Below are positions 1 to 64,000 of a DNA stretch of 64,000 nucleotides, in pieces. The translations under genes and the position numbers were made by a program. The notes under the pieces were generated by a model, which did not search any database, was not told the DNA's origin, and was given only the letters and a program-made list of their open reading frames with translations. Where the stretch lies: the NCBI RefSeq assembly GCF_001187505.1, contig NZ_CP012150.1, forward strand, positions 6,668,048 to 6,732,047, given 5' to 3'. Every line of letters starts with the position of its first letter. Position 1 is the stretch's first letter. This stretch comes from Mycolicibacterium goodii (GTDB lineage Bacteria > Actinomycetota > Actinomycetes > Mycobacteriales > Mycobacteriaceae).

Positions 1-1377
1 CAACCCGAGTTCGGCGTCGATCAGCTTGGTCACCAGGTCGCCCGCACCGGCCAGGTGCACGGCGTCGATGGTGCCGTCGGCCTCGATCAGGGCCGCGTCG
101 GTGGATCCGCCGCCGAGGTCGAGGACCACGAGCGGTTGGTCGGTACCCGGTGTGGTGAGCGCGCCCAGCACCGCCATCTCGGCCTCCACACCGCCGACCT
201 CCACGTCGGTGCGCACGGCGCCGGAGTCGCGCAGGCCGGCGCGCACCGCCTCGGCCACCGCGCGCATACCGCTTTCCTTGGTGCGCACCATGGCCGCGAG
301 CGCGACGGCGTTCTCCAGCGCCACCTCACCGGCGACGCCGCCCCGAACCTCCTGCGGCACAAAGGTGTCGACGGCAAGCAGGTCCTGGATGTGTACGTCG
401 GCCGCGGCGTGGTGGGACAGGTCGGCCATGCTCTGGCGCACGTTGGAGATCATCCCACCGGTGTTGGTGCCGGATTCGCCGACCACGTCGGCGAGCGGGC
501 TGACCCGCTCCACCGCCGCCATGATCTCGACGGCGCCGCGGGACACGTCGACGCTGGCCCTCCTCCGTTCTCCGGTCAGCTCAAGGGATCCCGCGGGGAT
601 GGTGCGATCGGCGACGTCGCCGGCCGGGGTGCGCACCACGACCGCCGAGCGGTTGCCGGTCAGGGCGCGTGCCACCGGTGACACCACCTTGGTGGCCGCG
701 GCGTCCAGCTCGAAGATCGTGGCCAGGCCGTAGGCGTTGGACAGGGTGCGGATCGACTGGCCGGGCCCGGCGACCTCGACCGCCGCGAGCATGTCGAGCG
801 GAACGGCGTCGATGCGCGACACCTCGTCGATGACGGGGATCCTGCTGTCGAGCCGGTTGACCACCAGCACGGCGTCGTCGTTGCCGAGTATTGCGCCGGT
901 CACGCGCACCCCACGCCGGGTCGCGGTGTTGATCGCCTCGGCCACGGCCTCGAAGTCGACGCCTTTGGGGACGACCACGATGACCTCTGCGCCCGAATCG
1001 GCTTCGGCCAACGCGTCGAACGCGACGGTGGTCCCCACCCCCAGCCCACGTCCCCCTGGGGTGCGCGGGTCGTGCCCGATCATCGTCGACTCGGTGATGA
1101 TGGTCTCGGTGATGGTCTCCATCGCGAGCCCGCTGATCACCGGTGTCGCCTCGTTGAGCAGCACGACATCGAGGTCGGCCGGCGGGATTCCCGCCGCCGC
1201 GAGCGCACGCGTCACCGCGTCGGTCACACCGTCGACGTTGTTGGGAGTGCCCTTGATACCGGTCGTCGCGGTCAGCGCCGCACCGAGGAACCGGACCGAT
1301 CCGTCCGGTTCGATCACCGCGGCGCTGGCCTCGGTGGTCGAGTTACCGATGTCGACGCCGACAACGGTAAGTCCCAT
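1..1377 (-). CDS. Diol/glycerol dehydratase reactivase, large subunit (DdrA/PduG-like), 3' end outside window
   Basis: The 459 codons in the window open with MGLTVVGVDIGNSTTE, an actin/Hsp70-like nucleotide-binding start typical of B12-dehydratase reactivating ATPases; these swap damaged cobalamin out of the dehydratase. A second phosphate-binding signature (VVLDLGGGSTDAAL) lies near residue 435. The family is about 610 residues, so roughly 150 are missing at the left edge. The ATG at 1377 overlaps the TGA of the medium-subunit gene (ATGA), so it is the last visible gene of the dehydratase operon and probably translationally coupled. The family is recognised with high confidence; the substrate is not known. 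Confidence 0.85.
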   Translation of the reverse strand, partial: MGLTVVGVDIGNSTTEASAAVIEPDGSVRFLGAALTATTGIKGTPNNVDGVTDAVTRALAAAGIPPADLDVVLLNEATPVISGLAMETITETIITESTMIGHDPRTPGGRGLGVGTTVAFDALAEADSGAEVIVVVPKGVDFEAVAEAINTATRRGVRVTGAILGNDDAVLVVNRLDSRIPVIDEVSRIDAVPLDMLAAVEVAGPGQSIRTLSNAYGLATIFELDAAATKVVSPVARALTGNRSAVVVRTPAGDVADRTIPAGSLELTGERRRASVDVSRGAVEIMAAVERVSPLADVVGESGTNTGGMISNVRQSMADLSHHAAADVHIQDLLAVDTFVPQEVRGGVAGEVALENAVALAAMVRTKESGMRAVAEAVRAGLRDSGAVRTDVEVGGVEAEMAVLGALTTPGTDQPLVVLDLGGGSTDAALIEADGTIDAVHLAGAGDLVTKLIDAELGL

Positions 1378-1973
1378 CAGGTCCCCAGCGCCTCGGCAAC
1401 GCTGAACCGCGGTACCACCTCGACGGGCTTGGCCTGCTTTACGATCTGCTCGGTCTCCTTGAGATGCAGCAGCGCCGCCTTGGCCTGCCAGCGCGGCCGG
1501 GCCATCTGGTCGTTGAGCGTCGGAACCGGTTCGGGCGACTCGCCTTTCGCGTACTGTGCGGCGTTGGAGCCGATGGACCGGTAGGTCTCCAGCGTCATCA
1601 GCGGGCTCTGCGGGAACAGCTCGAGGCTCGACAGCCGCGGCAGGTCACGCTGGTGGATCATGGACGTGCCGCGCGACAGGATCCCGATGCCGATGCCCGA
1701 CCCGGACAGTTTCGCCGCCGTGTGGGCGAGCACGGCCAGATCGCTGCTGTGGCGCACGCGGATACACCGCGCGTGGACTTCCTGTTCCTCGATGCCTGCG
1801 AGGATCTCGCGGATCACATCGGCGTGGGACAGCCCGATGATGGTCTGGCTGAAGAAGTCGGCGAACGCCGGCGACACCGCCACCACCACCTCGTCGGTCC
1901 GCTTGCCGGGTTCGGCCGGGGCGTCACCGACGAACTCGAGCGTGCGTTGTGCCTGCGTGTTCGGCATGATCAC
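1377..1973 (-). CDS. Diol/glycerol dehydratase, medium subunit (PduD-like)
   Basis: This 198-residue protein has the medium-subunit signatures of B12-dependent diol/glycerol dehydratases: the VVVAVSPAFADFF strand-helix, EIxAGIEEQEVxARCIRV, and GIGIGILSRGTSMIHQRDL, which belongs to the cobalamin-contacting fold. It partners the large and small subunits in converting 1,2-propanediol or glycerol to the aldehyde. The first start is a GTG at 1973 whose bases overlap the large-subunit TGA (GTGA); an ATG two codons on (1967) is the alternative. Its stop overlaps the reactivase ATG, so these cistrons are tightly coupled. Confidence 0.85.
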   Translation of the reverse strand: MIMPNTQAQRTLEFVGDAPAEPGKRTDEVVVAVSPAFADFFSQTIIGLSHADVIREILAGIEEQEVHARCIRVRHSSDLAVLAHTAAKLSGSGIGIGILSRGTSMIHQRDLPRLSSLELFPQSPLMTLETYRSIGSNAAQYAKGESPEPVPTLNDQMARPRWQAKAALLHLKETEQIVKQAKPVEVVPRFSVAEALGT

Positions 1974-3682
1974 TGGACCTCCACCTCGGGGTTCTCGGCG
2001 CTGGTGACGTGTCGCAACCGTTTCATCTCCTCCCAGCGGGCACCGGACGGGCGGTAGCCGGTTCCCGGTCCGGCATAGTCGTTGCGGTCGTTGACCGCCG
2101 ACAGCGGCTTGAGATCGCGCGTCATGATCGCCGAGGTGTGCAGCAGATCGCCCGAAACCCGTTGCCGCAGCACGGCGAGCAGGTTCTCGGCGATATCGGA
2201 GAACCCGGTGGACTCCAACGCCTTCACCAGGTCCAGACCCGTGACATTGCGGTCCATCACCTGCTGTGCACCCTTGAGGTCCTCCAACACGTCCCGCGGG
2301 ATCAGTTCGCGGCTGCCGTGCGCGTACACCGCGGCCTCGATCTCGGCGTCGGAGATCGCCGGCAGGTCCAGGTACCGGAACACGGCCTGCAGGGCCTGGG
2401 CCGCCCGGCGGCGTGCGGCGAGGATCTCGGCCTCGCTCACGTGCCGAAGACCGCCGTCGACCTGCAGATCACGCTGGATGGTGTTGAAGTCGTCGAAGTC
2501 CTCGGCGTCGAGGTTGGACCCGGCGAACATGTTGTCGTAGTTGGGAACCGCGGAGTAGCCCGAACAGACGAAGTCGGTCCCGGGCAGCATCTGCGGCAGC
2601 AGACGTGCGGTGCGCCGCATCGGCGAGTGCGAAAACGACTGGTCGTTGCCCGACGCGCACTCGAGGTCGACCGCCGACGCGATGAGGTTCTCCGCGGCCA
2701 CCGCACGGATGCCGGCAGGCACCGCGCCCGGCACGCCGATGCACGAGATCGAGCCGTTCTGCAGGCCCTGCACGCCCGCGCCCTTGGCCACCAGGATGCA
2801 GCGGATCTCCAGGTACAGCATCGAGCGGCCCTCGGCGTTGCCCATCTGCACCTCGGAGCCGGTGCCGGAGGTGAACCGCATCTTGATGCCGCGCGACGCG
2901 TACGCCGCCGCGAGGAACGCCTTGGACCACGGGGTGTCGTCACCGTCGACGAACACCGATTCGGTGCCGTACACCGAGATGGTCTCGGCGTAGGCCGTGA
3001 TGCCGCGCATGCCGAGCTCGAGTTCGGTGGCCTCCTCGAGCGCGCACTGGGTCAGCAGGCCACCGGTGCCGACCTGGCTGCCGATCTGCAGCGCCATCGC
3101 CACCAGCGGCGCGTACCGCACGACACCGAGGGTGGTTTCCACTTCGGAGAAGCCGCGCAGCGACGCCTCGGCCGCCTCGCACGCGACCTGCAGCGGATTG
3201 TCGCGGGCACTGGTGCAGTGCGCCTGGTTCGCCGGGGTGCGACGGGCCCGCATCTTCTGGATGCCCATCATGATCTCGACGATGTTGAGGTTCTTGGCGA
3301 CCTCGAGCAGCTTGGCCGGGGTCAGACCGCCGGTCACCGCGATCACCTCGTCGCGGGTCACGCGCGGATCCACCAGCATCCGGGCGATCTCGACCGAGGG
3401 AATGGCCATCGACTGCTCGGTGGTGGCCACGTCGATCGCGTGGTCGGCGATGAACTGATCGATGAAATCGAAGTCGGCGCGGGCGCGGCCGTCCATCTCC
3501 ACGATCACGCCGTTGTCCACCCGCACACTGGGTTCGGGGTCGAACGCGCTGTCCATCGCGACCATGCCCACCTCGGGCCACTCCTCGACGAAACCGTCGA
3601 GGTTGACGGGCCGGTCCTCCAGGACCTTGGTGCGTTCCGACTGGCGCTTGGTTTCGGTGCCGAGATTTCTGGCTGTCGTCAC
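1970..3682 (-). CDS. Diol/glycerol dehydratase, large (catalytic) subunit
   Basis: The protein is 570 residues, normal for PduC/DhaB. It carries conserved TIM-barrel stretches of coenzyme-B12 dehydratases, including DFDFIDQFIADHAID near residue 70, a MRARRTPANQAHCTSARDNP segment, and SGTGSEVQMG with a downstream CASGNDQSFSHSPMRR stretch. It removes water from a vicinal diol by a radical mechanism. Translation probably starts at GTG 3682, preceded by AGGAG. The gene sits 9 bp after the small-subunit gene and overlaps the medium-subunit gene. The order small-large-medium-reactivase differs from the classical large-medium-small order. Glycerol versus propanediol preference cannot be told from the sequence. 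Confidence 0.9.
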   Translation of the reverse strand: MTTARNLGTETKRQSERTKVLEDRPVNLDGFVEEWPEVGMVAMDSAFDPEPSVRVDNGVIVEMDGRARADFDFIDQFIADHAIDVATTEQSMAIPSVEIARMLVDPRVTRDEVIAVTGGLTPAKLLEVAKNLNIVEIMMGIQKMRARRTPANQAHCTSARDNPLQVACEAAEASLRGFSEVETTLGVVRYAPLVAMALQIGSQVGTGGLLTQCALEEATELELGMRGITAYAETISVYGTESVFVDGDDTPWSKAFLAAAYASRGIKMRFTSGTGSEVQMGNAEGRSMLYLEIRCILVAKGAGVQGLQNGSISCIGVPGAVPAGIRAVAAENLIASAVDLECASGNDQSFSHSPMRRTARLLPQMLPGTDFVCSGYSAVPNYDNMFAGSNLDAEDFDDFNTIQRDLQVDGGLRHVSEAEILAARRRAAQALQAVFRYLDLPAISDAEIEAAVYAHGSRELIPRDVLEDLKGAQQVMDRNVTGLDLVKALESTGFSDIAENLLAVLRQRVSGDLLHTSAIMTRDLKPLSAVNDRNDYAGPGTGYRPSGARWEEMKRLRHVTSAENPEVEVQ

Positions 3683-3691
3683 AGGTGTCTC

Positions 3692-4120
3692 CTATTCGGT
3701 GGTGGCCAGGATGTCGCGGCGCTCGTAGACGTCGGCGGCCTCGCGGACGAGACCGGCCAGCAACGTCGCCCCGTACTGGGTCTCCAGCTCGTCGGCGATC
3801 GAGTCGAGCTCGGCCTTCGTCGAGGCGTTGGGCCGCAGCGCGTTGTAGATCTGCAGCACGCGCTCGTCGCTGATCGCGGTCATCTCCGCGGCCCGGCGCA
3901 GGTTGGCGCCGAGCTGCTTGCGTCCCACCTTCTCGGCGATCTGGGCCTGCAACCGCAGGGTTTCCGGCGTGATGCGCAGGTCCGATGCGGACACCTCGCC
4001 CGACATCACGGCCTCCATCGTGATGTCGTCGATCGGCTTGCCGTTGGGCGTGGTGAGCAAGTCCTTGCGGTTCAGGCTCAGCGGGTAGTCCACCGCGGGA
4101 TCGAGGACCGGTTCTGACAT
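3692..4120 (-). CDS. Diol/glycerol dehydratase, small subunit (PduE-like)
   Basis: This 142-residue protein begins MSEPVLDPAVDYPLS and contains the small-subunit motif DYPLSxxxxD, followed by LTTPNGKPIDDITMEAVMSGEVSASDLRI and the helical segment QAQIAEKVGRKQLGANLRRAAEM. I use ATG 4120, because reading further upstream gives sequence unlike the family. It is the first gene of the dehydratase operon. Its upstream region, shared with the divergent FhuF-like gene, holds a 7-bp GC stem-loop (4141-4157) and the paired GTTGC motifs listed separately. I see no cobalamin riboswitch there. Confidence 0.85.
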   Translation of the reverse strand: MSEPVLDPAVDYPLSLNRKDLLTTPNGKPIDDITMEAVMSGEVSASDLRITPETLRLQAQIAEKVGRKQLGANLRRAAEMTAISDERVLQIYNALRPNASTKAELDSIADELETQYGATLLAGLVREAADVYERRDILATTE

Positions 4121-4200
4121 GCAGGCTCCCAACTGCTGCAGGGCGACGCTGTCGCCCGGGTGTGCTGTCTTACGCAAGTACCGATTGTGCTGCAGGTCAC

Positions 4201-4216
4201 GTTGCATGACCGTTGC
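4201..4216. promoter_or_regulatory. Paired GTTGC motif upstream of the dehydratase operon
   Basis: The sequence reads GTTGCA, five bases, GTTGCG, placing two copies of GTTGC exactly 11 bp apart, one helical turn. It lies about 80-95 bp upstream of the small-subunit ATG. The same arrangement, with the same 11-bp spacing, occurs upstream of the aldehyde dehydrogenase gene at 7134-7150. I infer a shared activator site, possibly for the GAF-domain regulator encoded at 7180-8481. No binding data are available. Confidence 0.4.
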
Positions 4217-4298
4217 GTCGCAGGTCAGCGCGGCGCCTGCGGTTGACCCACATCGCATCGATGCGGACGCCCGTCCTCGGGGCTAACGTGTGCCGACG

Positions 4299-5009
4299 AT
4301 GGACACTGCTGACCTCGGTGCGCTCGCGACGTTGGGCGAGTTCTTCGCCCTCCCCGCCGCGGCCGGTCCGTCCTGGCAACCCGTCGCCACCCTGTGCGGC
4401 GATCCCGAGACCCTGCGGGTCTACGTGTCGCGCACCCGGGCCGCGACCGCGGCCGGGTTCGGGGTCGACGAGGCCGACGTGCCGGTCAGGGCCGCGGCGT
4501 CGGCGGTGCACCTGTCGATCGCGGCGCGACTGCTCTCCCCCGCCATCGGTGCCGCGGCCTGCCTGGCCGCCGTACCGTCGCTGACGTCGGATTCGGTGTT
4601 CTGGCAACGTGATACGTCGCACCGCCCGCCGCTCGGCGCCGCAGGCCTGACGTGGTCACCGGTCACCGATGCCCGCTCGGCGGCGGACCGGATCAACCAG
4701 ACTCTGCTCGCCGATGTCTTGTGCCAGCTGAATGTCACACTGCGGCAGGCGGTTTCGTTGCCTCCCCAGGTGATGTGGGGCAACATCGCGTCGGCCGCCA
4801 ACGGTGCGGTGACGGTACTGGCCCAAACCCGGCCCGAGGCCGGAGATTTCGGCCGCGCACTGGTCCGGGAGATGATCGCCGCCGAGCCGTTGCTCGGCGC
4901 CGCGGAGATCACCCACGGCCGTTTCCGCCGCCGGAACTGCTGCCTGTTCTACCAGGTGCCCGGCGGCGGATACTGCGGCGACTGCGTGCTGGTGGACCAG
5001 GGCCCCTAG
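4299..5009 (+). CDS. FhuF-like [2Fe-2S] ferric-reductase family protein
   Basis: The 236-residue protein ends with NCCLFYQVPGGGYCGDCVL, which gives the C-C-x10-C-x2-C spacing typical of the C-terminal [2Fe-2S] site of FhuF-type ferric-siderophore reductases. The rest is alanine-rich and weakly conserved, as is usual in this family. The likely role is cytoplasmic release of iron from siderophores. It is divergent from the dehydratase operon, with about 180 bp between. The start is ATG 4299, which a TAACGT -10-like box at 4284 would make nearly leaderless; GTG 4290 is the alternative. Membership of the Fe-S family is clear, but the substrate is unknown. Confidence 0.75.
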   Translation: MDTADLGALATLGEFFALPAAAGPSWQPVATLCGDPETLRVYVSRTRAATAAGFGVDEADVPVRAAASAVHLSIAARLLSPAIGAAACLAAVPSLTSDSVFWQRDTSHRPPLGAAGLTWSPVTDARSAADRINQTLLADVLCQLNVTLRQAVSLPPQVMWGNIASAANGAVTVLAQTRPEAGDFGRALVREMIAAEPLLGAAEITHGRFRRRNCCLFYQVPGGGYCGDCVLVDQGP

Positions 5010-5021
5010 AGCGCAGAGGTC

Positions 5022-5420
5022 CTAGAGCGCCGCGACGCCGGCCTCGGCCACCTTCACGTCCTGATCGACGCTTCCGGCGCTGACGCCGATCGCCCCGATG
5101 ACCTCGCCGTCACGTTCCAGCAACAGGCCACCGCCGAACAGCACCAGACCGCCCGAGAGCTGTTCGAGCCCGTACAACTCACCGCCGGGTTGCGCGACGT
5201 CCATGAGTGCACTGGTCGGCAGGTTCATCAGGATCGACGTGCGCGCCTTGCGGATCGAGATGTCGATGCTGGCCTTGATGGCGCCGTCCATGCGGGCGAA
5301 CGCAACCAGGTGGCCGCCGTCGTCGACGACCGCGATGTTCATCGGCTGGCCGATCTCGTTCGCCTTCTCGATCGCGGCGTCGACCACCTTCTGTGCCGTT
5401 GACAGCGACAGGGCACCCAT
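5022..5420 (-). CDS. GlcG/HbpS-like heme-binding family protein (PduO C-terminal-like)
   Basis: This 132-residue protein is a single GlcG/HbpS (DUF336) domain: SLSTAQKVVDAAIEKANEIG at the start, NIAVVDDGGHLVAFARMDGA near residue 30, SIRKARTS, and the glycine-rich GGLVLFGGGLLLERDGEVIGAIGVSAGSVDQD end. The same domain forms the C-terminus of PduO and often accompanies diol-dehydratase genes, which fits this location. The role could be heme or cofactor binding, or protection of the pathway. The start is ATG 5420, placed 7 bp after GGAGG; a TTG one codon earlier is less likely. It lies downstream of the aldehyde dehydrogenase gene, behind a large hairpin. Confidence 0.8.
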   Translation of the reverse strand: MGALSLSTAQKVVDAAIEKANEIGQPMNIAVVDDGGHLVAFARMDGAIKASIDISIRKARTSILMNLPTSALMDVAQPGGELYGLEQLSGGLVLFGGGLLLERDGEVIGAIGVSAGSVDQDVKVAEAGVAAL

Positions 5421-5460
5421 CAAGTTACCTCCGAAATATGTTGTCGTACACGAAATGCCG

Positions 5461-5516
5461 CGAGTGTGAAGCTGTTGCGAGCGTGCGGGTCAATTGTCGC
5501 AACAGCTTCACACTCG
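5461..5516. repeat. Perfect 20-bp inverted repeat, intergenic hairpin
   Basis: The arms 5461-5480 and 5497-5516 are perfect reverse complements of 20 bp, separated by a 16-nt loop containing GCGTGCGGGTC. The element sits between the aldehyde dehydrogenase gene and the GlcG-like gene, both on the minus strand. There is no T-run after it. It could be a terminator or attenuator, an mRNA processing or stability element, or a small dispersed palindromic repeat. An imperfect hairpin with a similar loop is found at 34050-34111. Confidence 0.75.
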
Positions 5517-5548
5517 ACGGGGTTCATTCAGGCTGTGGGCGCAGCGGC

Positions 5549-7072
<1,524 letters not shown>

Positions 7073-7133
7073 GGCAATCTCCTGTTCGGACACCGGATGT
7101 GTGTCGGTCGTCACTCAAGGTAGGTAACAGGAG

Positions 7134-7158
7134 GTTGCACCACGGTTGCACCGTTGCA
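7134..7158. promoter_or_regulatory. Three GTTGCA repeats upstream of the aldehyde dehydrogenase gene
   Basis: GTTGCA occurs at 7134-7139, 7145-7150 and 7153-7158. The first two are 11 bp apart, the same spacing as the pair at 4201-4216 before the dehydratase operon. The cluster lies 62-86 bp upstream of the ATG, a normal place for an activator site. The adjacent GAF regulator is the obvious candidate protein; this is inference from position and repetition. Confidence 0.45.
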
Positions 7159-7179
7159 TTGCCGCGCGCCTGCCGGTTC

Positions 7180-8481
7180 TCAGGCGAGGTCGGAATCGAG
7201 CCCGGCGAGGTGGCCGAGGGCCTGCGCACGCGTCACCGGATCATCGGCGTGATCGTGGAGCATGCGCCACCCGTCGCGGTCGTCGCGGCCGTCGGGCAGC
7301 TTGAGCCAGCGTCGCAGCAGGTCGAGGTGGCCTGCGGCGGCGCGGGCCAGCACGGCTTCGCGCAGGCTCGCGGTCAGTTCGGTGCGCAGGCGGCCGATCG
7401 CCGGCGACACCGACTGCGGTAGCAGCGCGCCGGTGTAGCAGGTCAGCGCGGCGGCGACGTCGCCGGACTGCAACGCGTCGAACACGTCGGAGACGTCGCT
7501 GCGGATCGGGGCCAGCAGCCGGTAGGGCCGCGACGCGATGTAGCCGGCGCCGATGACGCGGCGCAGCCGGGACATCTCGGCGCGGATGGTCACGACGTCG
7601 AGATCCTTGTCGTCGAGCAGGATCGCGAGGTGGTCGGCCGACAGTCCTTCGGGGTGGCGGCTGAGCAGCACCAGGATGTCGGCGTGCCTGCCGGTCAGCA
7701 CGGTCGAGCGGGGCCGGCCGTCCTCACCCGTGGTCTGCCAGCGGGGCCGGTCGGCGCCGAGCACCGACAGCAGGGGGCGTTCGGGGGCGATCGGGGTGAC
7801 CGGGCTGGTGAACCGCAGCAGCGCCAGATGGTTCTCGACGGCGACGGCCGTCGCGCGCACCAGCGCGAGGGTCTGCGGGGAGGCGACGCGGGAGCCGCCG
7901 GTGAGGTCGATGGCGCCCAGCAACACGCCGGTTGCCGGGTCGTGCACGGGCACCGCCGTGCAACTCCAGGGGTGCACGATGCGGGAGAAGTGCTCGGTAC
8001 CGCGAATCTGCACCTCGCGGTCCAGCGCGAGCGCGGTGCCGGGGGCGTTGGTGCCCGCGGAGCGTTCGCTCCAGTCCGAACCGGGCACGAAGTTCATGGC
8101 CTCGGCCTTGCGGCAGGCGATGCGGTCGCCCTCGACCCACAGCAGGGTGCCGTCGGCGGCGGTGACGGCGACGACGACGCCGGCGTCGGCCGCGTCGTCG
8201 ACCAGCAGGCGACGGATCAGCGGCAGCGTCGGAGCCAGCGGATGCGAGGCGCGCAGCTCGGCCAGCGCGGCCTCCTCGGCGGCGGTGCGGCCGCCGCGGT
8301 CGGGGTCGACGCCCACTTCGAGGCTGCGCCTCCAGCTGTCCACCACGACCCGGGGCAACGGGGTCGATCCGAGATAGTCCGCATCGACCTGTCCCTCGAT
8401 GAACAGGTCGTGGATGGCACGCACCTTCGCAGCAGGCAGTCGGGTCAGCACCCGTCCACCCGCATTCCTCATTGAAGCCAC
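7180..8481 (-). CDS. GAF-domain transcriptional regulator
   Basis: This protein of about 433 residues has an AcoR-like N-terminus: RVVVDSWRRSLEVGVDP near residue 45, then a GAF-like domain with GSDWSERSAGTNAPGTALAL, VHPWSCTAVPVHDPATGVLLGAIDLTGG, typical of regulators of alcohol and aldehyde catabolism. There is no sigma-54 AAA+ domain. Instead the C-terminus looks like a winged-helix region (TGRHADILVLLSRHPEGLSA, TIRAEMSRLRRVIG) followed by helices. Its place beside the ALDH and dehydratase genes suggests it senses their substrate. The start is uncertain: GTG 8481 has AGGAG at a workable distance, while GTG 8490 and ATG 8472 are alternatives. Confidence 0.75.
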   Translation of the reverse strand: MASMRNAGGRVLTRLPAAKVRAIHDLFIEGQVDADYLGSTPLPRVVVDSWRRSLEVGVDPDRGGRTAAEEAALAELRASHPLAPTLPLIRRLLVDDAADAGVVVAVTAADGTLLWVEGDRIACRKAEAMNFVPGSDWSERSAGTNAPGTALALDREVQIRGTEHFSRIVHPWSCTAVPVHDPATGVLLGAIDLTGGSRVASPQTLALVRATAVAVENHLALLRFTSPVTPIAPERPLLSVLGADRPRWQTTGEDGRPRSTVLTGRHADILVLLSRHPEGLSADHLAILLDDKDLDVVTIRAEMSRLRRVIGAGYIASRPYRLLAPIRSDVSDVFDALQSGDVAAALTCYTGALLPQSVSPAIGRLRTELTASLREAVLARAAAGHLDLLRRWLKLPDGRDDRDGWRMLHDHADDPVTRAQALGHLAGLDSDLA

Positions 8482-8614
8482 GGCGATCACGCTCCTGTGC
8501 GCGGGCCGACCCGCCGGCCACCACGCGTGCCCGCCAGGATAGTTGACCAGCCCGGTTACCGTGGCAACACCCGCTGGTCACGGTCCCGATACGAGGAAAA
8601 CCGCCGGTTACCGG

Positions 8615-8620
8615 TATAGT
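8615..8620 (+). promoter_or_regulatory. Putative -10 box of the rhlE1 promoter with a long 5' leader
   Basis: TATAGT closely matches the mycobacterial SigA -10 consensus. Transcription from about 8627 would leave a leader of roughly 110 nt before the TTG start of the helicase gene. No good -35 hexamer is present at 17-18 bp. The leader is GC-rich and contains a short ...GGGGA/TCCCC-type self-complementary stretch near 8680-8695. Long leaders are common in DEAD-box helicase genes, so post-transcriptional control is possible. Confidence 0.4.
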
Positions 8621-8735
8621 CGGAGTTCGGCGGCTTGCCTGTTCTGCCTCTGCCGCCTTCTCGATCATCAACTCCAGCGCCGCGGGATCTCCCCGCGCCG
8701 GGCAGGACCACCGCCTAGATTTTCGGAGTTTCTTT

Positions 8736-10127
8736 TTGTCTGCCCAGAAAACCTTTGCCGAGCTCGGCCTGCCTGCCGAGCTCGTGTCCACGCTTGCCGC
8801 CAACGGTGTCACCACGCCGTTCCCGATCCAGGCCGCGACGCTCCCCGACTCGCTGACCGGCCGCGATGTGCTCGGCCGCGGCCGCACCGGATCCGGTAAG
8901 ACCTATGCCTTCCTGCTGCCGCTGGTCGCCCGGCTGGCCACCAGCGGGACACCCCGCGTCGCCGGTCGTCCGCGCGCGGTCATCCTCGCGCCGACCCGCG
9001 AACTGGTCACCCAGATCGAGGCCTCGCTGGCGCCGCTGGCCGCCGCGGCCGGTCTGCGCACGGTGAACATCTTCGGTGGCGTGGGCGCCGGACCCCAGAT
9101 CGCGGCGCTGCGCCGCGGTGTGGACGTCGTCATCGCCTGCCCCGGCCGGCTCGAAGACCACGTGCAGTCCCGCCACGCCGATCTGTCGTCGGTGGAGATC
9201 ACGGTGCTCGACGAGGCCGACCACATGGCCGACCTCGGCTTCCTGCCCGGCGTCAAGCGTCTGCTCGACCGCACGCCGACGCGCTGCCAGCGACTGCTGT
9301 TCTCGGCCACGCTCGATGCGGGTGTCGACGTGCTGGTCAAGCGTTACCTGCACGATCCCGTGGTGCACAGCGTGGACTCCGCGCAGTCGCCGGTGTCGGC
9401 GATGGTGCACCACGTGCTGCACGTCGACAACGCCGCGCGCATCAACGTGGTCGCCGACCTGGCCGCCGCGCCGGGCCGCACCATCGTCTTCGCCCGCACC
9501 AAGCACGGCGCCAAAAACCTGACCCGCCAGCTCAATTCGCGGGGCATCTCGGCGGTCGAGCTGCACGGCAACCTGTCGCAGAATGCGCGCACGCGCAACC
9601 TCACGGCGTTCTCGGACGGCACCGCGACCGTGATGGTGGCCACCGACATCGCCGCGCGCGGCATCCACGTCGACGACGTGAGCCTCGTGGTGCATGCCGA
9701 TCCGCCGGTCGAGCACAAGGCCTACCTGCACCGCTCGGGCCGCACCGCGCGTGCCGGCGCCGAGGGCACCGTGGTGACGCTCATGCTCGACGCCCAGGTG
9801 CACGATGTGCGCAACCTGACCCGCAAGGCAGGCGTCAAGCCGACGATCACCAGGATCAGCGGCCCCGATCACCCGGTGTTGCGCGAGATCGCCCCGGGCG
9901 AGCGGGTTTTCGGTGAGCCCATTCGCAGCGAGCCTGCCGCGACCCCGAGCCGTCCGCGCTCGACGCAGCCCCGCCGCAGCCGCCCGCAGGGATCGGACCG
10001 TCCTGGCCGGTCGGGTCAGTCCGGCCACGGCGCACAGTCCGAGGGTGTGGCCGCCGCCCGTGGCGGTGCCCACCGCGGTGGACGCGGGCGTCGTCCCCGC
10101 CGCTCGAACGAGTCCTCCGCGCGCTAG
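8736..10127 (+). CDS. rhlE1: DEAD-box RNA helicase RhlE1
   Basis: The 463-residue protein has the full helicase core: Q motif FPIQAATLPDSL, Walker A GRTGSGKT near residue 50, PTRELVTQ, DEAD (VLDEADHM), SAT, ATDIAARGIHV and HRSGRTAR. A basic Arg/Gly/Ser-rich tail follows from about residue 405 and probably binds RNA. It should unwind RNA in ribosome assembly and mRNA turnover. The start is TTG 8736, 7 bp after GGAG; there is no in-frame ATG nearby. I assign rhlE1 from memory of the M. smegmatis helicase set and from its position next to ESX-4. A strong convergent terminator follows. Confidence 0.9.
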   Translation: MSAQKTFAELGLPAELVSTLAANGVTTPFPIQAATLPDSLTGRDVLGRGRTGSGKTYAFLLPLVARLATSGTPRVAGRPRAVILAPTRELVTQIEASLAPLAAAAGLRTVNIFGGVGAGPQIAALRRGVDVVIACPGRLEDHVQSRHADLSSVEITVLDEADHMADLGFLPGVKRLLDRTPTRCQRLLFSATLDAGVDVLVKRYLHDPVVHSVDSAQSPVSAMVHHVLHVDNAARINVVADLAAAPGRTIVFARTKHGAKNLTRQLNSRGISAVELHGNLSQNARTRNLTAFSDGTATVMVATDIAARGIHVDDVSLVVHADPPVEHKAYLHRSGRTARAGAEGTVVTLMLDAQVHDVRNLTRKAGVKPTITRISGPDHPVLREIAPGERVFGEPIRSEPAATPSRPRSTQPRRSRPQGSDRPGRSGQSGHGAQSEGVAAARGGAHRGGRGRRPRRSNESSAR

Positions 10128-10141
10128 CCAGCTGCGCGAAA

Positions 10142-10185
10142 TGTGCGGTCCCACCCGACCTCTCCATACCGGGTGGGACCGCACA
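10142..10185. terminator. Bidirectional hairpin terminator between rhlE1 and esxT
   Basis: The arms 10142-10157 and 10170-10185 are perfect 16-bp reverse complements (TGTGCGGTCCCACCCG and its complement) with a 12-nt loop, followed on the plus strand by AGCTTTTG. The hairpin lies between the convergent rhlE1 stop (10127) and esxT stop (10199), so it probably ends both transcripts. Confidence 0.85.
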
Positions 10186-10198
10186 AGCTTTTGTGACT

Positions 10199-10495
10199 TC
10201 AGACTCCCCACGCGTTGGCGGCGCTGCGGTCGGTGGCCGCCACCTCGTCGGACCCGTCACGCACCGCGTTGCCGAGGCTGAACAGGATCTCGTTGAGCGC
10301 GGCCGCGGCCTGATTCCACCGGGCCTGTTCGATCTGATACGCCGCGGCGGCCTCGCGTGTCCACACCTGTTGCAGCGGCGCGATCTGTGCCCGCAGTTCG
10401 TCGAGTGCCGCGTTGAACCGGCTGTGCGTGGCGTGGATCTCCTGGCGGACCGTGTACTCGATCTCGCCGAAATCGTATGAGAGCACCTGGCTCAC
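10199..10495 (-). CDS. esxT: ESX-4 WXG100 protein EsxT
   Basis: This 98-residue helical protein closely matches M. tuberculosis EsxT as I remember it: VLSYDFGEIEYTVRQEIHAT, then RFNAALDELRAQIAPLQQVW, then TREAAAAYQIEQARWNQAAAALNEIL. The WXG turn is WTR here, as in other EsxT proteins. It should form a helical-hairpin heterodimer with EsxU and be exported by ESX-4. The start is ATG 10495. It lies 24 bp after esxU and is probably cotranscribed from the SigM-type promoter at 10869-10895. The convergent terminator at 10142-10185 follows it. Confidence 0.93.
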   Translation of the reverse strand: MSQVLSYDFGEIEYTVRQEIHATHSRFNAALDELRAQIAPLQQVWTREAAAAYQIEQARWNQAAAALNEILFSLGNAVRDGSDEVAATDRSAANAWGV

Positions 10496-10519
10496 GGGTT
10501 CGTCCTTTCGGTTCGGGGT

Positions 10520-10831
10520 TCAGAGGGTGTCGCCGACGCCGCCGAGACGTTGCGCATGACCGTCGGCGGCCTCGCGCAGTGTGCGTTCGTTCTGGCGGAT
10601 GGTCTCGGCGATGCGTTGCAGCGCGGTGTGCAGCGTGACCGACTCGCTGTTCCAGCGCTCGACGACCTCGCGGAAGCGGGCGGCGGCGACACCGCCCCAC
10701 ACGTTGGGGGGCACGCTGCTCATCCGACCGATGAAGGTCTGCAGCATCGCCCGGATGTCGTCGCCCAGGACATCGATCCTTCCTGCCACGGTGGTCATCA
10801 CGTCGAAATCGGCGCCCAGCGGTGTCGACAT
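10520..10831 (-). CDS. esxU: ESX-4 WXG100 protein EsxU
   Basis: This 103-residue WXG100 protein resembles Rv3445c: [20 protein letters not shown], then [21 protein letters not shown] with an intact WGG turn, then [14 protein letters not shown]. It is the expected partner of EsxT. The start is ATG 10831 with a GGAAGGGA ribosome site; upstream in-frame sequence from 10897 crosses the promoter and is not used. It is preceded by a GGAAC-N17-CGTCC SigM-type promoter, so esxU-esxT is likely a separately transcribed SigM operon. Confidence 0.93.
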
Positions 10832-10868
10832 CGGTTCCCTTCCGGTTGTGTTGCGGGATATAACAATT

Positions 10869-10895
10869 GGACGCAGCGGCGACCCGTTCGGTTCC
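10869..10895 (-). promoter_or_regulatory. SigM-type ECF promoter of esxU-esxT
   Basis: On the minus strand, GGAAC (10895-10891) and CGTCC (10873-10869) are separated by 17 bp, fitting the known SigM pattern of GGAAC, 16-18 bp, CGTCR except that the last base is C. The predicted start near 10862 leaves about 30 nt of leader before the esxU ATG. In M. tuberculosis the esxU-esxT operon is a reported SigM target. The eccC4 promoter at 15630-15656 has the same design and spacing. Confidence 0.75.
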
Positions 10896-10903
10896 ATCTT
10901 TTT

Positions 10904-11980
10904 TCAAGAGGTCGCATGCGCGGATGCGACGGCGTCGGCGCACGCGGGATGGTATTGCCTGCCCTGACATCCGATGGCGATGCGCACCGGACCATCGACC
11001 AGCACGGCCCACCTGACCTCGCGGTGGGCGCGCACCTCGCGGTAGGTGATCACCGGTCGGCCTGCGATCCGGTCGGCCGGGTTGAAGTCGACGAACACCC
11101 CGGCCGGTGCCTGATCGAGCGCGTACCGGAGGGTGTCGGCGACATCACCGGCGCCGACCGGAGACTGCGTGATGTGGATGACGGGTTCGGGGTCACTCGG
11201 CGAGAACACCTGCAGCCGCGGCGATCCGGCGTCGTCGGTGACCCGCTCGACGCGCCAGCCGTCGGGGATCTGCACACCCACGCGACCCTCGACCAACGCT
11301 GTGGTCGCGGCACCACGTCCGTCATGCGCGGCGAGCGCTGTGCACAACGCGACGATGGCTGCCGCACAAACCCCGACGGCCACCCTGCGGTATCGGCGTC
11401 TCGGTTCGGGTGGCTCGTGGATGTCGGTGTTCGCCCGGTGCAACGCATCGACCGGGGACAGATAACGACACCGGATGCGGCGGGCCAGTTGGCGGGCGAA
11501 TGTCCGCGCGCCCGGTACGTCGGCCGGCGCGTCGATCATCACGTCGTCGGCCGCAGCCACGGCGCCCACGACGGCGTCCTCCGGGTGACCGCGGCGCGTC
11601 CACGATTGCGGCGCGACACCGTTGCGTGTCACCGAGACAAGATCGGTGCTGATCTCGATCACCGCCCAGGAATCGCCTGCCGCCTCGGCGCCGAGCGCCT
11701 GTGCACGCGAGATCACCCGGTCGATGCCACATGCGGTCGCGGCGTCGCGGATGCGCGTGACGCGGTTGGGAGTCCACCACGTCGGGTGCACCACGACGGC
11801 CTCGCCTTCCGTGCGGAGCACCCGGGTCCACAGATCGCCGACGGTGACGAGGCGGTCGTCGACGAGCGCGAGCTGATCGTCGATGCACTCGAGCGCTGTC
11901 CGGGCGAGTTCATCTGGAACAGGCCCGGTTGCGGCACCCGCCCGGGATATGCCGACCGGTCCCACCTCGATGACCGTCAC
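10904..11980 (-). CDS. ESX-4 type VII secretion-associated protein (Rv3446c-like)
   Basis: This is a 358-residue protein read from GTG 11980, whose bases overlap the eccC4 TGA (GTGA). The N-terminal half resembles an actin-like fold (TVIEVGPVGIS, VTVGDLWTRVLRTEGEAVVVHP); one membrane segment (VAVGVCAAAIVALCTALAA) lies near residue 215, followed by a domain with VQIPDGWRVERV as in T7SS-associated proteins. Its function in ESX-4 is not known; topology suggests an inner-membrane accessory with an outside domain. Reading upstream to 12328 only recovers antisense-like sequence inside eccC4. Confidence 0.85.
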   Translation of the reverse strand: MTVIEVGPVGISRAGAATGPVPDELARTALECIDDQLALVDDRLVTVGDLWTRVLRTEGEAVVVHPTWWTPNRVTRIRDAATACGIDRVISRAQALGAEAAGDSWAVIEISTDLVSVTRNGVAPQSWTRRGHPEDAVVGAVAAADDVMIDAPADVPGARTFARQLARRIRCRYLSPVDALHRANTDIHEPPEPRRRYRRVAVGVCAAAIVALCTALAAHDGRGAATTALVEGRVGVQIPDGWRVERVTDDAGSPRLQVFSPSDPEPVIHITQSPVGAGDVADTLRYALDQAPAGVFVDFNPADRIAGRPVITYREVRAHREVRWAVLVDGPVRIAIGCQGRQYHPACADAVASAHATS

Positions 11981-14900
11981 CCCGCGTCGCACGACAGGGC
12001 CACCTGTATCAACTGCTCGGGTGCGGTGCGGGTGATCAGGGTTCCCCGTCCCGGTGGCAGCGGTTTCGGGCGCACCGATCCCAGCAGCACGCCCTCGTCG
12101 GGTGACGCACTCATCATCAGCCCCATGCAGCCGAGTTCCTTGAGCCGGGACAGCACCGGGTCGAACATGGCGCGCGCGGCTCCACCCGAGCGGCGGGCGA
12201 TCACCAGGTGCAGCCCGAGATCGCGTGCGTGCGGCAGGAAGTCGAGCAGGGCGGTCAACGGATTGCCCGCCCCACCCGCCACGAGGTCGTAATCGTCCAC
12301 CACGACATAGATTTCCGGGCCCGACCACCAGGTCCGCTCGCGCAGTTGCCGCGGTGCGACGCCTGGACCGGGCATGCGTTCACGCAGTGTGGTGACCAGA
12401 TCGGCCACCGCGGCCTCCAACGCACCGGCGGTGACGGCATAACCGCGCAGATGCCCGGAGTCGACCGCGTCGAGCATCTCCCGCCGGTAGTCGACCACGA
12501 GCAGCTGTACGGCCGCGGGGGTGTTCGTGCGCGCCAGCCGATCGCACAGTGTCCGCAGTGCGGTGGACTTTCCGCATCCCGCGTCCCCGAGGATGACCAG
12601 ATCGGCCTGTTCGGCGAAATCGATTGTCACCGGGCCGAGTTCATCTTCACCGATACCTATGACGACCCGGGTGGCCGGACATTCGTCGGGCACGCCGCCG
12701 AGTTCTGCACTACCGACCTGCCGCGGCAGCAGGCGCACGGGCGGCGCCTGAACCCCGACATGCTGGGCGCGCAGGATCTCACCGATGCGGGTCAGTGCTG
12801 CACCGAGACCGGCCACGTCGGCGGTTGCGTCGAGTCGCGGCAGCGCGATCAGGAGTTCGTGTCCGTCGCGGGTCAAACCGCGTCCGGGAGGGCACTGACC
12901 GAGGTCTCGGGCCCGTCTGCGGTCCATCTCCGATTCGGCCGGATCGCCGAGCCGCAGTTCGATGCGCGTGCCGAGTTGGTCCTTGAGCGCCGGTCGCAGT
13001 TCGGCCCAGCGTGCCGCGGTCACCACGACGTGCACACCGTAGGACAGCCCCTGCGCCGCCAGCGCGGTGATGGTGGCCTCGAGGTTGTCGAACTCACTGC
13101 GCAGCACCGACCAGCCGTCGACCACCAGGAACACATCACCGTACGGATCATCACGGTGCCCCTGGGCCCGGCGGGCCCGGTACTCGGCCATCGAGTCGAC
13201 ACCGAGAGCTGCGAAGGTTCGTTCCCGCTCCCGCACCACCTTGTGCAGTTGCGCGACGATCCGTCGCACCAGGTCGGCGTCGCGGCGCCCGGCGATCGCG
13301 CCGACGTGCGGCAGCACCGCCAGCGCCGACAACGCGCCGCCGCCGAGATCGAGGCCGTACATCTGCACGTCCGACGGGTCGTGGGTGGCGGCCAGAGCCA
13401 CCATCAATGTGCGTGCCGCCGTGGATTTCCCGGCTTGCGGTCCGCCGACGATCACGACATTGCCCGCGGCGCCGGACAGGTCGACGAGCAGCCGGTCGCG
13501 ACGCTGCTCGAACGGCCGGTCGACCAGACCGATCGCCGCCGTGAGCGGTTCGGGGTTGGCCATGAGCACATCGCTGAGCGGTATCGCACGCGGCAGGGGT
13601 GGCAGCCAGACGCGGTGCGCGGGTGCGCCGTGGCCGGCAAGCCAGGCCAGCGTTGTCTCCAGCACGGTCCGCGTGGACGTCCGGCGGGGCTTGTCGGGTT
13701 CGGCCGGTCGCGCGGTGAACGGGCGCACGCGGGTATCCGGCTTGTCAACAGTTGCGACTTCGTATCCGCCGGACACGAACGCCGTTTGGAACCGCGTGAT
13801 CGCGCCGGACGGTGCCTTCAGGTACGCCGCTCCCGGCGTGTTGGGCAGATCGTATGCATCGGTGACGCCGAGTACGGCGCGGGATTCGGCGGGTGAGAAC
13901 GTCTTCAGGCAGATCCGGTAGGACAGGTGGGATTCCAGACCACGCAGCCTGCCTTCGTCGAGGCGCTGGCTCGCCAGCAGCAGATGTATCCCCAGAGAGC
14001 GGCCGAGCCTGCCGACGGCGACGAACAGGTCCGCGAAATCCGGTTGCTGGTAGAGCAGTTCGGAGAATTCGTCGACGACGACGAGCAGTGTCGGCAGCGG
14101 TGGCCGATCAGGACGGGTGCGTCGGTATTCGGCGGCGCTGCCCACGTCGGCCCCGCGCAGCAGTTCCTGCCTGCGCGTCATCTCCCCCGCCAGCGCGTCG
14201 GCCATGCGAGTGACCATGGCCGCCGACTCGGCGAGGTTGGTGATCAGTGCGCTGACATGGCGCGCTGTCTCCAGACCGAGGAACGTCGCACCGCCCTTGA
14301 AGTCGACGAGCACGAGGTTGAGCACCTCGGGTGGATGTGTGGTGATCAGGCCGAGCACCAGGGTTCGGAGGAACTCGGACTTGCCGGATCCGGTGGCCCC
14401 GATGCACAGACCATGGGGACCGACGCCACCCAGCGCTGCCTCTTTGAGGTCGAGGTCGACGCGATCCCCGTTGTCGCGGACACCGATCGGAACCCGCAGG
14501 TGGCGTTGCGGATCGGAGTTCCGCCAGACCTGCTCGATGTCGAGGTGCTCGATGTCGAGGCCGAGCAGATGCGCCCAATGCGACCGCCGCACCGTCGTCG
14601 TCGCTGTCCGGTGGCGGGCGAGGCGGCGGGCGCATGCGAGTGCCTGCTCGGCCGTCATGGCGTCGGGCCTGGCGCTGACCGATCCGATACGGACCGCATC
14701 GCGCTCGACGTCGATGTGGGTGCCCGGCGCGTCGGTGGCATCCGGTCCCATGCTGAGCACCGTGGCTCCGTCCGGGATCGTCGGGCGCACCGGCGAATCG
14801 ACCACGACCACCAGGTGCGTCACGCCGGCGTCCGGCGTGTTCGTGTGGTGCGGTAGCCATTTCAGCCAGTCCCATTTCTCGGTCGCCTCCGGCCGCAGGA

Positions 14901-15621
14901 TCGCGGCGATCCCGACGTCGCGCGGGCCGTGCCAGGTGGCCAGTTGGCAGACCATCGCCCGCAGCAGACCGGCGACCTGGTCGTCCGGGCCGGTCAACCG
15001 GTAGTGGCCGCCGAGCCGCACCGTGATCGGCACCTCGTCGACCATCGCGCGGTCCCGCAGCAGAGTTTGCAGTGCGTCGACCGTGACCGGGTCCCGTTCG
15101 GCACCACCGTTGACTTCCGCAGGCACCAGCCGGGTCTGCAGGGGACACGCACCCACACCGATGCGGACCTCGCAGAAGTGCGGATGCCCCGGATCGCGTT
15201 CCCATCGACGGGCACCGTCGACCAGCGTCCACAGGGCTGCGGGGTCCGGGAAGGCGTCGTGCAGTGACTGCCATTGCGCGTGTGCGGTCTGCGCCGCGAG
15301 CGCGTCGACACCGTCGAGGTAGCGCAGGTATTCACGGCGGCCGCGTTCGAGTTCGGCGCTCTGGCCGGTGCCCCGCAGGCTGTACACCAGCGTCGCGAGC
15401 ACCGACATCGCCATCATCGCGGGAAAGAACATGACCGCGGGCCCGCGGGTCGTGGTCGCACCGGATCGGAAATACACGACCATCATTCCCACCATCGCGA
15501 TCACGAGCACCACGGGAAGGACCCGCGTCACGATCGGCACGGGTGTGGCGCGGGGCAGTTCCGGTGGCGCATCGATGAGCAGTTCGCCGGTGGCCGGCCC
15601 GGGTGCGTCGGTTTTCTCCAT
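11977..15621 (-). CDS. eccC4: ESX-4 FtsK/SpoIIIE-type ATPase EccC4
   Basis: The 1214-residue protein has two N-terminal membrane segments (about 34-52 and 64-82) and three FtsK/SpoIIIE ATPase modules. Walker A motifs are GATGSGKS near 409, GGPQAGKS near 727 and GDAGCGKS near 1013; VVVDEF near 516 is the first Walker B. It powers export of EsxU/EsxT. Unlike ESX-1, the ATPase is one polypeptide. The start is ATG 15621; an in-frame TTG precedes it. Only 8 bases separate it from the CGTCC of a SigM-type promoter, so the mRNA is probably leaderless. It is divergent from eccD4. Confidence 0.95.
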   Translation of the reverse strand: MEKTDAPGPATGELLIDAPPELPRATPVPIVTRVLPVVLVIAMVGMMVVYFRSGATTTRGPAVMFFPAMMAMSVLATLVYSLRGTGQSAELERGRREYLRYLDGVDALAAQTAHAQWQSLHDAFPDPAALWTLVDGARRWERDPGHPHFCEVRIGVGACPLQTRLVPAEVNGGAERDPVTVDALQTLLRDRAMVDEVPITVRLGGHYRLTGPDDQVAGLLRAMVCQLATWHGPRDVGIAAILRPEATEKWDWLKWLPHHTNTPDAGVTHLVVVVDSPVRPTIPDGATVLSMGPDATDAPGTHIDVERDAVRIGSVSARPDAMTAEQALACARRLARHRTATTTVRRSHWAHLLGLDIEHLDIEQVWRNSDPQRHLRVPIGVRDNGDRVDLDLKEAALGGVGPHGLCIGATGSGKSEFLRTLVLGLITTHPPEVLNLVLVDFKGGATFLGLETARHVSALITNLAESAAMVTRMADALAGEMTRRQELLRGADVGSAAEYRRTRPDRPPLPTLLVVVDEFSELLYQQPDFADLFVAVGRLGRSLGIHLLLASQRLDEGRLRGLESHLSYRICLKTFSPAESRAVLGVTDAYDLPNTPGAAYLKAPSGAITRFQTAFVSGGYEVATVDKPDTRVRPFTARPAEPDKPRRTSTRTVLETTLAWLAGHGAPAHRVWLPPLPRAIPLSDVLMANPEPLTAAIGLVDRPFEQRRDRLLVDLSGAAGNVVIVGGPQAGKSTAARTLMVALAATHDPSDVQMYGLDLGGGALSALAVLPHVGAIAGRRDADLVRRIVAQLHKVVRERERTFAALGVDSMAEYRARRAQGHRDDPYGDVFLVVDGWSVLRSEFDNLEATITALAAQGLSYGVHVVVTAARWAELRPALKDQLGTRIELRLGDPAESEMDRRRARDLGQCPPGRGLTRDGHELLIALPRLDATADVAGLGAALTRIGEILRAQHVGVQAPPVRLLPRQVGSAELGGVPDECPATRVVIGIGEDELGPVTIDFAEQADLVILGDAGCGKSTALRTLCDRLARTNTPAAVQLLVVDYRREMLDAVDSGHLRGYAVTAGALEAAVADLVTTLRERMPGPGVAPRQLRERTWWSGPEIYVVVDDYDLVAGGAGNPLTALLDFLPHARDLGLHLVIARRSGGAARAMFDPVLSRLKELGCMGLMMSASPDEGVLLGSVRPKPLPPGRGTLITRTAPEQLIQVALSCDAG

Positions 15622-15629
15622 CAACGTTT

Positions 15630-15656
15630 GGACGCACGCGAGGACGATTCAGTTCC
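15630..15656 (-). promoter_or_regulatory. SigM-type ECF promoter of eccC4, leaderless
   Basis: On the minus strand GGAAC (15656-15652) and CGTCC (15634-15630) are 17 bp apart, identical in design to the esxU promoter. The expected start point, 7-9 bases after CGTCC, falls on the eccC4 ATG at 15621, predicting a leaderless transcript. The 120-bp intergenic region also has to serve eccD4; I find no GGAAC on the plus strand. Confidence 0.75.
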
Positions 15657-15744
15657 AATTCCACAGCACAAAATTCGTGCGCGGAAGTCGCTGCGGGCTC
15701 GGTTACGGTCAGATGCACTGGCGTCGTCGACCGGGGGTGATGTG

Positions 15745-17034
15745 ATGCCGGATGCGTTGTACCGGGTGTCGATTCATTGCGCGGCAGCCGATCGTGCCGT
15801 TGCCGCTGATCTGGTTCTGCCCGCCGCGATGACCGTGAGCCAGCTGCTGCCGTCGATCGTCGACGCGGTCGGCGCGACAGCCGACGTGCCGAGGAACTGG
15901 TATCTGGCGCCGGCCGGTGGGGCACCGCTCGACGAGTCGATGACGCTGGCGCAGAACGACGTCCGCGACGGCGACGTGCTGATCCTGTCCGGGCGGGTGC
16001 CCGTCGCGCCGCGATCCTACGGGCTGATTCACGCCCTGACCGTCGAGGCGCCCCAGCCTGCGGCGCCACCGGCACTACGCACCGTCGGTGGCCTGTGGGC
16101 GTGTGCGGTGGGGATGGTCGCCGTTTTGTGCGCCGACGGCGTGGCCCGGATGATCGTCGCCGCCGTCCTGGCCGCCGTCATCACCGCGTCGGCGTGCGCG
16201 GCACCGCGCCTGGCTCTGCCCGATCCGGTCGGTGTATCCCTGCGAATCCTGGCGGTGGTGTCGCTCGCGGTCCTGGGGTTCGTGGCCGTGCCCGCAGATC
16301 CCGGTCCCGCCAACGTTTTTCTCTCTGCCGCCGCGGCGGCGTCGCTGGGTGTGGTGATGGTGCGCACCATCGGAGGGCCGATCGAAATCTTGTACGCCGT
16401 CGTGGCGTTCGCGGTCGTCGTCGCGATCGTCGCGGGGTTCGCGGTGCTGCTGGGGCTCGCGGTGCAGGCCTTCGGCGCCTTCCTCGGGGCGCTCGGCATG
16501 GCGGCGCTGTCGTTGTCCGCGCGGATGTCGATCGCGGTGGCAAAGCTCACCCCAGGTGAGGTGTCCGCCGCAGACGACGTCGACGCCCTGGCCGCTCGGG
16601 GGCACCGGGTGTTGTTCGGTCTGGTCGCGGGAAGCTCTGCGGCGGCCGCCCTCGGCGCGGTGCTGGTCGCCATCGGTGCGCGTGCCTCGGTGACATTCGC
16701 GGCGGTCGCCTTCGACGCCGCGGTGGGTGCGGCCTTGCTGCTCAGGGGTGGCTCATATGCCTCTGGGTGGTGTCGAACCATGCTGTCCGGCACCGGGTTC
16801 TGCGCACTGACCGCGATGTTCGCCCTTGTCGTGGCGTGGGCCCCGGCGCAGGGAAACTGGGCGGGCGTGTTGGCGGTCGCCGGCGGTTTGGCGGTGTTGG
16901 GTCCGGGGACGGTCACCAGCGCGGCGCTCGGCCGCGCCGCCGATACCGTGGAGTACGCGGCCCTTGCGGCGGTGGCACCGCTCGCGTGCTGGCTGGCAGG
17001 CGTCCTCGACATGGTTCGCGGATTCGGAATGTGA
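15745..17034 (+). CDS. eccD4: ESX-4 membrane channel protein EccD4
   Basis: The 429-residue protein starts with a ubiquitin-like YukD domain (about residues 1-90: LYRVSIHCAAADRAVAADLVLP ... GDVLILSG), then about 11 hydrophobic segments from residue 117 to the end, the classical EccD layout. It forms the membrane pore with EccB, EccC and EccE-type parts; no eccE is present, as usual for ESX-4. The start is ATG 15745 with GGGGGTGA before it; upstream in-frame sequence is antisense to eccC4. The stop overlaps the mycP4 start (ATGTGATG), so the two are coupled. Confidence 0.94.
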   Translation: MPDALYRVSIHCAAADRAVAADLVLPAAMTVSQLLPSIVDAVGATADVPRNWYLAPAGGAPLDESMTLAQNDVRDGDVLILSGRVPVAPRSYGLIHALTVEAPQPAAPPALRTVGGLWACAVGMVAVLCADGVARMIVAAVLAAVITASACAAPRLALPDPVGVSLRILAVVSLAVLGFVAVPADPGPANVFLSAAAAASLGVVMVRTIGGPIEILYAVVAFAVVVAIVAGFAVLLGLAVQAFGAFLGALGMAALSLSARMSIAVAKLTPGEVSAADDVDALAARGHRVLFGLVAGSSAAAALGAVLVAIGARASVTFAAVAFDAAVGAALLLRGGSYASGWCRTMLSGTGFCALTAMFALVVAWAPAQGNWAGVLAVAGGLAVLGPGTVTSAALGRAADTVEYAALAAVAPLACWLAGVLDMVRGFGM

Positions 17035-18338
17035 TGGTCGCGCAGCGCGTGACCGCCCTGGTGACGACCGTCGCCGTGGTGGCACTTCCCCTCGTGCTGA
17101 CGGCACCGGCCGCGGCGGTCACCCCGCCCACGGTCGACGACGCATATCTGCCGCCCGCGGCACCTCCGGCCCCGCCGCTTCCGACCGAACAGCGTCAACC
17201 GTGCTTCGACACCCGCACCGGCGTCGACGAAACACGCTCACAATCAATCGATCTGGAGCCGGTGTGGGAACTGACGCGCGGTCGAGGTCAGGTCGTCGCG
17301 GTGATCGACACCGGTGTCGCACGCCACCGGTTGCTCCCCCGCCTCGTGGGTGGCGGCGACTACGTCTCCAACGGTGACGGGACCGCGGACTGTGACGGTC
17401 ACGGCACGATCGTCGCGGGCATCATCGGCGGCGCCGCGACACCGGGCGGCTTCAGTGGCGTCGCGCCCGACGCGACGATCCTCGCCATCCGCCAGTCCAG
17501 CAATCGGTTCGCCACCGACACCGGCGCCGGGGTGGGTGACGTGGAGACGTTGGCGAAGGCGGTGCGGACCGCGGCGGATCTGGGCGCCACCGTCATCAAC
17601 ATCTCGTCGGTGGCGTGCGTCGACGCCGCCGCTGATGGCGGATTCGATGACCGCCCGCTGGGTGCGGCGCTGGCGTACGCGGTCGACGTCAAGAACGTCG
17701 TGGTGGTCGCCGCGGCCGGAAACGTCGGGGCCGGGCAGTGCCGTCAGCAGAATCCGCTCGACGCGACCGGTTGGGACGGTGTGCGCTCGGTGACGAGTCC
17801 GGGGTGGTACGACGATCTGGTGTTGTGCGTCGGGTCGGTCGCGACCGGCGGCAGCGCATCGGATTTCAGCCTCGCCGGGCCGTGGGTGGACGTCGCGGCA
17901 CCCGGTGAACAGGTGGTGTCGCTGCACCCGGACGGCGACCGGATCATCGCCAGTCTCGGTGCGGACAAACCGATCTCGGGCACGAGTTACGCCGCACCGG
18001 TTGTCTCGGGCCTGGTTGCGCTGGTGCGGTCGCGGTTCCCGCACCTGAGCGCACGGGAGGTGATGCGCCGCGTCGAGGCGACCGCGGTGCGCCCGCCCGG
18101 CGGGTGGGATGCCGCGGTGGGCAACGGAGTCATCGACCCGGTCGCGGCGGTCAGTGCCGGCTCCCCAGCCGTCGTTCCCCCTGCCACCAATGCCACGATG
18201 GTGGCCCGGCCCGCGTCGCCTGCCGACGACTCCACGCCGCGCCGTATCGCGTTCGGCGGCGGCGCCGTATGCGTCGCGGTGGCCTTCGCAGTGGTGACGT
18301 TGTCACGACGCGGGCGCCAGGGCGTCGCGGACGAATGA
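17034..18338 (+). CDS. mycP4: ESX-4 subtilisin-like protease mycosin MycP4
   Basis: The 434-residue serine protease has a signal peptide (residues 1-28, ending TAPAAA), a proline-rich loop, and the catalytic triad: Asp92 in AVIDTGVARH, His123 in DCDGHGTIVAG and Ser318 in SGTSYAAP. A C-terminal membrane anchor lies near 405-425. Cys57, Cys120 and other cysteines may form disulfides outside. Mycosins stabilise the ESX complex and process substrates. It starts at ATG 17034, or GTG 17031, overlapping the eccD4 stop. Its 3' end overlaps the convergent eccB4 gene by 36 bp. Confidence 0.95.
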   Translation: MVAQRVTALVTTVAVVALPLVLTAPAAAVTPPTVDDAYLPPAAPPAPPLPTEQRQPCFDTRTGVDETRSQSIDLEPVWELTRGRGQVVAVIDTGVARHRLLPRLVGGGDYVSNGDGTADCDGHGTIVAGIIGGAATPGGFSGVAPDATILAIRQSSNRFATDTGAGVGDVETLAKAVRTAADLGATVINISSVACVDAAADGGFDDRPLGAALAYAVDVKNVVVVAAAGNVGAGQCRQQNPLDATGWDGVRSVTSPGWYDDLVLCVGSVATGGSASDFSLAGPWVDVAAPGEQVVSLHPDGDRIIASLGADKPISGTSYAAPVVSGLVALVRSRFPHLSAREVMRRVEATAVRPPGGWDAAVGNGVIDPVAAVSAGSPAVVPPATNATMVARPASPADDSTPRRIAFGGGAVCVAVAFAVVTLSRRGRQGVADE

Positions 18339-19682
18339 CGCTGCCGTGCTGCTGAGTTCGGGTCCGCGAGGCAGCATGGCGAGCATCGCCCACGGCGCGG
18401 GGACGGCGGAATCGGCGAGGCCGAGGTGCCGTGCGGTCTCGGCGTCGTGAATACCGTGCAGCACACCGCGATCGGTGAGCAGGTACAACGGACCGTGACC
18501 GCCCGCAAGTCCCGTGGCCTCGATGAGCGCGCTGCGCCCGGCGGGCACGCCGACCTCGTCGATGTTAGGACCTATGGAATCCGCTTGCGCCAGTTCGAGA
18601 GCCGGCTCGGCGAGAGCCTCACCCACGAGCAGTGACGAATGGTCCCTGCCGCGCGGATCCCAGGCCGCGCACAGCACCGACACGCGTTGGGACATCCCGT
18701 GCGGCACCGCGGGTGCGGCGAGGTTTTCGACGTGCGGCACCCCGGCGATCACGTCGGCGGGCAGCAGCGGCGGTTCACCGGCTGGCTGCGGGTAGCTGAA
18801 CCGGATCAGGTCGGCGACGACACCGTCGACGCGTTGCAGACCACCGGTGAGCACGACGAGGAACTCGTCGCCGCGATCCGGATCGTCGCCGGCCGCCCGC
18901 GACACCCGCACCACGGTTCCGACGGGCAGACCGCCCAGCGCGGCGGGTCCGACACCGCCCGCCCCGGGGATCGCCGGTGCGCGCACGCCAGGCGCCTCCG
19001 GCACACTGTCCAGCAGGGCCTGCGAAACCTCAATCGGTGCAACGCCTTCCAGCCGCAACGCCCGTACCACCGCGGCCTCGCGCAGATCCACCAGGGCCTT
19101 GCGGCCGTCGAACAGCAGATACGTCGGCACCGCGCCGCGCGCCGCGACGAGCAGTGCGCGGCCGCGGCGCAGGGGTGTCAGGGTCGAGCGGCCGGTGATC
19201 AGCGTCGTCGATTCGGCTGCCGGATCCTCACACAGGGTCCAGGTGACCTCCTCGGCGCGCAGCGGCGGATCGATGCGCGCGGGCGCGCCGGGGATACCGA
19301 CGAGTGGGCCGCGCGGCGCAGCGTTGATCGCGGCATCGTCGACCGCGACGGGGTCGGCCGGGTTCTGCACGATCAGGCGTGCCGACGCCAGATTGAGCAC
19401 GGGGTGCACGGTGTCGCCGATGCGCACGTAGAGCGCCCCCGAATTCCGTGCCAGCAGGATCGGTGCGTCACCCGGTGCGCTGCCGGGACGCACCAACACC
19501 AGAACGGCCGATACCACCAGCGCGAGCACCGTCACGACGCACCCGGCCGCGAACGAAACCGACTGCTCGCGCAGCGGATCGTCGATCATCCTCGCGTCGC
19601 CGCGCACCAGCGCGTGCATCGTCCGCCGGATCAGGAAGCGCTGCCCGCTGCGCGAAAGCCGCGTTACCGGTTGCCGTGCCAT
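18303..19682 (-). CDS. eccB4: ESX-4 core component EccB4
   Basis: The 459-residue protein begins MARQPVTRLSRSGQRFLIRR, the EccB start, has one membrane helix (about 43-66), and a large periplasmic part with a GALYVRIGDTVHPVLNLASARLI repeat and further repeats. EccB stabilises the ESX membrane complex and may span the periplasm. The start is ATG 19682 with a GGGGGAGAT ribosome site. The gene runs toward mycP4 and the two coding ends overlap by 36 bp; no terminator separates them. Confidence 0.94.
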   Translation of the reverse strand: MARQPVTRLSRSGQRFLIRRTMHALVRGDARMIDDPLREQSVSFAAGCVVTVLALVVSAVLVLVRPGSAPGDAPILLARNSGALYVRIGDTVHPVLNLASARLIVQNPADPVAVDDAAINAAPRGPLVGIPGAPARIDPPLRAEEVTWTLCEDPAAESTTLITGRSTLTPLRRGRALLVAARGAVPTYLLFDGRKALVDLREAAVVRALRLEGVAPIEVSQALLDSVPEAPGVRAPAIPGAGGVGPAALGGLPVGTVVRVSRAAGDDPDRGDEFLVVLTGGLQRVDGVVADLIRFSYPQPAGEPPLLPADVIAGVPHVENLAAPAVPHGMSQRVSVLCAAWDPRGRDHSSLLVGEALAEPALELAQADSIGPNIDEVGVPAGRSALIEATGLAGGHGPLYLLTDRGVLHGIHDAETARHLGLADSAVPAPWAMLAMLPRGPELSSTAASFVRDALAPAS

Positions 19683-19766
19683 ATCTCCCCCGGGTCTGAC
19701 CCTAACCCGGCTGCGACCGCGGTCGGTGCGGTGATTTCGCCGTCCTGTGGACTGAAACGAAGCCCG

Positions 19767-20327
19767 TCAGTCCCCGCGCTGGCGCTGCCGGTAGGCCGCG
19801 ACGTGCTGGCGGTTGCCGCAGTTGCCGGTGTCACAGAACCGCTTCGACCGGTTCTTCGACAGGTCGGTGAGCACCGCGTCGCAGTCGGGGGCCGCACAGA
19901 TCTTGAGCCGGCGCAGTTCACCGCCACGGATCACGTCGGCTACCGCCATCGCGATCTCGGCGCCCATGCGCTGCCACAGCGGATCGTCCACCGACGCCAG
20001 GTGCAGGTGCCACGCGGGCATCTCCGGGTGCCGGGTGAGCCACGGTGCGGCCTTGGTCTCGCTCAGCAGGGCATTGACCAACCGGACCGTCTTTTCCTCG
20101 TCGTCGGCGGCGTCCCAGATCACGCCGAGGCGCTTGCGCAGCCGGTGCACCGCCCGCAGTTCGGCGTCGTCGCGATCGCGCCGGCCGGTCCACCCGAAGT
20201 GGTCCAGATACGCGTCGAGGGCCTGCATGTCGGCAAGTTGATCGCCGTCCACACGGTCGCTGTTGACCAGCACGGCGGCGGCGTGGAGTGTGATCTCCGT
20301 GTCATGAGTGAAAATCATTTGACTCAT
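19767..20327 (-). CDS. CGNR zinc-finger/ABATE-domain regulator
   Basis: The 186-residue protein has an ABATE-type N-terminal domain (LHAAAVLVNSDR ... LDAYLDHFGW) and a C-terminal CGNR zinc finger, CAAPDCDAVL followed by RFCDTGNCGNRQHVAAYRQR, with four cysteines for zinc. CGNR proteins are believed to be DNA-binding regulators. The start is ATG 20327, 5 bp after GGAAGG; ATG 20318 is possible. The start codon itself lies in one of several TCATGA motifs shared with the divergent exporter gene, which suggests autoregulation. Confidence 0.85.
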   Translation of the reverse strand: MSQMIFTHDTEITLHAAAVLVNSDRVDGDQLADMQALDAYLDHFGWTGRRDRDDAELRAVHRLRKRLGVIWDAADDEEKTVRLVNALLSETKAAPWLTRHPEMPAWHLHLASVDDPLWQRMGAEIAMAVADVIRGGELRRLKICAAPDCDAVLTDLSKNRSKRFCDTGNCGNRQHVAAYRQRQRGD

Positions 20328-20376
20328 GACTCCCTTCCGCTCTAGCGTCATGACCAAAGCCAATTTTACTCATGAC
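20301..20376. promoter_or_regulatory. Repeated GTCATGA operator-like motifs between CGNR gene and EamA exporter
   Basis: The 9-mer ACTCATGAC, or its complement GTCATGAGT, occurs at 20301-20309, 20322-20330 and 20368-20376, with a related GTCATGACC at 20347-20355. The outer copies extend to ATTTT(C)ACTCATGACACG in opposite orientations. They cover the 71-bp divergent intergenic region and the first codons of the regulator gene. I infer a multi-site operator for the CGNR protein controlling both genes. Confidence 0.6.
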
Positions 20377-20398
20377 ACGCTCTTGGGGAGGTGTACCG

Positions 20399-21448
20399 AT
20401 GGCCACCGCGACCAGTTCTGCCCGCTTCGATTCGACCACAACCGGGAACCAGTTCCGACTCGGCCTGCTGTTCGCCGTCAGCTCCGCGCTGGCCTTCGGG
20501 TCATCGGGGCCGTTCGCCAAAGCCCTCATCGAGGCCGGTTGGAGCCCGACCGCCGCGGTGACCGCACGGCTGGCCGGCGGCGCGCTGCTCATGGCGATCT
20601 TCGCCAGCTTCGCCCGTCCCGGTTGGGTCAGGGAAGCCATCCAACACCGGCGTACCGTCATCGCCTACGGGCTGATCCCGATCGCCGGCGCGCAGTTCTT
20701 CTACTACAACGCCGTCGCGCATCTGTCGGTCGGCGTGGCACTGCTGCTGGAGTACACCGCACCCGTCCTTGTCGTCGGCTGGGTGTGGGCCGCCACCAAG
20801 CAGCGTCCCAGCGCGGGCACGTTCGGCGGCGTCGCCTTGGCCGTCGTCGGGATCATGCTCGTACTCGACGTGTTCAGCGGCACGCACATCAACCTCGTGG
20901 GCGTGGGCTTCGGCCTCGCGGCCGCGGTGTGCGCGGCGTGCTACTTCATGATGTCCAACAAGGTCGGTGGTGACGGCGACGGCCTGCACCCCTACAGCCT
21001 GGCCGCGGGCGGCCTGGTCGTCGGCGCGGTCACGGTCGCGGCGATCGGCGCCACCGGCATCATGCCCATGACGTTCACCACCAACGCCGTGAAGCTCGCG
21101 GGCTTGCACACCTCGTGGGTGGTGCCGGTGATCGCCCTCGGGCTGATCCCGACCGCGCTGGCCTACTCGCTCGGCATCATCGGCATCGCCCGGCTCAAGC
21201 CGCGGTTCGCGTCGCTGGTCGGGTTGTCCGAGGTGATGTTCGCGGTGATCATCGCCTGGATCATGGTCGGCGAGGCGATGACACCCATCCAGGCCGTCGG
21301 CGGCGCGGTGGTGCTGCTCGGTCTGGCGCTGGCCCGGCAGGGTGACCGCAGCGAGCGCGACCGGCTCTCGGCGGAGATTTCCGACGCGTGCTGGCCAGAA
21401 ACGCCTGCACACGACGCGGCATCGGAAAGAACGATTAGCCGTGGCTAA
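20399..21448 (+). CDS. EamA/DMT-family transporter
   Basis: The 349-residue membrane protein has ten hydrophobic segments arranged as two EamA repeats (FRLGLLFAVSSALAFGSSGP and LVGVGFGLAAAVCAACYF begin the halves), as in drug/metabolite exporters. The start is ATG 20399, 8 bp after GGGGAGG. It is divergent from the CGNR regulator gene and shares its repeated motifs, so export of a compound sensed by that regulator is likely. The substrate is not predictable. The C-terminus has a soluble, charged tail of about 40 residues. Confidence 0.88.
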   Translation: MATATSSARFDSTTTGNQFRLGLLFAVSSALAFGSSGPFAKALIEAGWSPTAAVTARLAGGALLMAIFASFARPGWVREAIQHRRTVIAYGLIPIAGAQFFYYNAVAHLSVGVALLLEYTAPVLVVGWVWAATKQRPSAGTFGGVALAVVGIMLVLDVFSGTHINLVGVGFGLAAAVCAACYFMMSNKVGGDGDGLHPYSLAAGGLVVGAVTVAAIGATGIMPMTFTTNAVKLAGLHTSWVVPVIALGLIPTALAYSLGIIGIARLKPRFASLVGLSEVMFAVIIAWIMVGEAMTPIQAVGGAVVLLGLALARQGDRSERDRLSAEISDACWPETPAHDAASERTISRG

Positions 21449-21457
21449 GCATTTTGT

Positions 21458-22135
21458 GTGACGATGGCGATCGTGATCTCGCTCCGGAAGTCGGCCCGGG
21501 TGGCCGCGTTCGCCTCAGCAGTCCTGTGCGCCGGTGCCGTGCTGGCCACAGGCCCCGCCCCGGTCGCCTCCGCCGAACCCTGCTCCGACATCGAGGTGGT
21601 GTTCGCCCGCGGCACCAGTGAGCCCGCCGGCATCGGCCGCGTCGGTCAGGCGCTGACCGATGCGATACGCAATCAGGTCGGTGGCCGCACGGTCAGCACC
21701 TACGGCGTGAACTACCCCGCCACCTACGATTTCCTGGCCGCGGCCGACGGCGCCAACGACGCCACCAATCGGATCGCGACGTTGGCCGAGCAGTGCCCGT
21801 CGACGCGCGTCGTCCTGGGCGGCTATTCGCAGGGCGCCGCGGTGGTCGACATGCTGCTGGGGATCCCGCCCCTGGGCAACAAGGTCGGCAGCTTCGGTTC
21901 TGCCCCGCCGCTGCCCGGCAACCTCATGAACAACGTCGCGGCCATCGCGGTGTTCGGTAACCCGTCGGCGAAGTTCGGCATCCCGGTCACCAGCCGGTTC
22001 GGTGGCCGCGCGATCGACGCGTGCAGTGACGGCGACCCGATCTGCTCCGACGGCCGGAACCCGTTCGCGCACACGCACTACGAGAGCTCCCCGTTCATCC
22101 CACAGGCCGCAGGCCTGATCGCGGGTCTGGTCTGA
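21458..22135 (+). CDS. Cutinase family serine esterase/lipase, copy 1 (Culp-like)
   Basis: This is a 225-residue secreted alpha/beta hydrolase: signal peptide (residues 1-39, ending ASAEP), conserved CSDIEVVFARGTSEPAGIG, nucleophile Ser124 in GGYSQGAAV, and a C-terminal DGDPIC ... AHTHYE giving the Asp and His. Four cysteines suggest two disulfides. Mycobacterial cutinase-like proteins hydrolyse medium-to-long-chain esters rather than cutin. The start is GTG 21458 (ATG 21464 or GTG 21473 possible). It is the first of three tandem copies. Confidence 0.9.
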   Translation: MTMAIVISLRKSARVAAFASAVLCAGAVLATGPAPVASAEPCSDIEVVFARGTSEPAGIGRVGQALTDAIRNQVGGRTVSTYGVNYPATYDFLAAADGANDATNRIATLAEQCPSTRVVLGGYSQGAAVVDMLLGIPPLGNKVGSFGSAPPLPGNLMNNVAAIAVFGNPSAKFGIPVTSRFGGRAIDACSDGDPICSDGRNPFAHTHYESSPFIPQAAGLIAGLV

Positions 22136-22172
22136 GGGATTCACGGGCCGAGTTCCGCAGTTAATATGCTGT

Positions 22173-22856
22173 GTGGCCCTTGATCTTGTTTTTCCTCGCC
22201 TCCGGCTCGTCGCGGCTGCCGCACTGATCGCGACCGCCATGCTCGCTGTTCCGCTCGCGGCGCAGCCATCCACGGTCGCCCTCGGTCCGGTCGGCATGGC
22301 GCGGGCCGCCGACTGTCCCGACATCGAGGTCGTCTTCGCCCGCGGCACCGACGAATCCCCCGGGATCGGGCGCATCGGCAACGCGTTCGTCAGTGCCCTG
22401 CGCGGCAAGGTCGGTGGGCGGTCGGTGGGCACCTACGCGGTGAACTACCCGGCCAACTACGACTTTCTGGCCGCGGCCGACGGTGCCAACGACGCCAGCG
22501 CCCACATCCAGTGGATGGTCAACAACTGCCCGAACACCCGCCTGGTGCTGGGCGGCTACTCGCAGGGCGCAGCCGTGATCGACGTGATCGCGGCGGTGCC
22601 GTTCCCGGCCATCGGTTTCACCTCGCCGCTGCCCGCCAATGTTCCCGAGCATGTGGCCGCGATCGCGGTGTTCGGCAACCCCTCGGCGAAACTGGGCCTG
22701 CCGCTGACCGCCAGCCCGGTGTACGGTCCACGCGCGATCGACCTGTGCAATCCGGGTGATCCGGTGTGCACGAGCGGTGACAACGTGCCCGCACACCGCG
22801 CCTACGACGGCGCCCCGGCCAACGACGCCGCCAATTTCGTGGCCGGATTGCTGTAA
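22173..22856 (+). CDS. Cutinase family serine esterase/lipase, copy 2 (Culp-like)
   Basis: The 227-residue secreted hydrolase has a signal peptide (about 1-45, ending GMARAAD), CPDIEVVFARGTDESPGIG, nucleophile Ser130 in GGYSQGAAV and C-terminal NPGDPVCTSG ... PAHRAY for Asp and His. It is very similar to copy 1 over the core. GTG 22173 follows a TAATAT -10 box (22162-22167) by five bases, which predicts its own nearly leaderless promoter rather than read-through from copy 1. Confidence 0.9.
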   Translation: MALDLVFPRLRLVAAAALIATAMLAVPLAAQPSTVALGPVGMARAADCPDIEVVFARGTDESPGIGRIGNAFVSALRGKVGGRSVGTYAVNYPANYDFLAAADGANDASAHIQWMVNNCPNTRLVLGGYSQGAAVIDVIAAVPFPAIGFTSPLPANVPEHVAAIAVFGNPSAKLGLPLTASPVYGPRAIDLCNPGDPVCTSGDNVPAHRAYDGAPANDAANFVAGLL

Positions 22857-22918
22857 CTTCTGCATCCCCGTCAAAAAGGCCGGTGGCCGCGCCGATCTTG
22901 TCCGCTACGATCGCTTAG

Positions 22919-23611
22919 GTGGTCGAACATTCCAGCAGCCGCAAGCTTCTGAAGTGGATTTCCGCGGTCGTGATCGTCGCGGCGACCGCCGTGGGTCTCG
23001 CGGTCACCCCGACGGTGACAACCCGAGGTCTGCCGAGGGCCGGCGCGGCCCCGTGCGCCGACGTCGAGGTCATCTTCGCCCGCGGACGCACCGAACCGGC
23101 AGGCGTCGGCACCCTCGGCAATGCGTTCATCAACGCGCTGCGTCCCAAGGTGAAGAAGACCCTGGATGTCTACGCGGTGAAGTACCCCGCCGACACCGAG
23201 GTGGACATCGGCGCCAACGACATGAGCAACCGCATCAAGTACATGATGGACAACTGCCCCAACACCCGGCTCGTGATCGGCGGGTACTCCCTGGGCGCCG
23301 CGGTCGCCGACGTGGTGCTGGCGGTGCCGTTCACCGCGTTCGGGTTCAAGAACCCGCTGCCCGCGGGCGCCGATCAGCACATCGCCGCGGTGGCGCTGTT
23401 CGGCAACGGCGCGGCCTGGGTCGGCCCGATCACCAATTTCAGCCCGGTGTATCGCGACCGCACCATCGAGCTGTGCCACGGCGCCGACCCGATCTGCAAC
23501 CCGGCCGACCCGAACACCTGGGAGAACAACTGGCCCGACCACCTCGCGGGCGCCTACATCGATGGTGGGATGGTCAACCAGGCCGCGGACTTCGTCGCGG
23601 GCCGGCTCTAA
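22919..23611 (+). CDS. Cutinase family serine esterase/lipase, copy 3 (divergent)
   Basis: The 230-residue protein has a membrane/signal segment (13-32), [19 protein letters not shown], nucleophile Ser124 in GGYSLGAAV (Leu instead of the usual Gln), and Asp/His in GADPICNP ... DHLAGAY. It is more diverged from copies 1 and 2, and the Gln-to-Leu change next to the nucleophile touches the oxyanion hole. GTG 22919 is seven bases after TACGAT (22906-22911), again predicting a leaderless mRNA. Its stop overlaps the convergent truA stop by 4 bp. Confidence 0.88.
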
Positions 23612-24480
23612 CCGATGGTGCGCACGTCGCGCGTGACGACGTTGCGCGCCGCCAGTTCGTCGTCCGGCGGGTAGTCGACGGCCACCAGGGTGAGCCCCCG
23701 CGCCGGAGCGGCCGGGAACTCGCTGGATCGGCTTGTCGTACCGAGGAGTTCGGCGGTCCACTCCGGTGAGCGCCGCCCCTCCCCCACCTTCAGCAGCGCG
23801 CCGACGAGCGAGCGGACCATGTTCCAGCAGAACGCGTCGGCGGTGACGTACGCCGTCACGTAGTGGCCGCGCTCGCCGTGCCGCACCCACTCCAGGCGCT
23901 GCAGGTCCCGGATCGTGGTGGCTCCGGCGCGGTGACGGCAGAACGCCGCGAAGTCGTTGAGCCCCAGCAGCTCCTGCGCTGCGGTGTTCATCGCGTCGAT
24001 GTCCAGCGCACGCGTCCACGGTGTCACGAACCGCGTCTCCTGCGGTTCGGGCCCGTACGGCGCGGTGGTCAGCCGGTAGACGTAGTGACGACGCAGGGCG
24101 GAGAACCGCGCGTCGAAACCCGCTGGGGCGCGCACGATGTCACGCACCCGCACATCGGGCGGCAGGAAGCCCGCCAGGCGGCGTACGAGTGGCGTGAACT
24201 CGGTATCGGTCTCACGCGCGTGCCGCGGATAGGCGTGCGGCAGCGCGGCGGCCGGGACGTCGACATGTGCGACCTGTCCCGTCGCGTGGACGCCGGTGTC
24301 GGTGCGGCCGGCGACCCGCGTCACCACGGGCGTGCGGAACACCGTCGTCAACGCCTCGTCGATCACCCCGGCGACCGTACGCTGTCCGGCCTGCACCGCC
24401 CAGCCCGCGAAATTCGTGCCGTCATAGGCGATGTCGAGCCGAAGACGAACATGCCCGCCACCGGATTCGATGGCGGGCAT
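23608..24480 (-). CDS. truA: tRNA pseudouridine(38-40) synthase TruA
   Basis: The protein of about 290 residues has the TruA core: [19 protein letters not shown], catalytic Asp in [32 protein letters not shown], and [16 protein letters not shown]. It modifies the anticodon stem of tRNAs. The start is uncertain: ATG 24480 lies inside the stem of a hairpin at 24449-24482, just after rplQ; ATG 24513 would overlap rplQ, and the reading from 24627 is not credible. It is the last gene of the ribosomal/rpoA operon. Confidence 0.92.
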
Positions 24481-24482
24481 GT
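24449..24482 (-). terminator. 12-bp hairpin at the rplQ-truA junction
   Basis: The arms 24449-24460 and 24471-24482 (ACATGCCCGCCA and complement) pair perfectly around a 10-nt loop. It begins 18 bp after the rplQ stop and contains the likely truA ATG in its arm. There is no T-run. It could weaken transcription into truA or hide its start codon, lowering truA relative to the ribosomal genes. Confidence 0.6.
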
Positions 24483-24499
24483 CGCGAGTGTCCTCAGGA

Positions 24500-25015
24500 C
24501 TACTTGGTGTCATCCTTGGCTTCGGCCTCGGTGGCCTCTTCGGCGGGAGCCTCGGTGGCCTCCTCGGCGGGAGCCTCAGCCTTCTCGTCGGCCTTCTCGT
24601 CGGCCTTGGCCTGCGAAGCAGCCGCACGACGAGCCCGGTTCGCCTCGTCGGTCACGGTCTTCTCCCGCACCAGCTCGATGACCGCCATGGGGGCGTTGTC
24701 GCCCTTGCGGTTCTCGACCTTGATGATGCGGGTGTAGCCGCCGTTGCGATCGGCGTAGAACGGACCGATCTCCGCGAACAGGGTGTGCACGACATCCTTG
24801 TCGCGGATCTTCTTCATGACCTCACGCCGGTTGTGCAGAGCGCCCTTCTTGGCGTGGGTGATCAGCTTCTCCGCGTACGGCCGCAGCGCGCGTGCCTTCG
24901 GCTCGGTCGTCTTGATCCGGCCGTGCTCGAACAGCGACGTGGCCAGGTTGGCCAGCAGCGCGCTCTGGTGCGAGGACGACCCGCCGAGGCGAGGGCCCTT
25001 GGTGGGCTTGGGCAT
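24500..25015 (-). CDS. rplQ: 50S ribosomal protein L17
   Basis: The 171-residue protein begins [17 protein letters not shown] and has the L17 core through about residue 118 ([46 protein letters not shown]). A 50-residue Ala/Glu/Lys-rich tail with repeated APAEEATE units follows, as in other mycobacteria. It is part of the large subunit near the exit tunnel. ATG 25015 has an AGGAGAA site. It follows rpoA by 73 bp, which include a GGGGCCGGCCCC palindrome (25033-25044). Confidence 0.97.
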
Positions 25016-25088
25016 TGCGACTTCTCCTAGATGGGGCCGGCCCCCGTATCAGGTAGGACCGGGACGGATTCTCTTTCGAGAACTGTGG

Positions 25089-26180
<1,092 letters not shown>

Positions 26181-26200
26181 CTATTTGATGCCGTCTGGGT

Positions 26201-26227
26201 GTCCTCCCGCCGGGATGGCGGGAGGAC
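26201..26227 (-). terminator. 11-bp hairpin between rpsD and rpoA
   Basis: The arms 26201-26211 and 26217-26227 (GTCCTCCCGCC and complement) pair perfectly around a 5-nt loop, starting 8 bp after the rpsD stop. No T-run follows, and rpoA begins about 48 bp later. It may be a partial terminator or an RNA processing site that sets the ratio of ribosomal proteins to RNA polymerase. Confidence 0.6.
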
Positions 26228-26234
26228 AGTACTA

Positions 26235-26840
26235 CTACTTCGAGTAAAGCTCGACGATGAGCTGCTCGGTGAGCGGCACGTCGATCTGTGCGCGCTCGGG
26301 CAGCTGGTGGACCAGGATGCGCTGACGCTCACCGACGACCTGCAGCCACGACGGGATCGGGCGCTCGCCCGCGGTCTGCCGGGCCACCTCGAAAGGCAGC
26401 GTGTTGAGCGACTTCTCCCTGACATCGATGATGTCGTACTGCGAGACGCGGTAGCTGGGGATGTCGACCTTCACGCCGTTGACCAGGAAGTGGCCGTGGC
26501 TGACCAGCTGGCGCGCCATGCGACGCGTGCGGGCCAGACCGGCGCGGTACACGACGTTGTCCAGCCGGCTCTCGAGGATGCGCAGCAGGTTGTCACCGGT
26601 CTTGCCGGGCTGACGCACCGCCTCTTCGTAGTAGCGGCGGAACTGCTTCTCCATGACGCCGTAGCTGAAACGCGCCTTCTGCTTCTCCTGGAGCTGCAGA
26701 CGGTATTCGCTCTCCTTGATCCGCGCGCGGCCGTGCTGGCCGGGCGGGTAGGGGCGCTTCTCGAACGACTGGTCTCCGCCGACGAGGTCGACACCGAGAC
26801 GGCGCGACTTGCGGGTGGCGGGTCCGGTATAACGAGCCAT
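26235..26840 (-). CDS. rpsD: 30S ribosomal protein S4
   Basis: The 201-residue protein begins MARYTGPATRKSRRLGVDL and has the S4 core YPPGQHGRARIKESEYRLQL and the S4 RNA-binding domain RLDNVVYRAGLARTRRMARQ followed by VSHGHFLVNGVKVDIPSY. It contains no cysteine, so it is the zinc-independent form. S4 starts 30S assembly and often autoregulates its operon. ATG 26840 has GGAGAGGAAC before it; upstream in-frame sequence belongs to the rpsK shadow. Confidence 0.98.
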   Translation of the reverse strand: MARYTGPATRKSRRLGVDLVGGDQSFEKRPYPPGQHGRARIKESEYRLQLQEKQKARFSYGVMEKQFRRYYEEAVRQPGKTGDNLLRILESRLDNVVYRAGLARTRRMARQLVSHGHFLVNGVKVDIPSYRVSQYDIIDVREKSLNTLPFEVARQTAGERPIPSWLQVVGERQRILVHQLPERAQIDVPLTEQLIVELYSK

Positions 26841-26865
26841 TTGTTGTTCCTCTCCTGACTCTCTC

Positions 26866-27282
26866 TTAGACCCGGCGCCGCTTCGGCGGACGGCAACCGT
26901 TGTGCGGCTGCGGGGTGACATCGGAGATCGTGCCCACCTCCAGGCCTGCGGCCTGCAGCGAGCGGATGGCGGTCTCACGGCCCGAACCCGGGCCCTTGAC
27001 GAACACGTCGACCTTCTTCACACCGTGCTCCTGCGCCTTGCGGGCAGCGTTCTCGGCGGCCAGCTGCGCGGCGAACGGGGTGGACTTACGCGAGCCCTTG
27101 AAGCCCACGTGACCCGAAGAGGCCCACGCGATGACGTTGCCCTGGGGATCGGTGATCGACACGATCGTGTTGTTGAACGTGCTCTTGATGTGAGCGGCGC
27201 CGTGCGGGACGTTCTTCTTTTCCCTGCGGCGGGTCTTCTGGCCCTTCTTGGGGCCGGCTGCGGTCTTCTTTGCAGGTGGCAT
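26866..27282 (-). CDS. rpsK: 30S ribosomal protein S11
   Basis: The 138-residue protein has a basic N-terminus ([20 protein letters not shown]) and the S11 core: [40 protein letters not shown] and the conserved end [18 protein letters not shown]. It sits on the 30S platform. It lies 6 bp after the rpsM stop, with ATG 27282. Confidence 0.98.
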
Positions 27283-27288
27283 GAGTGA

Positions 27289-27663
27289 TTACCTGGCCTT
27301 CTTCTTGCCGGCGATGGTGCGCTTCGGACCCTTGCGGGTACGAGCGTTGGTCTTGGTCCGCTGGCCGCGCACCGGCAGACCGCGGCGATGGCGCAGGCCC
27401 TGGTAGCAGCCGATCTCGATCTTGCGGCGGATGTCGGCCTGCACTTCGCGGCGCAGGTCGCCCTCAACCTTGAGGTTCGCTTCGATGTAGTCGCGCAGTT
27501 GGGTCACCTGATCGTCGGTCAGGTCCTTGGTGCGCAGGTTCTTGTCGATGCCCGTCGCAGCGAGAATCTCGTTCGAGCGGGTACGGCCGATGCCGTAGAT
27601 GTAGGTCAGCGCGATCTCCATGCGCTTGTCGCGCGGAAGATCGACGCCCACGAGCCTTGCCAT
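27289..27663 (-). CDS. rpsM: 30S ribosomal protein S13
   Basis: The 124-residue protein begins [20 protein letters not shown], with the helix-turn [19 protein letters not shown] and the basic end [20 protein letters not shown]. It contacts tRNA and the 50S subunit from the 30S head. ATG 27663 follows GAAGGAA. It is separated from rpmJ by 222 bp that contain two hairpins, an unusually long spacer for this operon. Confidence 0.98.
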
Positions 27664-27739
27664 GTGGCGGTATTCCTTCTTCTATGCGGAGGTCTGATCC
27701 CAGTCCGTTCCCGGGCGGGCCCGCCTGGGCCTTTCCGAG

Positions 27740-27782
27740 GTCCGGCCTCCGTACCGGACGTGCTGAGCGGCCTATCCGCTCA
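27740..27782. other. Two small hairpins in the rpmJ-rpsM spacer
   Basis: GTCCGG (27740-27745) pairs with CCGGAC (27754-27759), and TGAGCGG (27764-27770) pairs with CCGCTCA (27776-27782). The 222-bp spacer 27664-27885 has no credible ORF. The position, ahead of rpsM on the minus strand, would suit a leader structure bound by a ribosomal protein such as S4, but this is only inference. Confidence 0.4.
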
Positions 27783-27885
27783 GTGGCGCTGGGAGGTCTG
27801 CATTCAGTTGTTCAGTTCGCCGGTGGTCGGCCAGGTCCTTGCGGAACGCGAACTATCTGCTCTTCGCGCAAGCGCTCATCGCGGA

Positions 27886-27999
27886 CTAACCTTGTCTCTG
27901 CTTGTGGCGCGGATCGCTGCAGATCACCATGACCCGCCCATGCCGGCGGATCACCCTGCACTTGTCGCAGATGGGCTTGACGCTCGGGTTCACCTTCAC
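27886..27999 (-). CDS. rpmJ: 50S ribosomal protein L36, zinc-ribbon form
   Basis: The 37-residue protein [20 protein letters not shown] ... [10 protein letters not shown] has Cys11, Cys14, Cys27 and His32, the zinc-binding set of the C+ type of L36. In mycobacteria such proteins can be replaced by Cys-free paralogues under zinc limitation; that second copy is not in this window. It starts at GTG 27999. It is too short for most ORF cut-offs, but the sequence is unmistakable. Confidence 0.95.
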
Positions 28000-28081
28000 G
28001 GCTTCTTCGATCCTTCTGATCTCTCGTTGACACGCGCACCCGCGCGTCAAGTTTCTCGTCGTTACCTGGTCGGGCTGTCTG

Positions 28082-28303
28082 TCACTTGTACCGGTACACA
28101 ATGCGGCCCCGGGACAGGTCGTACGGAGAGAGCTCCACCACGACGCGGTCCTCGGGCAGGATGCGGATGTAGTGCTGCCGCATCTTGCCGCTGATGTGGG
28201 CCAGAACCTTGTGTCCGTTCTCCAACTCAATGCGGAACATCGCATTGGGCAGAGGTTCGATCACGCGGCCCTCGACCTCGATCGCACCGTCTTTCTTGGC
28301 CAT
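28082..28303 (-). CDS. infA: Translation initiation factor IF-1
   Basis: The 73-residue OB-fold protein [20 protein letters not shown] ... [20 protein letters not shown] is a full IF-1. It binds the 30S A-site during initiation. ATG 28303 is used; sequence read further upstream is not coding. It is the first gene of the infA-rpmJ-rpsM-rpsK-rpsD-rpoA-rplQ-truA group, with an upstream gap of about 360 bp. Confidence 0.97.
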
Positions 28304-28663
28304 ACTGTCTGGCGATCCTTGCTTTCGTTTCGTATCGTGCGCCCGCCTGGCGCAGCATCCATCCGACTTGTGAACGTGAGCCGAATCGACAGAATTCCAG
28401 AAGTCTCTGGAACGGGCACGCAAAAAGTCAGCACGGAGACCGCACCGTTGGTCCACAATACCCGCTGATCGGCCATCTCCAAAATCCACCGAAATCGGGG
28501 CTGGCCAGCACCGCGGAAACACAATAAGTGCGCGCAGCACGCCCCCGGCCACGAGAGAATGTGTGCAGTGAGCCACGCCGCTCACCGACTCGGGGTGCAA
28601 CGCCGTTAGCAGCCCGTTGGATTTGAGTCGCGCCGTCGGCGCGGGGACCGGAGACGACATCAC
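28304..28663. other. Divergent intergenic region infA / nfeD-like gene
   Basis: No credible gene is seen in these 360 bp. On the infA side there is a perfect palindrome TTCCAGA-GACT-TCTGGAA (28395-28412), about 100 bp before the ATG, and a TATTGT -10-like box on the minus strand near 28458. The region must carry the infA operon promoter and leader, plus the promoter of the nfeD-like gene. I cannot fix the transcription starts. Confidence 0.5.
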
Positions 28664-28666
28664 GTG

Positions 28667-29161
28667 ATGGCTGTGTACCTGACGGCGTTCATCGTCGGCG
28701 CTGTGGCCGTGCTGACCGCCCTGCTGCTGGCCGACGTCGGCCACGGCGACGGTATGCCCTTCCTGAGCCTCACCGGGATCTCGGCCGCCCTGGTCGGCGC
28801 GGGCACCGGCGGGCTGATCGGCACGTGGGCCGGGTTCGGCACCCTGCCCACCGCGGCCCTGGCCGGCGCGAGCGCCGTCGGGCTCGCGTTCGTGCTGAAC
28901 GGCGCGCTGCTCCCCTATCTGCGCAGGCAACAGTCCAACTCACACCGCGGCCGGTCCTCGTACATCGGGTTGCTCGGCACGGTCACCCTCGAAGTCCCTG
29001 CGGGCGGTTGGGGCGAGGTCTCCTTCGTCGACGCCGACGGCAACCGGGTGCACTCACGCGCCAAGAGCGCCGAACCCACGCCGCTGCCGAAATCCACCCG
29101 CGTCTACATCGCCGACATCGATTCCGATTTCGTCCACGTCGTCTCCGTACCCGAGCCCTGA
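28667..29161 (+). CDS. NfeD-like membrane protein
   Basis: The protein of about 164 residues has three or four hydrophobic segments in its first 90 residues and a C-terminal OB-fold-like domain ([30 protein letters not shown]), the NfeD layout. NfeD proteins work with flotillin/stomatin partners in membrane organisation or protein quality control. Here it is 20 bp before a flotillin gene, which supports the assignment. It starts at ATG 28667 or GTG 28664. Confidence 0.8.
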
Positions 29162-29180
29162 TCCGAGAAAGGCCGCCACC

Positions 29181-30760
29181 GTGTCCACATTGCTCATCGT
29201 CGTACTGGCCGCCATCGCCGCCATCCTGATCCTGGTGGTGGTGCCCCTGATCTACGTCAAGAACTACATCAAGGTGCCGCCCAACGAGGTCGCGGTGTTC
29301 ACCGGCCGCGGCGCCCCGAAGGTCGTGCGCGGCGGGGCCCGCTTCCGCATGCCCGGCATCGAGCGCGTCGACATCATGAGCCTCGAACCGTTCAACGTGA
29401 GCATCAACCTGCAGAACGCGTTGTCCAACAACGGTGTCCCGGTCAACGTCGAGGCCGTCGGCCTGGTGCGCATCGGCTCGGCCGACGAGGCCGTGCAGAC
29501 CGCGGTGCAACGCTTCCTCACCTCCGATCTCGATGAGCTGCAGCGCCAGATCAACGAGATCCTCGCGGGCAGCCTGCGCGGTATCACCGCGACGATGACC
29601 GTCGAGGACCTCAACTCCAACCGCGACACCCTGGCCCGCAGCGTGGTCGAGGAGGCCGGCTCCGACCTGGCCCGCATCGGCATGGAGGTCGACGTCCTCA
29701 AGATCGCGGGCATCTCCGATCGCAACGGCTACCTCGAGTCGCTCGGGCAGCGCCGCATCGCCGAGGTCAAACGCGACGCCACGGTCGGCACCGCCGAGGC
29801 CGAGCGCGACGCGCAGATCCAGTCGGCCAAGGCCCGACAGGAAGGCGCGATCGCCCAGGCCGAGGCCGACACCGCGATCGCCACGGCCAACCAGAAGCGT
29901 GATGTCGAGCTCGCGCGGTTGCGCGCGCAGACCGAGGCCGAGAACGCCCAGGCCGATCAGGCCGGCCCGCTGGCCAATGCCCGCGCCCAGAAGGACGTCG
30001 GCATCGCGGTCGAGCAGGCCGAGGCCGCCCGCGTGCAGGCCCGCATCGAGGTCGAGCAGCGCCGCAGCGAGCAGGCTCAGGCCGCGCTGCAGGCCGACGT
30101 GATCGCGCCGGCCGAGGCACAGCGTCAGGCCGACGTCGCCCGCGCCGAAGGTCAGCGCCAGGCGGCGATCCTGGCCGCCGAGGCCGCCGCAGAGGCAAAG
30201 CGCCGCGCCGGCCAGGCCGAGGCCGACGCCCGCAAGGCCGCCGCCGACGCGCTGCGCGTCGAACGTCAGGCCGAGGCCGATTCGCTGCAGGCCAAACTGG
30301 TCGCTGAGGCCGCCGGTAAGAAGGAACTCGCCGACGCGCTGCGCGTCGAGCAGCAGGCCGAGGCCGCCGGTATCGAGGCCAAGCTGCTCGCCGAGGCCAA
30401 CGGCAAGAAGGAGATCGCCGCGGCACTCAACAGCTACACGGCCGAGGCCGCCCGGCTGCTGATGCTGCCCGACGTGCTCAATTCGGTCGTCAAGGCCACC
30501 GAAGCGCCGCATCCCCGCTGGCCGAGATCGACCGGTTGTCGATCATCGGCGGCTCCGGCGACACCCAGGACGCCGTCGGAGGTTTGCTGGGGGTCAGCCC
30601 GCTCGCGGTTGCCAAGATCATCGAGTCGCTCAAGACCTCCGGCATCGACGTGGCCTCCCTGCTGACCGGTTCGAACGCGCCGACCGGCCCGAACGGGTCC
30701 AATGTGTCGGTGCCGCCTGCGACCAACGGCGACGCCGTCTCGACGACGCCTGCCGAATAG
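29181..30760 (+). CDS. Flotillin (SPFH/band 7) family protein, reading frame broken near the 3' end
   Basis: From GTG 29181: one N-terminal membrane segment, the flotillin signature YIKVPPNEVAVFTGRGAPKV, the SPFH domain, and a long Ala/Glu/Gln-rich coiled coil (about residues 195-415), as in flotillins that scaffold membrane microdomains. Near residue 445 the frame stops making sense: in frame it gives an Arg/Ser/Pro-rich tail ending at 30665, while the -1 frame from 30512 continues with SPLAEIDRLSIIGGSGDTQD and ends at 30760. A missing C in the run 30513-30516 explains it. I give the repaired extent. Confidence 0.85.
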
Positions 30761-30771
30761 TTGTCCGTCGT

Positions 30772-30799
30772 GCCCGGTAGCTGCAGGCAGCTACCGGGC
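30772..30799. terminator. Near-perfect 28-bp palindrome after the flotillin gene
   Basis: The arms 30772-30784 and 30787-30799 (GCCCGGTAGCTGC and complement) pair perfectly with two bases between them. It starts 12 bp after the flotillin stop at 30760, which supports the repaired frame as the true gene end. It probably ends the nfeD-flotillin transcript; there is no T-run. Confidence 0.7.
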
Positions 30800-30841
30800 G
30801 AAGCAGGAAAATCGCTGGCAGGGGGGCGCATAATTGGTGCG

Positions 30842-32533
30842 ATGACTGGCCCCGCTCCCCAGCCCCGCAAACCTGTGATCCTGACCGTCGACGACGATCC
30901 CGCCGTGTCCCGGGCAGTGGCGCGCGACCTCCGCAGGCACTACGGCGAGCGTTACCGCATCGTCCGCGCGGAGTCGGGTCTCGACGCGTTGGAGACGCTG
31001 CACGAGCTCAAGCTGCGCGGTGACACCGTTGCGGTGTTCGTCGCCGACTACCGGATGCCGCAGATGAGTGGCATCGAGTTCCTCGAGTCGGCGATGGACC
31101 TGTACCCGATGGCGCGTCGCGTGCTGCTGACCGCGTACGCCGACACGAACGCGGCGATCGCCGCGATCAACGTCGTCGACCTGGACCACTACCTGCTGAA
31201 ACCGTGGGATCCGCCGGAGGAGAAGCTCTACCCGGTGATCGACGGTCTGCTGGAGGCCTGGCATGCCGCCGGTGACCGGGCGATCCCGTACACCAAGGTG
31301 ATCGGCCACCAGTGGAGCCCACGGTCGTGGGAGGTGCGCCAGTTCCTGGCCCGCAACCAGCACACGTACCGCGCGTTCACCGCCGACGAGCCGAAGGGCC
31401 GCCAACTGCTGGAGGCCGCGGGCCTCGACGGCAGGCAGCTCCCGGTGGTCATCACCGAGGGCGGTACGACGCTGGTCGAGCCCACCGACGCCGAACTCGC
31501 CGACATGCTCGGTCTGTCGACATCGCCGTCGTTGACGATGTACGACCTCGCCGTGATCGGCGGCGGTCCGGCGGGCCTGGCGGCCGCGGTGTACGGGGCC
31601 TCCGAGGGCCTGCGGACCGTGCTCATCGAGGGCACCACGACGGGCGGGCAGGCCAGCCGCAGCTCCCGCATCGAGAACTACCTGGGCTTCCCCACCGGTA
31701 TCTCGGGTGCCGAGTTGGCGACGTCGGCGCGGCGGCAGGCCGAACGCTTCGGCGCGGAGGTCATCACGACGCGTGAGGCGGTCAAGCTCGACGTCGCCGG
31801 TTCGGCCCGCACCATCACCTTCGCCGACGGCGACACCATCGGTGCCCGCGCGGTCATCCTCGCCACCGGCGTCGACTATCGGCAGCTGCCGGTGCCCGGC
31901 TGTTGGGACGACCCCGACAATCCGGTCAACTACATCGGCCGCGGCGTCTACTACGGCGCCTCGGTGTCCGACGCGGGCGAGTGCCGCGACGAGGACGTCT
32001 ACATCGTCGGCGGCGCGAACTCGGCGGGTCAGGCCGCGATGTTCATGTCGAGGGCCGCGCGGAGTGTGACGCTGCTGGTGCGCGGCCCGTCGCTGGAAGC
32101 GTCGATGTCGTACTACCTGATCCAGCAGATCGAACAGACCCCCAACATCCACGTCCGCACGTGCACCGAGGTGGTGAAGGCCATCGGTGAGGACGATCAC
32201 CTGGTGGGCCTCGTGCTGGAGAACAAACGCACGGGTGAACTCGAGGAGGTCCGCTCGTCGCGGCTGTGCTGCTTCATCGGCGCGACCCCGCGCACCGAAT
32301 GGCTCGACGGGGTCGTCGCGCGCGACGAGCGCGGTTTCATCCTGGCCGGACCCGATCTGCGCGACGTGGTCGGCTGGACCCTGGAACGTCCGCCGCACCA
32401 CTTGGAAACAAGTGTGCCGGGTGTGTTTGTTGCAGGAGATGTACGTGCGGAGTCCGCCAAACGAGTGGCGGCCGCGGTCGGCGAAGGGTCGATGGCGGTG
32501 ATGTTCGTGCACCGCTACCTGGCCGAGTCGTGA
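30842..32533 (+). CDS. Response-regulator receiver fused to Grx-like and thioredoxin-reductase-like domains
   Basis: The 563-residue protein has three parts. Residues 10-125 are a receiver domain with acidic Asp17-19, phospho-acceptor Asp69 (VADYRMPQ), Thr97 and Lys120. Residues 148-225 look like a glutaredoxin-type fold with WSPRSWEVRQFL and LPVV (cis-Pro site), but CPxC is replaced by SPRS. Residues 235-563 are a TrxB-like FAD/NADPH module (IGGGPAG near 239, IVGGANSAG near 388) whose CATC is replaced by GASV. So both redox dithiols are absent. ATG 30842 follows CATAAT (30829-30834) by 7 bases, predicting a leaderless mRNA. A partner kinase follows 10 bp later. Confidence 0.88.
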   Translation: MTGPAPQPRKPVILTVDDDPAVSRAVARDLRRHYGERYRIVRAESGLDALETLHELKLRGDTVAVFVADYRMPQMSGIEFLESAMDLYPMARRVLLTAYADTNAAIAAINVVDLDHYLLKPWDPPEEKLYPVIDGLLEAWHAAGDRAIPYTKVIGHQWSPRSWEVRQFLARNQHTYRAFTADEPKGRQLLEAAGLDGRQLPVVITEGGTTLVEPTDAELADMLGLSTSPSLTMYDLAVIGGGPAGLAAAVYGASEGLRTVLIEGTTTGGQASRSSRIENYLGFPTGISGAELATSARRQAERFGAEVITTREAVKLDVAGSARTITFADGDTIGARAVILATGVDYRQLPVPGCWDDPDNPVNYIGRGVYYGASVSDAGECRDEDVYIVGGANSAGQAAMFMSRAARSVTLLVRGPSLEASMSYYLIQQIEQTPNIHVRTCTEVVKAIGEDDHLVGLVLENKRTGELEEVRSSRLCCFIGATPRTEWLDGVVARDERGFILAGPDLRDVVGWTLERPPHHLETSVPGVFVAGDVRAESAKRVAAAVGEGSMAVMFVHRYLAES

Positions 32534-32543
32534 GGAGCCGAAA

Positions 32544-34016
32544 ATGAGCGAGCTGTGTGTACGGGACGAGCTGCGGACCTTGTTCCTGTTCGAGCATCTG
32601 ACCGACGACCAGCTCGACACGCTGTGCGAGGCAGGCCGCATCGAGACGTTCCCCGCCGGGCCGGTCTGCACCGAAGGCGATCCGGCGACCTGCTTCTACG
32701 TGCTGATCGACGGTGAGCTGGTGATGTCGAAGCGCTCCGGCGGCGTGGACATCCAGACCAACCGCACGTCTCAGCGCGGCGTGTACTTCGGCGCCTGGTC
32801 GGCCTACGTCCCCGGCGAGGAACACATCTACGAGGCGTCGGTGCGGCTGACGCAGCCGTCGCGCATCTTCGTGCTCGACGCCGACACGTTCGCGGGGTTC
32901 ATGCAGTCACAGTTCCCGATGGCCGTGCACCTGCTGGAAGGGCACAAGGTCGGCGGCAGGCGGCAGAGCCAGATCATCGGCCAGCGCGAGAAGCTCCTGG
33001 CGCTGGGCACCATCACGGCGGGCCTGACGCATCAGCTGAACAATCCCGCGGCCGCGACCGCCCGTGCCGTGGCCGACCTCCGCGAGGGCGTCGGCAAGAT
33101 GCGCCACAAGCTGGCGATGCTCGCCGACGGCAAGTTCAGCGCCGAGACGCTGCGGGTGCTCGTGACGATCCAGGACGAGGTCGCCGAGCAGGTGGCCAAG
33201 AACAAGAGCGTCGAGCTCACCGCGCTGGAAGCCTCCGACCGCGAGGACCAGATCGGCGACTGGCTCGAGGACCACAACATCCCGAACGCGTGGGACTACG
33301 CGCCGACGTTCGTCGAGGCCGGCCTCGACATCGACTGGCTGGAACGCATCTCGGCGTCGGTGGATGACGTCCACGACGGTTCGTGCGGTTCGAAGATGTT
33401 GCAGTCCGCGCTGGGCTGGCTGAAATACACAATCGACACCGAGCTGCGGATGAACGAGATCGGCGAGGCCAGCAAGCGGATCTCGGCGCTGCTCGCGGGC
33501 GCCAAGCAGTACTCGCAGATGGACCGCGGCGCCTATCAGAGCGCCGACGTGCACGAGCTGCTGCGCAGCACGCTGATGATGTTCGGCGGCAAGATCGGCA
33601 AGGACAAGCCCATCACCCTGGTCAAGGACATGGACAAGTCGTTGCCCGAATTGCAGTGCTACCCAGGTGATCTCAACCAGGTGTGGACCAACATCATCGA
33701 CAATGCGATCCAGGCCATGGACGGGTACGGCACCTTGACCATCCGCACCGCACGCGAGAACGACGAGATGATCCGCGTGGAGATCTGCGACGACGGCCCT
33801 GGCATCCCCGAGGACATCATCAACCGGATCTTCACGCCGTTCTTCACCACCAAACCGTTCGGCGAGGGCACCGGCCTCGGACTGGACCTGGCGTGGCGCA
33901 TCGTGGTCGAGAAACACAACGGGGATCTGCGGGTGTTCTCCGAGCCCGGTAACACCCGCTTCGTGGTGCTGCTGCCGCTGCAGGCGCCCCCGCCGGACGG
34001 CGAATCCTCGAACTGA
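32544..34016 (+). CDS. Histidine kinase with N-terminal cyclic-nucleotide-binding-like domain
   Basis: The 490-residue protein has a cNMP-binding fold at residues 12-135 (LFLFEHLTDDQLDTLCEAGR, FYVLIDGELVMSK), a linker, the phospho-acceptor His163 in LTHQLNNPAAATA, a helical insert, and an ATPase domain with N box NIIDNAIQAM, DDGPGIP, FTPFFTTK and GTGLGL. There is no membrane segment, so it is a cytoplasmic sensor. It lies 10 bp after the receiver/TrxR-like fusion gene and is its likely partner. Whether it binds cAMP or cGMP is unknown. Confidence 0.9.
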   Translation: MSELCVRDELRTLFLFEHLTDDQLDTLCEAGRIETFPAGPVCTEGDPATCFYVLIDGELVMSKRSGGVDIQTNRTSQRGVYFGAWSAYVPGEEHIYEASVRLTQPSRIFVLDADTFAGFMQSQFPMAVHLLEGHKVGGRRQSQIIGQREKLLALGTITAGLTHQLNNPAAATARAVADLREGVGKMRHKLAMLADGKFSAETLRVLVTIQDEVAEQVAKNKSVELTALEASDREDQIGDWLEDHNIPNAWDYAPTFVEAGLDIDWLERISASVDDVHDGSCGSKMLQSALGWLKYTIDTELRMNEIGEASKRISALLAGAKQYSQMDRGAYQSADVHELLRSTLMMFGGKIGKDKPITLVKDMDKSLPELQCYPGDLNQVWTNIIDNAIQAMDGYGTLTIRTARENDEMIRVEICDDGPGIPEDIINRIFTPFFTTKPFGEGTGLGLDLAWRIVVEKHNGDLRVFSEPGNTRFVVLLPLQAPPPDGESSN

Positions 34017-34049
34017 CCGGCGTCTGCGCCGGTCTGGGGGGTACTGCGC

Positions 34050-34111
34050 ACCGAAATTGCAGTGAGGGACAAGACCCGCGCGGAATCTGTCCCTGAGTGC
34101 AATCTCGGCAC
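34050..34111. repeat. Imperfect long inverted repeat, loop similar to the 5.46-kb hairpin
   Basis: The segment 34050-34071 pairs with 34088-34111, with three mismatches or shifts in about 22 bp (ACCGAAATTGCA...GAGGGACA against its partner). On the minus strand the loop contains CGCGCGGGTC, close to CGTGCGGGTC in the loop of the perfect repeat at 5461-5516. It lies between the histidine kinase and the first F420-type gene, where it may act as a terminator. Confidence 0.6.
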
Positions 34112-34159
34112 CTTCTGGATGCCGGAATACCGTGCGAGCCCGGCCGGGTTGACGCAGAC

Positions 34160-35011
34160 ATGACTGCGCACACATCTGGAGATGCCAAGCCCGATCTGGG
34201 CAGGTTCGGTTCGTTCGGCCGCGGGGTGACACCCGCGCAGGCCAAGGAGATCGAGACGCTCGGCTACGGCGCCGTCTGGGTGGGTGGCTCGCCGCCCGCC
34301 GAATTGGAGTGGGTCGAGCCGATTCTCGAGGCCACGACGACGCTGCAGGTGGCCACCGGCATCGTCAACATCTGGACCGCAGCGCCGGGCCCGGTCGCCG
34401 AGTCCTTCCACCGCATCGACTCCGCCTATCCGGGACGCTTCCTGCTCGGGATCGGTGTGGGTCACCGCGAGGCGCACGTCGAATACCGCAAGCCGATGGA
34501 GGCGCTCACGGACTATCTCGACAAGCTCGATTCCTACGGCGTGCCCAAAGCGCGCCGGGTGGTCGCCGCCCTCGGCCCCAAGGTGCTGCAGCTGTCCGCC
34601 GAACGCTCGGCCGGGGCGCATCCCTACCTGACCACCCCCGAACACACCGCAGGTGCGCGCGAGATCCTTGGCGCCGACGCGTTCCTGGCACCCGAGCACA
34701 AGGTGGTGCTGACCACCGACGCCGACGAGGCCCGCGCCGCAGGCCGCGACGCACTGGGCATCTATCTCGGACTGACCAACTACCTCAACAACTTCAAGCG
34801 TCTCGGGTTCACCGACGCCGAACTCGCCAAGCCGGGCGCCGACCGGTTCATCGACGCCGTCGTGGCGTATGGGACGGTTGATGCGATCGCCGCACGTCTC
34901 AAGGAGCATCTCGCCGCCGGCGCCGACCACGTACCCGTGCAGGTGTTGACCACACCGGACAAACTGGTTCCGGCACTGGCCGAACTCGCCGGGCCGCTCG
35001 GCCTGGCGTGA
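34160..35011 (+). CDS. LLM-class F420-dependent oxidoreductase, copy 1
   Basis: The 283-residue luciferase-like TIM-barrel protein has ETLGYGAVWVGGSPPAEL near residue 32, VATGIVNIW, PGRFLLGIGVGH and HPYLTTPEHT, as in actinobacterial F420-dependent LLM oxidoreductases. The hydride acceptor is unknown. ATG 34160 is used; the upstream in-frame extension to 34097 enters the hairpin. A closely similar paralogue follows 26 bp later, so this is a tandem duplication. An Rv3463-like gene holds this position before rmlB in M. tuberculosis. Confidence 0.85.
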   Translation: MTAHTSGDAKPDLGRFGSFGRGVTPAQAKEIETLGYGAVWVGGSPPAELEWVEPILEATTTLQVATGIVNIWTAAPGPVAESFHRIDSAYPGRFLLGIGVGHREAHVEYRKPMEALTDYLDKLDSYGVPKARRVVAALGPKVLQLSAERSAGAHPYLTTPEHTAGAREILGADAFLAPEHKVVLTTDADEARAAGRDALGIYLGLTNYLNNFKRLGFTDAELAKPGADRFIDAVVAYGTVDAIAARLKEHLAAGADHVPVQVLTTPDKLVPALAELAGPLGLA

Positions 35012-35037
35012 GGATCAGAACAGTTAGGACTTCACGC

Positions 35038-35889
35038 ATGACTGACGCACTCACGCTCAAGCCGAACCTCGGTCAGTACGGGATCTGGACGGTCACGCCG
35101 GTGACCCCGGAGCAGGCCGGGCAGATCGAGAAGCTCGGCTACGGCGCGGTGTGGATCGGAGGCTCACCTGCCGCCGATCTTTCCTACGTCGAGCCGATCC
35201 TCGAGGCCACCGAGAACCTGCAGGTCGCCACGGGCATCATCAACATCTGGGCCTCCGACGCCAACACGGTCGCCGAGTCCTTCCACCGCGTCGAGGCGGC
35301 GTATCCGGGCCGGTTCCTGCTCGGTATCGGTGTCGGTCACCCCGAGCGCACCGGCGAGTACCGAAAGCCCTACGACGCGTTGGTCGAGTACCTCGACGTG
35401 CTCGACGCCGCGAAGGTCCCGACCAGCCGGCGCGTGCTGGCCGCGCTGGGCGACAAGGTGCTCAAGCTGTCCGCACGGCGCAGCGCGGGCGCGCACCCGT
35501 ACCTCACCACGCCGGAGCACACCGAGCATGCCCGCGCGGTCCTCGGCGAGGCGGTGTTCCTGGCGCCCGAACACAAGGTCGTGCTCGACACCGACGCGGC
35601 AGCGGCCCGGGCCATCGGCCGCGAGAAGGTCGAGTTCTACCTCGACCTGACCAACTACCTGAACAACTGGCGCAGGCTCGGGTTCACCGACGCCGACCTC
35701 AAGAAGCCCGGCAGCGACAAGCTCATCGACGCGGTCGTCGCGCACGGCAGCGCGGGGGCGATCGCCGCGCGTCTGCGCCAGCACATCGCCGCAGGTGCCG
35801 ACCACGTGACGATTCAGGTGTTGGGCGAACCGGACAACTTGATCCCGACGCTCACCGAGCTCGCGGGGCCGCTCGGACTCAAGGACTGA
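35038..35889 (+). CDS. LLM-class F420-dependent oxidoreductase, copy 2
   Basis: This is a 283-residue protein of the same length as copy 1 and highly similar across its length: KLGYGAVWIGGSPAADLSYV, VATGIINIW, GRFLLGIGVGHPER, AGAHPYLTTPEHTEHA, and FYLDLTNYLNNWRRLGFTDA. The differences are concentrated in the N-terminus and surface helices. It starts at ATG 35038. Either copy could be the orthologue of Rv3463; two copies suggest different substrates. Confidence 0.85.
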   Translation: MTDALTLKPNLGQYGIWTVTPVTPEQAGQIEKLGYGAVWIGGSPAADLSYVEPILEATENLQVATGIINIWASDANTVAESFHRVEAAYPGRFLLGIGVGHPERTGEYRKPYDALVEYLDVLDAAKVPTSRRVLAALGDKVLKLSARRSAGAHPYLTTPEHTEHARAVLGEAVFLAPEHKVVLDTDAAAARAIGREKVEFYLDLTNYLNNWRRLGFTDADLKKPGSDKLIDAVVAHGSAGAIAARLRQHIAAGADHVTIQVLGEPDNLIPTLTELAGPLGLKD

Positions 35890-35905
35890 GCACCGCGACC
35901 GCTAG

Positions 35906-37508
<1,603 letters not shown>

Positions 37509-37512
<4 letters not shown>

Positions 37513-38198
37513 CCGGTTTTCCGGCCCGACCCGACCGTGCCGCCCCAGGTGTTCCAGTGCAGGAACTCGCGGTGGTCGGCGCGCGGGCCCGGTCGGAACC
37601 CGGTGCCGCGGGTGAAGGCGATCGGGGTCAGCGCGGCCTGCACCACATGGTCGGCGTCGATGCCGAGCAGCTCGGCCATCTCGGCCTCGTAGCTGAGATG
37701 GCATGTGGTCCAGGCGGTTCCGAGTCCGCGTTCGCGGGCTGCCAGCATGAAGCTCCATACCGCGGGCAACACCGACCCCCACGCGCCGGCCTGTCCGCGC
37801 ACCGTCGTCAACTCGCGTCGTGAGGCCACCCGCACGCACGGGATCATCAGCATCGGGGCCTGGTGCAGGTGCGCGGCCAGATGATCGAGGCCTGCGGCGA
37901 TACGTTGCCACTGTTCGTGCGACGTCATGCGGCTGACCTCGTGCCTGCCACCGGTGCCGGGCACGCCGGCGAACAGGCCGCGCCGCCAGACCTCGGCGAC
38001 CTGTGCGCGCAGGCGGGGATCGTCGACCACCACGAAGTCCCAGCGCTGACGGTTGCGTCCGCTCGGCGCCTGGGTGGCGATGCGGACGCACTCGGTGACC
38101 AGTTCGCGCGGCACGGGCCGTGAGTAGTCGAGCCGTTTGCGCACCGCACGGGTCGTCGTCAGCACCTCGTCGGCGGTCAGTCCGAGTTGATGTTCCAT
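37509..38198 (-). CDS. Nitroreductase family protein
   Basis: The 229-residue FMN-binding protein has the nitroreductase start TTRAVRKRLDYSRPVPRE, the FMN-contact motif ATQAPSGRNRQRWDFVVV and GLGTAWTTCHLSYEAEMAEL near the end. It reduces nitro or quinone-like compounds with NAD(P)H; the natural substrate is unknown. ATG 38198 has GGGAAGGGGAA before it. It is divergent from a TetR gene, with a perfect 26-bp palindrome between them, so it is probably that regulator's target. Confidence 0.88.
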
Positions 38199-38219
38199 TG
38201 TCGTTCCCCTTCCCGCGCC

Positions 38220-38245
38220 AATTCTAGACTGATCAGTCTAGAATT
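38220..38245. promoter_or_regulatory. Perfect 26-bp palindromic operator between nitroreductase and TetR genes
   Basis: The half-site AATTCTAGACTGA is followed immediately by its exact reverse complement. It starts 22 bp from the nitroreductase ATG and ends 6 bp from the TetR ATG, so binding would block both promoters. AT-rich perfect palindromes of this kind are classical TetR-family operators. The site is seen directly; the bound protein is inferred. Confidence 0.85.
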
Positions 38246-38251
38246 TGCATC

Positions 38252-38836
38252 ATGGCCCGTCACAAGGAGTTCGATCCGGATGCCGCACTGGACACCGCGA
38301 TGCGGGTGTTCTGGCGCAACGGCTACGCGCACACGTCGACCGAGGACCTGGTGACCGAACTGGGGATCGCCCGGGCCAGCCTCTACGGCACCTACGGTTC
38401 GAAGCGGGGCCTGTACCTGGCCGCGCTGGACCGCTATCTCACCGGCGGTGGCGACCCGGCGCAGATCGTCGCGTCGGCCGCATCGGGTCTCGAGGCCGTG
38501 CGGGCCCTACTGGAATCGGCTGCGCGACAACCCGATCAGGGCCTGCCGCCGGGCTGCTTCTCGGTCAACGCGACCGTCGAGCACGGTGACGGCGACCCCG
38601 AGATCGCCGCGCGACTGGAGCGCAACCGCGAACGCATGGAGACGGTGTTCCGCGATGCGCTGCTGCGGACCCGCGCCGAGGGCGAGCTCGACGTGCGTGT
38701 CGACGTCGACCAGACGGCCGCGCTGCTGGCGACGGTGCTCAACGGCCTGCAGGTGCTGTCGCGCGCGGGTGCGGGTCAGCGCGAGCGCATCGCCCGCACG
38801 GTCGAGGCCGCCCTGGCGAGCCTGCGGGCCCGTTAG
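38252..38836 (+). CDS. TetR-family transcriptional regulator
   Basis: The 194-residue protein has a TetR HTH: FDPDAALDTAMRVFWRNGYA, then TEDLVTELGIARASLYGTYG. The C-terminal ligand domain carries a conserved Cys in LPPGCFSVNATVEHGDG, seen in the AcrR/YcdC-like subfamily. It begins 6 bp after the 26-bp palindrome and faces away from the nitroreductase gene, so autoregulation and control of that gene are likely. ATG 38252 is used. The next gene converges after only 4 bp. Confidence 0.9.
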   Translation: MARHKEFDPDAALDTAMRVFWRNGYAHTSTEDLVTELGIARASLYGTYGSKRGLYLAALDRYLTGGGDPAQIVASAASGLEAVRALLESAARQPDQGLPPGCFSVNATVEHGDGDPEIAARLERNRERMETVFRDALLRTRAEGELDVRVDVDQTAALLATVLNGLQVLSRAGAGQRERIARTVEAALASLRAR

Positions 38837-38840
38837 CCAA

Positions 38841-40244
38841 TCAGGCCCGCGCGGGCCGCGCCGCGCCGACCAGCAGGCCCACGAACGGCACCGCGGCCAG
38901 GATCGTGCTCACCGTGGCGCTACCACCGGTCACCAGGGTGAAGTTGGTGAGCACGAGCAGCAGCGCCCCCACCAGGCCCAGGCACGCGAGCACCGGCGCG
39001 ATGCGGGTCTGCCACATCCGTCCGCTTGCGAGATCGCGACGCCGCGCGAAGAACACGAGCACGGCCACCGAGGTCGTGAGCATCAGCAGCACCATGCCGA
39101 CGGTCGCCACGCCCGCCATCGACCCGAACACGCCCACCAGGGGGTCGATACCCAGCGCAGCGAGGATCGCGACGATCACCGCGGCCGTGGCGGTCTGCAC
39201 CAGCGACGACACCGACGGCGACCCGTGGCGCGGATGCACGGTCGCCAACGGCGTGGGCAGCAGACCTTTGCGGGCCAGCGCGAACTGGTAGCGCGCGATG
39301 ACGTTGTGGAACGACAGCACGCAGGCGAACAGGCTGGTCAGCAGCAGCACGTTGACCACGTCGCGGCCGATCCGCCCCAGGTTGTCGCCGGTGGTGTCGA
39401 GCAACATGTTGGCCTCGCCGTCGAGGGTGCGCTGGGCGACCTCGGTGACCTGATCCGGGCCGATCGCGACGACGAACGCCCAGCAGGTCAATGCGTAGAA
39501 GCCGCCGATGATCAGCACGGCCGCGTAGGTGGCACGCGGGATGGTGCGTTCGGGGTCACGCGCCTCGTCGCGGAACACCGCGGTGGCCTCGAATCCGATG
39601 AAGCCGGTGAGCGCGAACAGCACCGCGATGCCCAGCACGCCGTCGGTGAACACCCCGGGTGTGAACGAGGCGAACGTCAGTCCGGCCGGTCCCGGGTTCG
39701 CGACGATCACCAGGTCGAGCAGGACCACGATGCCGATCTCCAGCGCGAGCGCCACCCCGAGCACCTTGGCGGAGAGGTCGATGTGGCGGTAGCCGAGCAC
39801 GGCGACGATCGCCAGTGTCACGAAAGAGTAGACCGGCCAGGGTATTTGGGGTCCGCCGTAGAAGCGCACGGTGTCGTCGATGGCCCAGCCGATGTAGCCG
39901 TAGATGCCGACCTGGATGGCGGTGTAGGCGATCAGAGCGACCGCGGCGATGCCGCTGCCCAGCCGTTCACCCAGGCCCAACGTCACGTACGAGAAGAACG
40001 CCCCGGCCTCCGGCACGTACGGCGTCATCGCGACGAAACCGACGCTGAACACCAGCAGCACCAGCGCGGCGATGAGGAACCCGACCGGCGCGCCCGCGCC
40101 GTTGCCCAGGCCCATGCCGAGCGGCATGTTGCCGCCGATGACCGTCAGCGGTGCGGCCGCGGCGACCACCATGAACACGACTCCGATGGGGCCGAGCCTG
40201 CCGTGCAGGCGTTGATCGTCGGAGGTGGGCGCGCTGGTGCTCAT
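38841..40244 (-). CDS. APC-family amino acid permease
   Basis: The 467-residue membrane protein has about 12 to 14 hydrophobic helices. The APC signature appears at LGPIGVVFMVVAAAAPLTVI near residue 18, GFIGFEATAVFRDEARDPERT near residue 205, and NVLLLTSLFACVLSFHNVIA. It probably imports amino acids or amines by proton symport. ATG 40244 overlaps the TGA of the P1 peptidase gene (ATGA), so the two form an operon: a peptidase that frees amino acids and a permease that moves them. Confidence 0.88.
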   Translation of the reverse strand: MSTSAPTSDDQRLHGRLGPIGVVFMVVAAAAPLTVIGGNMPLGMGLGNGAGAPVGFLIAALVLLVFSVGFVAMTPYVPEAGAFFSYVTLGLGERLGSGIAAVALIAYTAIQVGIYGYIGWAIDDTVRFYGGPQIPWPVYSFVTLAIVAVLGYRHIDLSAKVLGVALALEIGIVVLLDLVIVANPGPAGLTFASFTPGVFTDGVLGIAVLFALTGFIGFEATAVFRDEARDPERTIPRATYAAVLIIGGFYALTCWAFVVAIGPDQVTEVAQRTLDGEANMLLDTTGDNLGRIGRDVVNVLLLTSLFACVLSFHNVIARYQFALARKGLLPTPLATVHPRHGSPSVSSLVQTATAAVIVAILAALGIDPLVGVFGSMAGVATVGMVLLMLTTSVAVLVFFARRRDLASGRMWQTRIAPVLACLGLVGALLLVLTNFTLVTGGSATVSTILAAVPFVGLLVGAARPARA

Positions 40245-41353
40245 CAGTGGTCCTCCAGGAGAAGTGCGTTGCGGAACAGCTTGTGGTCGAGGGCATGTGC
40301 GGTGCGCCCGTCGCGCCCGGTGAGGGTCTCGGCGGCGACGAGGACGTTGAGGATGGCCTCCTCGGTGGCCTCGATCGTGAGGTCGAACAGCCGGGTCATG
40401 AGCTGCGGCGCGACCATGCGAACGTCGATCTCCGGACGGTCGGTGTCGGCGTCCTCGTCCCACGAGTACGGCGGGATGCCGCGGTTGCCGGTGGAGAACG
40501 CGAGCATCAGGTCGCCGCTGTACTGCTCGCCGGCGCCGCCGAGGCGCCCGATGGCCAGCGCCGGGCGTTGTGCCAGCCGCGCGCACTGGTGCGGCAGCAG
40601 CGGCGCGTCAGTCGCGACGATCACGATGATCGACCCGGATCCCGGCTCGTACGCCCTCGGCATCTCGGGGGTGGGTACCACATCGGGGCCGATCGCCTCG
40701 CCCACCGGAATCCCGTTGACCCGCAACCGTTCCCGCCTGCCGTGGTTGGCCTGCACGAGAACACCGACGGTGTAGCGGCCCGCCGCGGTGTCGGTGACGC
40801 GCGATGCGGTGCCGATGCCACCCTTGAAGCCGTGGCAGATCATGCCGGTGCCGCCGCCGACGTTGCCCTCGGCGACCGGACCGTCGGTGGCGGCCGCCAG
40901 GGCAGCATGGACATGTTCGGCCGTCACGTGGTGGCCGTTGATGTCGTTGAGCAGACCGTCGTAGGTCTCCCCCACCACCGGCAGCGACCAGTACAGGCCG
41001 TCGCCGCGGGCGGCGACCTGGGCGTCGACGAGGGCGTCGCGCACGACGCCTGCGCTGTGGGTGTTGGTGAGCCCGATGGCGGTGGTGAGTTCGCCCGATT
41101 CGCGGATCCACTCCAATCCGGTCATCTCGCCGCTGCCGTTGAGCCGGTGCGCGCCGGCGAACACGGGTTCGGTCCAGATGTCGTCGTGCGGGATGACGAC
41201 GGTGACGCCGGTGTTCACCGAGGCGCCGTCCTGGATCGTGGCGTGTCCGACGCGTACGCCCGCGACGTCGGTGATCGCGTTGTGAGGGCCGGTCGGGTGC
41301 TCGCCGACCACGACGCCGAAGTCGCGGACGCGTTTGCGCGGGCTGTCAGTCAA
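40244..41353 (-). CDS. P1-family peptidase (DmpA/BapA, L-aminopeptidase/D-esterase-like)
   Basis: The 369-residue Ntn-type hydrolase has GPHNAITDVAGVRVGHATI, GLTNTHSAGVVRDAL, GNVGGGTGMICHGFKGGIGT and GSGSIIVIVATDAPLLPHQ. In DmpA the chain cleaves itself before the Ser of this last motif, which becomes the nucleophile; the GS-IIVIVATDAP site is intact here. Such enzymes remove N-terminal residues, including D- and beta-amino acids. It is coupled to the permease gene and divergent from a TetR gene at 41457. ATG 41353 is used. Confidence 0.88.
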   Translation of the reverse strand: MTDSPRKRVRDFGVVVGEHPTGPHNAITDVAGVRVGHATIQDGASVNTGVTVVIPHDDIWTEPVFAGAHRLNGSGEMTGLEWIRESGELTTAIGLTNTHSAGVVRDALVDAQVAARGDGLYWSLPVVGETYDGLLNDINGHHVTAEHVHAALAAATDGPVAEGNVGGGTGMICHGFKGGIGTASRVTDTAAGRYTVGVLVQANHGRRERLRVNGIPVGEAIGPDVVPTPEMPRAYEPGSGSIIVIVATDAPLLPHQCARLAQRPALAIGRLGGAGEQYSGDLMLAFSTGNRGIPPYSWDEDADTDRPEIDVRMVAPQLMTRLFDLTIEATEEAILNVLVAAETLTGRDGRTAHALDHKLFRNALLLEDH

Positions 41354-41456
41354 AGGTTCACCGATCTGGATTGGGAGTTTTTTTCACGTTTGGAAAATAA
41401 TGCGTGCGGGCGACGCCGCGCGCAAGGGCTGGAGCCAAATCGGTAAATATGGACGG

Positions 41457-42068
41457 GTGGGCAGACCCAATCGGCAGGCGCAGCGGCGCGAGGAGATCCT
41501 GGATGCCGCGATCGCCCTGATCGAGCGCCACGACCTCGCCACGCTGCGCATCGCCGACGTGGCCGCCGAGCTGGGCCTGACCCCCAATGCCGTGCGCTAC
41601 TACTTCAAGGAGATGGACCAGCTGCTCTCCGAGCTGGCCCAGCGTTCGGACACCCGGTTCTACACCGACCGGCTCGCGGTCGTGGAACGCACCGACGATC
41701 CGTGCCGACAGCTCGCGCTGACCATCGCCGCGGGACTGCCGACCGGACCCGAGGACGCCGAATGGCGCGCCATCTGGCGCGCGGTCCTTGCCGCCGGGTT
41801 CGAACTCGACCAGCGCCGCGACGTCCAGCACATCTATCACCACCAGGTGGAGCTCTACATCCAGATCCTCGAGCGCGGCGCGCGGTCGGGGACCTTCCGG
41901 CTGCACTCCCCCGCGCGGGACGTTGCGATGACGCTGATGGCGATGGAGGACTACCTGGGCTACCGCATCGTCGCGCGTGATCCCGACCTGAACCGCGAGA
42001 CCGCCCTGCGTCTCATGCGCGGCTATGCCGAAATGGCCACGAGTGCAACACTTCCGGTGACAGCGTGA
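41457..42068 (+). CDS. TetR-family transcriptional regulator
   Basis: The 203-residue protein has the HTH RREEILDAAIALIERHDLAT followed by RIADVAAELGLTPNAVRYYF. The C-terminal part (IYHHQVELYIQILERGARSG) resembles BetI-like regulators. GTG 41457 is 8 bases after a TAAATAT box (41443-41449), so a leaderless start is likely; the ATG-containing extension upstream is not credible. Its stop overlaps the next gene's GTG (GTGA), and it is divergent from the peptidase-permease operon, so either could be its target. Confidence 0.85.
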   Translation: MGRPNRQAQRREEILDAAIALIERHDLATLRIADVAAELGLTPNAVRYYFKEMDQLLSELAQRSDTRFYTDRLAVVERTDDPCRQLALTIAAGLPTGPEDAEWRAIWRAVLAAGFELDQRRDVQHIYHHQVELYIQILERGARSGTFRLHSPARDVAMTLMAMEDYLGYRIVARDPDLNRETALRLMRGYAEMATSATLPVTA

Positions 42069-42943
42069 CGGCTGGTCCGCGGCGGCCCGCCGGGGCCGCG
42101 GCCCTGGTGGTCGTGGCGTCGGTGAGCCAGGAGGTCGGCGCCGCGTTCGCGGTCGGACTCTTTGCCACCCTCGGCACGCTGGGCGCGGTGTTCACCCGGT
42201 TCGCCGTGGCGGGCGTCATCCTCTGCGCGGCGGTACGGCCACGCCTGCACGGGGTTTCACGCCGCGCCTGGCTGTCGGCACTGGCGCTGGCCGCCACGCT
42301 CGTCGTGATGAACTTCAGCTTCTACTGCGCGATCGCGCGCATCCCGCTCGGCATCGCGGTCACCATCGAAGTCCTTGGGCCGCTGATCCTTTCGGTGGTG
42401 ACGAGCACTCGGCGCGCGGCCTGGCTGTGGGCAGTGCTGGCGTTCGCCGGCGTCGCACTGCTCGGCCTGACCCGGCACTCCGGCGGTCACCTCGACCTGC
42501 TCGGCTTCGGCTTCGCCGCGGTCGCCGGGGCGAGTTGGGCCGGCTACATCCTGGCCTCGGCGCGCACCGCGGCGCAGTTCCGGCGCGTCGACGGACTCGC
42601 GCTGGCGACCGTGCTGGGCGCCCTGGCGCTGGCACCGTTCGCGGTGCTGTTCGTGGACTTCGCCGGCGCCATGCGCGCCGACGTGATCGCACTGGCGGTG
42701 GCGGTTTCGGTGTTGTCGTCGCTGGTGCCGTACTCACTGGAACTGTTGTCGTTGCGCCACCTGCACCCGTCGGTGTTCGCGGTGCTCACCAGCCTGTCCC
42801 CGGTGGTCGCCGCCCTTGCGGGTCTGGTGGTGCTCGGCCAGCAGATCGGCCCGCTGGGGTATCTCGGGGTGGCCCTGGTGACCGCGGCCAGCATCGGCGC
42901 GGTCCGCACCGCGCACACCGGACCAGCCGAACCGCTGGGCTGA
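42065..42943 (+). CDS. EamA/RhtA-like amino acid or metabolite exporter
   Basis: The 292-residue protein has ten hydrophobic helices in two EamA halves. VGLFATLGTLGAVFTRFAVA, NFSFYCAIARIPLGIAVTIEVLGPL and SLVPYSLELLSLRHLHPSVF resemble RhtA threonine/homoserine exporters. It starts at GTG 42065 inside the TetR stop, so regulator and exporter are co-translated. With the peptidase and permease alongside, an amino-acid-related role is plausible but not shown. Confidence 0.87.
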   Translation: MTAGPRRPAGAAALVVVASVSQEVGAAFAVGLFATLGTLGAVFTRFAVAGVILCAAVRPRLHGVSRRAWLSALALAATLVVMNFSFYCAIARIPLGIAVTIEVLGPLILSVVTSTRRAAWLWAVLAFAGVALLGLTRHSGGHLDLLGFGFAAVAGASWAGYILASARTAAQFRRVDGLALATVLGALALAPFAVLFVDFAGAMRADVIALAVAVSVLSSLVPYSLELLSLRHLHPSVFAVLTSLSPVVAALAGLVVLGQQIGPLGYLGVALVTAASIGAVRTAHTGPAEPLG

Positions 42944-42966
42944 CGTCGGCTTCCGTTGCGGCGTCC

Positions 42967-43725
42967 TCAACTGTGCTTGGCGCGGAATCTCCGGAACAGC
43001 GGCCAGGCGACGGCGAGGTTGTACATCACCCCGACAACCAGATACGGCCACCATGTGCCGTGGTCGCTCGCCACCCAGAACGCCTTCGCCGCCCAGTACG
43101 GCGGCAACACCCCGAACATCAGGTTCCACGCCGAGTCGATGAACCACGGCAGGCAGGGCAACCCGGCGATCAGCATGCCGAGCGCACGCACCATGGCAAT
43201 GCCCTGGATCTTGTTGCCGGCAAGGGCGAGGATTGCCAGCAAGGTGACCACGGCCGACAGTCCGGCCAGCAGACCGATCGGGACGAGTGCGCCGGTCACT
43301 CCTGGTACGAGAATGCCGCTCAACGACGTCGTGGCCACCACGTAGACGGTCGTCACCACCATGACCGTCACTGCGCGATAGACGAAGAACGTCGCGAGCG
43401 GAACCGGCGTGACCCGCAGCGCGATCATGGTGCCCGCATCGATCTCGTCGAGCACCAGGAACGCGCCGAGTCCGCCCGCGACGATGATGCTGGTGAGCAA
43501 CAGAAAGCCGGTGAGGACCAACGGGTAATAGGGAACCAGATCGAAGCCGTGACGGGCGGCCAGTGTCTCGGTGAACCTCGGCGTCAGGATCGCCACAAGA
43601 CTTGTCCAGATCGCCGGTGCGACCACGAGCATGATGAGCAACGGATCGCGATAGGTGCCGCGTACATCCTTACGGCCGAATGCCGCAACCGCCCGGAACG
43701 TGCCGGGGGTAAATGCATTCGTCAC
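42967..43725 (-). CDS. ABC exporter permease, second subunit
   Basis: The 252-residue protein has about six membrane helices and no nucleotide-binding domain. Segments such as FLVLDEIDAGTMIALRVTPV and YRAVTVMVVTTVYVVATTSL are typical of ABC-2-type permeases. It starts at GTG 43725, overlapping the TGA of the first permease gene (GTGA), and is the last gene of the ATPase-permease-permease set. The exported compound is unknown. Confidence 0.8.
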   Translation of the reverse strand: MTNAFTPGTFRAVAAFGRKDVRGTYRDPLLIMLVVAPAIWTSLVAILTPRFTETLAARHGFDLVPYYPLVLTGFLLLTSIIVAGGLGAFLVLDEIDAGTMIALRVTPVPLATFFVYRAVTVMVVTTVYVVATTSLSGILVPGVTGALVPIGLLAGLSAVVTLLAILALAGNKIQGIAMVRALGMLIAGLPCLPWFIDSAWNLMFGVLPPYWAAKAFWVASDHGTWWPYLVVGVMYNLAVAWPLFRRFRAKHS

Positions 43726-44435
43726 AACACACCGGACCTTTCCACGACGTAGTGGCCGAACATCACGCGCGCGACCCACCACAGCACGACCAGACACGCC
43801 GACGGATAGGCAACCGCATACAGGATCTGCCAGCCGCTGAGTGTGGACTGGTCGAAAGCCGCGGCCAGCAGAAGCATCGGCCCCTGCATGGGCGCCACGT
43901 AAAGCACCGGATGGGTCCACACGCCGGAGTAATGAAGGACCGGGGGGACGAGCATGACCACCAGAGGGATGACCGTCGCCATGGCCCAGTCCGAGACCGA
44001 AGCGAATGGCAAGGAGGACATGAACCCGACCATGAGCATGAGGACGGTACCGAGCAGGACTCCCCCGATCAGCGGCAGGGCGTGATAGGCGAATCCATGA
44101 GCAATGGTCACCACCACCACGGCCACGAACAGTGAAATCGCCGCCAACACCGATAGTTTCGCGGCCAGATACTCGGCGAACCGCAGCGGCGTCGAGATGA
44201 TCGCACCCAGGGTGCGTTCCTGTTTCTCGAAGAAGACCGCGCCGCCGACGAAGAAGAACCCGATGATCGCGACGTCGCCGATGAGGACATACGGTTCCAC
44301 GAGAGGACGCAGGCTGTGCGGCAGCGGCAGGAGCACGGCAAGCCAGATCAGACCGGAGAAGACCGCGGCGTGCAGGAACTTCTGCCGCGTCTGCACCGTG
44401 AGCTCGAGCCGGAGGGCGGCCCGCAGGCGCGTCAT
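43722..44435 (-). CDS. ABC exporter permease, first subunit
   Basis: The 237-residue membrane protein begins MTRLRAALRLELTVQTRQKF, an ABC-2-type permease start, and has about six helices with VFFEKQERTLGAIISTPLRF between helices 2 and 3. ATG 44435 overlaps the ATPase stop (ATGA) and its own stop overlaps the second permease start. The three genes should make one exporter complex. Confidence 0.82.
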   Translation of the reverse strand: MTRLRAALRLELTVQTRQKFLHAAVFSGLIWLAVLLPLPHSLRPLVEPYVLIGDVAIIGFFFVGGAVFFEKQERTLGAIISTPLRFAEYLAAKLSVLAAISLFVAVVVVTIAHGFAYHALPLIGGVLLGTVLMLMVGFMSSLPFASVSDWAMATVIPLVVMLVPPVLHYSGVWTHPVLYVAPMQGPMLLLAAAFDQSTLSGWQILYAVAYPSACLVVLWWVARVMFGHYVVERSGVL

Positions 44436-45322
44436 GACAGCTTCCGCCCGGTGACCTCGACGAACACGTCGTCGAGACTGGCCTCCCGGCTGTGGATGGT
44501 CTCGACGTGGTGATCCCGCAGCACCGCGAGGAATTCCGGATCGTCTGCCAACCCGTCCATATCGAACTCGGCCGTACTGAGGCCGCCGTCCGCCGTCCGG
44601 TACTGAACACGGACTCGTCGTCGGCTTCTGGCGATCTTGAGCTCGGCGGGGGTGTCGAGCGCCACGATACTGCCGTCGACGACGAACGCAATCCGATCGC
44701 ACAGTTCGTCGGCTGTCGACATGTCGTGTGTGGTCAGAAAGATGGTCCGTCCGCGTGCCTTCAGATCGAGGATGATGTCTTTGACCCTGCGGGCGTTGAC
44801 CGGGTCCAGACCGGATGTCGGCTCATCCAGGAACAGCAATTCCGGTTCGTTGATCAGGGACCGCGCAAAGGTGAGTCGCATCTGCATTCCCTTGGAGTAC
44901 TCGGCGACCCGGGTGTCCGCGGCGCCGGCGAGACCGACCGCGTCCAGCAGTTCCATGGGGTCCCTGGTCGGCTTCTCGTAGAGGGAGGCGAAGAACTGAA
45001 GGTTCTCCAGGCCGGTCAATTTCAGGTAGTGGTTCGGTAGCTCGAACGAGACGCCGATGCGCTGGTAGTAATCCTGGCCCCAGTCGACCGGTTCGCGGCC
45101 CCACACCAGAGTCTGGCCGCGGTGCCCACGCAGCAGCCCGATGAGCAGTTTCTGTGTCGTCGATTTGCCTGCCCCGCTGGGGCCGAGGAACCCGAAGATC
45201 TCTCCGTTGCCTACGGTGAATTCCATTCCGCGGATGGCTGGTTCGTCGCTCCTCGGATAGGTGAAGGCGAGGTTTCGAACGTCGATCACGGCGGTAGCGG
45301 TCCGCTGTACTGCCACACCCAT
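44432..45322 (-). CDS. ABC exporter ATP-binding protein
   Basis: The 296-residue ATPase has Walker A GPSGAGKST, a signature-like EYSKGMQMRLTFARSLINEP, Walker B LLFLDEPTSGLDP and switch LTTHDM. The C-terminal domain is typical of drug- or multicopper-type exporters. ATG 45322 is used; upstream in-frame sequence reaches into the TetR gene and is not coding. It is 80 bp after the TetR stop and may be part of the same transcript as the monooxygenase and TetR genes. Confidence 0.92.
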   Translation of the reverse strand: MGVAVQRTATAVIDVRNLAFTYPRSDEPAIRGMEFTVGNGEIFGFLGPSGAGKSTTQKLLIGLLRGHRGQTLVWGREPVDWGQDYYQRIGVSFELPNHYLKLTGLENLQFFASLYEKPTRDPMELLDAVGLAGAADTRVAEYSKGMQMRLTFARSLINEPELLFLDEPTSGLDPVNARRVKDIILDLKARGRTIFLTTHDMSTADELCDRIAFVVDGSIVALDTPAELKIARSRRRVRVQYRTADGGLSTAEFDMDGLADDPEFLAVLRDHHVETIHSREASLDDVFVEVTGRKLS

Positions 45323-45402
45323 CAGTGCCCTCCCGGTCACAGAACCGACTGCTGCCGACCAGGCTTCCCGGCGCACCGCCCTCGACGGTAGCAGCCCGAC
45401 GG

Positions 45403-46002
45403 TCAGGGAAGCAGCCCTATCTGTCGGTAGACCGCGCGCAGATAGCGGCGCATCTCGTCGACATCGGGCGGGTTGGGCTGCAGTAGCCGGTAGGTGACCG
45501 CGCCGGCCATCATGTCGATGGCCACGTCGAGATCGGTGTCCTCGGCGACCATTCCGAGTTCCCTGGCACGCTCCAGCAGCCGGGTGGCCTGTGCGCGCCG
45601 CGGCAGGATGTAGCGGTCCCAGTACACCGCCATCAGGGCCGGATGGCTCACCGCGGAGCCGTACACCCGCGCGATCAGCGCCCGGTAGGACGGCGAGGTC
45701 GCGGTGGCGACCGCGCTCTCGATCACGGCCTCGACGACAGCGTGGGGAGGCTGTGTGTCGATCACCTCCGGCGATGCCTGCACCACTTCGTCGGCGACCA
45801 GCGTCTCCATCGCGGCGGCGATCAGGTCCTCCTTTGTCGACCAGCGCCGGTAGATGGTCGGCTTGCCGACACCGGCGCGCTTGGCGATCTGTTCGATGCT
45901 GGCGCCCTCCACGCCGCGCTCGATGAACAGATCCAGCGCGGCCTGCAGTATCGCGCGGTCGGCCTCGACGTCGCGCGGCCGACCCCGACCCGGCGCGGTC
46001 AT
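45403..46002 (-). CDS. TetR-family transcriptional regulator
   Basis: The 199-residue protein starts MTAPGRGRPRDVEADRAILQ; its HTH is ASIEQIAKRAGVGKPTIYRR. The C-terminal domain (TATSPSYRALIARVYGSAVS) is like that of regulators with the TetR_C_16 fold. ATG 46002 overlaps the monooxygenase TGA (ATGA), so it is the second gene of that operon, and it probably represses it through the ACGGTACCGT palindrome at 47523-47532. Confidence 0.88.
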   Translation of the reverse strand: MTAPGRGRPRDVEADRAILQAALDLFIERGVEGASIEQIAKRAGVGKPTIYRRWSTKEDLIAAAMETLVADEVVQASPEVIDTQPPHAVVEAVIESAVATATSPSYRALIARVYGSAVSHPALMAVYWDRYILPRRAQATRLLERARELGMVAEDTDLDVAIDMMAGAVTYRLLQPNPPDVDEMRRYLRAVYRQIGLLP

Positions 46003-47504
46003 CGAACACCACCCGAGCCCAAAGTCGTTGCCAGCCAACGGTCGAGACCGGCCATATCGTCGGGTGCGCCACGCCACGCGAGGTGCGCATCGGGGCGGAT
46101 CAGCATCGCCTCGGCATCGTCATGGCGCAGCGTGGCGCCGAAGTCACCGAGCCGTCGCAGCGCCGATGCGTCGGGAACGGGCACGCCGCGCGGCCACAGC
46201 AGGATCCACCGTCCGCCGAGCTCAGGGTGCAACCGGGTCGCGGTGCCGTCCGCGCGCGTACAGGGCCGGTCCGGGATCCGGTCGCCGGGGCGCGGCTTGG
46301 GTCCACGACCGCCGAGGGGCCCCTTGCGATAGCTGACCCACAGCTGCGAAGCCGTGTAGGTCGTCCACCGTTGCACGAAGGCCAATCCGAACAGCGCAGG
46401 CGCCACCCGGTCGCGCAGGAACCGACCGATCGGATTGCCGGCCACGTTGACCCGGGTGATCGCACTGGTACCCCGGAGCACCTCGGTCGCCAAGGGTCTG
46501 CGCTCGGCCTCATAGGTGTCGACGATCGCGTCCGCGGCGAGGCCGCGCACCACGAGCGCAAGCTTGAACGCCAGATTTTCGGCGTCACCGATGCCGGTCA
46601 ACATGCCCTGACCACCGAACGGTGCGTGGGCATGCGCGGCGTCGCCGGCGATGAGCACGCGACCACGTCGGTAGGTGTCGGCGAGCCTGCGGTGCACGGT
46701 GAACATCGACAGCCATTCGGCGTCGCCGAACGTGACGGTGCGCCCGGTCCGATACGGCACGATTCGCCCGATCCGCTCCAAGATCTCATCGTCGCTGGGG
46801 TTTCGGTCCAGGGTGGGGTCGTAGACGAACAATCGCCACAGGTCGTCGCGGCCGTCGACGCCCGGAATGGGCATCGCGCCGACCATGCCGTCGGGATGGA
46901 TCCAGCCGCTCGTCCCGCTGCGGTCGGTTGCCCAGTCGAGGTGGACGTCGGCCAACAGGAAACGTTCGGACAGCTTGACGCCGGGAAACCCGATGTCCAC
47001 CTGCCGGCGGACGACGCTGGACGTGCCGTCGCATCCGACCAGCCAATGCCCGCTCACCTGGGCACCGCCGCCGAGCTCGGCGATCGCGCCGTCGCGGTCC
47101 TGGCGCACGGCGATCACCTTCTGACACCATTCGGGCTCCACCCCGAGCCGGGCCAGCCGCGCCCGCAGCGCGGCCTCGACCTCGGCCTGCGACACCACCA
47201 TCGGTGGTGCGGCCGTGCCCATGCCGGGATCGCCGAATTTCAACGTCATGACCGGTCGGTCACCGAGGTAGGTGGTGATGCGCATGGCGCGCAGCGACTC
47301 GTCCGGCAGGGTGCCCAACGCGCCGATCCGGTTGAGCACCTCCGACCCCCTCGCGTGCAGGAAGTTCGCCCGGGAGGTGGTCGCGGGCCCGGCCGCGCTG
47401 TCTAGCACCCGCACCGAAAGTCCGTGCAGGCGTAGGGAACACGCGAGGGCCAGACCCGTCGGCCCAGCGCCCACGACGATCACGTCGGCATGCTGCGCGG
47501 TCAC
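45999..47504 (-). CDS. FAD-dependent aromatic monooxygenase (PheA/TfdB, Rox-like family)
   Basis: The 501-residue flavoprotein has the FAD fingerprint VIVVGAGPTGLALACSLRLH, the DG motif VGCDGTSSVVRRQ, and GDAAHAHAPFGGQGMLTGIG for the second FAD site. A C-terminal thioredoxin-like domain is reduced. Such enzymes hydroxylate phenols, polyketides or antibiotics. GTG 47504 lies 7 bases after TATTAT (47512-47517), so the mRNA is likely leaderless; reading back to 47621 enters the promoter. It is in an operon with a TetR gene and near an ABC exporter, a resistance-like grouping. Confidence 0.87.
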   Translation of the reverse strand: MTAQHADVIVVGAGPTGLALACSLRLHGLSVRVLDSAAGPATTSRANFLHARGSEVLNRIGALGTLPDESLRAMRITTYLGDRPVMTLKFGDPGMGTAAPPMVVSQAEVEAALRARLARLGVEPEWCQKVIAVRQDRDGAIAELGGGAQVSGHWLVGCDGTSSVVRRQVDIGFPGVKLSERFLLADVHLDWATDRSGTSGWIHPDGMVGAMPIPGVDGRDDLWRLFVYDPTLDRNPSDDEILERIGRIVPYRTGRTVTFGDAEWLSMFTVHRRLADTYRRGRVLIAGDAAHAHAPFGGQGMLTGIGDAENLAFKLALVVRGLAADAIVDTYEAERRPLATEVLRGTSAITRVNVAGNPIGRFLRDRVAPALFGLAFVQRWTTYTASQLWVSYRKGPLGGRGPKPRPGDRIPDRPCTRADGTATRLHPELGGRWILLWPRGVPVPDASALRRLGDFGATLRHDDAEAMLIRPDAHLAWRGAPDDMAGLDRWLATTLGSGGVR

Positions 47505-47511
47505 GCCGAAA

Positions 47512-47532
47512 ATAATAACGAAACGGTACCGT
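47512..47532 (-). promoter_or_regulatory. Promoter and TetR-operator candidate of the monooxygenase operon
   Basis: On the minus strand TATTAT (47517-47512) is a strong -10 box, 7 bases before the GTG. Immediately upstream is the perfect 10-bp palindrome ACGGTACCGT (47523-47532), in the -10/-35 spacer where a repressor would block polymerase. The TetR protein of the operon is the natural candidate to bind it. Confidence 0.6.
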
Positions 47533-47662
47533 AATCTAAAGGCCTTGCCCGGTGGATCCCGCCGGGTTCTTGCCAAACCCTCCGATGAATTACTAGGATA
47601 TCCAAGTATCTCGGTTCTCACCGAGCGATATCACCGCGCACACCCTCTTTTGGACGGATGTC

Positions 47663-49195
47663 ATGACCACAAAGATCCAGCACTTCATCAACGGCCGGCG
47701 CACCGACGCCGGCTCGACCCGTACCGCCGACGTGATGAACCCCAGCACCGGTGAGGTGCAGGCCCAGGTGCTGCTGGCCTCAGCAGCAGACGTCGACGCG
47801 GCGGTCGCCGGTGCCGCCGAGGCGCAGAAGCAGTGGGCTGCCTACAACCCGCAGCGCCGCGCCCGCGTGCTCATGAAGTTCATCGACCTGGTGAACCAGA
47901 ACGCCAACGAGCTGGCCGAGCTGCTCTCGCGCGAGCACGGCAAGACCGTCGCCGACTCACTGGGCGACATCCAGCGCGGCATCGAGGTCATCGAGTTCGC
48001 CGTCGGCATCCCGCACCTGCTCAAGGGCGAGTTCACCGAGGGCGCGGGTACCGGGATCGACGTCTACTCGATCCGTCAGCCCCTCGGCGTCGTCGCGGGC
48101 ATCACGCCGTTCAACTTCCCGGCCATGATCCCGCTGTGGAAGGCAGGCCCCGCGCTCGCATGCGGAAACGCCTTCATTCTCAAGCCTTCCGAGCGCGACC
48201 CCTCGGTGCCGGTGCGCCTGGCCGAGCTGTTCATCGAGGCCGGTCTGCCGCCGGGCGTGTTCCAGGTCGTGCAGGGTGACAAGGAAGCCGTCGACGCGAT
48301 CCTGACCCACCCGACCGTGCAGGGCGTCGGCTTCGTCGGCAGCTCCGACATCGCGCAGTACATCTACTCGACCGCGGCCGCGCACGGCAAGCGTTCACAG
48401 TGCTTCGGCGGTGCCAAGAACCACATGATCGTCATGCCCGACGCCGACCTCGACCAGGCCGTCGACGCACTCATCGGCGCGGGCTACGGCTCGGCCGGCG
48501 AGCGCTGCATGGCGATCAGCGTCGCGGTGCCGGTGGGCGAAGAGACGGCGAACCGTCTCCGCAATCGCCTGGTCGAGCGCGTCAAGCAGCTGCGCGTCGG
48601 CCACAGCCTCGACCCCAAGGCCGACTACGGCCCACTGGTCACCGAGGCCGCGCTCAACCGGGTCAAGGACTACATCGCCCAGGGCGTCGAGGCCGGTGCC
48701 GACCTTGTCGTCGATGGCCGTGAGCGCGCCTCCGACGAGCTGACCTTCAGTGTTGAAGGGGGCGAACAAGACCTGTCAGGCGGCTACTTCATCGGACCCA
48801 CCCTGTTCGATCACGTCAAGACCGACATGTCGATCTACACCGACGAGATCTTCGGCCCGGTGCTGTGCATCGTCCGTGCCCACGATTACGAAGAGGCGCT
48901 GAGCCTGCCCACCAAGCATGAGTACGGCAACGGCGTGGCGATCTTCACCCGCGACGGCGACGCGGCCCGCGACTTCGTCTCACGCGTGCAGGTCGGCATG
49001 GTCGGGGTGAACGTGCCGATCCCGGTGCCCGTGGCCTACCACACCTTCGGTGGCTGGAAGCGGTCCGGCTTCGGCGATCTCAACCAGCACGGCCCGGCCT
49101 CGATCCAGTTCTACACCAAGACCAAGACCGTCACCGAGCGGTGGCCGTCGGGAATCAAGGATGGCGCCGAGTTCGTCATCCCGACCATGAAGTAG
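47663..49195 (+). CDS. mmsA: Methylmalonate-semialdehyde dehydrogenase (acylating)
   Basis: The 510-residue CoA-acylating aldehyde dehydrogenase has ITPFNFPAMIPLWKAGPALA, the NAD-site VGFVGSSDIAQYIYS, QCFGGAKNHMIVMPDADLDQ and the catalytic Cys in GSAGERCMAISVA. It converts methylmalonate semialdehyde to propanoyl-CoA at the end of valine degradation. ATG 47663 is used. The upstream region has a GGATATCC palindrome (47596-47603) and a small CTCGGT/ACCGAG hairpin (47610-47625). It heads the mmsA-acyl-CoA dehydrogenase-mmsB operon. Confidence 0.95.
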   Translation: MTTKIQHFINGRRTDAGSTRTADVMNPSTGEVQAQVLLASAADVDAAVAGAAEAQKQWAAYNPQRRARVLMKFIDLVNQNANELAELLSREHGKTVADSLGDIQRGIEVIEFAVGIPHLLKGEFTEGAGTGIDVYSIRQPLGVVAGITPFNFPAMIPLWKAGPALACGNAFILKPSERDPSVPVRLAELFIEAGLPPGVFQVVQGDKEAVDAILTHPTVQGVGFVGSSDIAQYIYSTAAAHGKRSQCFGGAKNHMIVMPDADLDQAVDALIGAGYGSAGERCMAISVAVPVGEETANRLRNRLVERVKQLRVGHSLDPKADYGPLVTEAALNRVKDYIAQGVEAGADLVVDGRERASDELTFSVEGGEQDLSGGYFIGPTLFDHVKTDMSIYTDEIFGPVLCIVRAHDYEEALSLPTKHEYGNGVAIFTRDGDAARDFVSRVQVGMVGVNVPIPVPVAYHTFGGWKRSGFGDLNQHGPASIQFYTKTKTVTERWPSGIKDGAEFVIPTMK

Positions 49196-49201
49196 CAACA
49201 C

Positions 49202-50361
49202 GTGAACCTCAGCGATCTGGACGACGACGAACGTGTGATCGTCGAGACGGCGGCCGCGTTCGCCGAAAACGCATCGCGCCTTACGCGTTGGAGTGGGACG
49301 AGAAGCACCACTTCCCCACCGACGTGCTGCGCGAGGCGGCCGAACTGGGCATGGGTGCGATCTACTGCCGTGAGGACGTCGGCGGCTCGGAGTTGCGGCG
49401 GCTCGACGCCGTCCGCATCTTCGAGGCGCTCTCGGCGGCCGATCCGACCCTCGCGGCGTTCCTGTCCATCCACAACATGTGCGCGTGGATGGTGGACACC
49501 TGCGGCACCGAGGACCAACGCAAGACGTGGGTGCCCAGGCTGGCCACGATGGAGACCATAGCCAGCTACTGCCTCACCGAACCGGGCGCCGGATCCGACG
49601 CCGCGGCACTGCGCACCCGCGCGGTCCGCGACGGGGACCACTACGTGCTCGACGGCGTCAAGCAGTTCATCTCCGGCGCGGGCACCTCGGATCTGTACGT
49701 GGTGATGGCCCGCACGGGAGGTGAAGGGCCGCGCGGCATCTCGACGTTCGTGGTCGAGAAGGACACGCCCGGGCTGAGTTTCGGCGCCGACGAGCAGAAG
49801 ATGGGCTGGAACGCCCAGCCCACCGCCCAGGTGATCTTCGAGGGTGTGCGGGTGCCCGCCGACGCGTTGCTCGGCAACACCGAGGGCGCTGGCTTCGGCA
49901 TCGCGATGAACGGGCTCAACGGCGGTCGCATCAACATCGCGGCGTGCTCGCTGGGCGGTGCCCAGGCGGCCTATGAGAAGTCGGTCGGCTATCTGGCCGA
50001 CCGGCAGGCGTTCGGCGCGGCACTGCTCGACGAGCCCACCATCCGGTTCACCCTCGCCGACATGGCCACCGGGCTGGAGACGTCGCGAAACCTGTTGTGG
50101 CGGGCGGCATCGGCCCTCGACGCCAACCACCCCGACAAGGTCACGCTGTGCGCGATGGCCAAGCGCTATGTCACCGACACCTGCTTCGACGTCGCCGATT
50201 CGGCGCTGCAGTTGCACGGCGGTTACGGCTACCTGCGCGAGTACGGCCTGGAGAAGATCGTCCGCGATCTGCGGGTGCACCGCATCCTTGAAGGAACCAA
50301 CGAAATCATGCGTGTGGTCATCGGCCGTAGTGAAGCGGCCCGGGCACGCGCCTCGGCGTAG
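49202..50361 (+). CDS. Acyl-CoA dehydrogenase (isobutyryl-CoA type, FadE9-like), 5' end frameshifted
   Basis: The protein begins at GTG 49202 with NLSDLDDDERVIVETAAAFA, but the frame changes at the A-run 49266-49269. The main frame then continues KRIAPYALEWDEKHHFPTDV to 50361, with CLTEPGAGSDAAALRTR, the FAD-loop and the C-terminal QLHGGYGYLREYGLEKIVRD plus the catalytic-base region HRILEGTNEIMRVV. One missing A (five expected) restores a normal protein of about 386 residues. Its place between mmsA and mmsB fits isobutyryl-CoA dehydrogenation in valine breakdown. As written, the gene would lack its first 22 residues or be silent. Confidence 0.88.
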
Positions 50362-50377
50362 CAGGACAGGAGATCAG

Positions 50378-51250
50378 ATGGCGACCATTGCGTTCCTGGG
50401 ATTGGGCCACATGGGCGGCCCGATGGCGGCCAACCTCGCAGGCGCGGGCCACACCGTGCGCGGGTTCGACCCGGTGCCCGCCCTCGTCGAGGCCGCGGAG
50501 ACCAAGGGCATCAAGGTGTTCGGCACGGGCGCCGAGGCCGCCTCCGAGGCCGAGGTGGTCATCACGTCGTTGCCCAACGGGGACATCGTCAAGTCCTGTT
50601 ATGCGGAGGTGCTTCCCACCGCACCCGAGGGCACGCTGTTCATCGACACCTCGACCATCTCCGTCGACGACGCCCGCACGGTGCATGCGCAGGCCCTGGA
50701 GAAGGGCCACGCCCAACTCGACGCGCCGGTCTCCGGCGGCGTGAAGGGTGCCACAGCGGGCACGCTGGCGTTCATGGTCGGCGGTGAGGGCGACGCCGTC
50801 GAGCGGGCCCGCCCGATCCTCGATCCCATGGCGGGCAAAATCATTCACTGCGGTGGGTCCGGCACCGGGCAGGCGGCCAAGCTGTGCAACAACATGGTGC
50901 TTGCGGTGCAGCAGATCGCGATCGGTGAGGCGTTCGTGCTCGCCGAGAAGCTCGGCCTGTCCGCGCAGTCGCTGTTCGACGTCATCACCGGCGCCACCGG
51001 CAACTGCTGGGCCGTGCACACCAACTGCCCGGTTCCCGGTCCGGTGCCGACGTCACCGGCCAACAACGACTTCAAGCCGGGCTTCGCGACGTCGCTGATG
51101 AACAAGGACCTGGGCCTGGCGATGGCGGCGGTTTCGTCGACCGGTGCCAGCGCACCGCTCGGCAGCCACGCCGCCGAGATCTACGCCGAGTTCAACCAGG
51201 ACAACGCGGACAAGGACTTCAGCGCGGTGATCGAACTGCTGCGCGGCTGA
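50378..51250 (+). CDS. mmsB: 3-hydroxyisobutyrate dehydrogenase
   Basis: The 290-residue enzyme has the Rossmann motif AFLGLGHMGGPMAANLAGAG, the DAPVSGGVKGATAGTLAFMV signature of the beta-hydroxyacid dehydrogenases, and the catalytic Lys in GQAAKLCNNMVL. It oxidises 3-hydroxyisobutyrate to methylmalonate semialdehyde, the substrate of mmsA. ATG 50378 has AGGAG 5 bp upstream. It is the last gene of the valine operon and converges with the HAD gene. Confidence 0.95.
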   Translation: MATIAFLGLGHMGGPMAANLAGAGHTVRGFDPVPALVEAAETKGIKVFGTGAEAASEAEVVITSLPNGDIVKSCYAEVLPTAPEGTLFIDTSTISVDDARTVHAQALEKGHAQLDAPVSGGVKGATAGTLAFMVGGEGDAVERARPILDPMAGKIIHCGGSGTGQAAKLCNNMVLAVQQIAIGEAFVLAEKLGLSAQSLFDVITGATGNCWAVHTNCPVPGPVPTSPANNDFKPGFATSLMNKDLGLAMAAVSSTGASAPLGSHAAEIYAEFNQDNADKDFSAVIELLRG

Positions 51251-51262
51251 TCCGGCTGAAGT

Positions 51263-52060
51263 TCACGCCGCCGACGGGCTGTGCTGCGCCCACCACTGGG
51301 CCAGCAGCCGCCGGCACGTCGCCAGGCGCAGCCCGTCGGCGCAGGTGTAGTCCGCGCGCACCGTGACGGCCGGACCGGTGACGTCGGGGTCCGCCCCGAC
51401 GAGGGCGGGCGCGAGCCCGGCCGCATTGGCCGCGCGCAGACCCGCAGCCGATCCGGCGATGCCGAGCGCGTCGTGCGGTGCGACGCCGAGTTCGGCCAGC
51501 GCCTGGCCGAACGCCTCCGCGTGGGTGCCGCTCACGTCGTCACCGGTGACGATTACGTCGACGAGTCCATCGCCCACCAGTTGCCGCACGAGCGGTTCGA
51601 CCCAGCGCCGCCTGCCGCCGGAAACCACGCCCACCGGGACGTTCTGGGCGAACGCGTCCATCACCAGGTCGACCAGACCCGCCCGGGGCGACAACCCGAG
51701 GTCGAGGATCATCTCGTCGAAGATCATGTCCTTGGTCGCGCAGATCTCGTCGGCGAGCAGTTCCACCAGCACGTCGCACTCGGGGCCGACACAGCGTTTG
51801 CGCAACTCGGCGCCGACCCGTTGGCGTTCGTCACGCAACGCCAACAGTTGGCGGTAGCGCGCGGGCGACCACTGCAACGGCAGTCCGTGCGCGGCGAAGG
51901 CCGCGTTGAACACCACGCGGTGACCGTCGAGGTCGAGATCCGACATCGCGTCGAGGTCGAAAATCAGTGCTCGCAGCGGATGGGCACCGGGGTCAGCCGA
52001 CTGCGTACAGTCCCACCAGAACCTGCCGGCACGCCATGCTTTCTCCTGTACAGGGGACAC
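51263..52060 (-). CDS. HAD-superfamily hydrolase
   Basis: The protein of about 265 residues has HAD motif I as IFDLDAMSDLDLDGHRVVF, a helical cap, motif II-like VGVVSGG, and VIVTGDDVSGTHAEAFGQAL with motif IV-like GIAGSAAGLRAANAAGL. Motif I has the two Asp in FDLDAM but lacks the usual Gly-Thr/Val after them, and the late acidic motif is GIAGSAAG rather than GDSxxD, so activity as a phosphatase is doubtful. The start is uncertain: GTG 52060 is the only good codon; no ATG precedes motif I. Confidence 0.7.
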   Translation of the reverse strand: MSPVQEKAWRAGRFWWDCTQSADPGAHPLRALIFDLDAMSDLDLDGHRVVFNAAFAAHGLPLQWSPARYRQLLALRDERQRVGAELRKRCVGPECDVLVELLADEICATKDMIFDEMILDLGLSPRAGLVDLVMDAFAQNVPVGVVSGGRRRWVEPLVRQLVGDGLVDVIVTGDDVSGTHAEAFGQALAELGVAPHDALGIAGSAAGLRAANAAGLAPALVGADPDVTGPAVTVRADYTCADGLRLATCRRLLAQWWAQHSPSAA

Positions 52061-52094
52061 ACCGACAGGGTGGCCTGGATCACAGGGCCACGCG

Positions 52095-52110
52095 TCCCCC
52101 CTACGGGGGA
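52095..52110. promoter_or_regulatory. Short GC-rich inverted repeat before the NarL-type operon
   Basis: TCCCCC, CTAC, GGGGGA form a perfect 6-bp inverted repeat about 65 bp upstream of the response regulator start. The position suits an operator, perhaps for the regulator itself. It resembles but does not match the DosR box, so I make no claim that DosR binds here. Confidence 0.35.
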
Positions 52111-52175
52111 TTCGGCAGGCGAACTGCGGTACAAGTTGAGCCATCCGGCGATCTCGTCCCTCTATGGTGTGTGCC

Positions 52176-52838
52176 ATGGCGCCCTCCAGCCCGGTGCGCC
52201 TTGTGCTGGTCGATGACCACGAGATGGTCATCGAGGGTCTCAAGGCCATGCTCGCCGCGTTCTCCGACCGCGTGCAGGTGGTCGGACAAGCCGTCGGTGC
52301 CGAGAAGGCCGTCAGCGTGGTCGAGGAACTCGACCCGGACATCGTGCTGTGCGATGTGCGGATGCAGGGGGTCAGCGGCCTCGACCTGTGCCAGACGCTG
52401 CTCGAGCGCAACCCGCGGCGCAGGGTCGTGATGCTGTCGGTCTACGACGACGAGCAGTATCTGTTCCAGGCCCTGCGCGTGGGTGCGGCGGGGTATCTGC
52501 TCAAAAGCATCAGCAGCGACGATCTGGTGCATCAGTTGGAGTTCGCGCACAGCGGCGAGACGGCCATCGACCCGGTGATGGCGGCAAGGGCGGCGGGCAC
52601 CGCGGCCCGGTTGCAGCGCGACGAGTTCTGGCCCGGGGCACGCCAGGGGCTGACGCAGCGTGAGAGCGAGATCCTGTCGTTCGTGGTGGCGGGCCTGTCC
52701 AACCGCGGCATCGCCAACAAGCTGGTGATCGGTGAGGAGACCGTGAAGACCCATCTGCGTTCCATCTACCGCAAGCTGGGCGTCAGTGACCGTGCCGGCG
52801 CGGTGGCGACGGCGCTGCGCGAGGGCATCTACCAGTGA
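52176..52838 (+). CDS. NarL/LuxR-family response regulator
   Basis: The 220-residue protein has a receiver domain with Asp-Asp in VLVDDHEMVIEGL, phospho-acceptor Asp in DIVLCDVRMQGVSG, and Lys in GYLLKSIS. A LuxR-type HTH (LTQRESEILSFVVAGLSNRG followed by GEETVKTHLRSIYRKLGV) binds DNA. It starts at ATG 52176 or GTG 52164. Its TGA overlaps the kinase GTG, so the pair is co-translated. Confidence 0.92.
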   Translation: MAPSSPVRLVLVDDHEMVIEGLKAMLAAFSDRVQVVGQAVGAEKAVSVVEELDPDIVLCDVRMQGVSGLDLCQTLLERNPRRRVVMLSVYDDEQYLFQALRVGAAGYLLKSISSDDLVHQLEFAHSGETAIDPVMAARAAGTAARLQRDEFWPGARQGLTQRESEILSFVVAGLSNRGIANKLVIGEETVKTHLRSIYRKLGVSDRAGAVATALREGIYQ

Positions 52839-54082
52839 GTGCAGCCAGGCGCCCCATGAAACCGGTCCGCGATCTCGTCGACGCCGACCGCGAACTGGTG
52901 CTGCTGCGTGAGCTCATCCAGGCCGCCTCCAGCGGGCCGGGGGTGGAGCCGCTGGCCGCGGCGGCCGCGCGCATGATCACCGACGCGACCGGTACCGACG
53001 TCTGTTTCGTGCACGTGCTCGACGATTCGGACCGCTCGCTGACGCTGGCCGGGGCCACGCCGCCGTTCGACAGTGAGGTCGGCAAGATCCGGCTGCCCAT
53101 CGGACAGGGCATCTCCGGGTGGGTGGCGGGGCACCGCGAGCCCGTGGTGATCAGCCACAACAAGGAGGCCGATCCGCGCTACCTGCCGTTCGAGTCGCTG
53201 CGCGGGCGCGATTTCACGTCGATGGTGTCGGTGCCGATGGAGACCGAGCCCGGCGGGTTGGTGGGTGTGCTCAACGTGCACACCGTGCGACGACGCGAGT
53301 TCACACCGCGCGATGTGGAACTGCTCGTGGTGATCGGCCGGTTGATCGCCGGGGCGTTGCACCAGGCCCGCCTGCACCGCAGGCTCGTGGCCCGCGAACG
53401 CGCGCACGAGAATTTCGTCGAGCAGGTCATCGAGGCCCAGGAGCTGGAGCGCCGCAGGCTCGCGGCCGACATCCACGACGGCATCTCACAGCGGCTGGTG
53501 ACGCTGTCCTACCGGCTCGACGCCGCCGCGCGCGCGGCCGACGATCCGCAGGCGGTGGCCGAACAGCTGGGCAAGGCCCGTGAACTGGCCGACCTGACGC
53601 TGCAGGAGGCGCGCGCGGCGATCAGCGGGCTGCGTCCGCCGGTGCTCGACGACCTGGGTCTCTCGGGCGGGTTGGCGAGCCTGGCCCGGTCGATACCGCA
53701 GGTCGAGCTCGAGGTCGATCTGGCCGAGACCCGGGTGCCCGACCACATCGAGCTGGCGCTGTACCGGATCGCGCAGGAATGCCTGCAGAACGTCGTCAAG
53801 CACGCCCGCGCCACCACCGCGCGGCTCACCTTCGCGGTCGAGGAGAACGTGGCCCGGCTCGAGATCGTGGACGACGGAATAGGTTTCGACACCTTCGAGC
53901 ATCCGCTCGGCAGCGACGAGATGAGCGGTTACGGCCTGTTGTCGATGGCCGAGCGCGCCGAGATCGTCGGCGGCAGGCTCAACATCCGGTCCCGGCCGGG
54001 TGCGGGCACGGCGGTCACCGCGACCATCCCGCTGCCCACCGCCGCACACGACCCTCCGCCGAAACCGACAAAAATGTCGTGA
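52835..54082 (+). CDS. GAF-domain sensor histidine kinase, NarX/DesK type
   Basis: The 415-residue protein has a GAF domain (about 30-190: GVEPLAAAAARMITDATGTD ... GKIRLPIGQGISGWVAGHRE), a HisKA_3 dimerisation helix with phospho-acceptor His in ERRRLAADIHDGISQRL, and an ATPase domain with ALYRIAQECLQNVVKHA and VDDGIGFD. No membrane helix, so it is cytoplasmic. It starts at GTG 52835 overlapping the regulator stop. The GAF ligand is unknown; it lacks the paired heme GAF design of DosS. Confidence 0.9.
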   Translation: MSAARRPMKPVRDLVDADRELVLLRELIQAASSGPGVEPLAAAAARMITDATGTDVCFVHVLDDSDRSLTLAGATPPFDSEVGKIRLPIGQGISGWVAGHREPVVISHNKEADPRYLPFESLRGRDFTSMVSVPMETEPGGLVGVLNVHTVRRREFTPRDVELLVVIGRLIAGALHQARLHRRLVARERAHENFVEQVIEAQELERRRLAADIHDGISQRLVTLSYRLDAAARAADDPQAVAEQLGKARELADLTLQEARAAISGLRPPVLDDLGLSGGLASLARSIPQVELEVDLAETRVPDHIELALYRIAQECLQNVVKHARATTARLTFAVEENVARLEIVDDGIGFDTFEHPLGSDEMSGYGLLSMAERAEIVGGRLNIRSRPGAGTAVTATIPLPTAAHDPPPKPTKMS

Positions 54083-54121
54083 TCACGCAGCGGCAGCGAC
54101 GTTTACGTCGATCTCGGGGGA

Positions 54122-54652
54122 TCAGAAGTCGCCGGAGTTGCGGCGCAGCGTCTCGATGGACGACGCGAGCGCGCGGGACTCCTCGTCGGACATCCCGACA
54201 TCGGCGAACACCTGCTTGTTGAGCGTGACGGTCGCATCCTCGACGGTGGAGCGGCCCAGGTCGGTGATGCGCACCAGCGTGGTGCGGCCGTCGGTCGGAT
54301 GCGGGACTCGCTCGACCAGGCCCGCGGCCTCCAACCGCCGGATCGCATGGGTGACGCTGGTGACGTGCACCTGCAGCCGGTCCGAGGCCTTGGTGATGGG
54401 CAGTGCCCCGGACCGGCTGAAGGCCAGCAGGCGCAGCAGTTCGAACCGGGAGAAGCTCAGGTCGTAGGGGCGCAGCGCGTTCTCCACCCGGGCCAGCAGG
54501 ATCTGGTGGGCCCGCATGACCGAGGTGACCGCGACCATCCCGTCGGCGACGTCACCCCACCCGGCCGCATCCCAGTTGGCGCGGGCCAGCGCGATGGGGT
54601 CGGCCTGGTCGGCATGGTCGGCGGGATCGCCGGCTTCCGGTGAGGAGGGCAC
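54122..54652 (-). CDS. MarR-family transcriptional regulator
   Basis: The 176-residue protein has a winged-helix MarR domain: LSFSRFELLRLLAFSRSGAL, then ASDRLQVHVTSVTHAIRRLE, the wing VERVPHPTDGRTTLVRITDL. The N-terminus is an Asp/Ala-rich arm. It starts at GTG 54652, 35 bp after the aminotransferase stop on the same strand, so it could be cotranscribed with the four-gene biosynthetic cluster. In M. tuberculosis, from memory, a MarR gene (Rv0737) follows rslA directly; this looks like its orthologue. Confidence 0.85.
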   Translation of the reverse strand: MPSSPEAGDPADHADQADPIALARANWDAAGWGDVADGMVAVTSVMRAHQILLARVENALRPYDLSFSRFELLRLLAFSRSGALPITKASDRLQVHVTSVTHAIRRLEAAGLVERVPHPTDGRTTLVRITDLGRSTVEDATVTLNKQVFADVGMSDEESRALASSIETLRRNSGDF

Positions 54653-54687
54653 GCCTCTTCATACCGCATCGCCGTGCCCCACGGAAC

Positions 54688-55722
54688 TCACGGCAAAGCC
54701 AGGCGCGTTGCGCGCAACACCGCGCGGGTGGATTCCCGCGTGCCGACCGTGATGCGCACCCCGCCGTCGGCGTAGTGGCGCACCCGCAGCCCGCAGTTGT
54801 CGAACACCTCGCGCCACGGCACCCCCGCGGCGGGCAGGTACACGAAGTTGGCCTGACCGTCGGTGCTGTAGACGCCCATCGAGCGCAGCCGCAACTGCAG
54901 GAACCGCCGCTCCGCGGAGATCATCCGGATGCGTTGGCGCAGCTGACCTTCGGCGTCGTAGGAGGCCGCGACCGCGACGAGTGCGGGCAACCCGATGCCG
55001 AACGGCAACTGCATGGCCCACAGCTGACGCGCGAGTTGGGGTGCGCAGAAGCCGTAGCCGATCCGCAGGCCGGCCAGCCCGTACGCCTTGGAAAAGGTGC
55101 GCACCACCACGACATTGCGGAAACGTTCGACCAGGCGCGGCCCGTCGATGCGGTTGGCGGGGCCGAGGAACTCGACGTAGGCCTCGTCGAGGATCACCAC
55201 GGTGTCGGCGGGCACGCTCTGAAGGAACCGCTCGATGTCCTCGGCCGGTTCGATCGTGCCGGTGGGGTTGTGCGGGCGGCACACCACCACGACGCGGGCC
55301 TGCCGCGCGGCGTCGGCCATCGCGTTGAGGTTGTGGTGGCCGTACACGTCGAGGTCGACGGTCACCGACCGCAGCCGGGCCATCTGGGCGAAGATCGGGT
55401 ACCCGTCGAAGGTCGGTGCCGACATCACCATGGTGTCGCCGGGACTGGTGACCGCATGCAGCACCTGCATGATGACGCCGGTCGCGCCGACCCCGATGAT
55501 CACCTGCCCCTCGTTCACCCCGACCCGCCCCGCGATCAGCGACCGCAACCGCTCGGGCAGGAACTCCGGATACCGGTTGGCGGCGTCCACCGCGGTGCTC
55601 AGCGCGGCCTTCACCGCGGGCAACGGCGGATACGGGAACTCGTTGAGCGACAGGGCCAATGGGTTGACGGCAGGCGGGAGCGCATCGACCGCCTCGACCA
55701 GGGTGCCACGCGGGGCGACCAT
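54688..55722 (-). CDS. PLP-dependent aminotransferase class I/II (HisC-like)
   Basis: The 344-residue fold-type I enzyme has ALSLNEFPYPPLPAVKAAL, GATGVIMQVLHAVTSPGD, CRPHNPTGTIEP, VILDEAYVEFLG and the PLP-lysine in RTFSKAYGLAGLRIGYG. It resembles histidinol-phosphate or aromatic aminotransferases. ATG 55722 shares a base with the ketosynthase stop (TGATG). As the last enzyme of the SigL-linked cluster it may aminate a ketone made by the ThDP enzyme or ketosynthase. A role in histidine synthesis is unlikely in this context. Confidence 0.85.
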   Translation of the reverse strand: MVAPRGTLVEAVDALPPAVNPLALSLNEFPYPPLPAVKAALSTAVDAANRYPEFLPERLRSLIAGRVGVNEGQVIIGVGATGVIMQVLHAVTSPGDTMVMSAPTFDGYPIFAQMARLRSVTVDLDVYGHHNLNAMADAARQARVVVVCRPHNPTGTIEPAEDIERFLQSVPADTVVILDEAYVEFLGPANRIDGPRLVERFRNVVVVRTFSKAYGLAGLRIGYGFCAPQLARQLWAMQLPFGIGLPALVAVAASYDAEGQLRQRIRMISAERRFLQLRLRSMGVYSTDGQANFVYLPAAGVPWREVFDNCGLRVRHYADGGVRITVGTRESTRAVLRATRLALP

Positions 55723-56753
55723 CAGGCCCGGCCTCCCCAGCGGACCGCCGCCGCGCCGGCGAAGTCGCCGGCATGCGCGAACGCCGCCATCAGCACCGTG
55801 TCGCCTGCCTTGACCCGGCCGTCGGTGACCGCCCGGTCGAAGTTGATCGGGATGCCCGCGCCGAAGAGGTTGCCGCAGGTGTCGAACGTGTCGACGTGCC
55901 GTTCGTCGGGCAACTCCAGGGCCTCGCGCCAGTTGCGCAGGAACACCCGGTTGGGCTGGTTGGTGACGAACAGGTCGACGTCTTTGGGGCGGATGCCGAT
56001 CCGGTCGCACACCGCATACGACACCTCGGGGACCTGCCGGTTGCCCCGCGCCAGCACCTTGGTGATCTTGCTCTCGGTGAACCCGATGTACCCCTCCCCC
56101 GGTCCGGGCTGCCACCACTTGCGCGGCGGGTCCGACGCGATGGTCATGTCCCCGGCGTACTCGCCGTAGGTGCGGCATTCGACGTCGAGGATCGGCGACG
56201 CGTCCGACACCGTGACGAGGCCGACGGCGGCACCGTCACCGGGTACCGACGCCTGCGCCTTGCGGCGGATGGTCTCCTGGTCGAAGATCTGGCCTGCGGC
56301 GTTCTGCGCCACCGCGATCAGCGCGGTGTGCCCTTCACCCGACGCCAGCAGGTTGCGCGCCAACTTCAGGCCGAGGACGAAGGCCGCGCAGCCCCCGTTG
56401 TGCAGGTCGATCACCCAGTTGGGCTTGAGACCGAGGCGGTGTGCCATGCCGCCACCGCCGCCGTAGAACGGCACGTCGGGCATCTGGGTGTGCGTGATGA
56501 GCACATCGGCGCCGAGGACCGTGTCCGCACCGTGGCGTTCGATCAGCCCGGCCGCGGCCCGCTCGATCATGTCGATCGCGGTCTCGTCGGGGGCCACGTG
56601 GTGGCGGAACCGCGGCGCCCGGAACATCAGGTTGTCGCGCAGGTCGTCGGTCTCGGCGAACTGGGCGTAGTAGTCGGCACCGATCGGCTCACCGGGCAGG
56701 TAGGTGGACACGTCGACGAGGCTGACGGGGATGGTGTTCATGGGGGCTCTCAT
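55722..56753 (-). CDS. 3-oxoacyl-ACP synthase III family protein (FabH-like) with altered triad
   Basis: The 343-residue thiolase-fold protein has nucleophile Cys122 in VIDLHNGGCAAFVLGLKLA and Asn295 in DTCGNLFGAG, as in FabH. The position of the catalytic His, normally in HQAN, reads TNQPN (Asn265). Decarboxylating ketosynthases need that His, so this enzyme may use a non-decarboxylating or acyl-transfer reaction. ATG 56753 overlaps the SRPBCC stop (ATGA). It is the third gene of the ThDP cluster. Confidence 0.85.
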   Translation of the reverse strand: MRAPMNTIPVSLVDVSTYLPGEPIGADYYAQFAETDDLRDNLMFRAPRFRHHVAPDETAIDMIERAAAGLIERHGADTVLGADVLITHTQMPDVPFYGGGGGMAHRLGLKPNWVIDLHNGGCAAFVLGLKLARNLLASGEGHTALIAVAQNAAGQIFDQETIRRKAQASVPGDGAAVGLVTVSDASPILDVECRTYGEYAGDMTIASDPPRKWWQPGPGEGYIGFTESKITKVLARGNRQVPEVSYAVCDRIGIRPKDVDLFVTNQPNRVFLRNWREALELPDERHVDTFDTCGNLFGAGIPINFDRAVTDGRVKAGDTVLMAAFAHAGDFAGAAAVRWGGRA

Positions 56754-57430
56754 TTCATCCAGGCCGGGGTGAGCGGCAGACCGTTGCGGTGGCGGTATTC
56801 GGCGATTGCCTTGAGGTTCTTCAGTTCCAGCAGGTGACCGGGGCCGAACATGTCCCAGAAATCACCCACCCACACCGGCCGCCCCGGCGGCGCGGTCTCC
56901 GGGTACGGGTTCTTGTCGTAGAACGGGTGGTGGCAATTCGTCCACAGCACAACCGATCCCGGCTTGTCGAACACCACCTGGGCGTCGACGATGCGCATCA
57001 GGTAGATCATCCACAGGTGTTTGCCCTGATCCCACGCGCAGTGGTAGTCCACCGTCATCGCGTCGCGGTTGGCGACGGTGCGGGTGTAGATCGCGCTGCC
57101 GGGTCCGCCGCCGCCCTCCCCGAGGCGGTCGTGGGCCACCCACAGTCCCGGCTCCTCGGTGGTGGCGAAACCCCGGAGGCTGTAGGTCCATTCCTCGAGG
57201 CTGCGGGTGTCGGCGAGGTAGTCGAACAGTTCGTCGGGCGGGCATGCGATGTAGTCGTTGACCGTGCAGTACTCGCCGTAGACCTGCTCGTGCGGGTACA
57301 CCGAGCGCATCATCTCCATGATGATCGGGGTCGCGGCCTCCTTGGGTGAGGTCTCGATCCGGATGAGCCCGTCGATGGGTTCGGCGGTCCCCCGGTGGGT
57401 GGTGATGTCTTCAAGCGCGGGCAGTGGCAT
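56750..57430 (-). CDS. SRPBCC/START-like protein
   Basis: The 226-residue protein has an SRPBCC-type start to its domain near residue 55 (VYGEYCTVNDYIACPPDELF, DYLADTRSLEEWTYSLRGF), then strands with VTVANRDAMTVDYHCAWDQG-like sequence and VVFDKPGSVVLWTNCHHPFY. The fold is used by polyketide cyclases and lipid-binding proteins. It starts at ATG 57430 with AGGAG upstream and overlaps the ThDP gene by 20 bp. I cannot tell whether it is a catalyst or a carrier. Confidence 0.7.
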   Translation of the reverse strand: MPLPALEDITTHRGTAEPIDGLIRIETSPKEAATPIIMEMMRSVYPHEQVYGEYCTVNDYIACPPDELFDYLADTRSLEEWTYSLRGFATTEEPGLWVAHDRLGEGGGGPGSAIYTRTVANRDAMTVDYHCAWDQGKHLWMIYLMRIVDAQVVFDKPGSVVLWTNCHHPFYDKNPYPETAPPGRPVWVGDFWDMFGPGHLLELKNLKAIAEYRHRNGLPLTPAWMK

Positions 57431-59150
57431 GGGAATCGCTCTCCTGGGTGATCGAAGTTGTTGTGGTCGTGGTGAGAAACGCTGCGAAAGGCGGGATTTC
57501 ATCGGGTGAGCATTCGACGCTGACGACCGAGGGGCCGTCGGTGCGCAGTGCGGCGTCCAGGGCCGCGGGCAGTCCGTCGATGTCGTCGACGTCGATCGCG
57601 GTCAGTCCGGGCAGCATGGCGGCGAGGCCCGTCCCCAACCGGCTCGGGCCGAATCGGTTGTAGCTGTAGCGGTCCTGGTAGAACAGCTGCTCGCGCGTGA
57701 CGCACATGGCGTGCGCGTGGTTGTCGAACAGCAGGAACGTGATGGGCAGCCGGTACTGCACCGCGGTGTGGATCTCCATGCCGTGCATGAAGAATGAGCC
57801 GTCACCGGCGATCACCACGGTACGCCGCGGCCCGTGCGGGCCGGGCCGTTGGGCGCGGTGGAATGTCATCCCGATACCGGCGCCGAAGCTGTAACCCATG
57901 CCGCCCATGCCGAGTGCGACCAGGAAGCGCCCGTCGCGGCGCACCGGCAGGTGGTGGATGGCCGACGCGCCGATGTTGCCCGCGTCGACGACGATGTCGG
58001 TGCCGTCGGGCAGCATGCGGTCGAGGACCCGCATGGCCTCGCGGTACCGGATGCCCGGCCCCTCGTGCGGCGGTGTCGGTAATTCGGTGCGCGGCACCGT
58101 GTCCGGGACGCGTATCTGATGTGGCCTGCCGTTGCCGGTGAGCGCTTCGGCGAGCATCGTCAGCGCGCCGCGCAGATCGTCGGTGTGGACGTGGGTGGCG
58201 GGCACGTACGGTTGCTGCGCTCCGATCGAGTACGTCGGCACCGAACCAAGCACGCCGTCGAGTCCGGCGCGGGCCGTGACGCTCATGCGCGTACCGACCA
58301 GCAGGCAGGCGCCGCTGCCCGCGGCCGCGGCGACGACGCCGGGATGGCCCATCACCCCGGAGACGCCCAGCGCGGACGAGGATCCGAAACCTGGTGTGCC
58401 GCCGACATCTTTGGCGTCGGGTACGGTCGCGATCCGGGCGCGCAGGGTTGCGCGCAGCCGTTCGAGTTCGGCCCGGGCGTCGTCCCTGGCGACCTGTTCG
58501 CCTGCGAAGATCGTGATGGGCCCGTCGGCACGCCGCAGTCCCCGCACCATCATGTTCAGATCGGAGATTCTGGTTCCGAGTTGCATACCGGGCAAGCCGC
58601 CGTTGACGTGTGCCGGTTCGGCAGGCTCGGCCTGCTGGATGTTCTTGGGCAGCAACAACACTGCCGGTCCTCCGGTGCGCGCGGCGGCCAGCGCCTGGGG
58701 CAGCACGGTGTGGATCGCCTCGGGTGACATCACCCGACGGCAGTACACGCTCACGGCCGAGAACAGCGCCAGCGCGTCGAGCGCGCCGTTGTCGCCGCTG
58801 GTGTCCTGGAACGACCCGTGGCCGTCGAGCGTGGTCGGCGGTTGCCCGATCAGGGCGAGCACCGGAACCCGGCTGGCGAGCGATTCGCCGAGCCCCGGCA
58901 CCGTGTTGAGGCAACCACCACCGGAGGTCGCGGCCACCACACCGATCCCGGCGCCGCTGCGGCTGTAACCATCTGCCATTGCCGCAGCGGAGAATTCGTG
59001 TTTGGCAAGCACCGCGGTGATGTCGTCACGAAAGAACGCCGCATCGTAGAGATCCTCGATGTTGGCTCCGTCGACCCCGAAGATGTGGCTGATCCCGCTC
59101 TGTGCGAGATAGCCGACGATGCGGTCTACCACTCTGCGCCCATTGGCCAT
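57411..59150 (-). CDS. Thiamine-diphosphate-dependent enzyme (acetolactate-synthase-like)
   Basis: The 579-residue protein has the catalytic Glu52 in VLAKHEFSAAAMADGYSR, a central domain, and the ThDP/Mg motif GDGSFFMHGMEIHTAVQYRL followed by LFDNHAHAM. Family members join a 2-oxoacid-derived acyl anion to an aldehyde, ketone or acyl group. It begins the four-gene overlapping cluster at ATG 59150, with GGGAG before it and a SigL-type promoter 30 bp upstream. It does not look like the housekeeping IlvB (no acetolactate-specific insert recognised). Its product is unknown. Confidence 0.87.
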   Translation of the reverse strand: MANGRRVVDRIVGYLAQSGISHIFGVDGANIEDLYDAAFFRDDITAVLAKHEFSAAAMADGYSRSGAGIGVVAATSGGGCLNTVPGLGESLASRVPVLALIGQPPTTLDGHGSFQDTSGDNGALDALALFSAVSVYCRRVMSPEAIHTVLPQALAAARTGGPAVLLLPKNIQQAEPAEPAHVNGGLPGMQLGTRISDLNMMVRGLRRADGPITIFAGEQVARDDARAELERLRATLRARIATVPDAKDVGGTPGFGSSSALGVSGVMGHPGVVAAAAGSGACLLVGTRMSVTARAGLDGVLGSVPTYSIGAQQPYVPATHVHTDDLRGALTMLAEALTGNGRPHQIRVPDTVPRTELPTPPHEGPGIRYREAMRVLDRMLPDGTDIVVDAGNIGASAIHHLPVRRDGRFLVALGMGGMGYSFGAGIGMTFHRAQRPGPHGPRRTVVIAGDGSFFMHGMEIHTAVQYRLPITFLLFDNHAHAMCVTREQLFYQDRYSYNRFGPSRLGTGLAAMLPGLTAIDVDDIDGLPAALDAALRTDGPSVVSVECSPDEIPPFAAFLTTTTTTSITQESDSHATARA

Positions 59151-59179
59151 CTGTCACCTACTCCCGTCGTGTGCCTAGT

Positions 59180-59207
59180 GACACGAGGGGTGAGCAGAAC
59201 CGGTTCA
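59180..59207 (-). promoter_or_regulatory. SigL-type promoter of the ThDP/ketosynthase cluster
   Basis: On the minus strand TGAACC (59207-59202) and CGTGTC (59185-59180) are 16 bp apart, a full match to the SigL consensus as I recall it (TGAACC, 16-18 bp, CGTgtr). The predicted start near 59173 leaves about 23 nt before the ThDP enzyme ATG. The sigL promoter itself at 60581-60608 has the same layout with TGAACT and CGTATC. Confidence 0.8.
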
Positions 59208-59292
59208 AACCGATGGGCGCTTTCGGTGTTTTCCCATCAGGGGCGCAGCCGACGGACAGCGAATTCCGAGCCGGACCGGGACGTCGGTGACG

Positions 59293-60027
59293 TCAGAGCT
59301 TCTTTTCGAGCAGGACTTTCCCGTCGGCGACCGAGACCATCTGGATCGCGGCGATGTCGTCTTTGGGCTTCTGGGTGTTGCCACTGGGCAGTGCGGTCGC
59401 ATTGGTCAATCCCAGCCAGGTGGCGACCTGCTCGCGGCTGCCGTCCCGGCCGACCACCACCATGCCCAGGTCCTGCGGCGGGGCGCCCTTGCTGCCCCAG
59501 TCGCCGTATGAGCACGCCATGTCGATCCGCGTGCCCCAGCTGTAGCTCGTCAGCGCGATGCTGGCGTTGATCGGGGTGTCGGCGACCTTCGACATCTCCA
59601 GCATCTGCGCGGTCTGCTGCTCGGTTCCGCGCTGCAGGCCGAAGACCTCGGGGCGGGCCAGCACGACGATGCCGAATGCCAGCAGCGCCGCGGCGAGTGC
59701 GGCCACCGATGTCGTCACCCACCGGTTGCGACGCCTGCGGGCGTCGACCTTGGCCATGACCGAGTCCAGCACCTCGGGGCGCAGCGGCGGATCGGGCTGC
59801 CCGGCGTCGATGGCGTTCACGTCGTCGATGTCGATCATCGCGAGCAGCGCGGGTATGCCGCTGAGTTCGGCGACGCCGGCGCGGCAGTGCGCGCACGTGC
59901 TCAGGTGCGCTTCGTATTCGCGGCGCTCCGCACTCGACAGGGAACCGAGCACATATGCCGCGTCCCACGTCGAGTACCGGTCGGGGTCGGCCGGCCCGAT
60001 CCGATGGGGTTCTCCGAGTTGAGTCAT
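59293..60027 (-). CDS. rslA: Anti-sigma-L factor RslA
   Basis: The 244-residue protein has the zinc anti-sigma motif His41-x3-Cys45-x2-Cys48 (HLSTCAHC), one membrane helix (about 103-122) and an extracytoplasmic domain. It binds and silences SigL and releases it when the zinc site is oxidised or the outer domain is signalled. ATG 60027 overlaps the sigL TGA (ATGA), so sigma and anti-sigma are made in step. About 140 bp separate it from the next cluster, which has its own SigL promoter. Confidence 0.93.
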   Translation of the reverse strand: MTQLGEPHRIGPADPDRYSTWDAAYVLGSLSSAERREYEAHLSTCAHCRAGVAELSGIPALLAMIDIDDVNAIDAGQPDPPLRPEVLDSVMAKVDARRRRNRWVTTSVAALAAALLAFGIVVLARPEVFGLQRGTEQQTAQMLEMSKVADTPINASIALTSYSWGTRIDMACSYGDWGSKGAPPQDLGMVVVGRDGSREQVATWLGLTNATALPSGNTQKPKDDIAAIQMVSVADGKVLLEKKL

Positions 60028-60563
60028 CGTGTCACCCCCATTTCCTGCAAGTTCAGTTTCAGCGCGCGGACCGCGTAGTGCAGCCGCGATTTCACGGTGC
60101 CCTCGGGTATCTGCAGCTCGGCCGCGATCTGCCCGGTGGTCTGTCCCTGGTAGTACGCGCGCCGGATCACCGCCCGATGGTCATCGGAGAGCTGGCTGAG
60201 GGCGGTGCTCAACAGAAGCCGGTCCAACGCGGTATCCACCTGGTCGGGGGTGGCGTGATCGGCCACCTGTTCTGGGTCGGGGACGTCGGTCTCGTTGCGG
60301 AAACGAGCGCTGCGTCGTTCATCGATAATCATGTTGCGTGCCACGGTGAAAAGCCAGGCCCGCGGCGAGCGGTCGGGGCCGATGCCATCGGCTCCGCCAC
60401 CGGTGCGGAGGTCGGGTTGGTGGCGCCACGCGCGCAGCAGCGTCTCCTGCACAACATCCTCGGCCCGCGCGCGGTCGCCGGTCAGGCGTAGCGCGTATCG
60501 CCACAGTGCGGTGGCGTGCTCGTCGTAGAGCGCCCGCATCATGGCGGCCTCCGGATCCTCCAT
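60024..60563 (-). CDS. sigL: ECF RNA polymerase sigma factor SigL
   Basis: The 179-residue ECF sigma has region 2 (LYDEHATALWRYALRLTGDR ... DVVQETLLRAWRH, AWLFTVARNMIIDERRSARF) and region 4 (LSTALSQLSDDHRAVIRRAY, QIPEGTVKSRLHYAVRAL). It should read promoters of the TGAACC/CGTgtr type. ATG 60563 is 6 bp after GGAGG; a TTG two codons earlier is possible. It is preceded by its own SigL-type promoter and coupled to rslA. Confidence 0.93.
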   Translation of the reverse strand: MEDPEAAMMRALYDEHATALWRYALRLTGDRARAEDVVQETLLRAWRHQPDLRTGGGADGIGPDRSPRAWLFTVARNMIIDERRSARFRNETDVPDPEQVADHATPDQVDTALDRLLLSTALSQLSDDHRAVIRRAYYQGQTTGQIAAELQIPEGTVKSRLHYAVRALKLNLQEMGVTR

Positions 60564-60580
60564 TCCCAACCTCCGTCTTT

Positions 60581-60608
60581 GATACGACGTTGGGCGTGAT
60601 CCAGTTCA
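60581..60608 (-). promoter_or_regulatory. SigL-type autoregulated promoter of sigL-rslA
   Basis: On the minus strand TGAAC (60608-60604) and CGTATC (60586-60581) have 17 bp between them (16 after the sixth base TGAACT). This is the expected autoregulatory site of sigL, known in M. tuberculosis. It sits between mapA and sigL, allowing separate transcription from the secY-adk-mapA operon. Confidence 0.7.
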
Positions 60609-60670
60609 TTACACCTTTGCGCCCGCTGCACACAGCACGGTTCCGGCGTTTTCAGCAATTGCTGGAGGCG

Positions 60671-61468
60671 TTACCGGGTGAGGATGCGGGGGCCGTCTTC
60701 GGTGACGGCGACCGTGTGCTCCCAGTGGGCGGCGCGGGTGCCGTCGGCGGTGACGACGGTCCACTCGTCGTCGAGCACCACGGTCTTGGTGGTGCCGAGG
60801 GTCAGCATCGGTTCGATGGCCAGCACCGAACCCGGGGCCAGGTACGGTCCGCGTCCGGGGGCGCCCTCGTTGGGCAGGAACGGATCCATGTGCATCTGGC
60901 GACCGATGCCGTGCCCGCCGTAGTTGGCGACGATGCCGTACTTGCGGTCGTCGCGGGCCTCCGCGGCGTGGGTCTCGACCTCGATGGCGTGTGAGACGTC
61001 GGTGAGCCGGTTGCCGGGCACCATCGCGGCGATGCCTGCCTCCATCGCGGCCTTGGTGGCCGCCGACAGCGCCTCGTCGGCGGGAATCAGCTGACCCACG
61101 CCGAACGTCACGGCGGAATCGCCGTGCCAGCCGTCGACGATGGCGCCGCAGTCGATGGAGACCAGGTCGCCCGCGGCCAGCACCTCGTCGGCCGACGGGA
61201 TGCCGTGCACCACGCGCTGGTTGACCGACGCGCAGATGCTGGCCGGGAAGCCGTGGTAACCGAGGAACGACGGGATGCCGCCGCCCTCGCGGATGACCGT
61301 TTCGGCGATCTTGTCGAGTTCCAGGGTCGTGACGCCGGGAGCGGCCGCGGCCTGCACAGCGCGCAGGGCCGATGCGACGAGCGCACCCGCCACGGCCATG
61401 GCGTCGAGCTCCGCGGGCGTGCGTTGCACGACGACCTTGGGCTTGCGCCTGCCGCGCAGCTTGATCAC
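60671..61468 (-). CDS. mapA: Methionine aminopeptidase, type I
   Basis: The 265-residue protein is a type I MetAP without the N-terminal zinc-finger linker: [15 protein letters not shown], metal-binding Asp in [19 protein letters not shown], His in [16 protein letters not shown], Glu in [10 protein letters not shown] and WEHTVAVT. It removes initiator Met. It starts at GTG 61468, 18 bp after adk, in the secY-adk-mapA operon. Confidence 0.96.
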
Positions 61469-61486
61469 GGTACCGCTCCGATCAGC

Positions 61487-62032
61487 TCACTTACCGAGCG
61501 CGGCCAGCGCCCGGGCGAACACCTCGTCGAGGGCACCCACCGCGTTGACGGTCTTCAGGTCGTCGCGGTAGTACTCCAACAGCGGTTCGGTCTCGTCGCG
61601 GTAGACCTTCATGCGGTTGCGGATCACCTCGTCGGTGTCGTCGGCGCGGCCGCGGCCCTTGAGGCGGGTCAGCAGCTCGTCCTCGGACACCTGGAACTCG
61701 AGCACGGCGTCGAGTTTGGTGTTGCGCGCGGCCAGCATGTCCTTGAGCGCACCGGCCTGCTCGACCGAGCGGGGGTAGCCGTCGAGGATGAATCCTGCGG
61801 CCGCGTCGGGCTGGTCGATGCGGTCCTCGACCAGCCGGTTCGTCAGCTCGGCCGGGACGAGGTCGCCGGCGTCGAGGTAGCGCTTGGCTTCCAGGCCGAG
61901 GGGCGTGCCCTCGCCGATGTTCTTGCGGAAGAGGTCCCCGGTGGAGATCTGCGGGATGCCGAGCTTCTCGGACAGCTTCTCCGCCTGCGTACCCTTGCCC
62001 GCCCCGGGCGGTCCGAGTAGAACGACTCTCAC
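61487..62032 (-). CDS. adk: Adenylate kinase
   Basis: The 181-residue protein has the P-loop [29 protein letters not shown] and [15 protein letters not shown], and a short lid without zinc cysteines, typical of mycobacterial Adk. It balances ATP, ADP and AMP. It starts at GTG 62032 overlapping the secY TGA (GTGA). Confidence 0.97.
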
Positions 62033-63354
62033 TTCAGGAACCCTTCGTAGTTACGTTGCATCAGCTGGCTCTCGATCTGCTTCACGGTGTCGAGACCGAC
62101 ACCGATCATGATCAGAACCGCGGTCCCGCCGAACGGCAGGTTCTGTACCGATCCGGTGTTGCCGATCTCCAGGAACAGGTTCGGCAGGACGGCGATCACG
62201 CCGAGGTAGATCGAGCCGGGCAGCGTGATGCGGCTCAGCACGTACCTTAGATAGTCCGCCGTCGGCTTGCCGGGACGGATGCCCGGGATGAAGCCGCCGA
62301 ATTTCTTCATCTCGTCGGCACGCTCGTCGGGGTTGAACGTGATCGACACATAGAAATAGGTGAAGAACACGATCAGGCCGAAGTAGATCGCGATGTAGAC
62401 GGGATCGGCGGGGTTGGTCAGGTAGTTCGCGACGAACTTGTCCCACCAGCCGGTGCCCGGGTTCGAGCTTCCGCTCTGGATCAGCTGTGTGATCAGGTGC
62501 GGGATGTAGATCAGCGACGACGCGAAGATGACCGGGATGACGCCGGCCTGGTTGACCTTGAGCGGCAGGTAGGTCGAGGTGCCGCCGTACATCTTGCGGC
62601 CCACCATGCGCTTGGCGTACTGGACCGGGATACGGCGTTGGCCCTGCTCGACGAACACCACGCCGATGATGATCACCAGGGCCGCGATGCAGACCGCGGT
62701 GAACACGACGCCGCCGCGGCTTTCCAGGATGGTCTGGCCCTCGGCCGGGATGCGGGCGGCGATACCGGCGAAGATCAGCAGCGACATGCCGTTGCCGATG
62801 CCGCGCTCGGTGACCAGCTCGCCCATCCACATCACCAGGGCCGCGCCTGCGGTCATGACCAGCACGATCACGATCAGGCCGAAGATCGAGCTGTCCTGGA
62901 TGATGTCCAGCGAGCAGCCCTGCAGCAGGCCGCCGTTGGCGGCGAGCGCCACGATGCTGGTGGCCTGCAGAATCGCCAGCGCGATCGACAGGTACCGGGT
63001 GTACTGGGTCATCTTGGCCTGGCCGGCCTGACCTTCTTTACGCAGCTGTTCGAACCTCGGGATCACCACGGTGAGCAGCTGCACGATGATGCTCGCGGTG
63101 ATGTACGGCATGACGCCCACCGCGAACACCGTGAGCTGCAGCAGCGCACCGCCGGAGAACAGGTTGATCAGTGAGTAGATCTGGGCCGAGTCGCCACCGC
63201 TGACCTGCTCGATGCATTGCTGCACGTTGGGGTAGTTCACCCCGGGCGACGGGATCGAGGCACCGACCCGGTACAGGATGACCAGGCCCAAGGTGAACAG
63301 GATCTTGCGTCTGAGGTCGGCCGTTCGCAGCGACGAGATGAAAGCCGAAAGCAC
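62029..63354 (-). CDS. secY: Protein translocase channel subunit SecY
   Basis: The 441-residue membrane protein has ten helices and the SecY signatures [20 protein letters not shown] near residue 80 and [20 protein letters not shown] near residue 180. It forms the Sec channel with SecE and SecG. GTG 63354 ([17 protein letters not shown]) has AGGAGG 6 bp upstream; the longer reading to 63396 is not needed. It begins the secY-adk-mapA operon. Confidence 0.97.
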
Positions 63355-63678
63355 TCTTCCTCCTGCGCAGCCGACCTTCACAGCGCGGCGTGCCAAATGG
63401 GGCTGGTGGGTCCAGCGTCAATGGTCAAGTCATGTCCGGCTTGTCTGCAGGCGCGCAGCCTGCGAACTCAGCCGTCAAACAGTCTACGAGAGTAACAGGA
63501 GCCCTCGCGCCGGCCCGCATCGATGGCGGGTGCGGCCGGTCCGGAACTCGGTCAGAGAAACCTTTCAGATTCGGAGCGTACAGTCGGCGACAGCTCGTTA
63601 TAGGGCCTAACTAATACCCGCACCCACCGCTCATGCGGGTGCGTACCTCACCTACGAGACAGACGAAAAGGGGGCGTC
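63355..63678. other. Divergent intergenic region secY / methyltransferase
   Basis: No credible gene lies in these 324 bp. Toward secY there is a TAGACT -10-like box (minus strand, 63486-63481). Toward the methyltransferase there is TAATAC (63612-63617) and a 7-bp hairpin, ACCCGCA (63616-63622) with TGCGGGT (63634-63640), that would sit at the start of its leader. Confidence 0.5.
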
Positions 63679-64000
63679 ATGGCGCGCACTCACGACGACA
63701 CCTGGGACCTCGCATCCAGCGTCGGCGCAACCGCGACGATGGTGGCCGCGGCGCGGGCGCTGGCGACCAGTGCCGACGATCCGGTCATCGACGACCCGTT
63801 CGCCGCACCTCTGGTGCGTGCGGTCGGCGTCGAATTCTTCACCAAGCTGGTCGACGACAGCTTCGATCTGTCGGCCCTCGACGAGGAAGGGCGCGCAGGC
63901 CTGACCCGGTTCGCCAACGTGATGGCGGCCCGCACCCGCTTCTTCGACGACTTCTTCCTCGACGCCTCGCGTGCCGGGATCCGCCAGTCGGTGATCTTGG
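63679..64000 (+). CDS. SAM-dependent methyltransferase (mycobacterial TIGR00027-type), 3' end outside window
   Basis: The visible 107 residues begin [20 protein letters not shown] with [20 protein letters not shown] and [14 protein letters not shown], then [20 protein letters not shown], the hallmark start of the large mycobacterial family of putative SAM methyltransferases related to leucine carboxyl methyltransferases. The SAM-binding motif and the rest lie beyond the window. ATG 63679 has AAGGGGG before it. Substrates of this family are mostly unknown. Confidence 0.9.

Follow-up and report, generated by a model that had tools for sequence, protein, structure and literature searches.

A conserved four-gene cassette behind a SigL-type promoter in Mycolicibacterium goodii: a probable variant carbazole core pathway

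Results

Genetic organization of the locus

The analyzed stretch of M. goodii DNA (64 kb; referred to as the window) contains a cassette of four minus-strand genes, located downstream of sigL and rslA and upstream of a MarR gene. The features of the locus are as follows:

54122..54652 (-): marR (Rv0737/Ms_1492 type by position), downstream border; assigned from Pfam and position
54688..55722 (-): HisC-like PLP aminotransferase, 344 aa; class I/II, PF00155
55722..56753 (-): KASIII-like condensing enzyme (CqsB1/NzsJ-like), 343 aa; PF08541, PF08545
56750..57430 (-): SRPBCC/Bet v1-like, carbazole-synthase-like cyclase (CqsB2/NzsI-like), 226 aa
57411..59150 (-): ThDP-dependent carboligase (CqsB3/NzsH-like), 579 aa; PF02775, PF02776
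59180..59207 (-): SigL-type promoter of the four-gene operon, TGAACC-N16-CGTGTC; exact match
59293..60027 (-): rslA, anti-sigma factor; zf-HC2, HXXXCXXC = HLSTCAHC
60024..60569 (-): sigL, ECF sigma factor; PF04542/PF04545, NF007227 272.9 bits (cut-off 202)
60581..60608 (-): SigL-type promoter of sigL-rslA, TGAACT-N16-CGTATC; relaxed-pattern match, autoregulation predicted

The ORF positions agree with an earlier note on this DNA, which had described four genes overlapping end to end; successive genes, in the order ThDP-SRPBCC-KASIII-aminotransferase, overlap by 20, 4 and 1 nt. These overlaps and the co-occurrence of the core genes (see below) uphold the view that the genes form a single operon and, very probably, act in a single pathway. 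The start of the SRPBCC gene was taken as the ATG at 57430 (a longer ORF form begins at 57502), and this short form is favoured by most own-genus relatives among the matches listed, which align from its residue 1. The aminotransferase also has a longer ORF form, reaching 56178.

Pfam confirmed the predicted identities of the ThDP, KASIII-like and aminotransferase proteins, and the enzyme classes identified bear out the idea that the cassette builds a small molecule. For the SRPBCC protein, CqsB2 was the only PDB sequence match at E ≤ 1e-3 and by far the best fold match; no Pfam match was obtained at the same threshold.

Conservation of the catalytic residues

Residues D101, Y143, Y171, H199 and E202 of the SRPBCC protein align with E105, Y144, Y172, H206 and E209 of CqsB2. 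Equivalents of the last four, which would be expected of the carbazole synthase of a carbazole core, occur in all 123 loci compared (a number that includes the window's own locus and may count the same species twice). The Glu105 position is occupied by Asp in the window and in all 111 window-branch loci, and in the 12 CQS-type loci by Glu (9), Asp (2) or a gap (1).

The ThDP enzyme carries the cofactor residues Glu52, Asp450 and Asn477 at the expected positions. In a quick tree, the cluster ThDP proteins form one supported clade, separate from seven own-genome paralogues, within which the window branch is the sister clade of the CqsB3/NzsH type. The window enzyme and the CqsB3-type enzyme also share their two best PDB matches, so that a ThDP carboligase of the CqsB3/NzsH clade, as expected of a carbazole core, is likewise present.

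The site of the KASIII-like enzyme is Cys122-Asn265-Asn295 instead of Cys-His-Asn. The window branch has Cys-Asn-Asn in 110 of 111 loci and Gly-Asn-Asn in the remaining one; the catalytic His is found in 12/12 CQS-type loci, with Asn at this position in the 111 others. Thus none of the window-branch loci encodes a KASIII partner with a Cys-His-Asn site, and the condensation may therefore differ from that catalyzed by CqsB1. Phe87 gates the pocket of FabH; the acyl chain length could not be read from the corresponding region of the KASIII pocket.

The closest PDB match of the aminotransferase is 4r2n, a "putative phenylalanine aminotransferase". In a tree weakened by long branches, the Streptomyces aminotransferases group with own-genome HisC-type paralogues and have no specific link to the window enzyme, which was therefore rejected as a proven CqsB7 orthologue. 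An aminotransferase match was absent in 18 of the 80 named CqsB2-type loci. The enzyme probably converts an aromatic amino acid into a 2-oxo acid, the role of CqsB7/NzsD, and a HisC-like aminotransferase also stands at the start of the chlocarbazomycin cluster. It most likely acts first in the pathway, rather than last.

SigL-type promoters and RslA

The full TGAACC-N16-CGTGTC promoter reported earlier ahead of the cassette was found as an exact match, and the operon thus has the SigL consensus promoter expected of a SigL regulon member. The relaxed pattern TGAACY-N16-CGTRTC matches only twice in the 64 kb (0.05 expected, 100 shuffles), namely at this promoter and upstream of sigL. Conservation supports the assignment: TGAAC[CTG]-N15-18-CGT was present, at most 200 nt from the start codon, in 40 of 41 own-genus promoters, and the reversed pattern, used as a control, in none. 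The 41 comprise the window and 40 own-genus genomes (40/200) from the upper part of the ThDP match list, and nearer relatives are therefore over-represented. The single miss (L205) is uninformative, as the stretch examined stops some 200 nt short of the start codon, on its upstream side.

A stricter motif was found upstream of the ThDP gene in 14 of 78 sequences including the window (13/77 named loci), with approximately 1.3 of 78 expected from its background density. All 13 named loci belong to the 30 mycobacterial ones in which the ThDP start could be located; none of the 47 non-mycobacterial loci was positive. Within the locus DNA examined, a SigL match was absent in 10 of 32 named mycobacterial loci. 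The M. goodii genome contains 14 motif sites, at least one of them intragenic (L132, inside the ORF at L157:3638-5032); the motif also immediately precedes a type III PKS gene, after which comes a gene for an ICMT-type methyltransferase.

RslA has the HXXXCXXC zinc motif characteristic of ZAS redox anti-sigma factors, and redox behaviour is known for RslA of M. tuberculosis (accessible text of PMC2877774). Judged from the promoter sequences, transcription of the cassette is predicted to be controlled by SigL.

Distribution of the cassette

The earlier note had proposed a search for conserved co-occurrence. The three core genes (ThDP, SRPBCC, KASIII) occur jointly in 196 of 297 own-genus genomes, more than expected by chance, and only 10 genomes have part of the set. 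The 80 named loci found via CqsB2-type genes all contain a KASIII-like gene, and 78 a ThDP homologue. The same three families occur jointly in Nostoc, Scytonema, Syntrophus and Streptomyces; five Streptomyces loci (L039-L043; CqsB2 or its 81-98% relatives) contain homologues of all four genes. In some other mycobacteria, aromatic tailoring genes (FAD hydroxylase, O-methyltransferases, P450) lie beside the core.

Of the 95 own-genus genomes that lack the SRPBCC gene, 12, all from the 20 that were listed, were surveyed for the empty site. SigL (E ≤ 1e-30) was present in nine, eight of which have SigL, RslA and MarR in one contiguous run, with marR abutting rslA; for the ninth (L166), the stretch examined showed no MarR. 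A tenth SigL locus (L167) is a distant second copy, and one of the 12 genomes (G012) has a ThDP match.

Judging by the numbers Ms_1488 and Ms_1492 in the accessible text of PMC13002591, MSMEG_1488-1491 seem to be the cassette genes; in that study, the Ms_1488 promoter was the negative control when binding by a MarR-type regulator, not by SigL, was assayed. Literature on MSMEG_1486-1491 amounted to two papers with one locus tag each, and in one paper MSMEG_1488 is upregulated with two G-quadruplex ligands.

Discussion

Predicted pathway

The gene identities, conserved catalytic residues, co-inheritance and promoter conservation observed here point to a bacterial carbazole core pathway in a variant form under SigL control, a reading to which we assign a probability of roughly two in three. 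Oxidation of RslA would release SigL, which would transcribe its own operon and the cassette. In the predicted route, (i) the aminotransferase would turn an aromatic amino acid into its 2-oxo acid, most likely tryptophan into indole-3-pyruvate, (ii) the ThDP enzyme would perform a ligation, (iii) the KASIII-like enzyme would load an acyl group onto Cys122 and condense it with the keto acid, with loss of CO2, and (iv) the SRPBCC enzyme would close a new ring onto indole C2 and aromatize it. The small acyloin or aminoketone proposed earlier as the end product was not supported; an acyloin keto acid would probably be formed only on the way to the final product.

Neither a dedicated acyl carrier protein (ACP) nor a second KASIII was found near the cassette, and the acyl donor is therefore probably an ordinary fatty acyl-CoA or acyl-ACP. 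With such a donor, the pathway would yield a 1-alkyl-2-methylcarbazole that bears a 3-hydroxyl or 3,4-dioxygenation, a lipocarbazole- or carbazoquinocin-like compound that may act as a membrane antioxidant or redox lipid. The 3-hydroxy (mono-oxygenated) form would need a reductase, and none is encoded in the operon. The papers listed by the literature searches included no report of a mycobacterial carbazole.

Alternative explanations

The same reaction logic could start from a non-indole 2-oxo acid (phenylpyruvate, 4-hydroxyphenylpyruvate) and lead to an aromatic of the naphthalene or phenol type rather than to a carbazole. The distance of the window ThDP and KASIII-like proteins from the Streptomyces enzymes, and both the best PDB match and the tree of the aminotransferase, fit this rather unlikely route. 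However, every locus examined retains four of the five residues proposed for CqsB2 catalysis, the fifth being a conservative Asp, and a benzene ring should be a poorer nucleophile than indole C2 for a CqsB2-type closure. Moreover, the one branch species known to us with a reported product of this class, Tsukamurella pseudospumae, makes carbazoles, being named for lipocarbazoles in a reference title. Less probable still is an Asn-type KASIII that transfers its acyl group to the acyloin oxygen (CerJ/PtmR-like), leaving another role for the SRPBCC protein and yielding an acylated acyloin. The near-invariant Asn-type site would suit such a transfer, and indole-containing esters are described in the literature as arising spontaneously from the CqsB1 product. 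Yet the His may not be needed, since beta-keto acids readily lose CO2, and the ring-closing SRPBCC residues are intact. Furthermore, in named mycobacterial loci the SRPBCC protein (70-83% identical to that of the window) shows much the same conservation as the KASIII-like protein (65-85%), and is better conserved than the ThDP enzyme (64-71%) or the aminotransferase (60-76%).

Three of the four proteins belong to large superfamilies with many paralogues, and the genes could in principle be chance neighbours acting in separate pathways. Co-occurrence, also across distant genera, and conserved order contradict this, in line with the end-to-end overlaps and with a single ORF of Streptomyces wedmorensis that spans KASIII-like and SRPBCC parts. 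The earlier note had also drawn an analogy with PigD/PigE of prodigiosin side-chain synthesis, presumably likewise a ThDP enzyme with an aminotransferase. That system is not known to include a KASIII/SRPBCC cyclase pair like that of carbazole pathways; since the cassette has one, an aminoketone route of this type is not favoured.

Significance

If the carbazole reading is correct, the cassette, conserved in most sampled species of the genus and placed behind a redox-sensitive sigma factor, would provide SigL with a concrete metabolic output, and many mycobacteria may make an unrecognized antioxidant-like aromatic molecule under oxidative stress. Aromatic lipids under SigL might be radical scavengers or alternative electron carriers. 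The Asn-type KASIII may represent a new catalytic variant for making carbon-carbon bonds, which raises the question of how such a ketosynthase works without its catalytic histidine. Carbazole alkaloids have been reported from streptomycetes and some other bacteria. The cassette provides candidate genes for lipocarbazoles and for mono-oxygenated carbazoles, the machinery for which was yet to be identified according to a 2020 review. Only tentatively do we extend this to the full picture, in which about two thirds of mycobacterial species would have a redox-sigma-controlled route, not encoded at the corresponding place in M. tuberculosis, to a membrane lipid of the carbazole or carbazole-quinone type, SigL (with the type III PKS operon) would be a switch for redox-active aromatic lipids, the Asn-type KASIII would be a new variant and the branch would supply the lipocarbazole genes.

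Comparison with known systems

The SigL regulon of M. tuberculosis has the same sigma/anti-sigma pair, and its consensus is presumably the same as the motif found here. In that species, rv0737 lies immediately downstream of sigL-rslA and pks10 is a reported SigL target (accessible text of PMC13002591). The cassette is therefore not at that place in M. tuberculosis, in agreement with the earlier remark that no such genes lie between rslA and the MarR gene there.

The T. pseudospumae genome searched is that of JCM 13375, whereas the producer is strain Acta 1857; it has one CqsB2-family gene, which belongs to the window's branch. This locus, one of the 18 above that lack an aminotransferase match, resembles the window in its ThDP-SRPBCC-KASIII order, its Asn-type KASIII and the identity of its SRPBCC (69%) and KASIII-like (50-52%) proteins; it differs in a flavodoxin-like gene upstream and in the absence of aminotransferase, SigL or RslA matches within 20.5 kb.

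The nearest characterized system is the carbazole core of carquinostatin and neocarazostatin (CqsB7-B3-B1-B2; NzsD-H-J-I). The window differs from it in (i) the replacement of the KASIII catalytic His by Asn, (ii) Asp in place of Glu105, (iii) the lack of a prenyltransferase, (iv) its gene order and ECF sigma-type promoter and (v) an aminotransferase that is not specifically related. A dedicated ACP (CqsB6/NzsE), also expected of such a core, was matched by tblastn with two ACPs only in L039-L043 (80 loci and the window stretch), and none turned up when 17 kb of the window were scanned with a coarse motif. The papers listed by the literature searches did not explain the PDB names BbmA/CsmA. 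The two systems have all four enzyme classes in common: in comparison with L039-L043, identity is modest for the ThDP (34-36%) and KASIII-like (24-27%) proteins and reaches 40-45% for the aminotransferase and 38-43% for the SRPBCC protein, in which the four catalytic residues are kept.

Operon and genomic site

The cassette is encoded by four minus-strand genes with successive overlaps of 20, 4 and 1 nt, as the earlier note had described in calling them overlapping end to end, and is flanked by rslA on one side and the marR gene on the other:

54688-59150, minus strand: ThDP enzyme, SRPBCC protein, KASIII-like protein and class I/II aminotransferase

A genome co-occurrence search of the kind proposed in the same note revealed that three of these genes are inherited together. 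The SRPBCC (E≤1e-3), KASIII-like (E≤1e-60) and ThDP (E≤1e-90) genes occur in 202, 199 and 200 of the 297 own-genus genomes, respectively; 196 contain all three and 206 at least one. Several own-genus genomes carry two SRPBCC copies. Within a phylum-wide sample, the SRPBCC gene was found in 14/396 genomes (10 of them own-genus).

The stretches surrounding 32 named mycobacterial loci contain homologs of RslA (29), MarR (29) and SigL (22). A search of 12 of the 95 own-genus genomes without the SRPBCC gene revealed SigL, RslA and MarR to be contiguous in 8 of the 9 bearing SigL: the cassette fills exactly the RslA-MarR gap. In M. tuberculosis, rv0737 is described as lying directly downstream of sigL-rslA (PMC13002591), which leaves that site without the cassette and fits the earlier claim that this species has no such genes between rslA and the MarR gene.

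SigL-type promoter and proposed redox control

The relaxed pattern TGAACY-N16-CGTRTC has exactly two matches in the 64 kb (0.05 expected):

Upstream of the four-gene operon: relaxed-pattern match
Upstream of sigL: relaxed-pattern match

The SigL-type promoter postulated at the operon by the earlier note is thus present. Of 41 own-genus promoters, the window's among them, 40 carry the sequence TGAAC[CTG]-N15-18-CGT, with varying spacers, no more than 200 nt from the ThDP start, compared with 0/41 for the reversed pattern and 0.37 expected from mononucleotide shuffles. RslA was found in 38 of the 41 promoter stretches (1.4 kb each), in 6 of these approx. 0.7-0.8 kb farther upstream than in the window. 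A stricter pattern was positive in 13/30 named mycobacterial loci and 0/47 other loci; control through this SigL consensus therefore looks, from its distribution, mycobacterial and not universal. Oxidized RslA of M. tuberculosis is reported to lose zinc and to grip SigL more weakly (PMC2877774), and the window RslA carries an identical zinc motif. In M. tuberculosis, pks7/pks10 are reported to be SigL-dependent (PMC13002591).

In the whole genome of M. goodii the strict motif occurs at 14 sites (reversed control, 1), including one before the first two of the following genes and one before the third:

L156:8165-9253, minus strand: type III polyketide synthase (PKS) gene (with the next gene, approx. 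265660-267250 of the genome's contig, G000:C1)
L156:7662-8174, minus strand: ICMT-type methyltransferase gene, following the PKS gene
L138:1500-3026 (G000:C1 from 3099242): MMPL-family transporter gene, strict motif 80 nt upstream

The motif directly before the PKS gene ends 7 nt from a possible ATG, and the transcript is therefore perhaps leaderless. The MMPL-family product could be a lipid exporter belonging to the same regulon. The ICMT-like Rv1139c is presumably a SigL target in M. tuberculosis. In M. smegmatis, a type III PKS operon is reported to yield polyketide quinones (PMC9927152), and MSMEG_1488, which would be the ThDP gene of that species, to be upregulated with BRACO-19 and TMPyP4 (PMC8931766).

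Proposed carbazole core and predicted product

The four enzyme classes of the cassette are those of the carquinostatin/neocarazostatin core, in which, according to a 2020 review, (i) the aminotransferase CqsB7 converts Trp to indole-3-pyruvate, (ii) the ThDP enzyme CqsB3/NzsH couples this with pyruvate, (iii) KASIII-like CqsB1/NzsJ performs decarboxylative condensation with 3-hydroxybutyryl-ACP and (iv) CqsB2/NzsI closes the ring. For NzsH, the donor is given as indole-3-pyruvate and the acceptor as pyruvate (PMC9822442). Named carbazole producers are described as keeping nzsH/nzsJ/nzsI homologs, with a HisC-like aminotransferase in the chlocarbazomycin cluster (PMC10100901). GTDB species genomes were scanned with a CqsB2-led alignment; among the best 80 of 494 relatives, homologs of the KASIII-like protein (80/80 loci), the ThDP enzyme (78/80) and a same-strand aminotransferase of approx. 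40% identity or more (60/80) were present. Streptomyces loci L039-L043 contain homologs of all four genes. Among the top matches listed from an open-access library, none connected mycobacteria to a carbazole pathway.

Beside the core of several other mycobacterial loci lie genes for an FMO-like oxidoreductase, a FAD_binding_4 enzyme, a FAD_binding_3 hydroxylase, O-methyltransferases or a P450 (annotated from one representative per family), enzymes of the kinds that decorate phenols and carbazoles. The window operon itself contains no such tailoring genes; its product would therefore be an undecorated core, or be finished elsewhere. In the larger cassettes of some mycobacterial loci (L066, L081, L084, L097, L099, L106), genes for FMO-like and FAD enzymes precede the ThDP gene, mostly with an RslA-like gene directly before it; O-methyltransferase, hydroxylase and another ECF sigma gene lie downstream.

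The best hint of product class, an indirect one, comes from Tsukamurella pseudospumae, for which lipocarbazoles are named. Their common frame is reported as 1-alkyl-2-methylcarbazole (PMC11350554); they are classed as 3-oxygenated, and the 2020 review describes the mono-oxygenated type as one whose machinery is still to be identified. The only CqsB2-family gene of strain JCM 13375, a strain other than the producer, lies in a ThDP-SRPBCC-KASIII locus (L100) of the window's branch, in which an aminotransferase was looked for and not found. Just upstream of its ThDP gene is:

L100:7681-8229: flavodoxin-like gene

The analysis demonstrates conserved residues and joint inheritance. We infer which substrate and acyl donor the cassette uses, what it makes and does, and its dependence on SigL. 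The most likely working order is that a redox signal would set SigL free, followed by transamination by the aminotransferase, ThDP ligation, KASIII condensation and cyclization, which would give a 1-alkyl-2-methylcarbazole. By our atom count, the redox-neutral outcome of these four enzymes alone would be a catechol/ortho-quinone, as for CqsB2, and a 3-hydroxy lipocarbazole would require a reductant; the flavodoxin-like protein could be its source for a mono-oxygenated carbazole.

Comparison with the CQS/NZS type

The family splits into a carquinostatin type (L039-L050; Streptomyces, Nostoc/Scytonema, Syntrophus) and the window's type (mycobacteria, Nocardia, Gordonia, Segniliparus, Tsukamurella, Streptacidiphilus and others). 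Across 123 loci, which include the window's own and among which species may recur, the distinguishing KASIII residue is conserved: THQPN with the catalytic His in 12/12 carquinostatin-type loci, Asn in its place in 111/111 of the window's type. The Cys and second Asn of the site are retained, with L088 (Mycobacterium bohemicum) the sole exception; its Cys-to-Gly change possibly reflects a decayed copy or sequencing error. In SRPBCC and KASIII trees (quick method, 37 rows each) the types are parted by a branch with SH-aLRT 100. For the ThDP gene the split is imperfect: L058, a Planctomycetota locus whose KASIII is Asn-type, groups with the carquinostatin side.

In Streptomyces wedmorensis (L044:8810-10588), KASIII-like and CqsB2-like parts form a single continuous 593-aa ORF, apparently a natural condensing enzyme-cyclase fusion. 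The Nostoc, Scytonema and Syntrophus cores (L045-L050) are of the carquinostatin type with a His-type KASIII; their SRPBCC proteins are 58-61% identical to CqsB2, and their gene neighbors are unlike those in Streptomyces.

Acyl carrier protein homologs were found in L039-L043 only (80 loci and the window stretch searched), and none near the window's operon. Because, unlike the CQS/NZS type, its KASIII-like protein lacks the catalytic His and the cassette lacks the carrier protein, we place it outside that type and regard it as a variant carbazole core.
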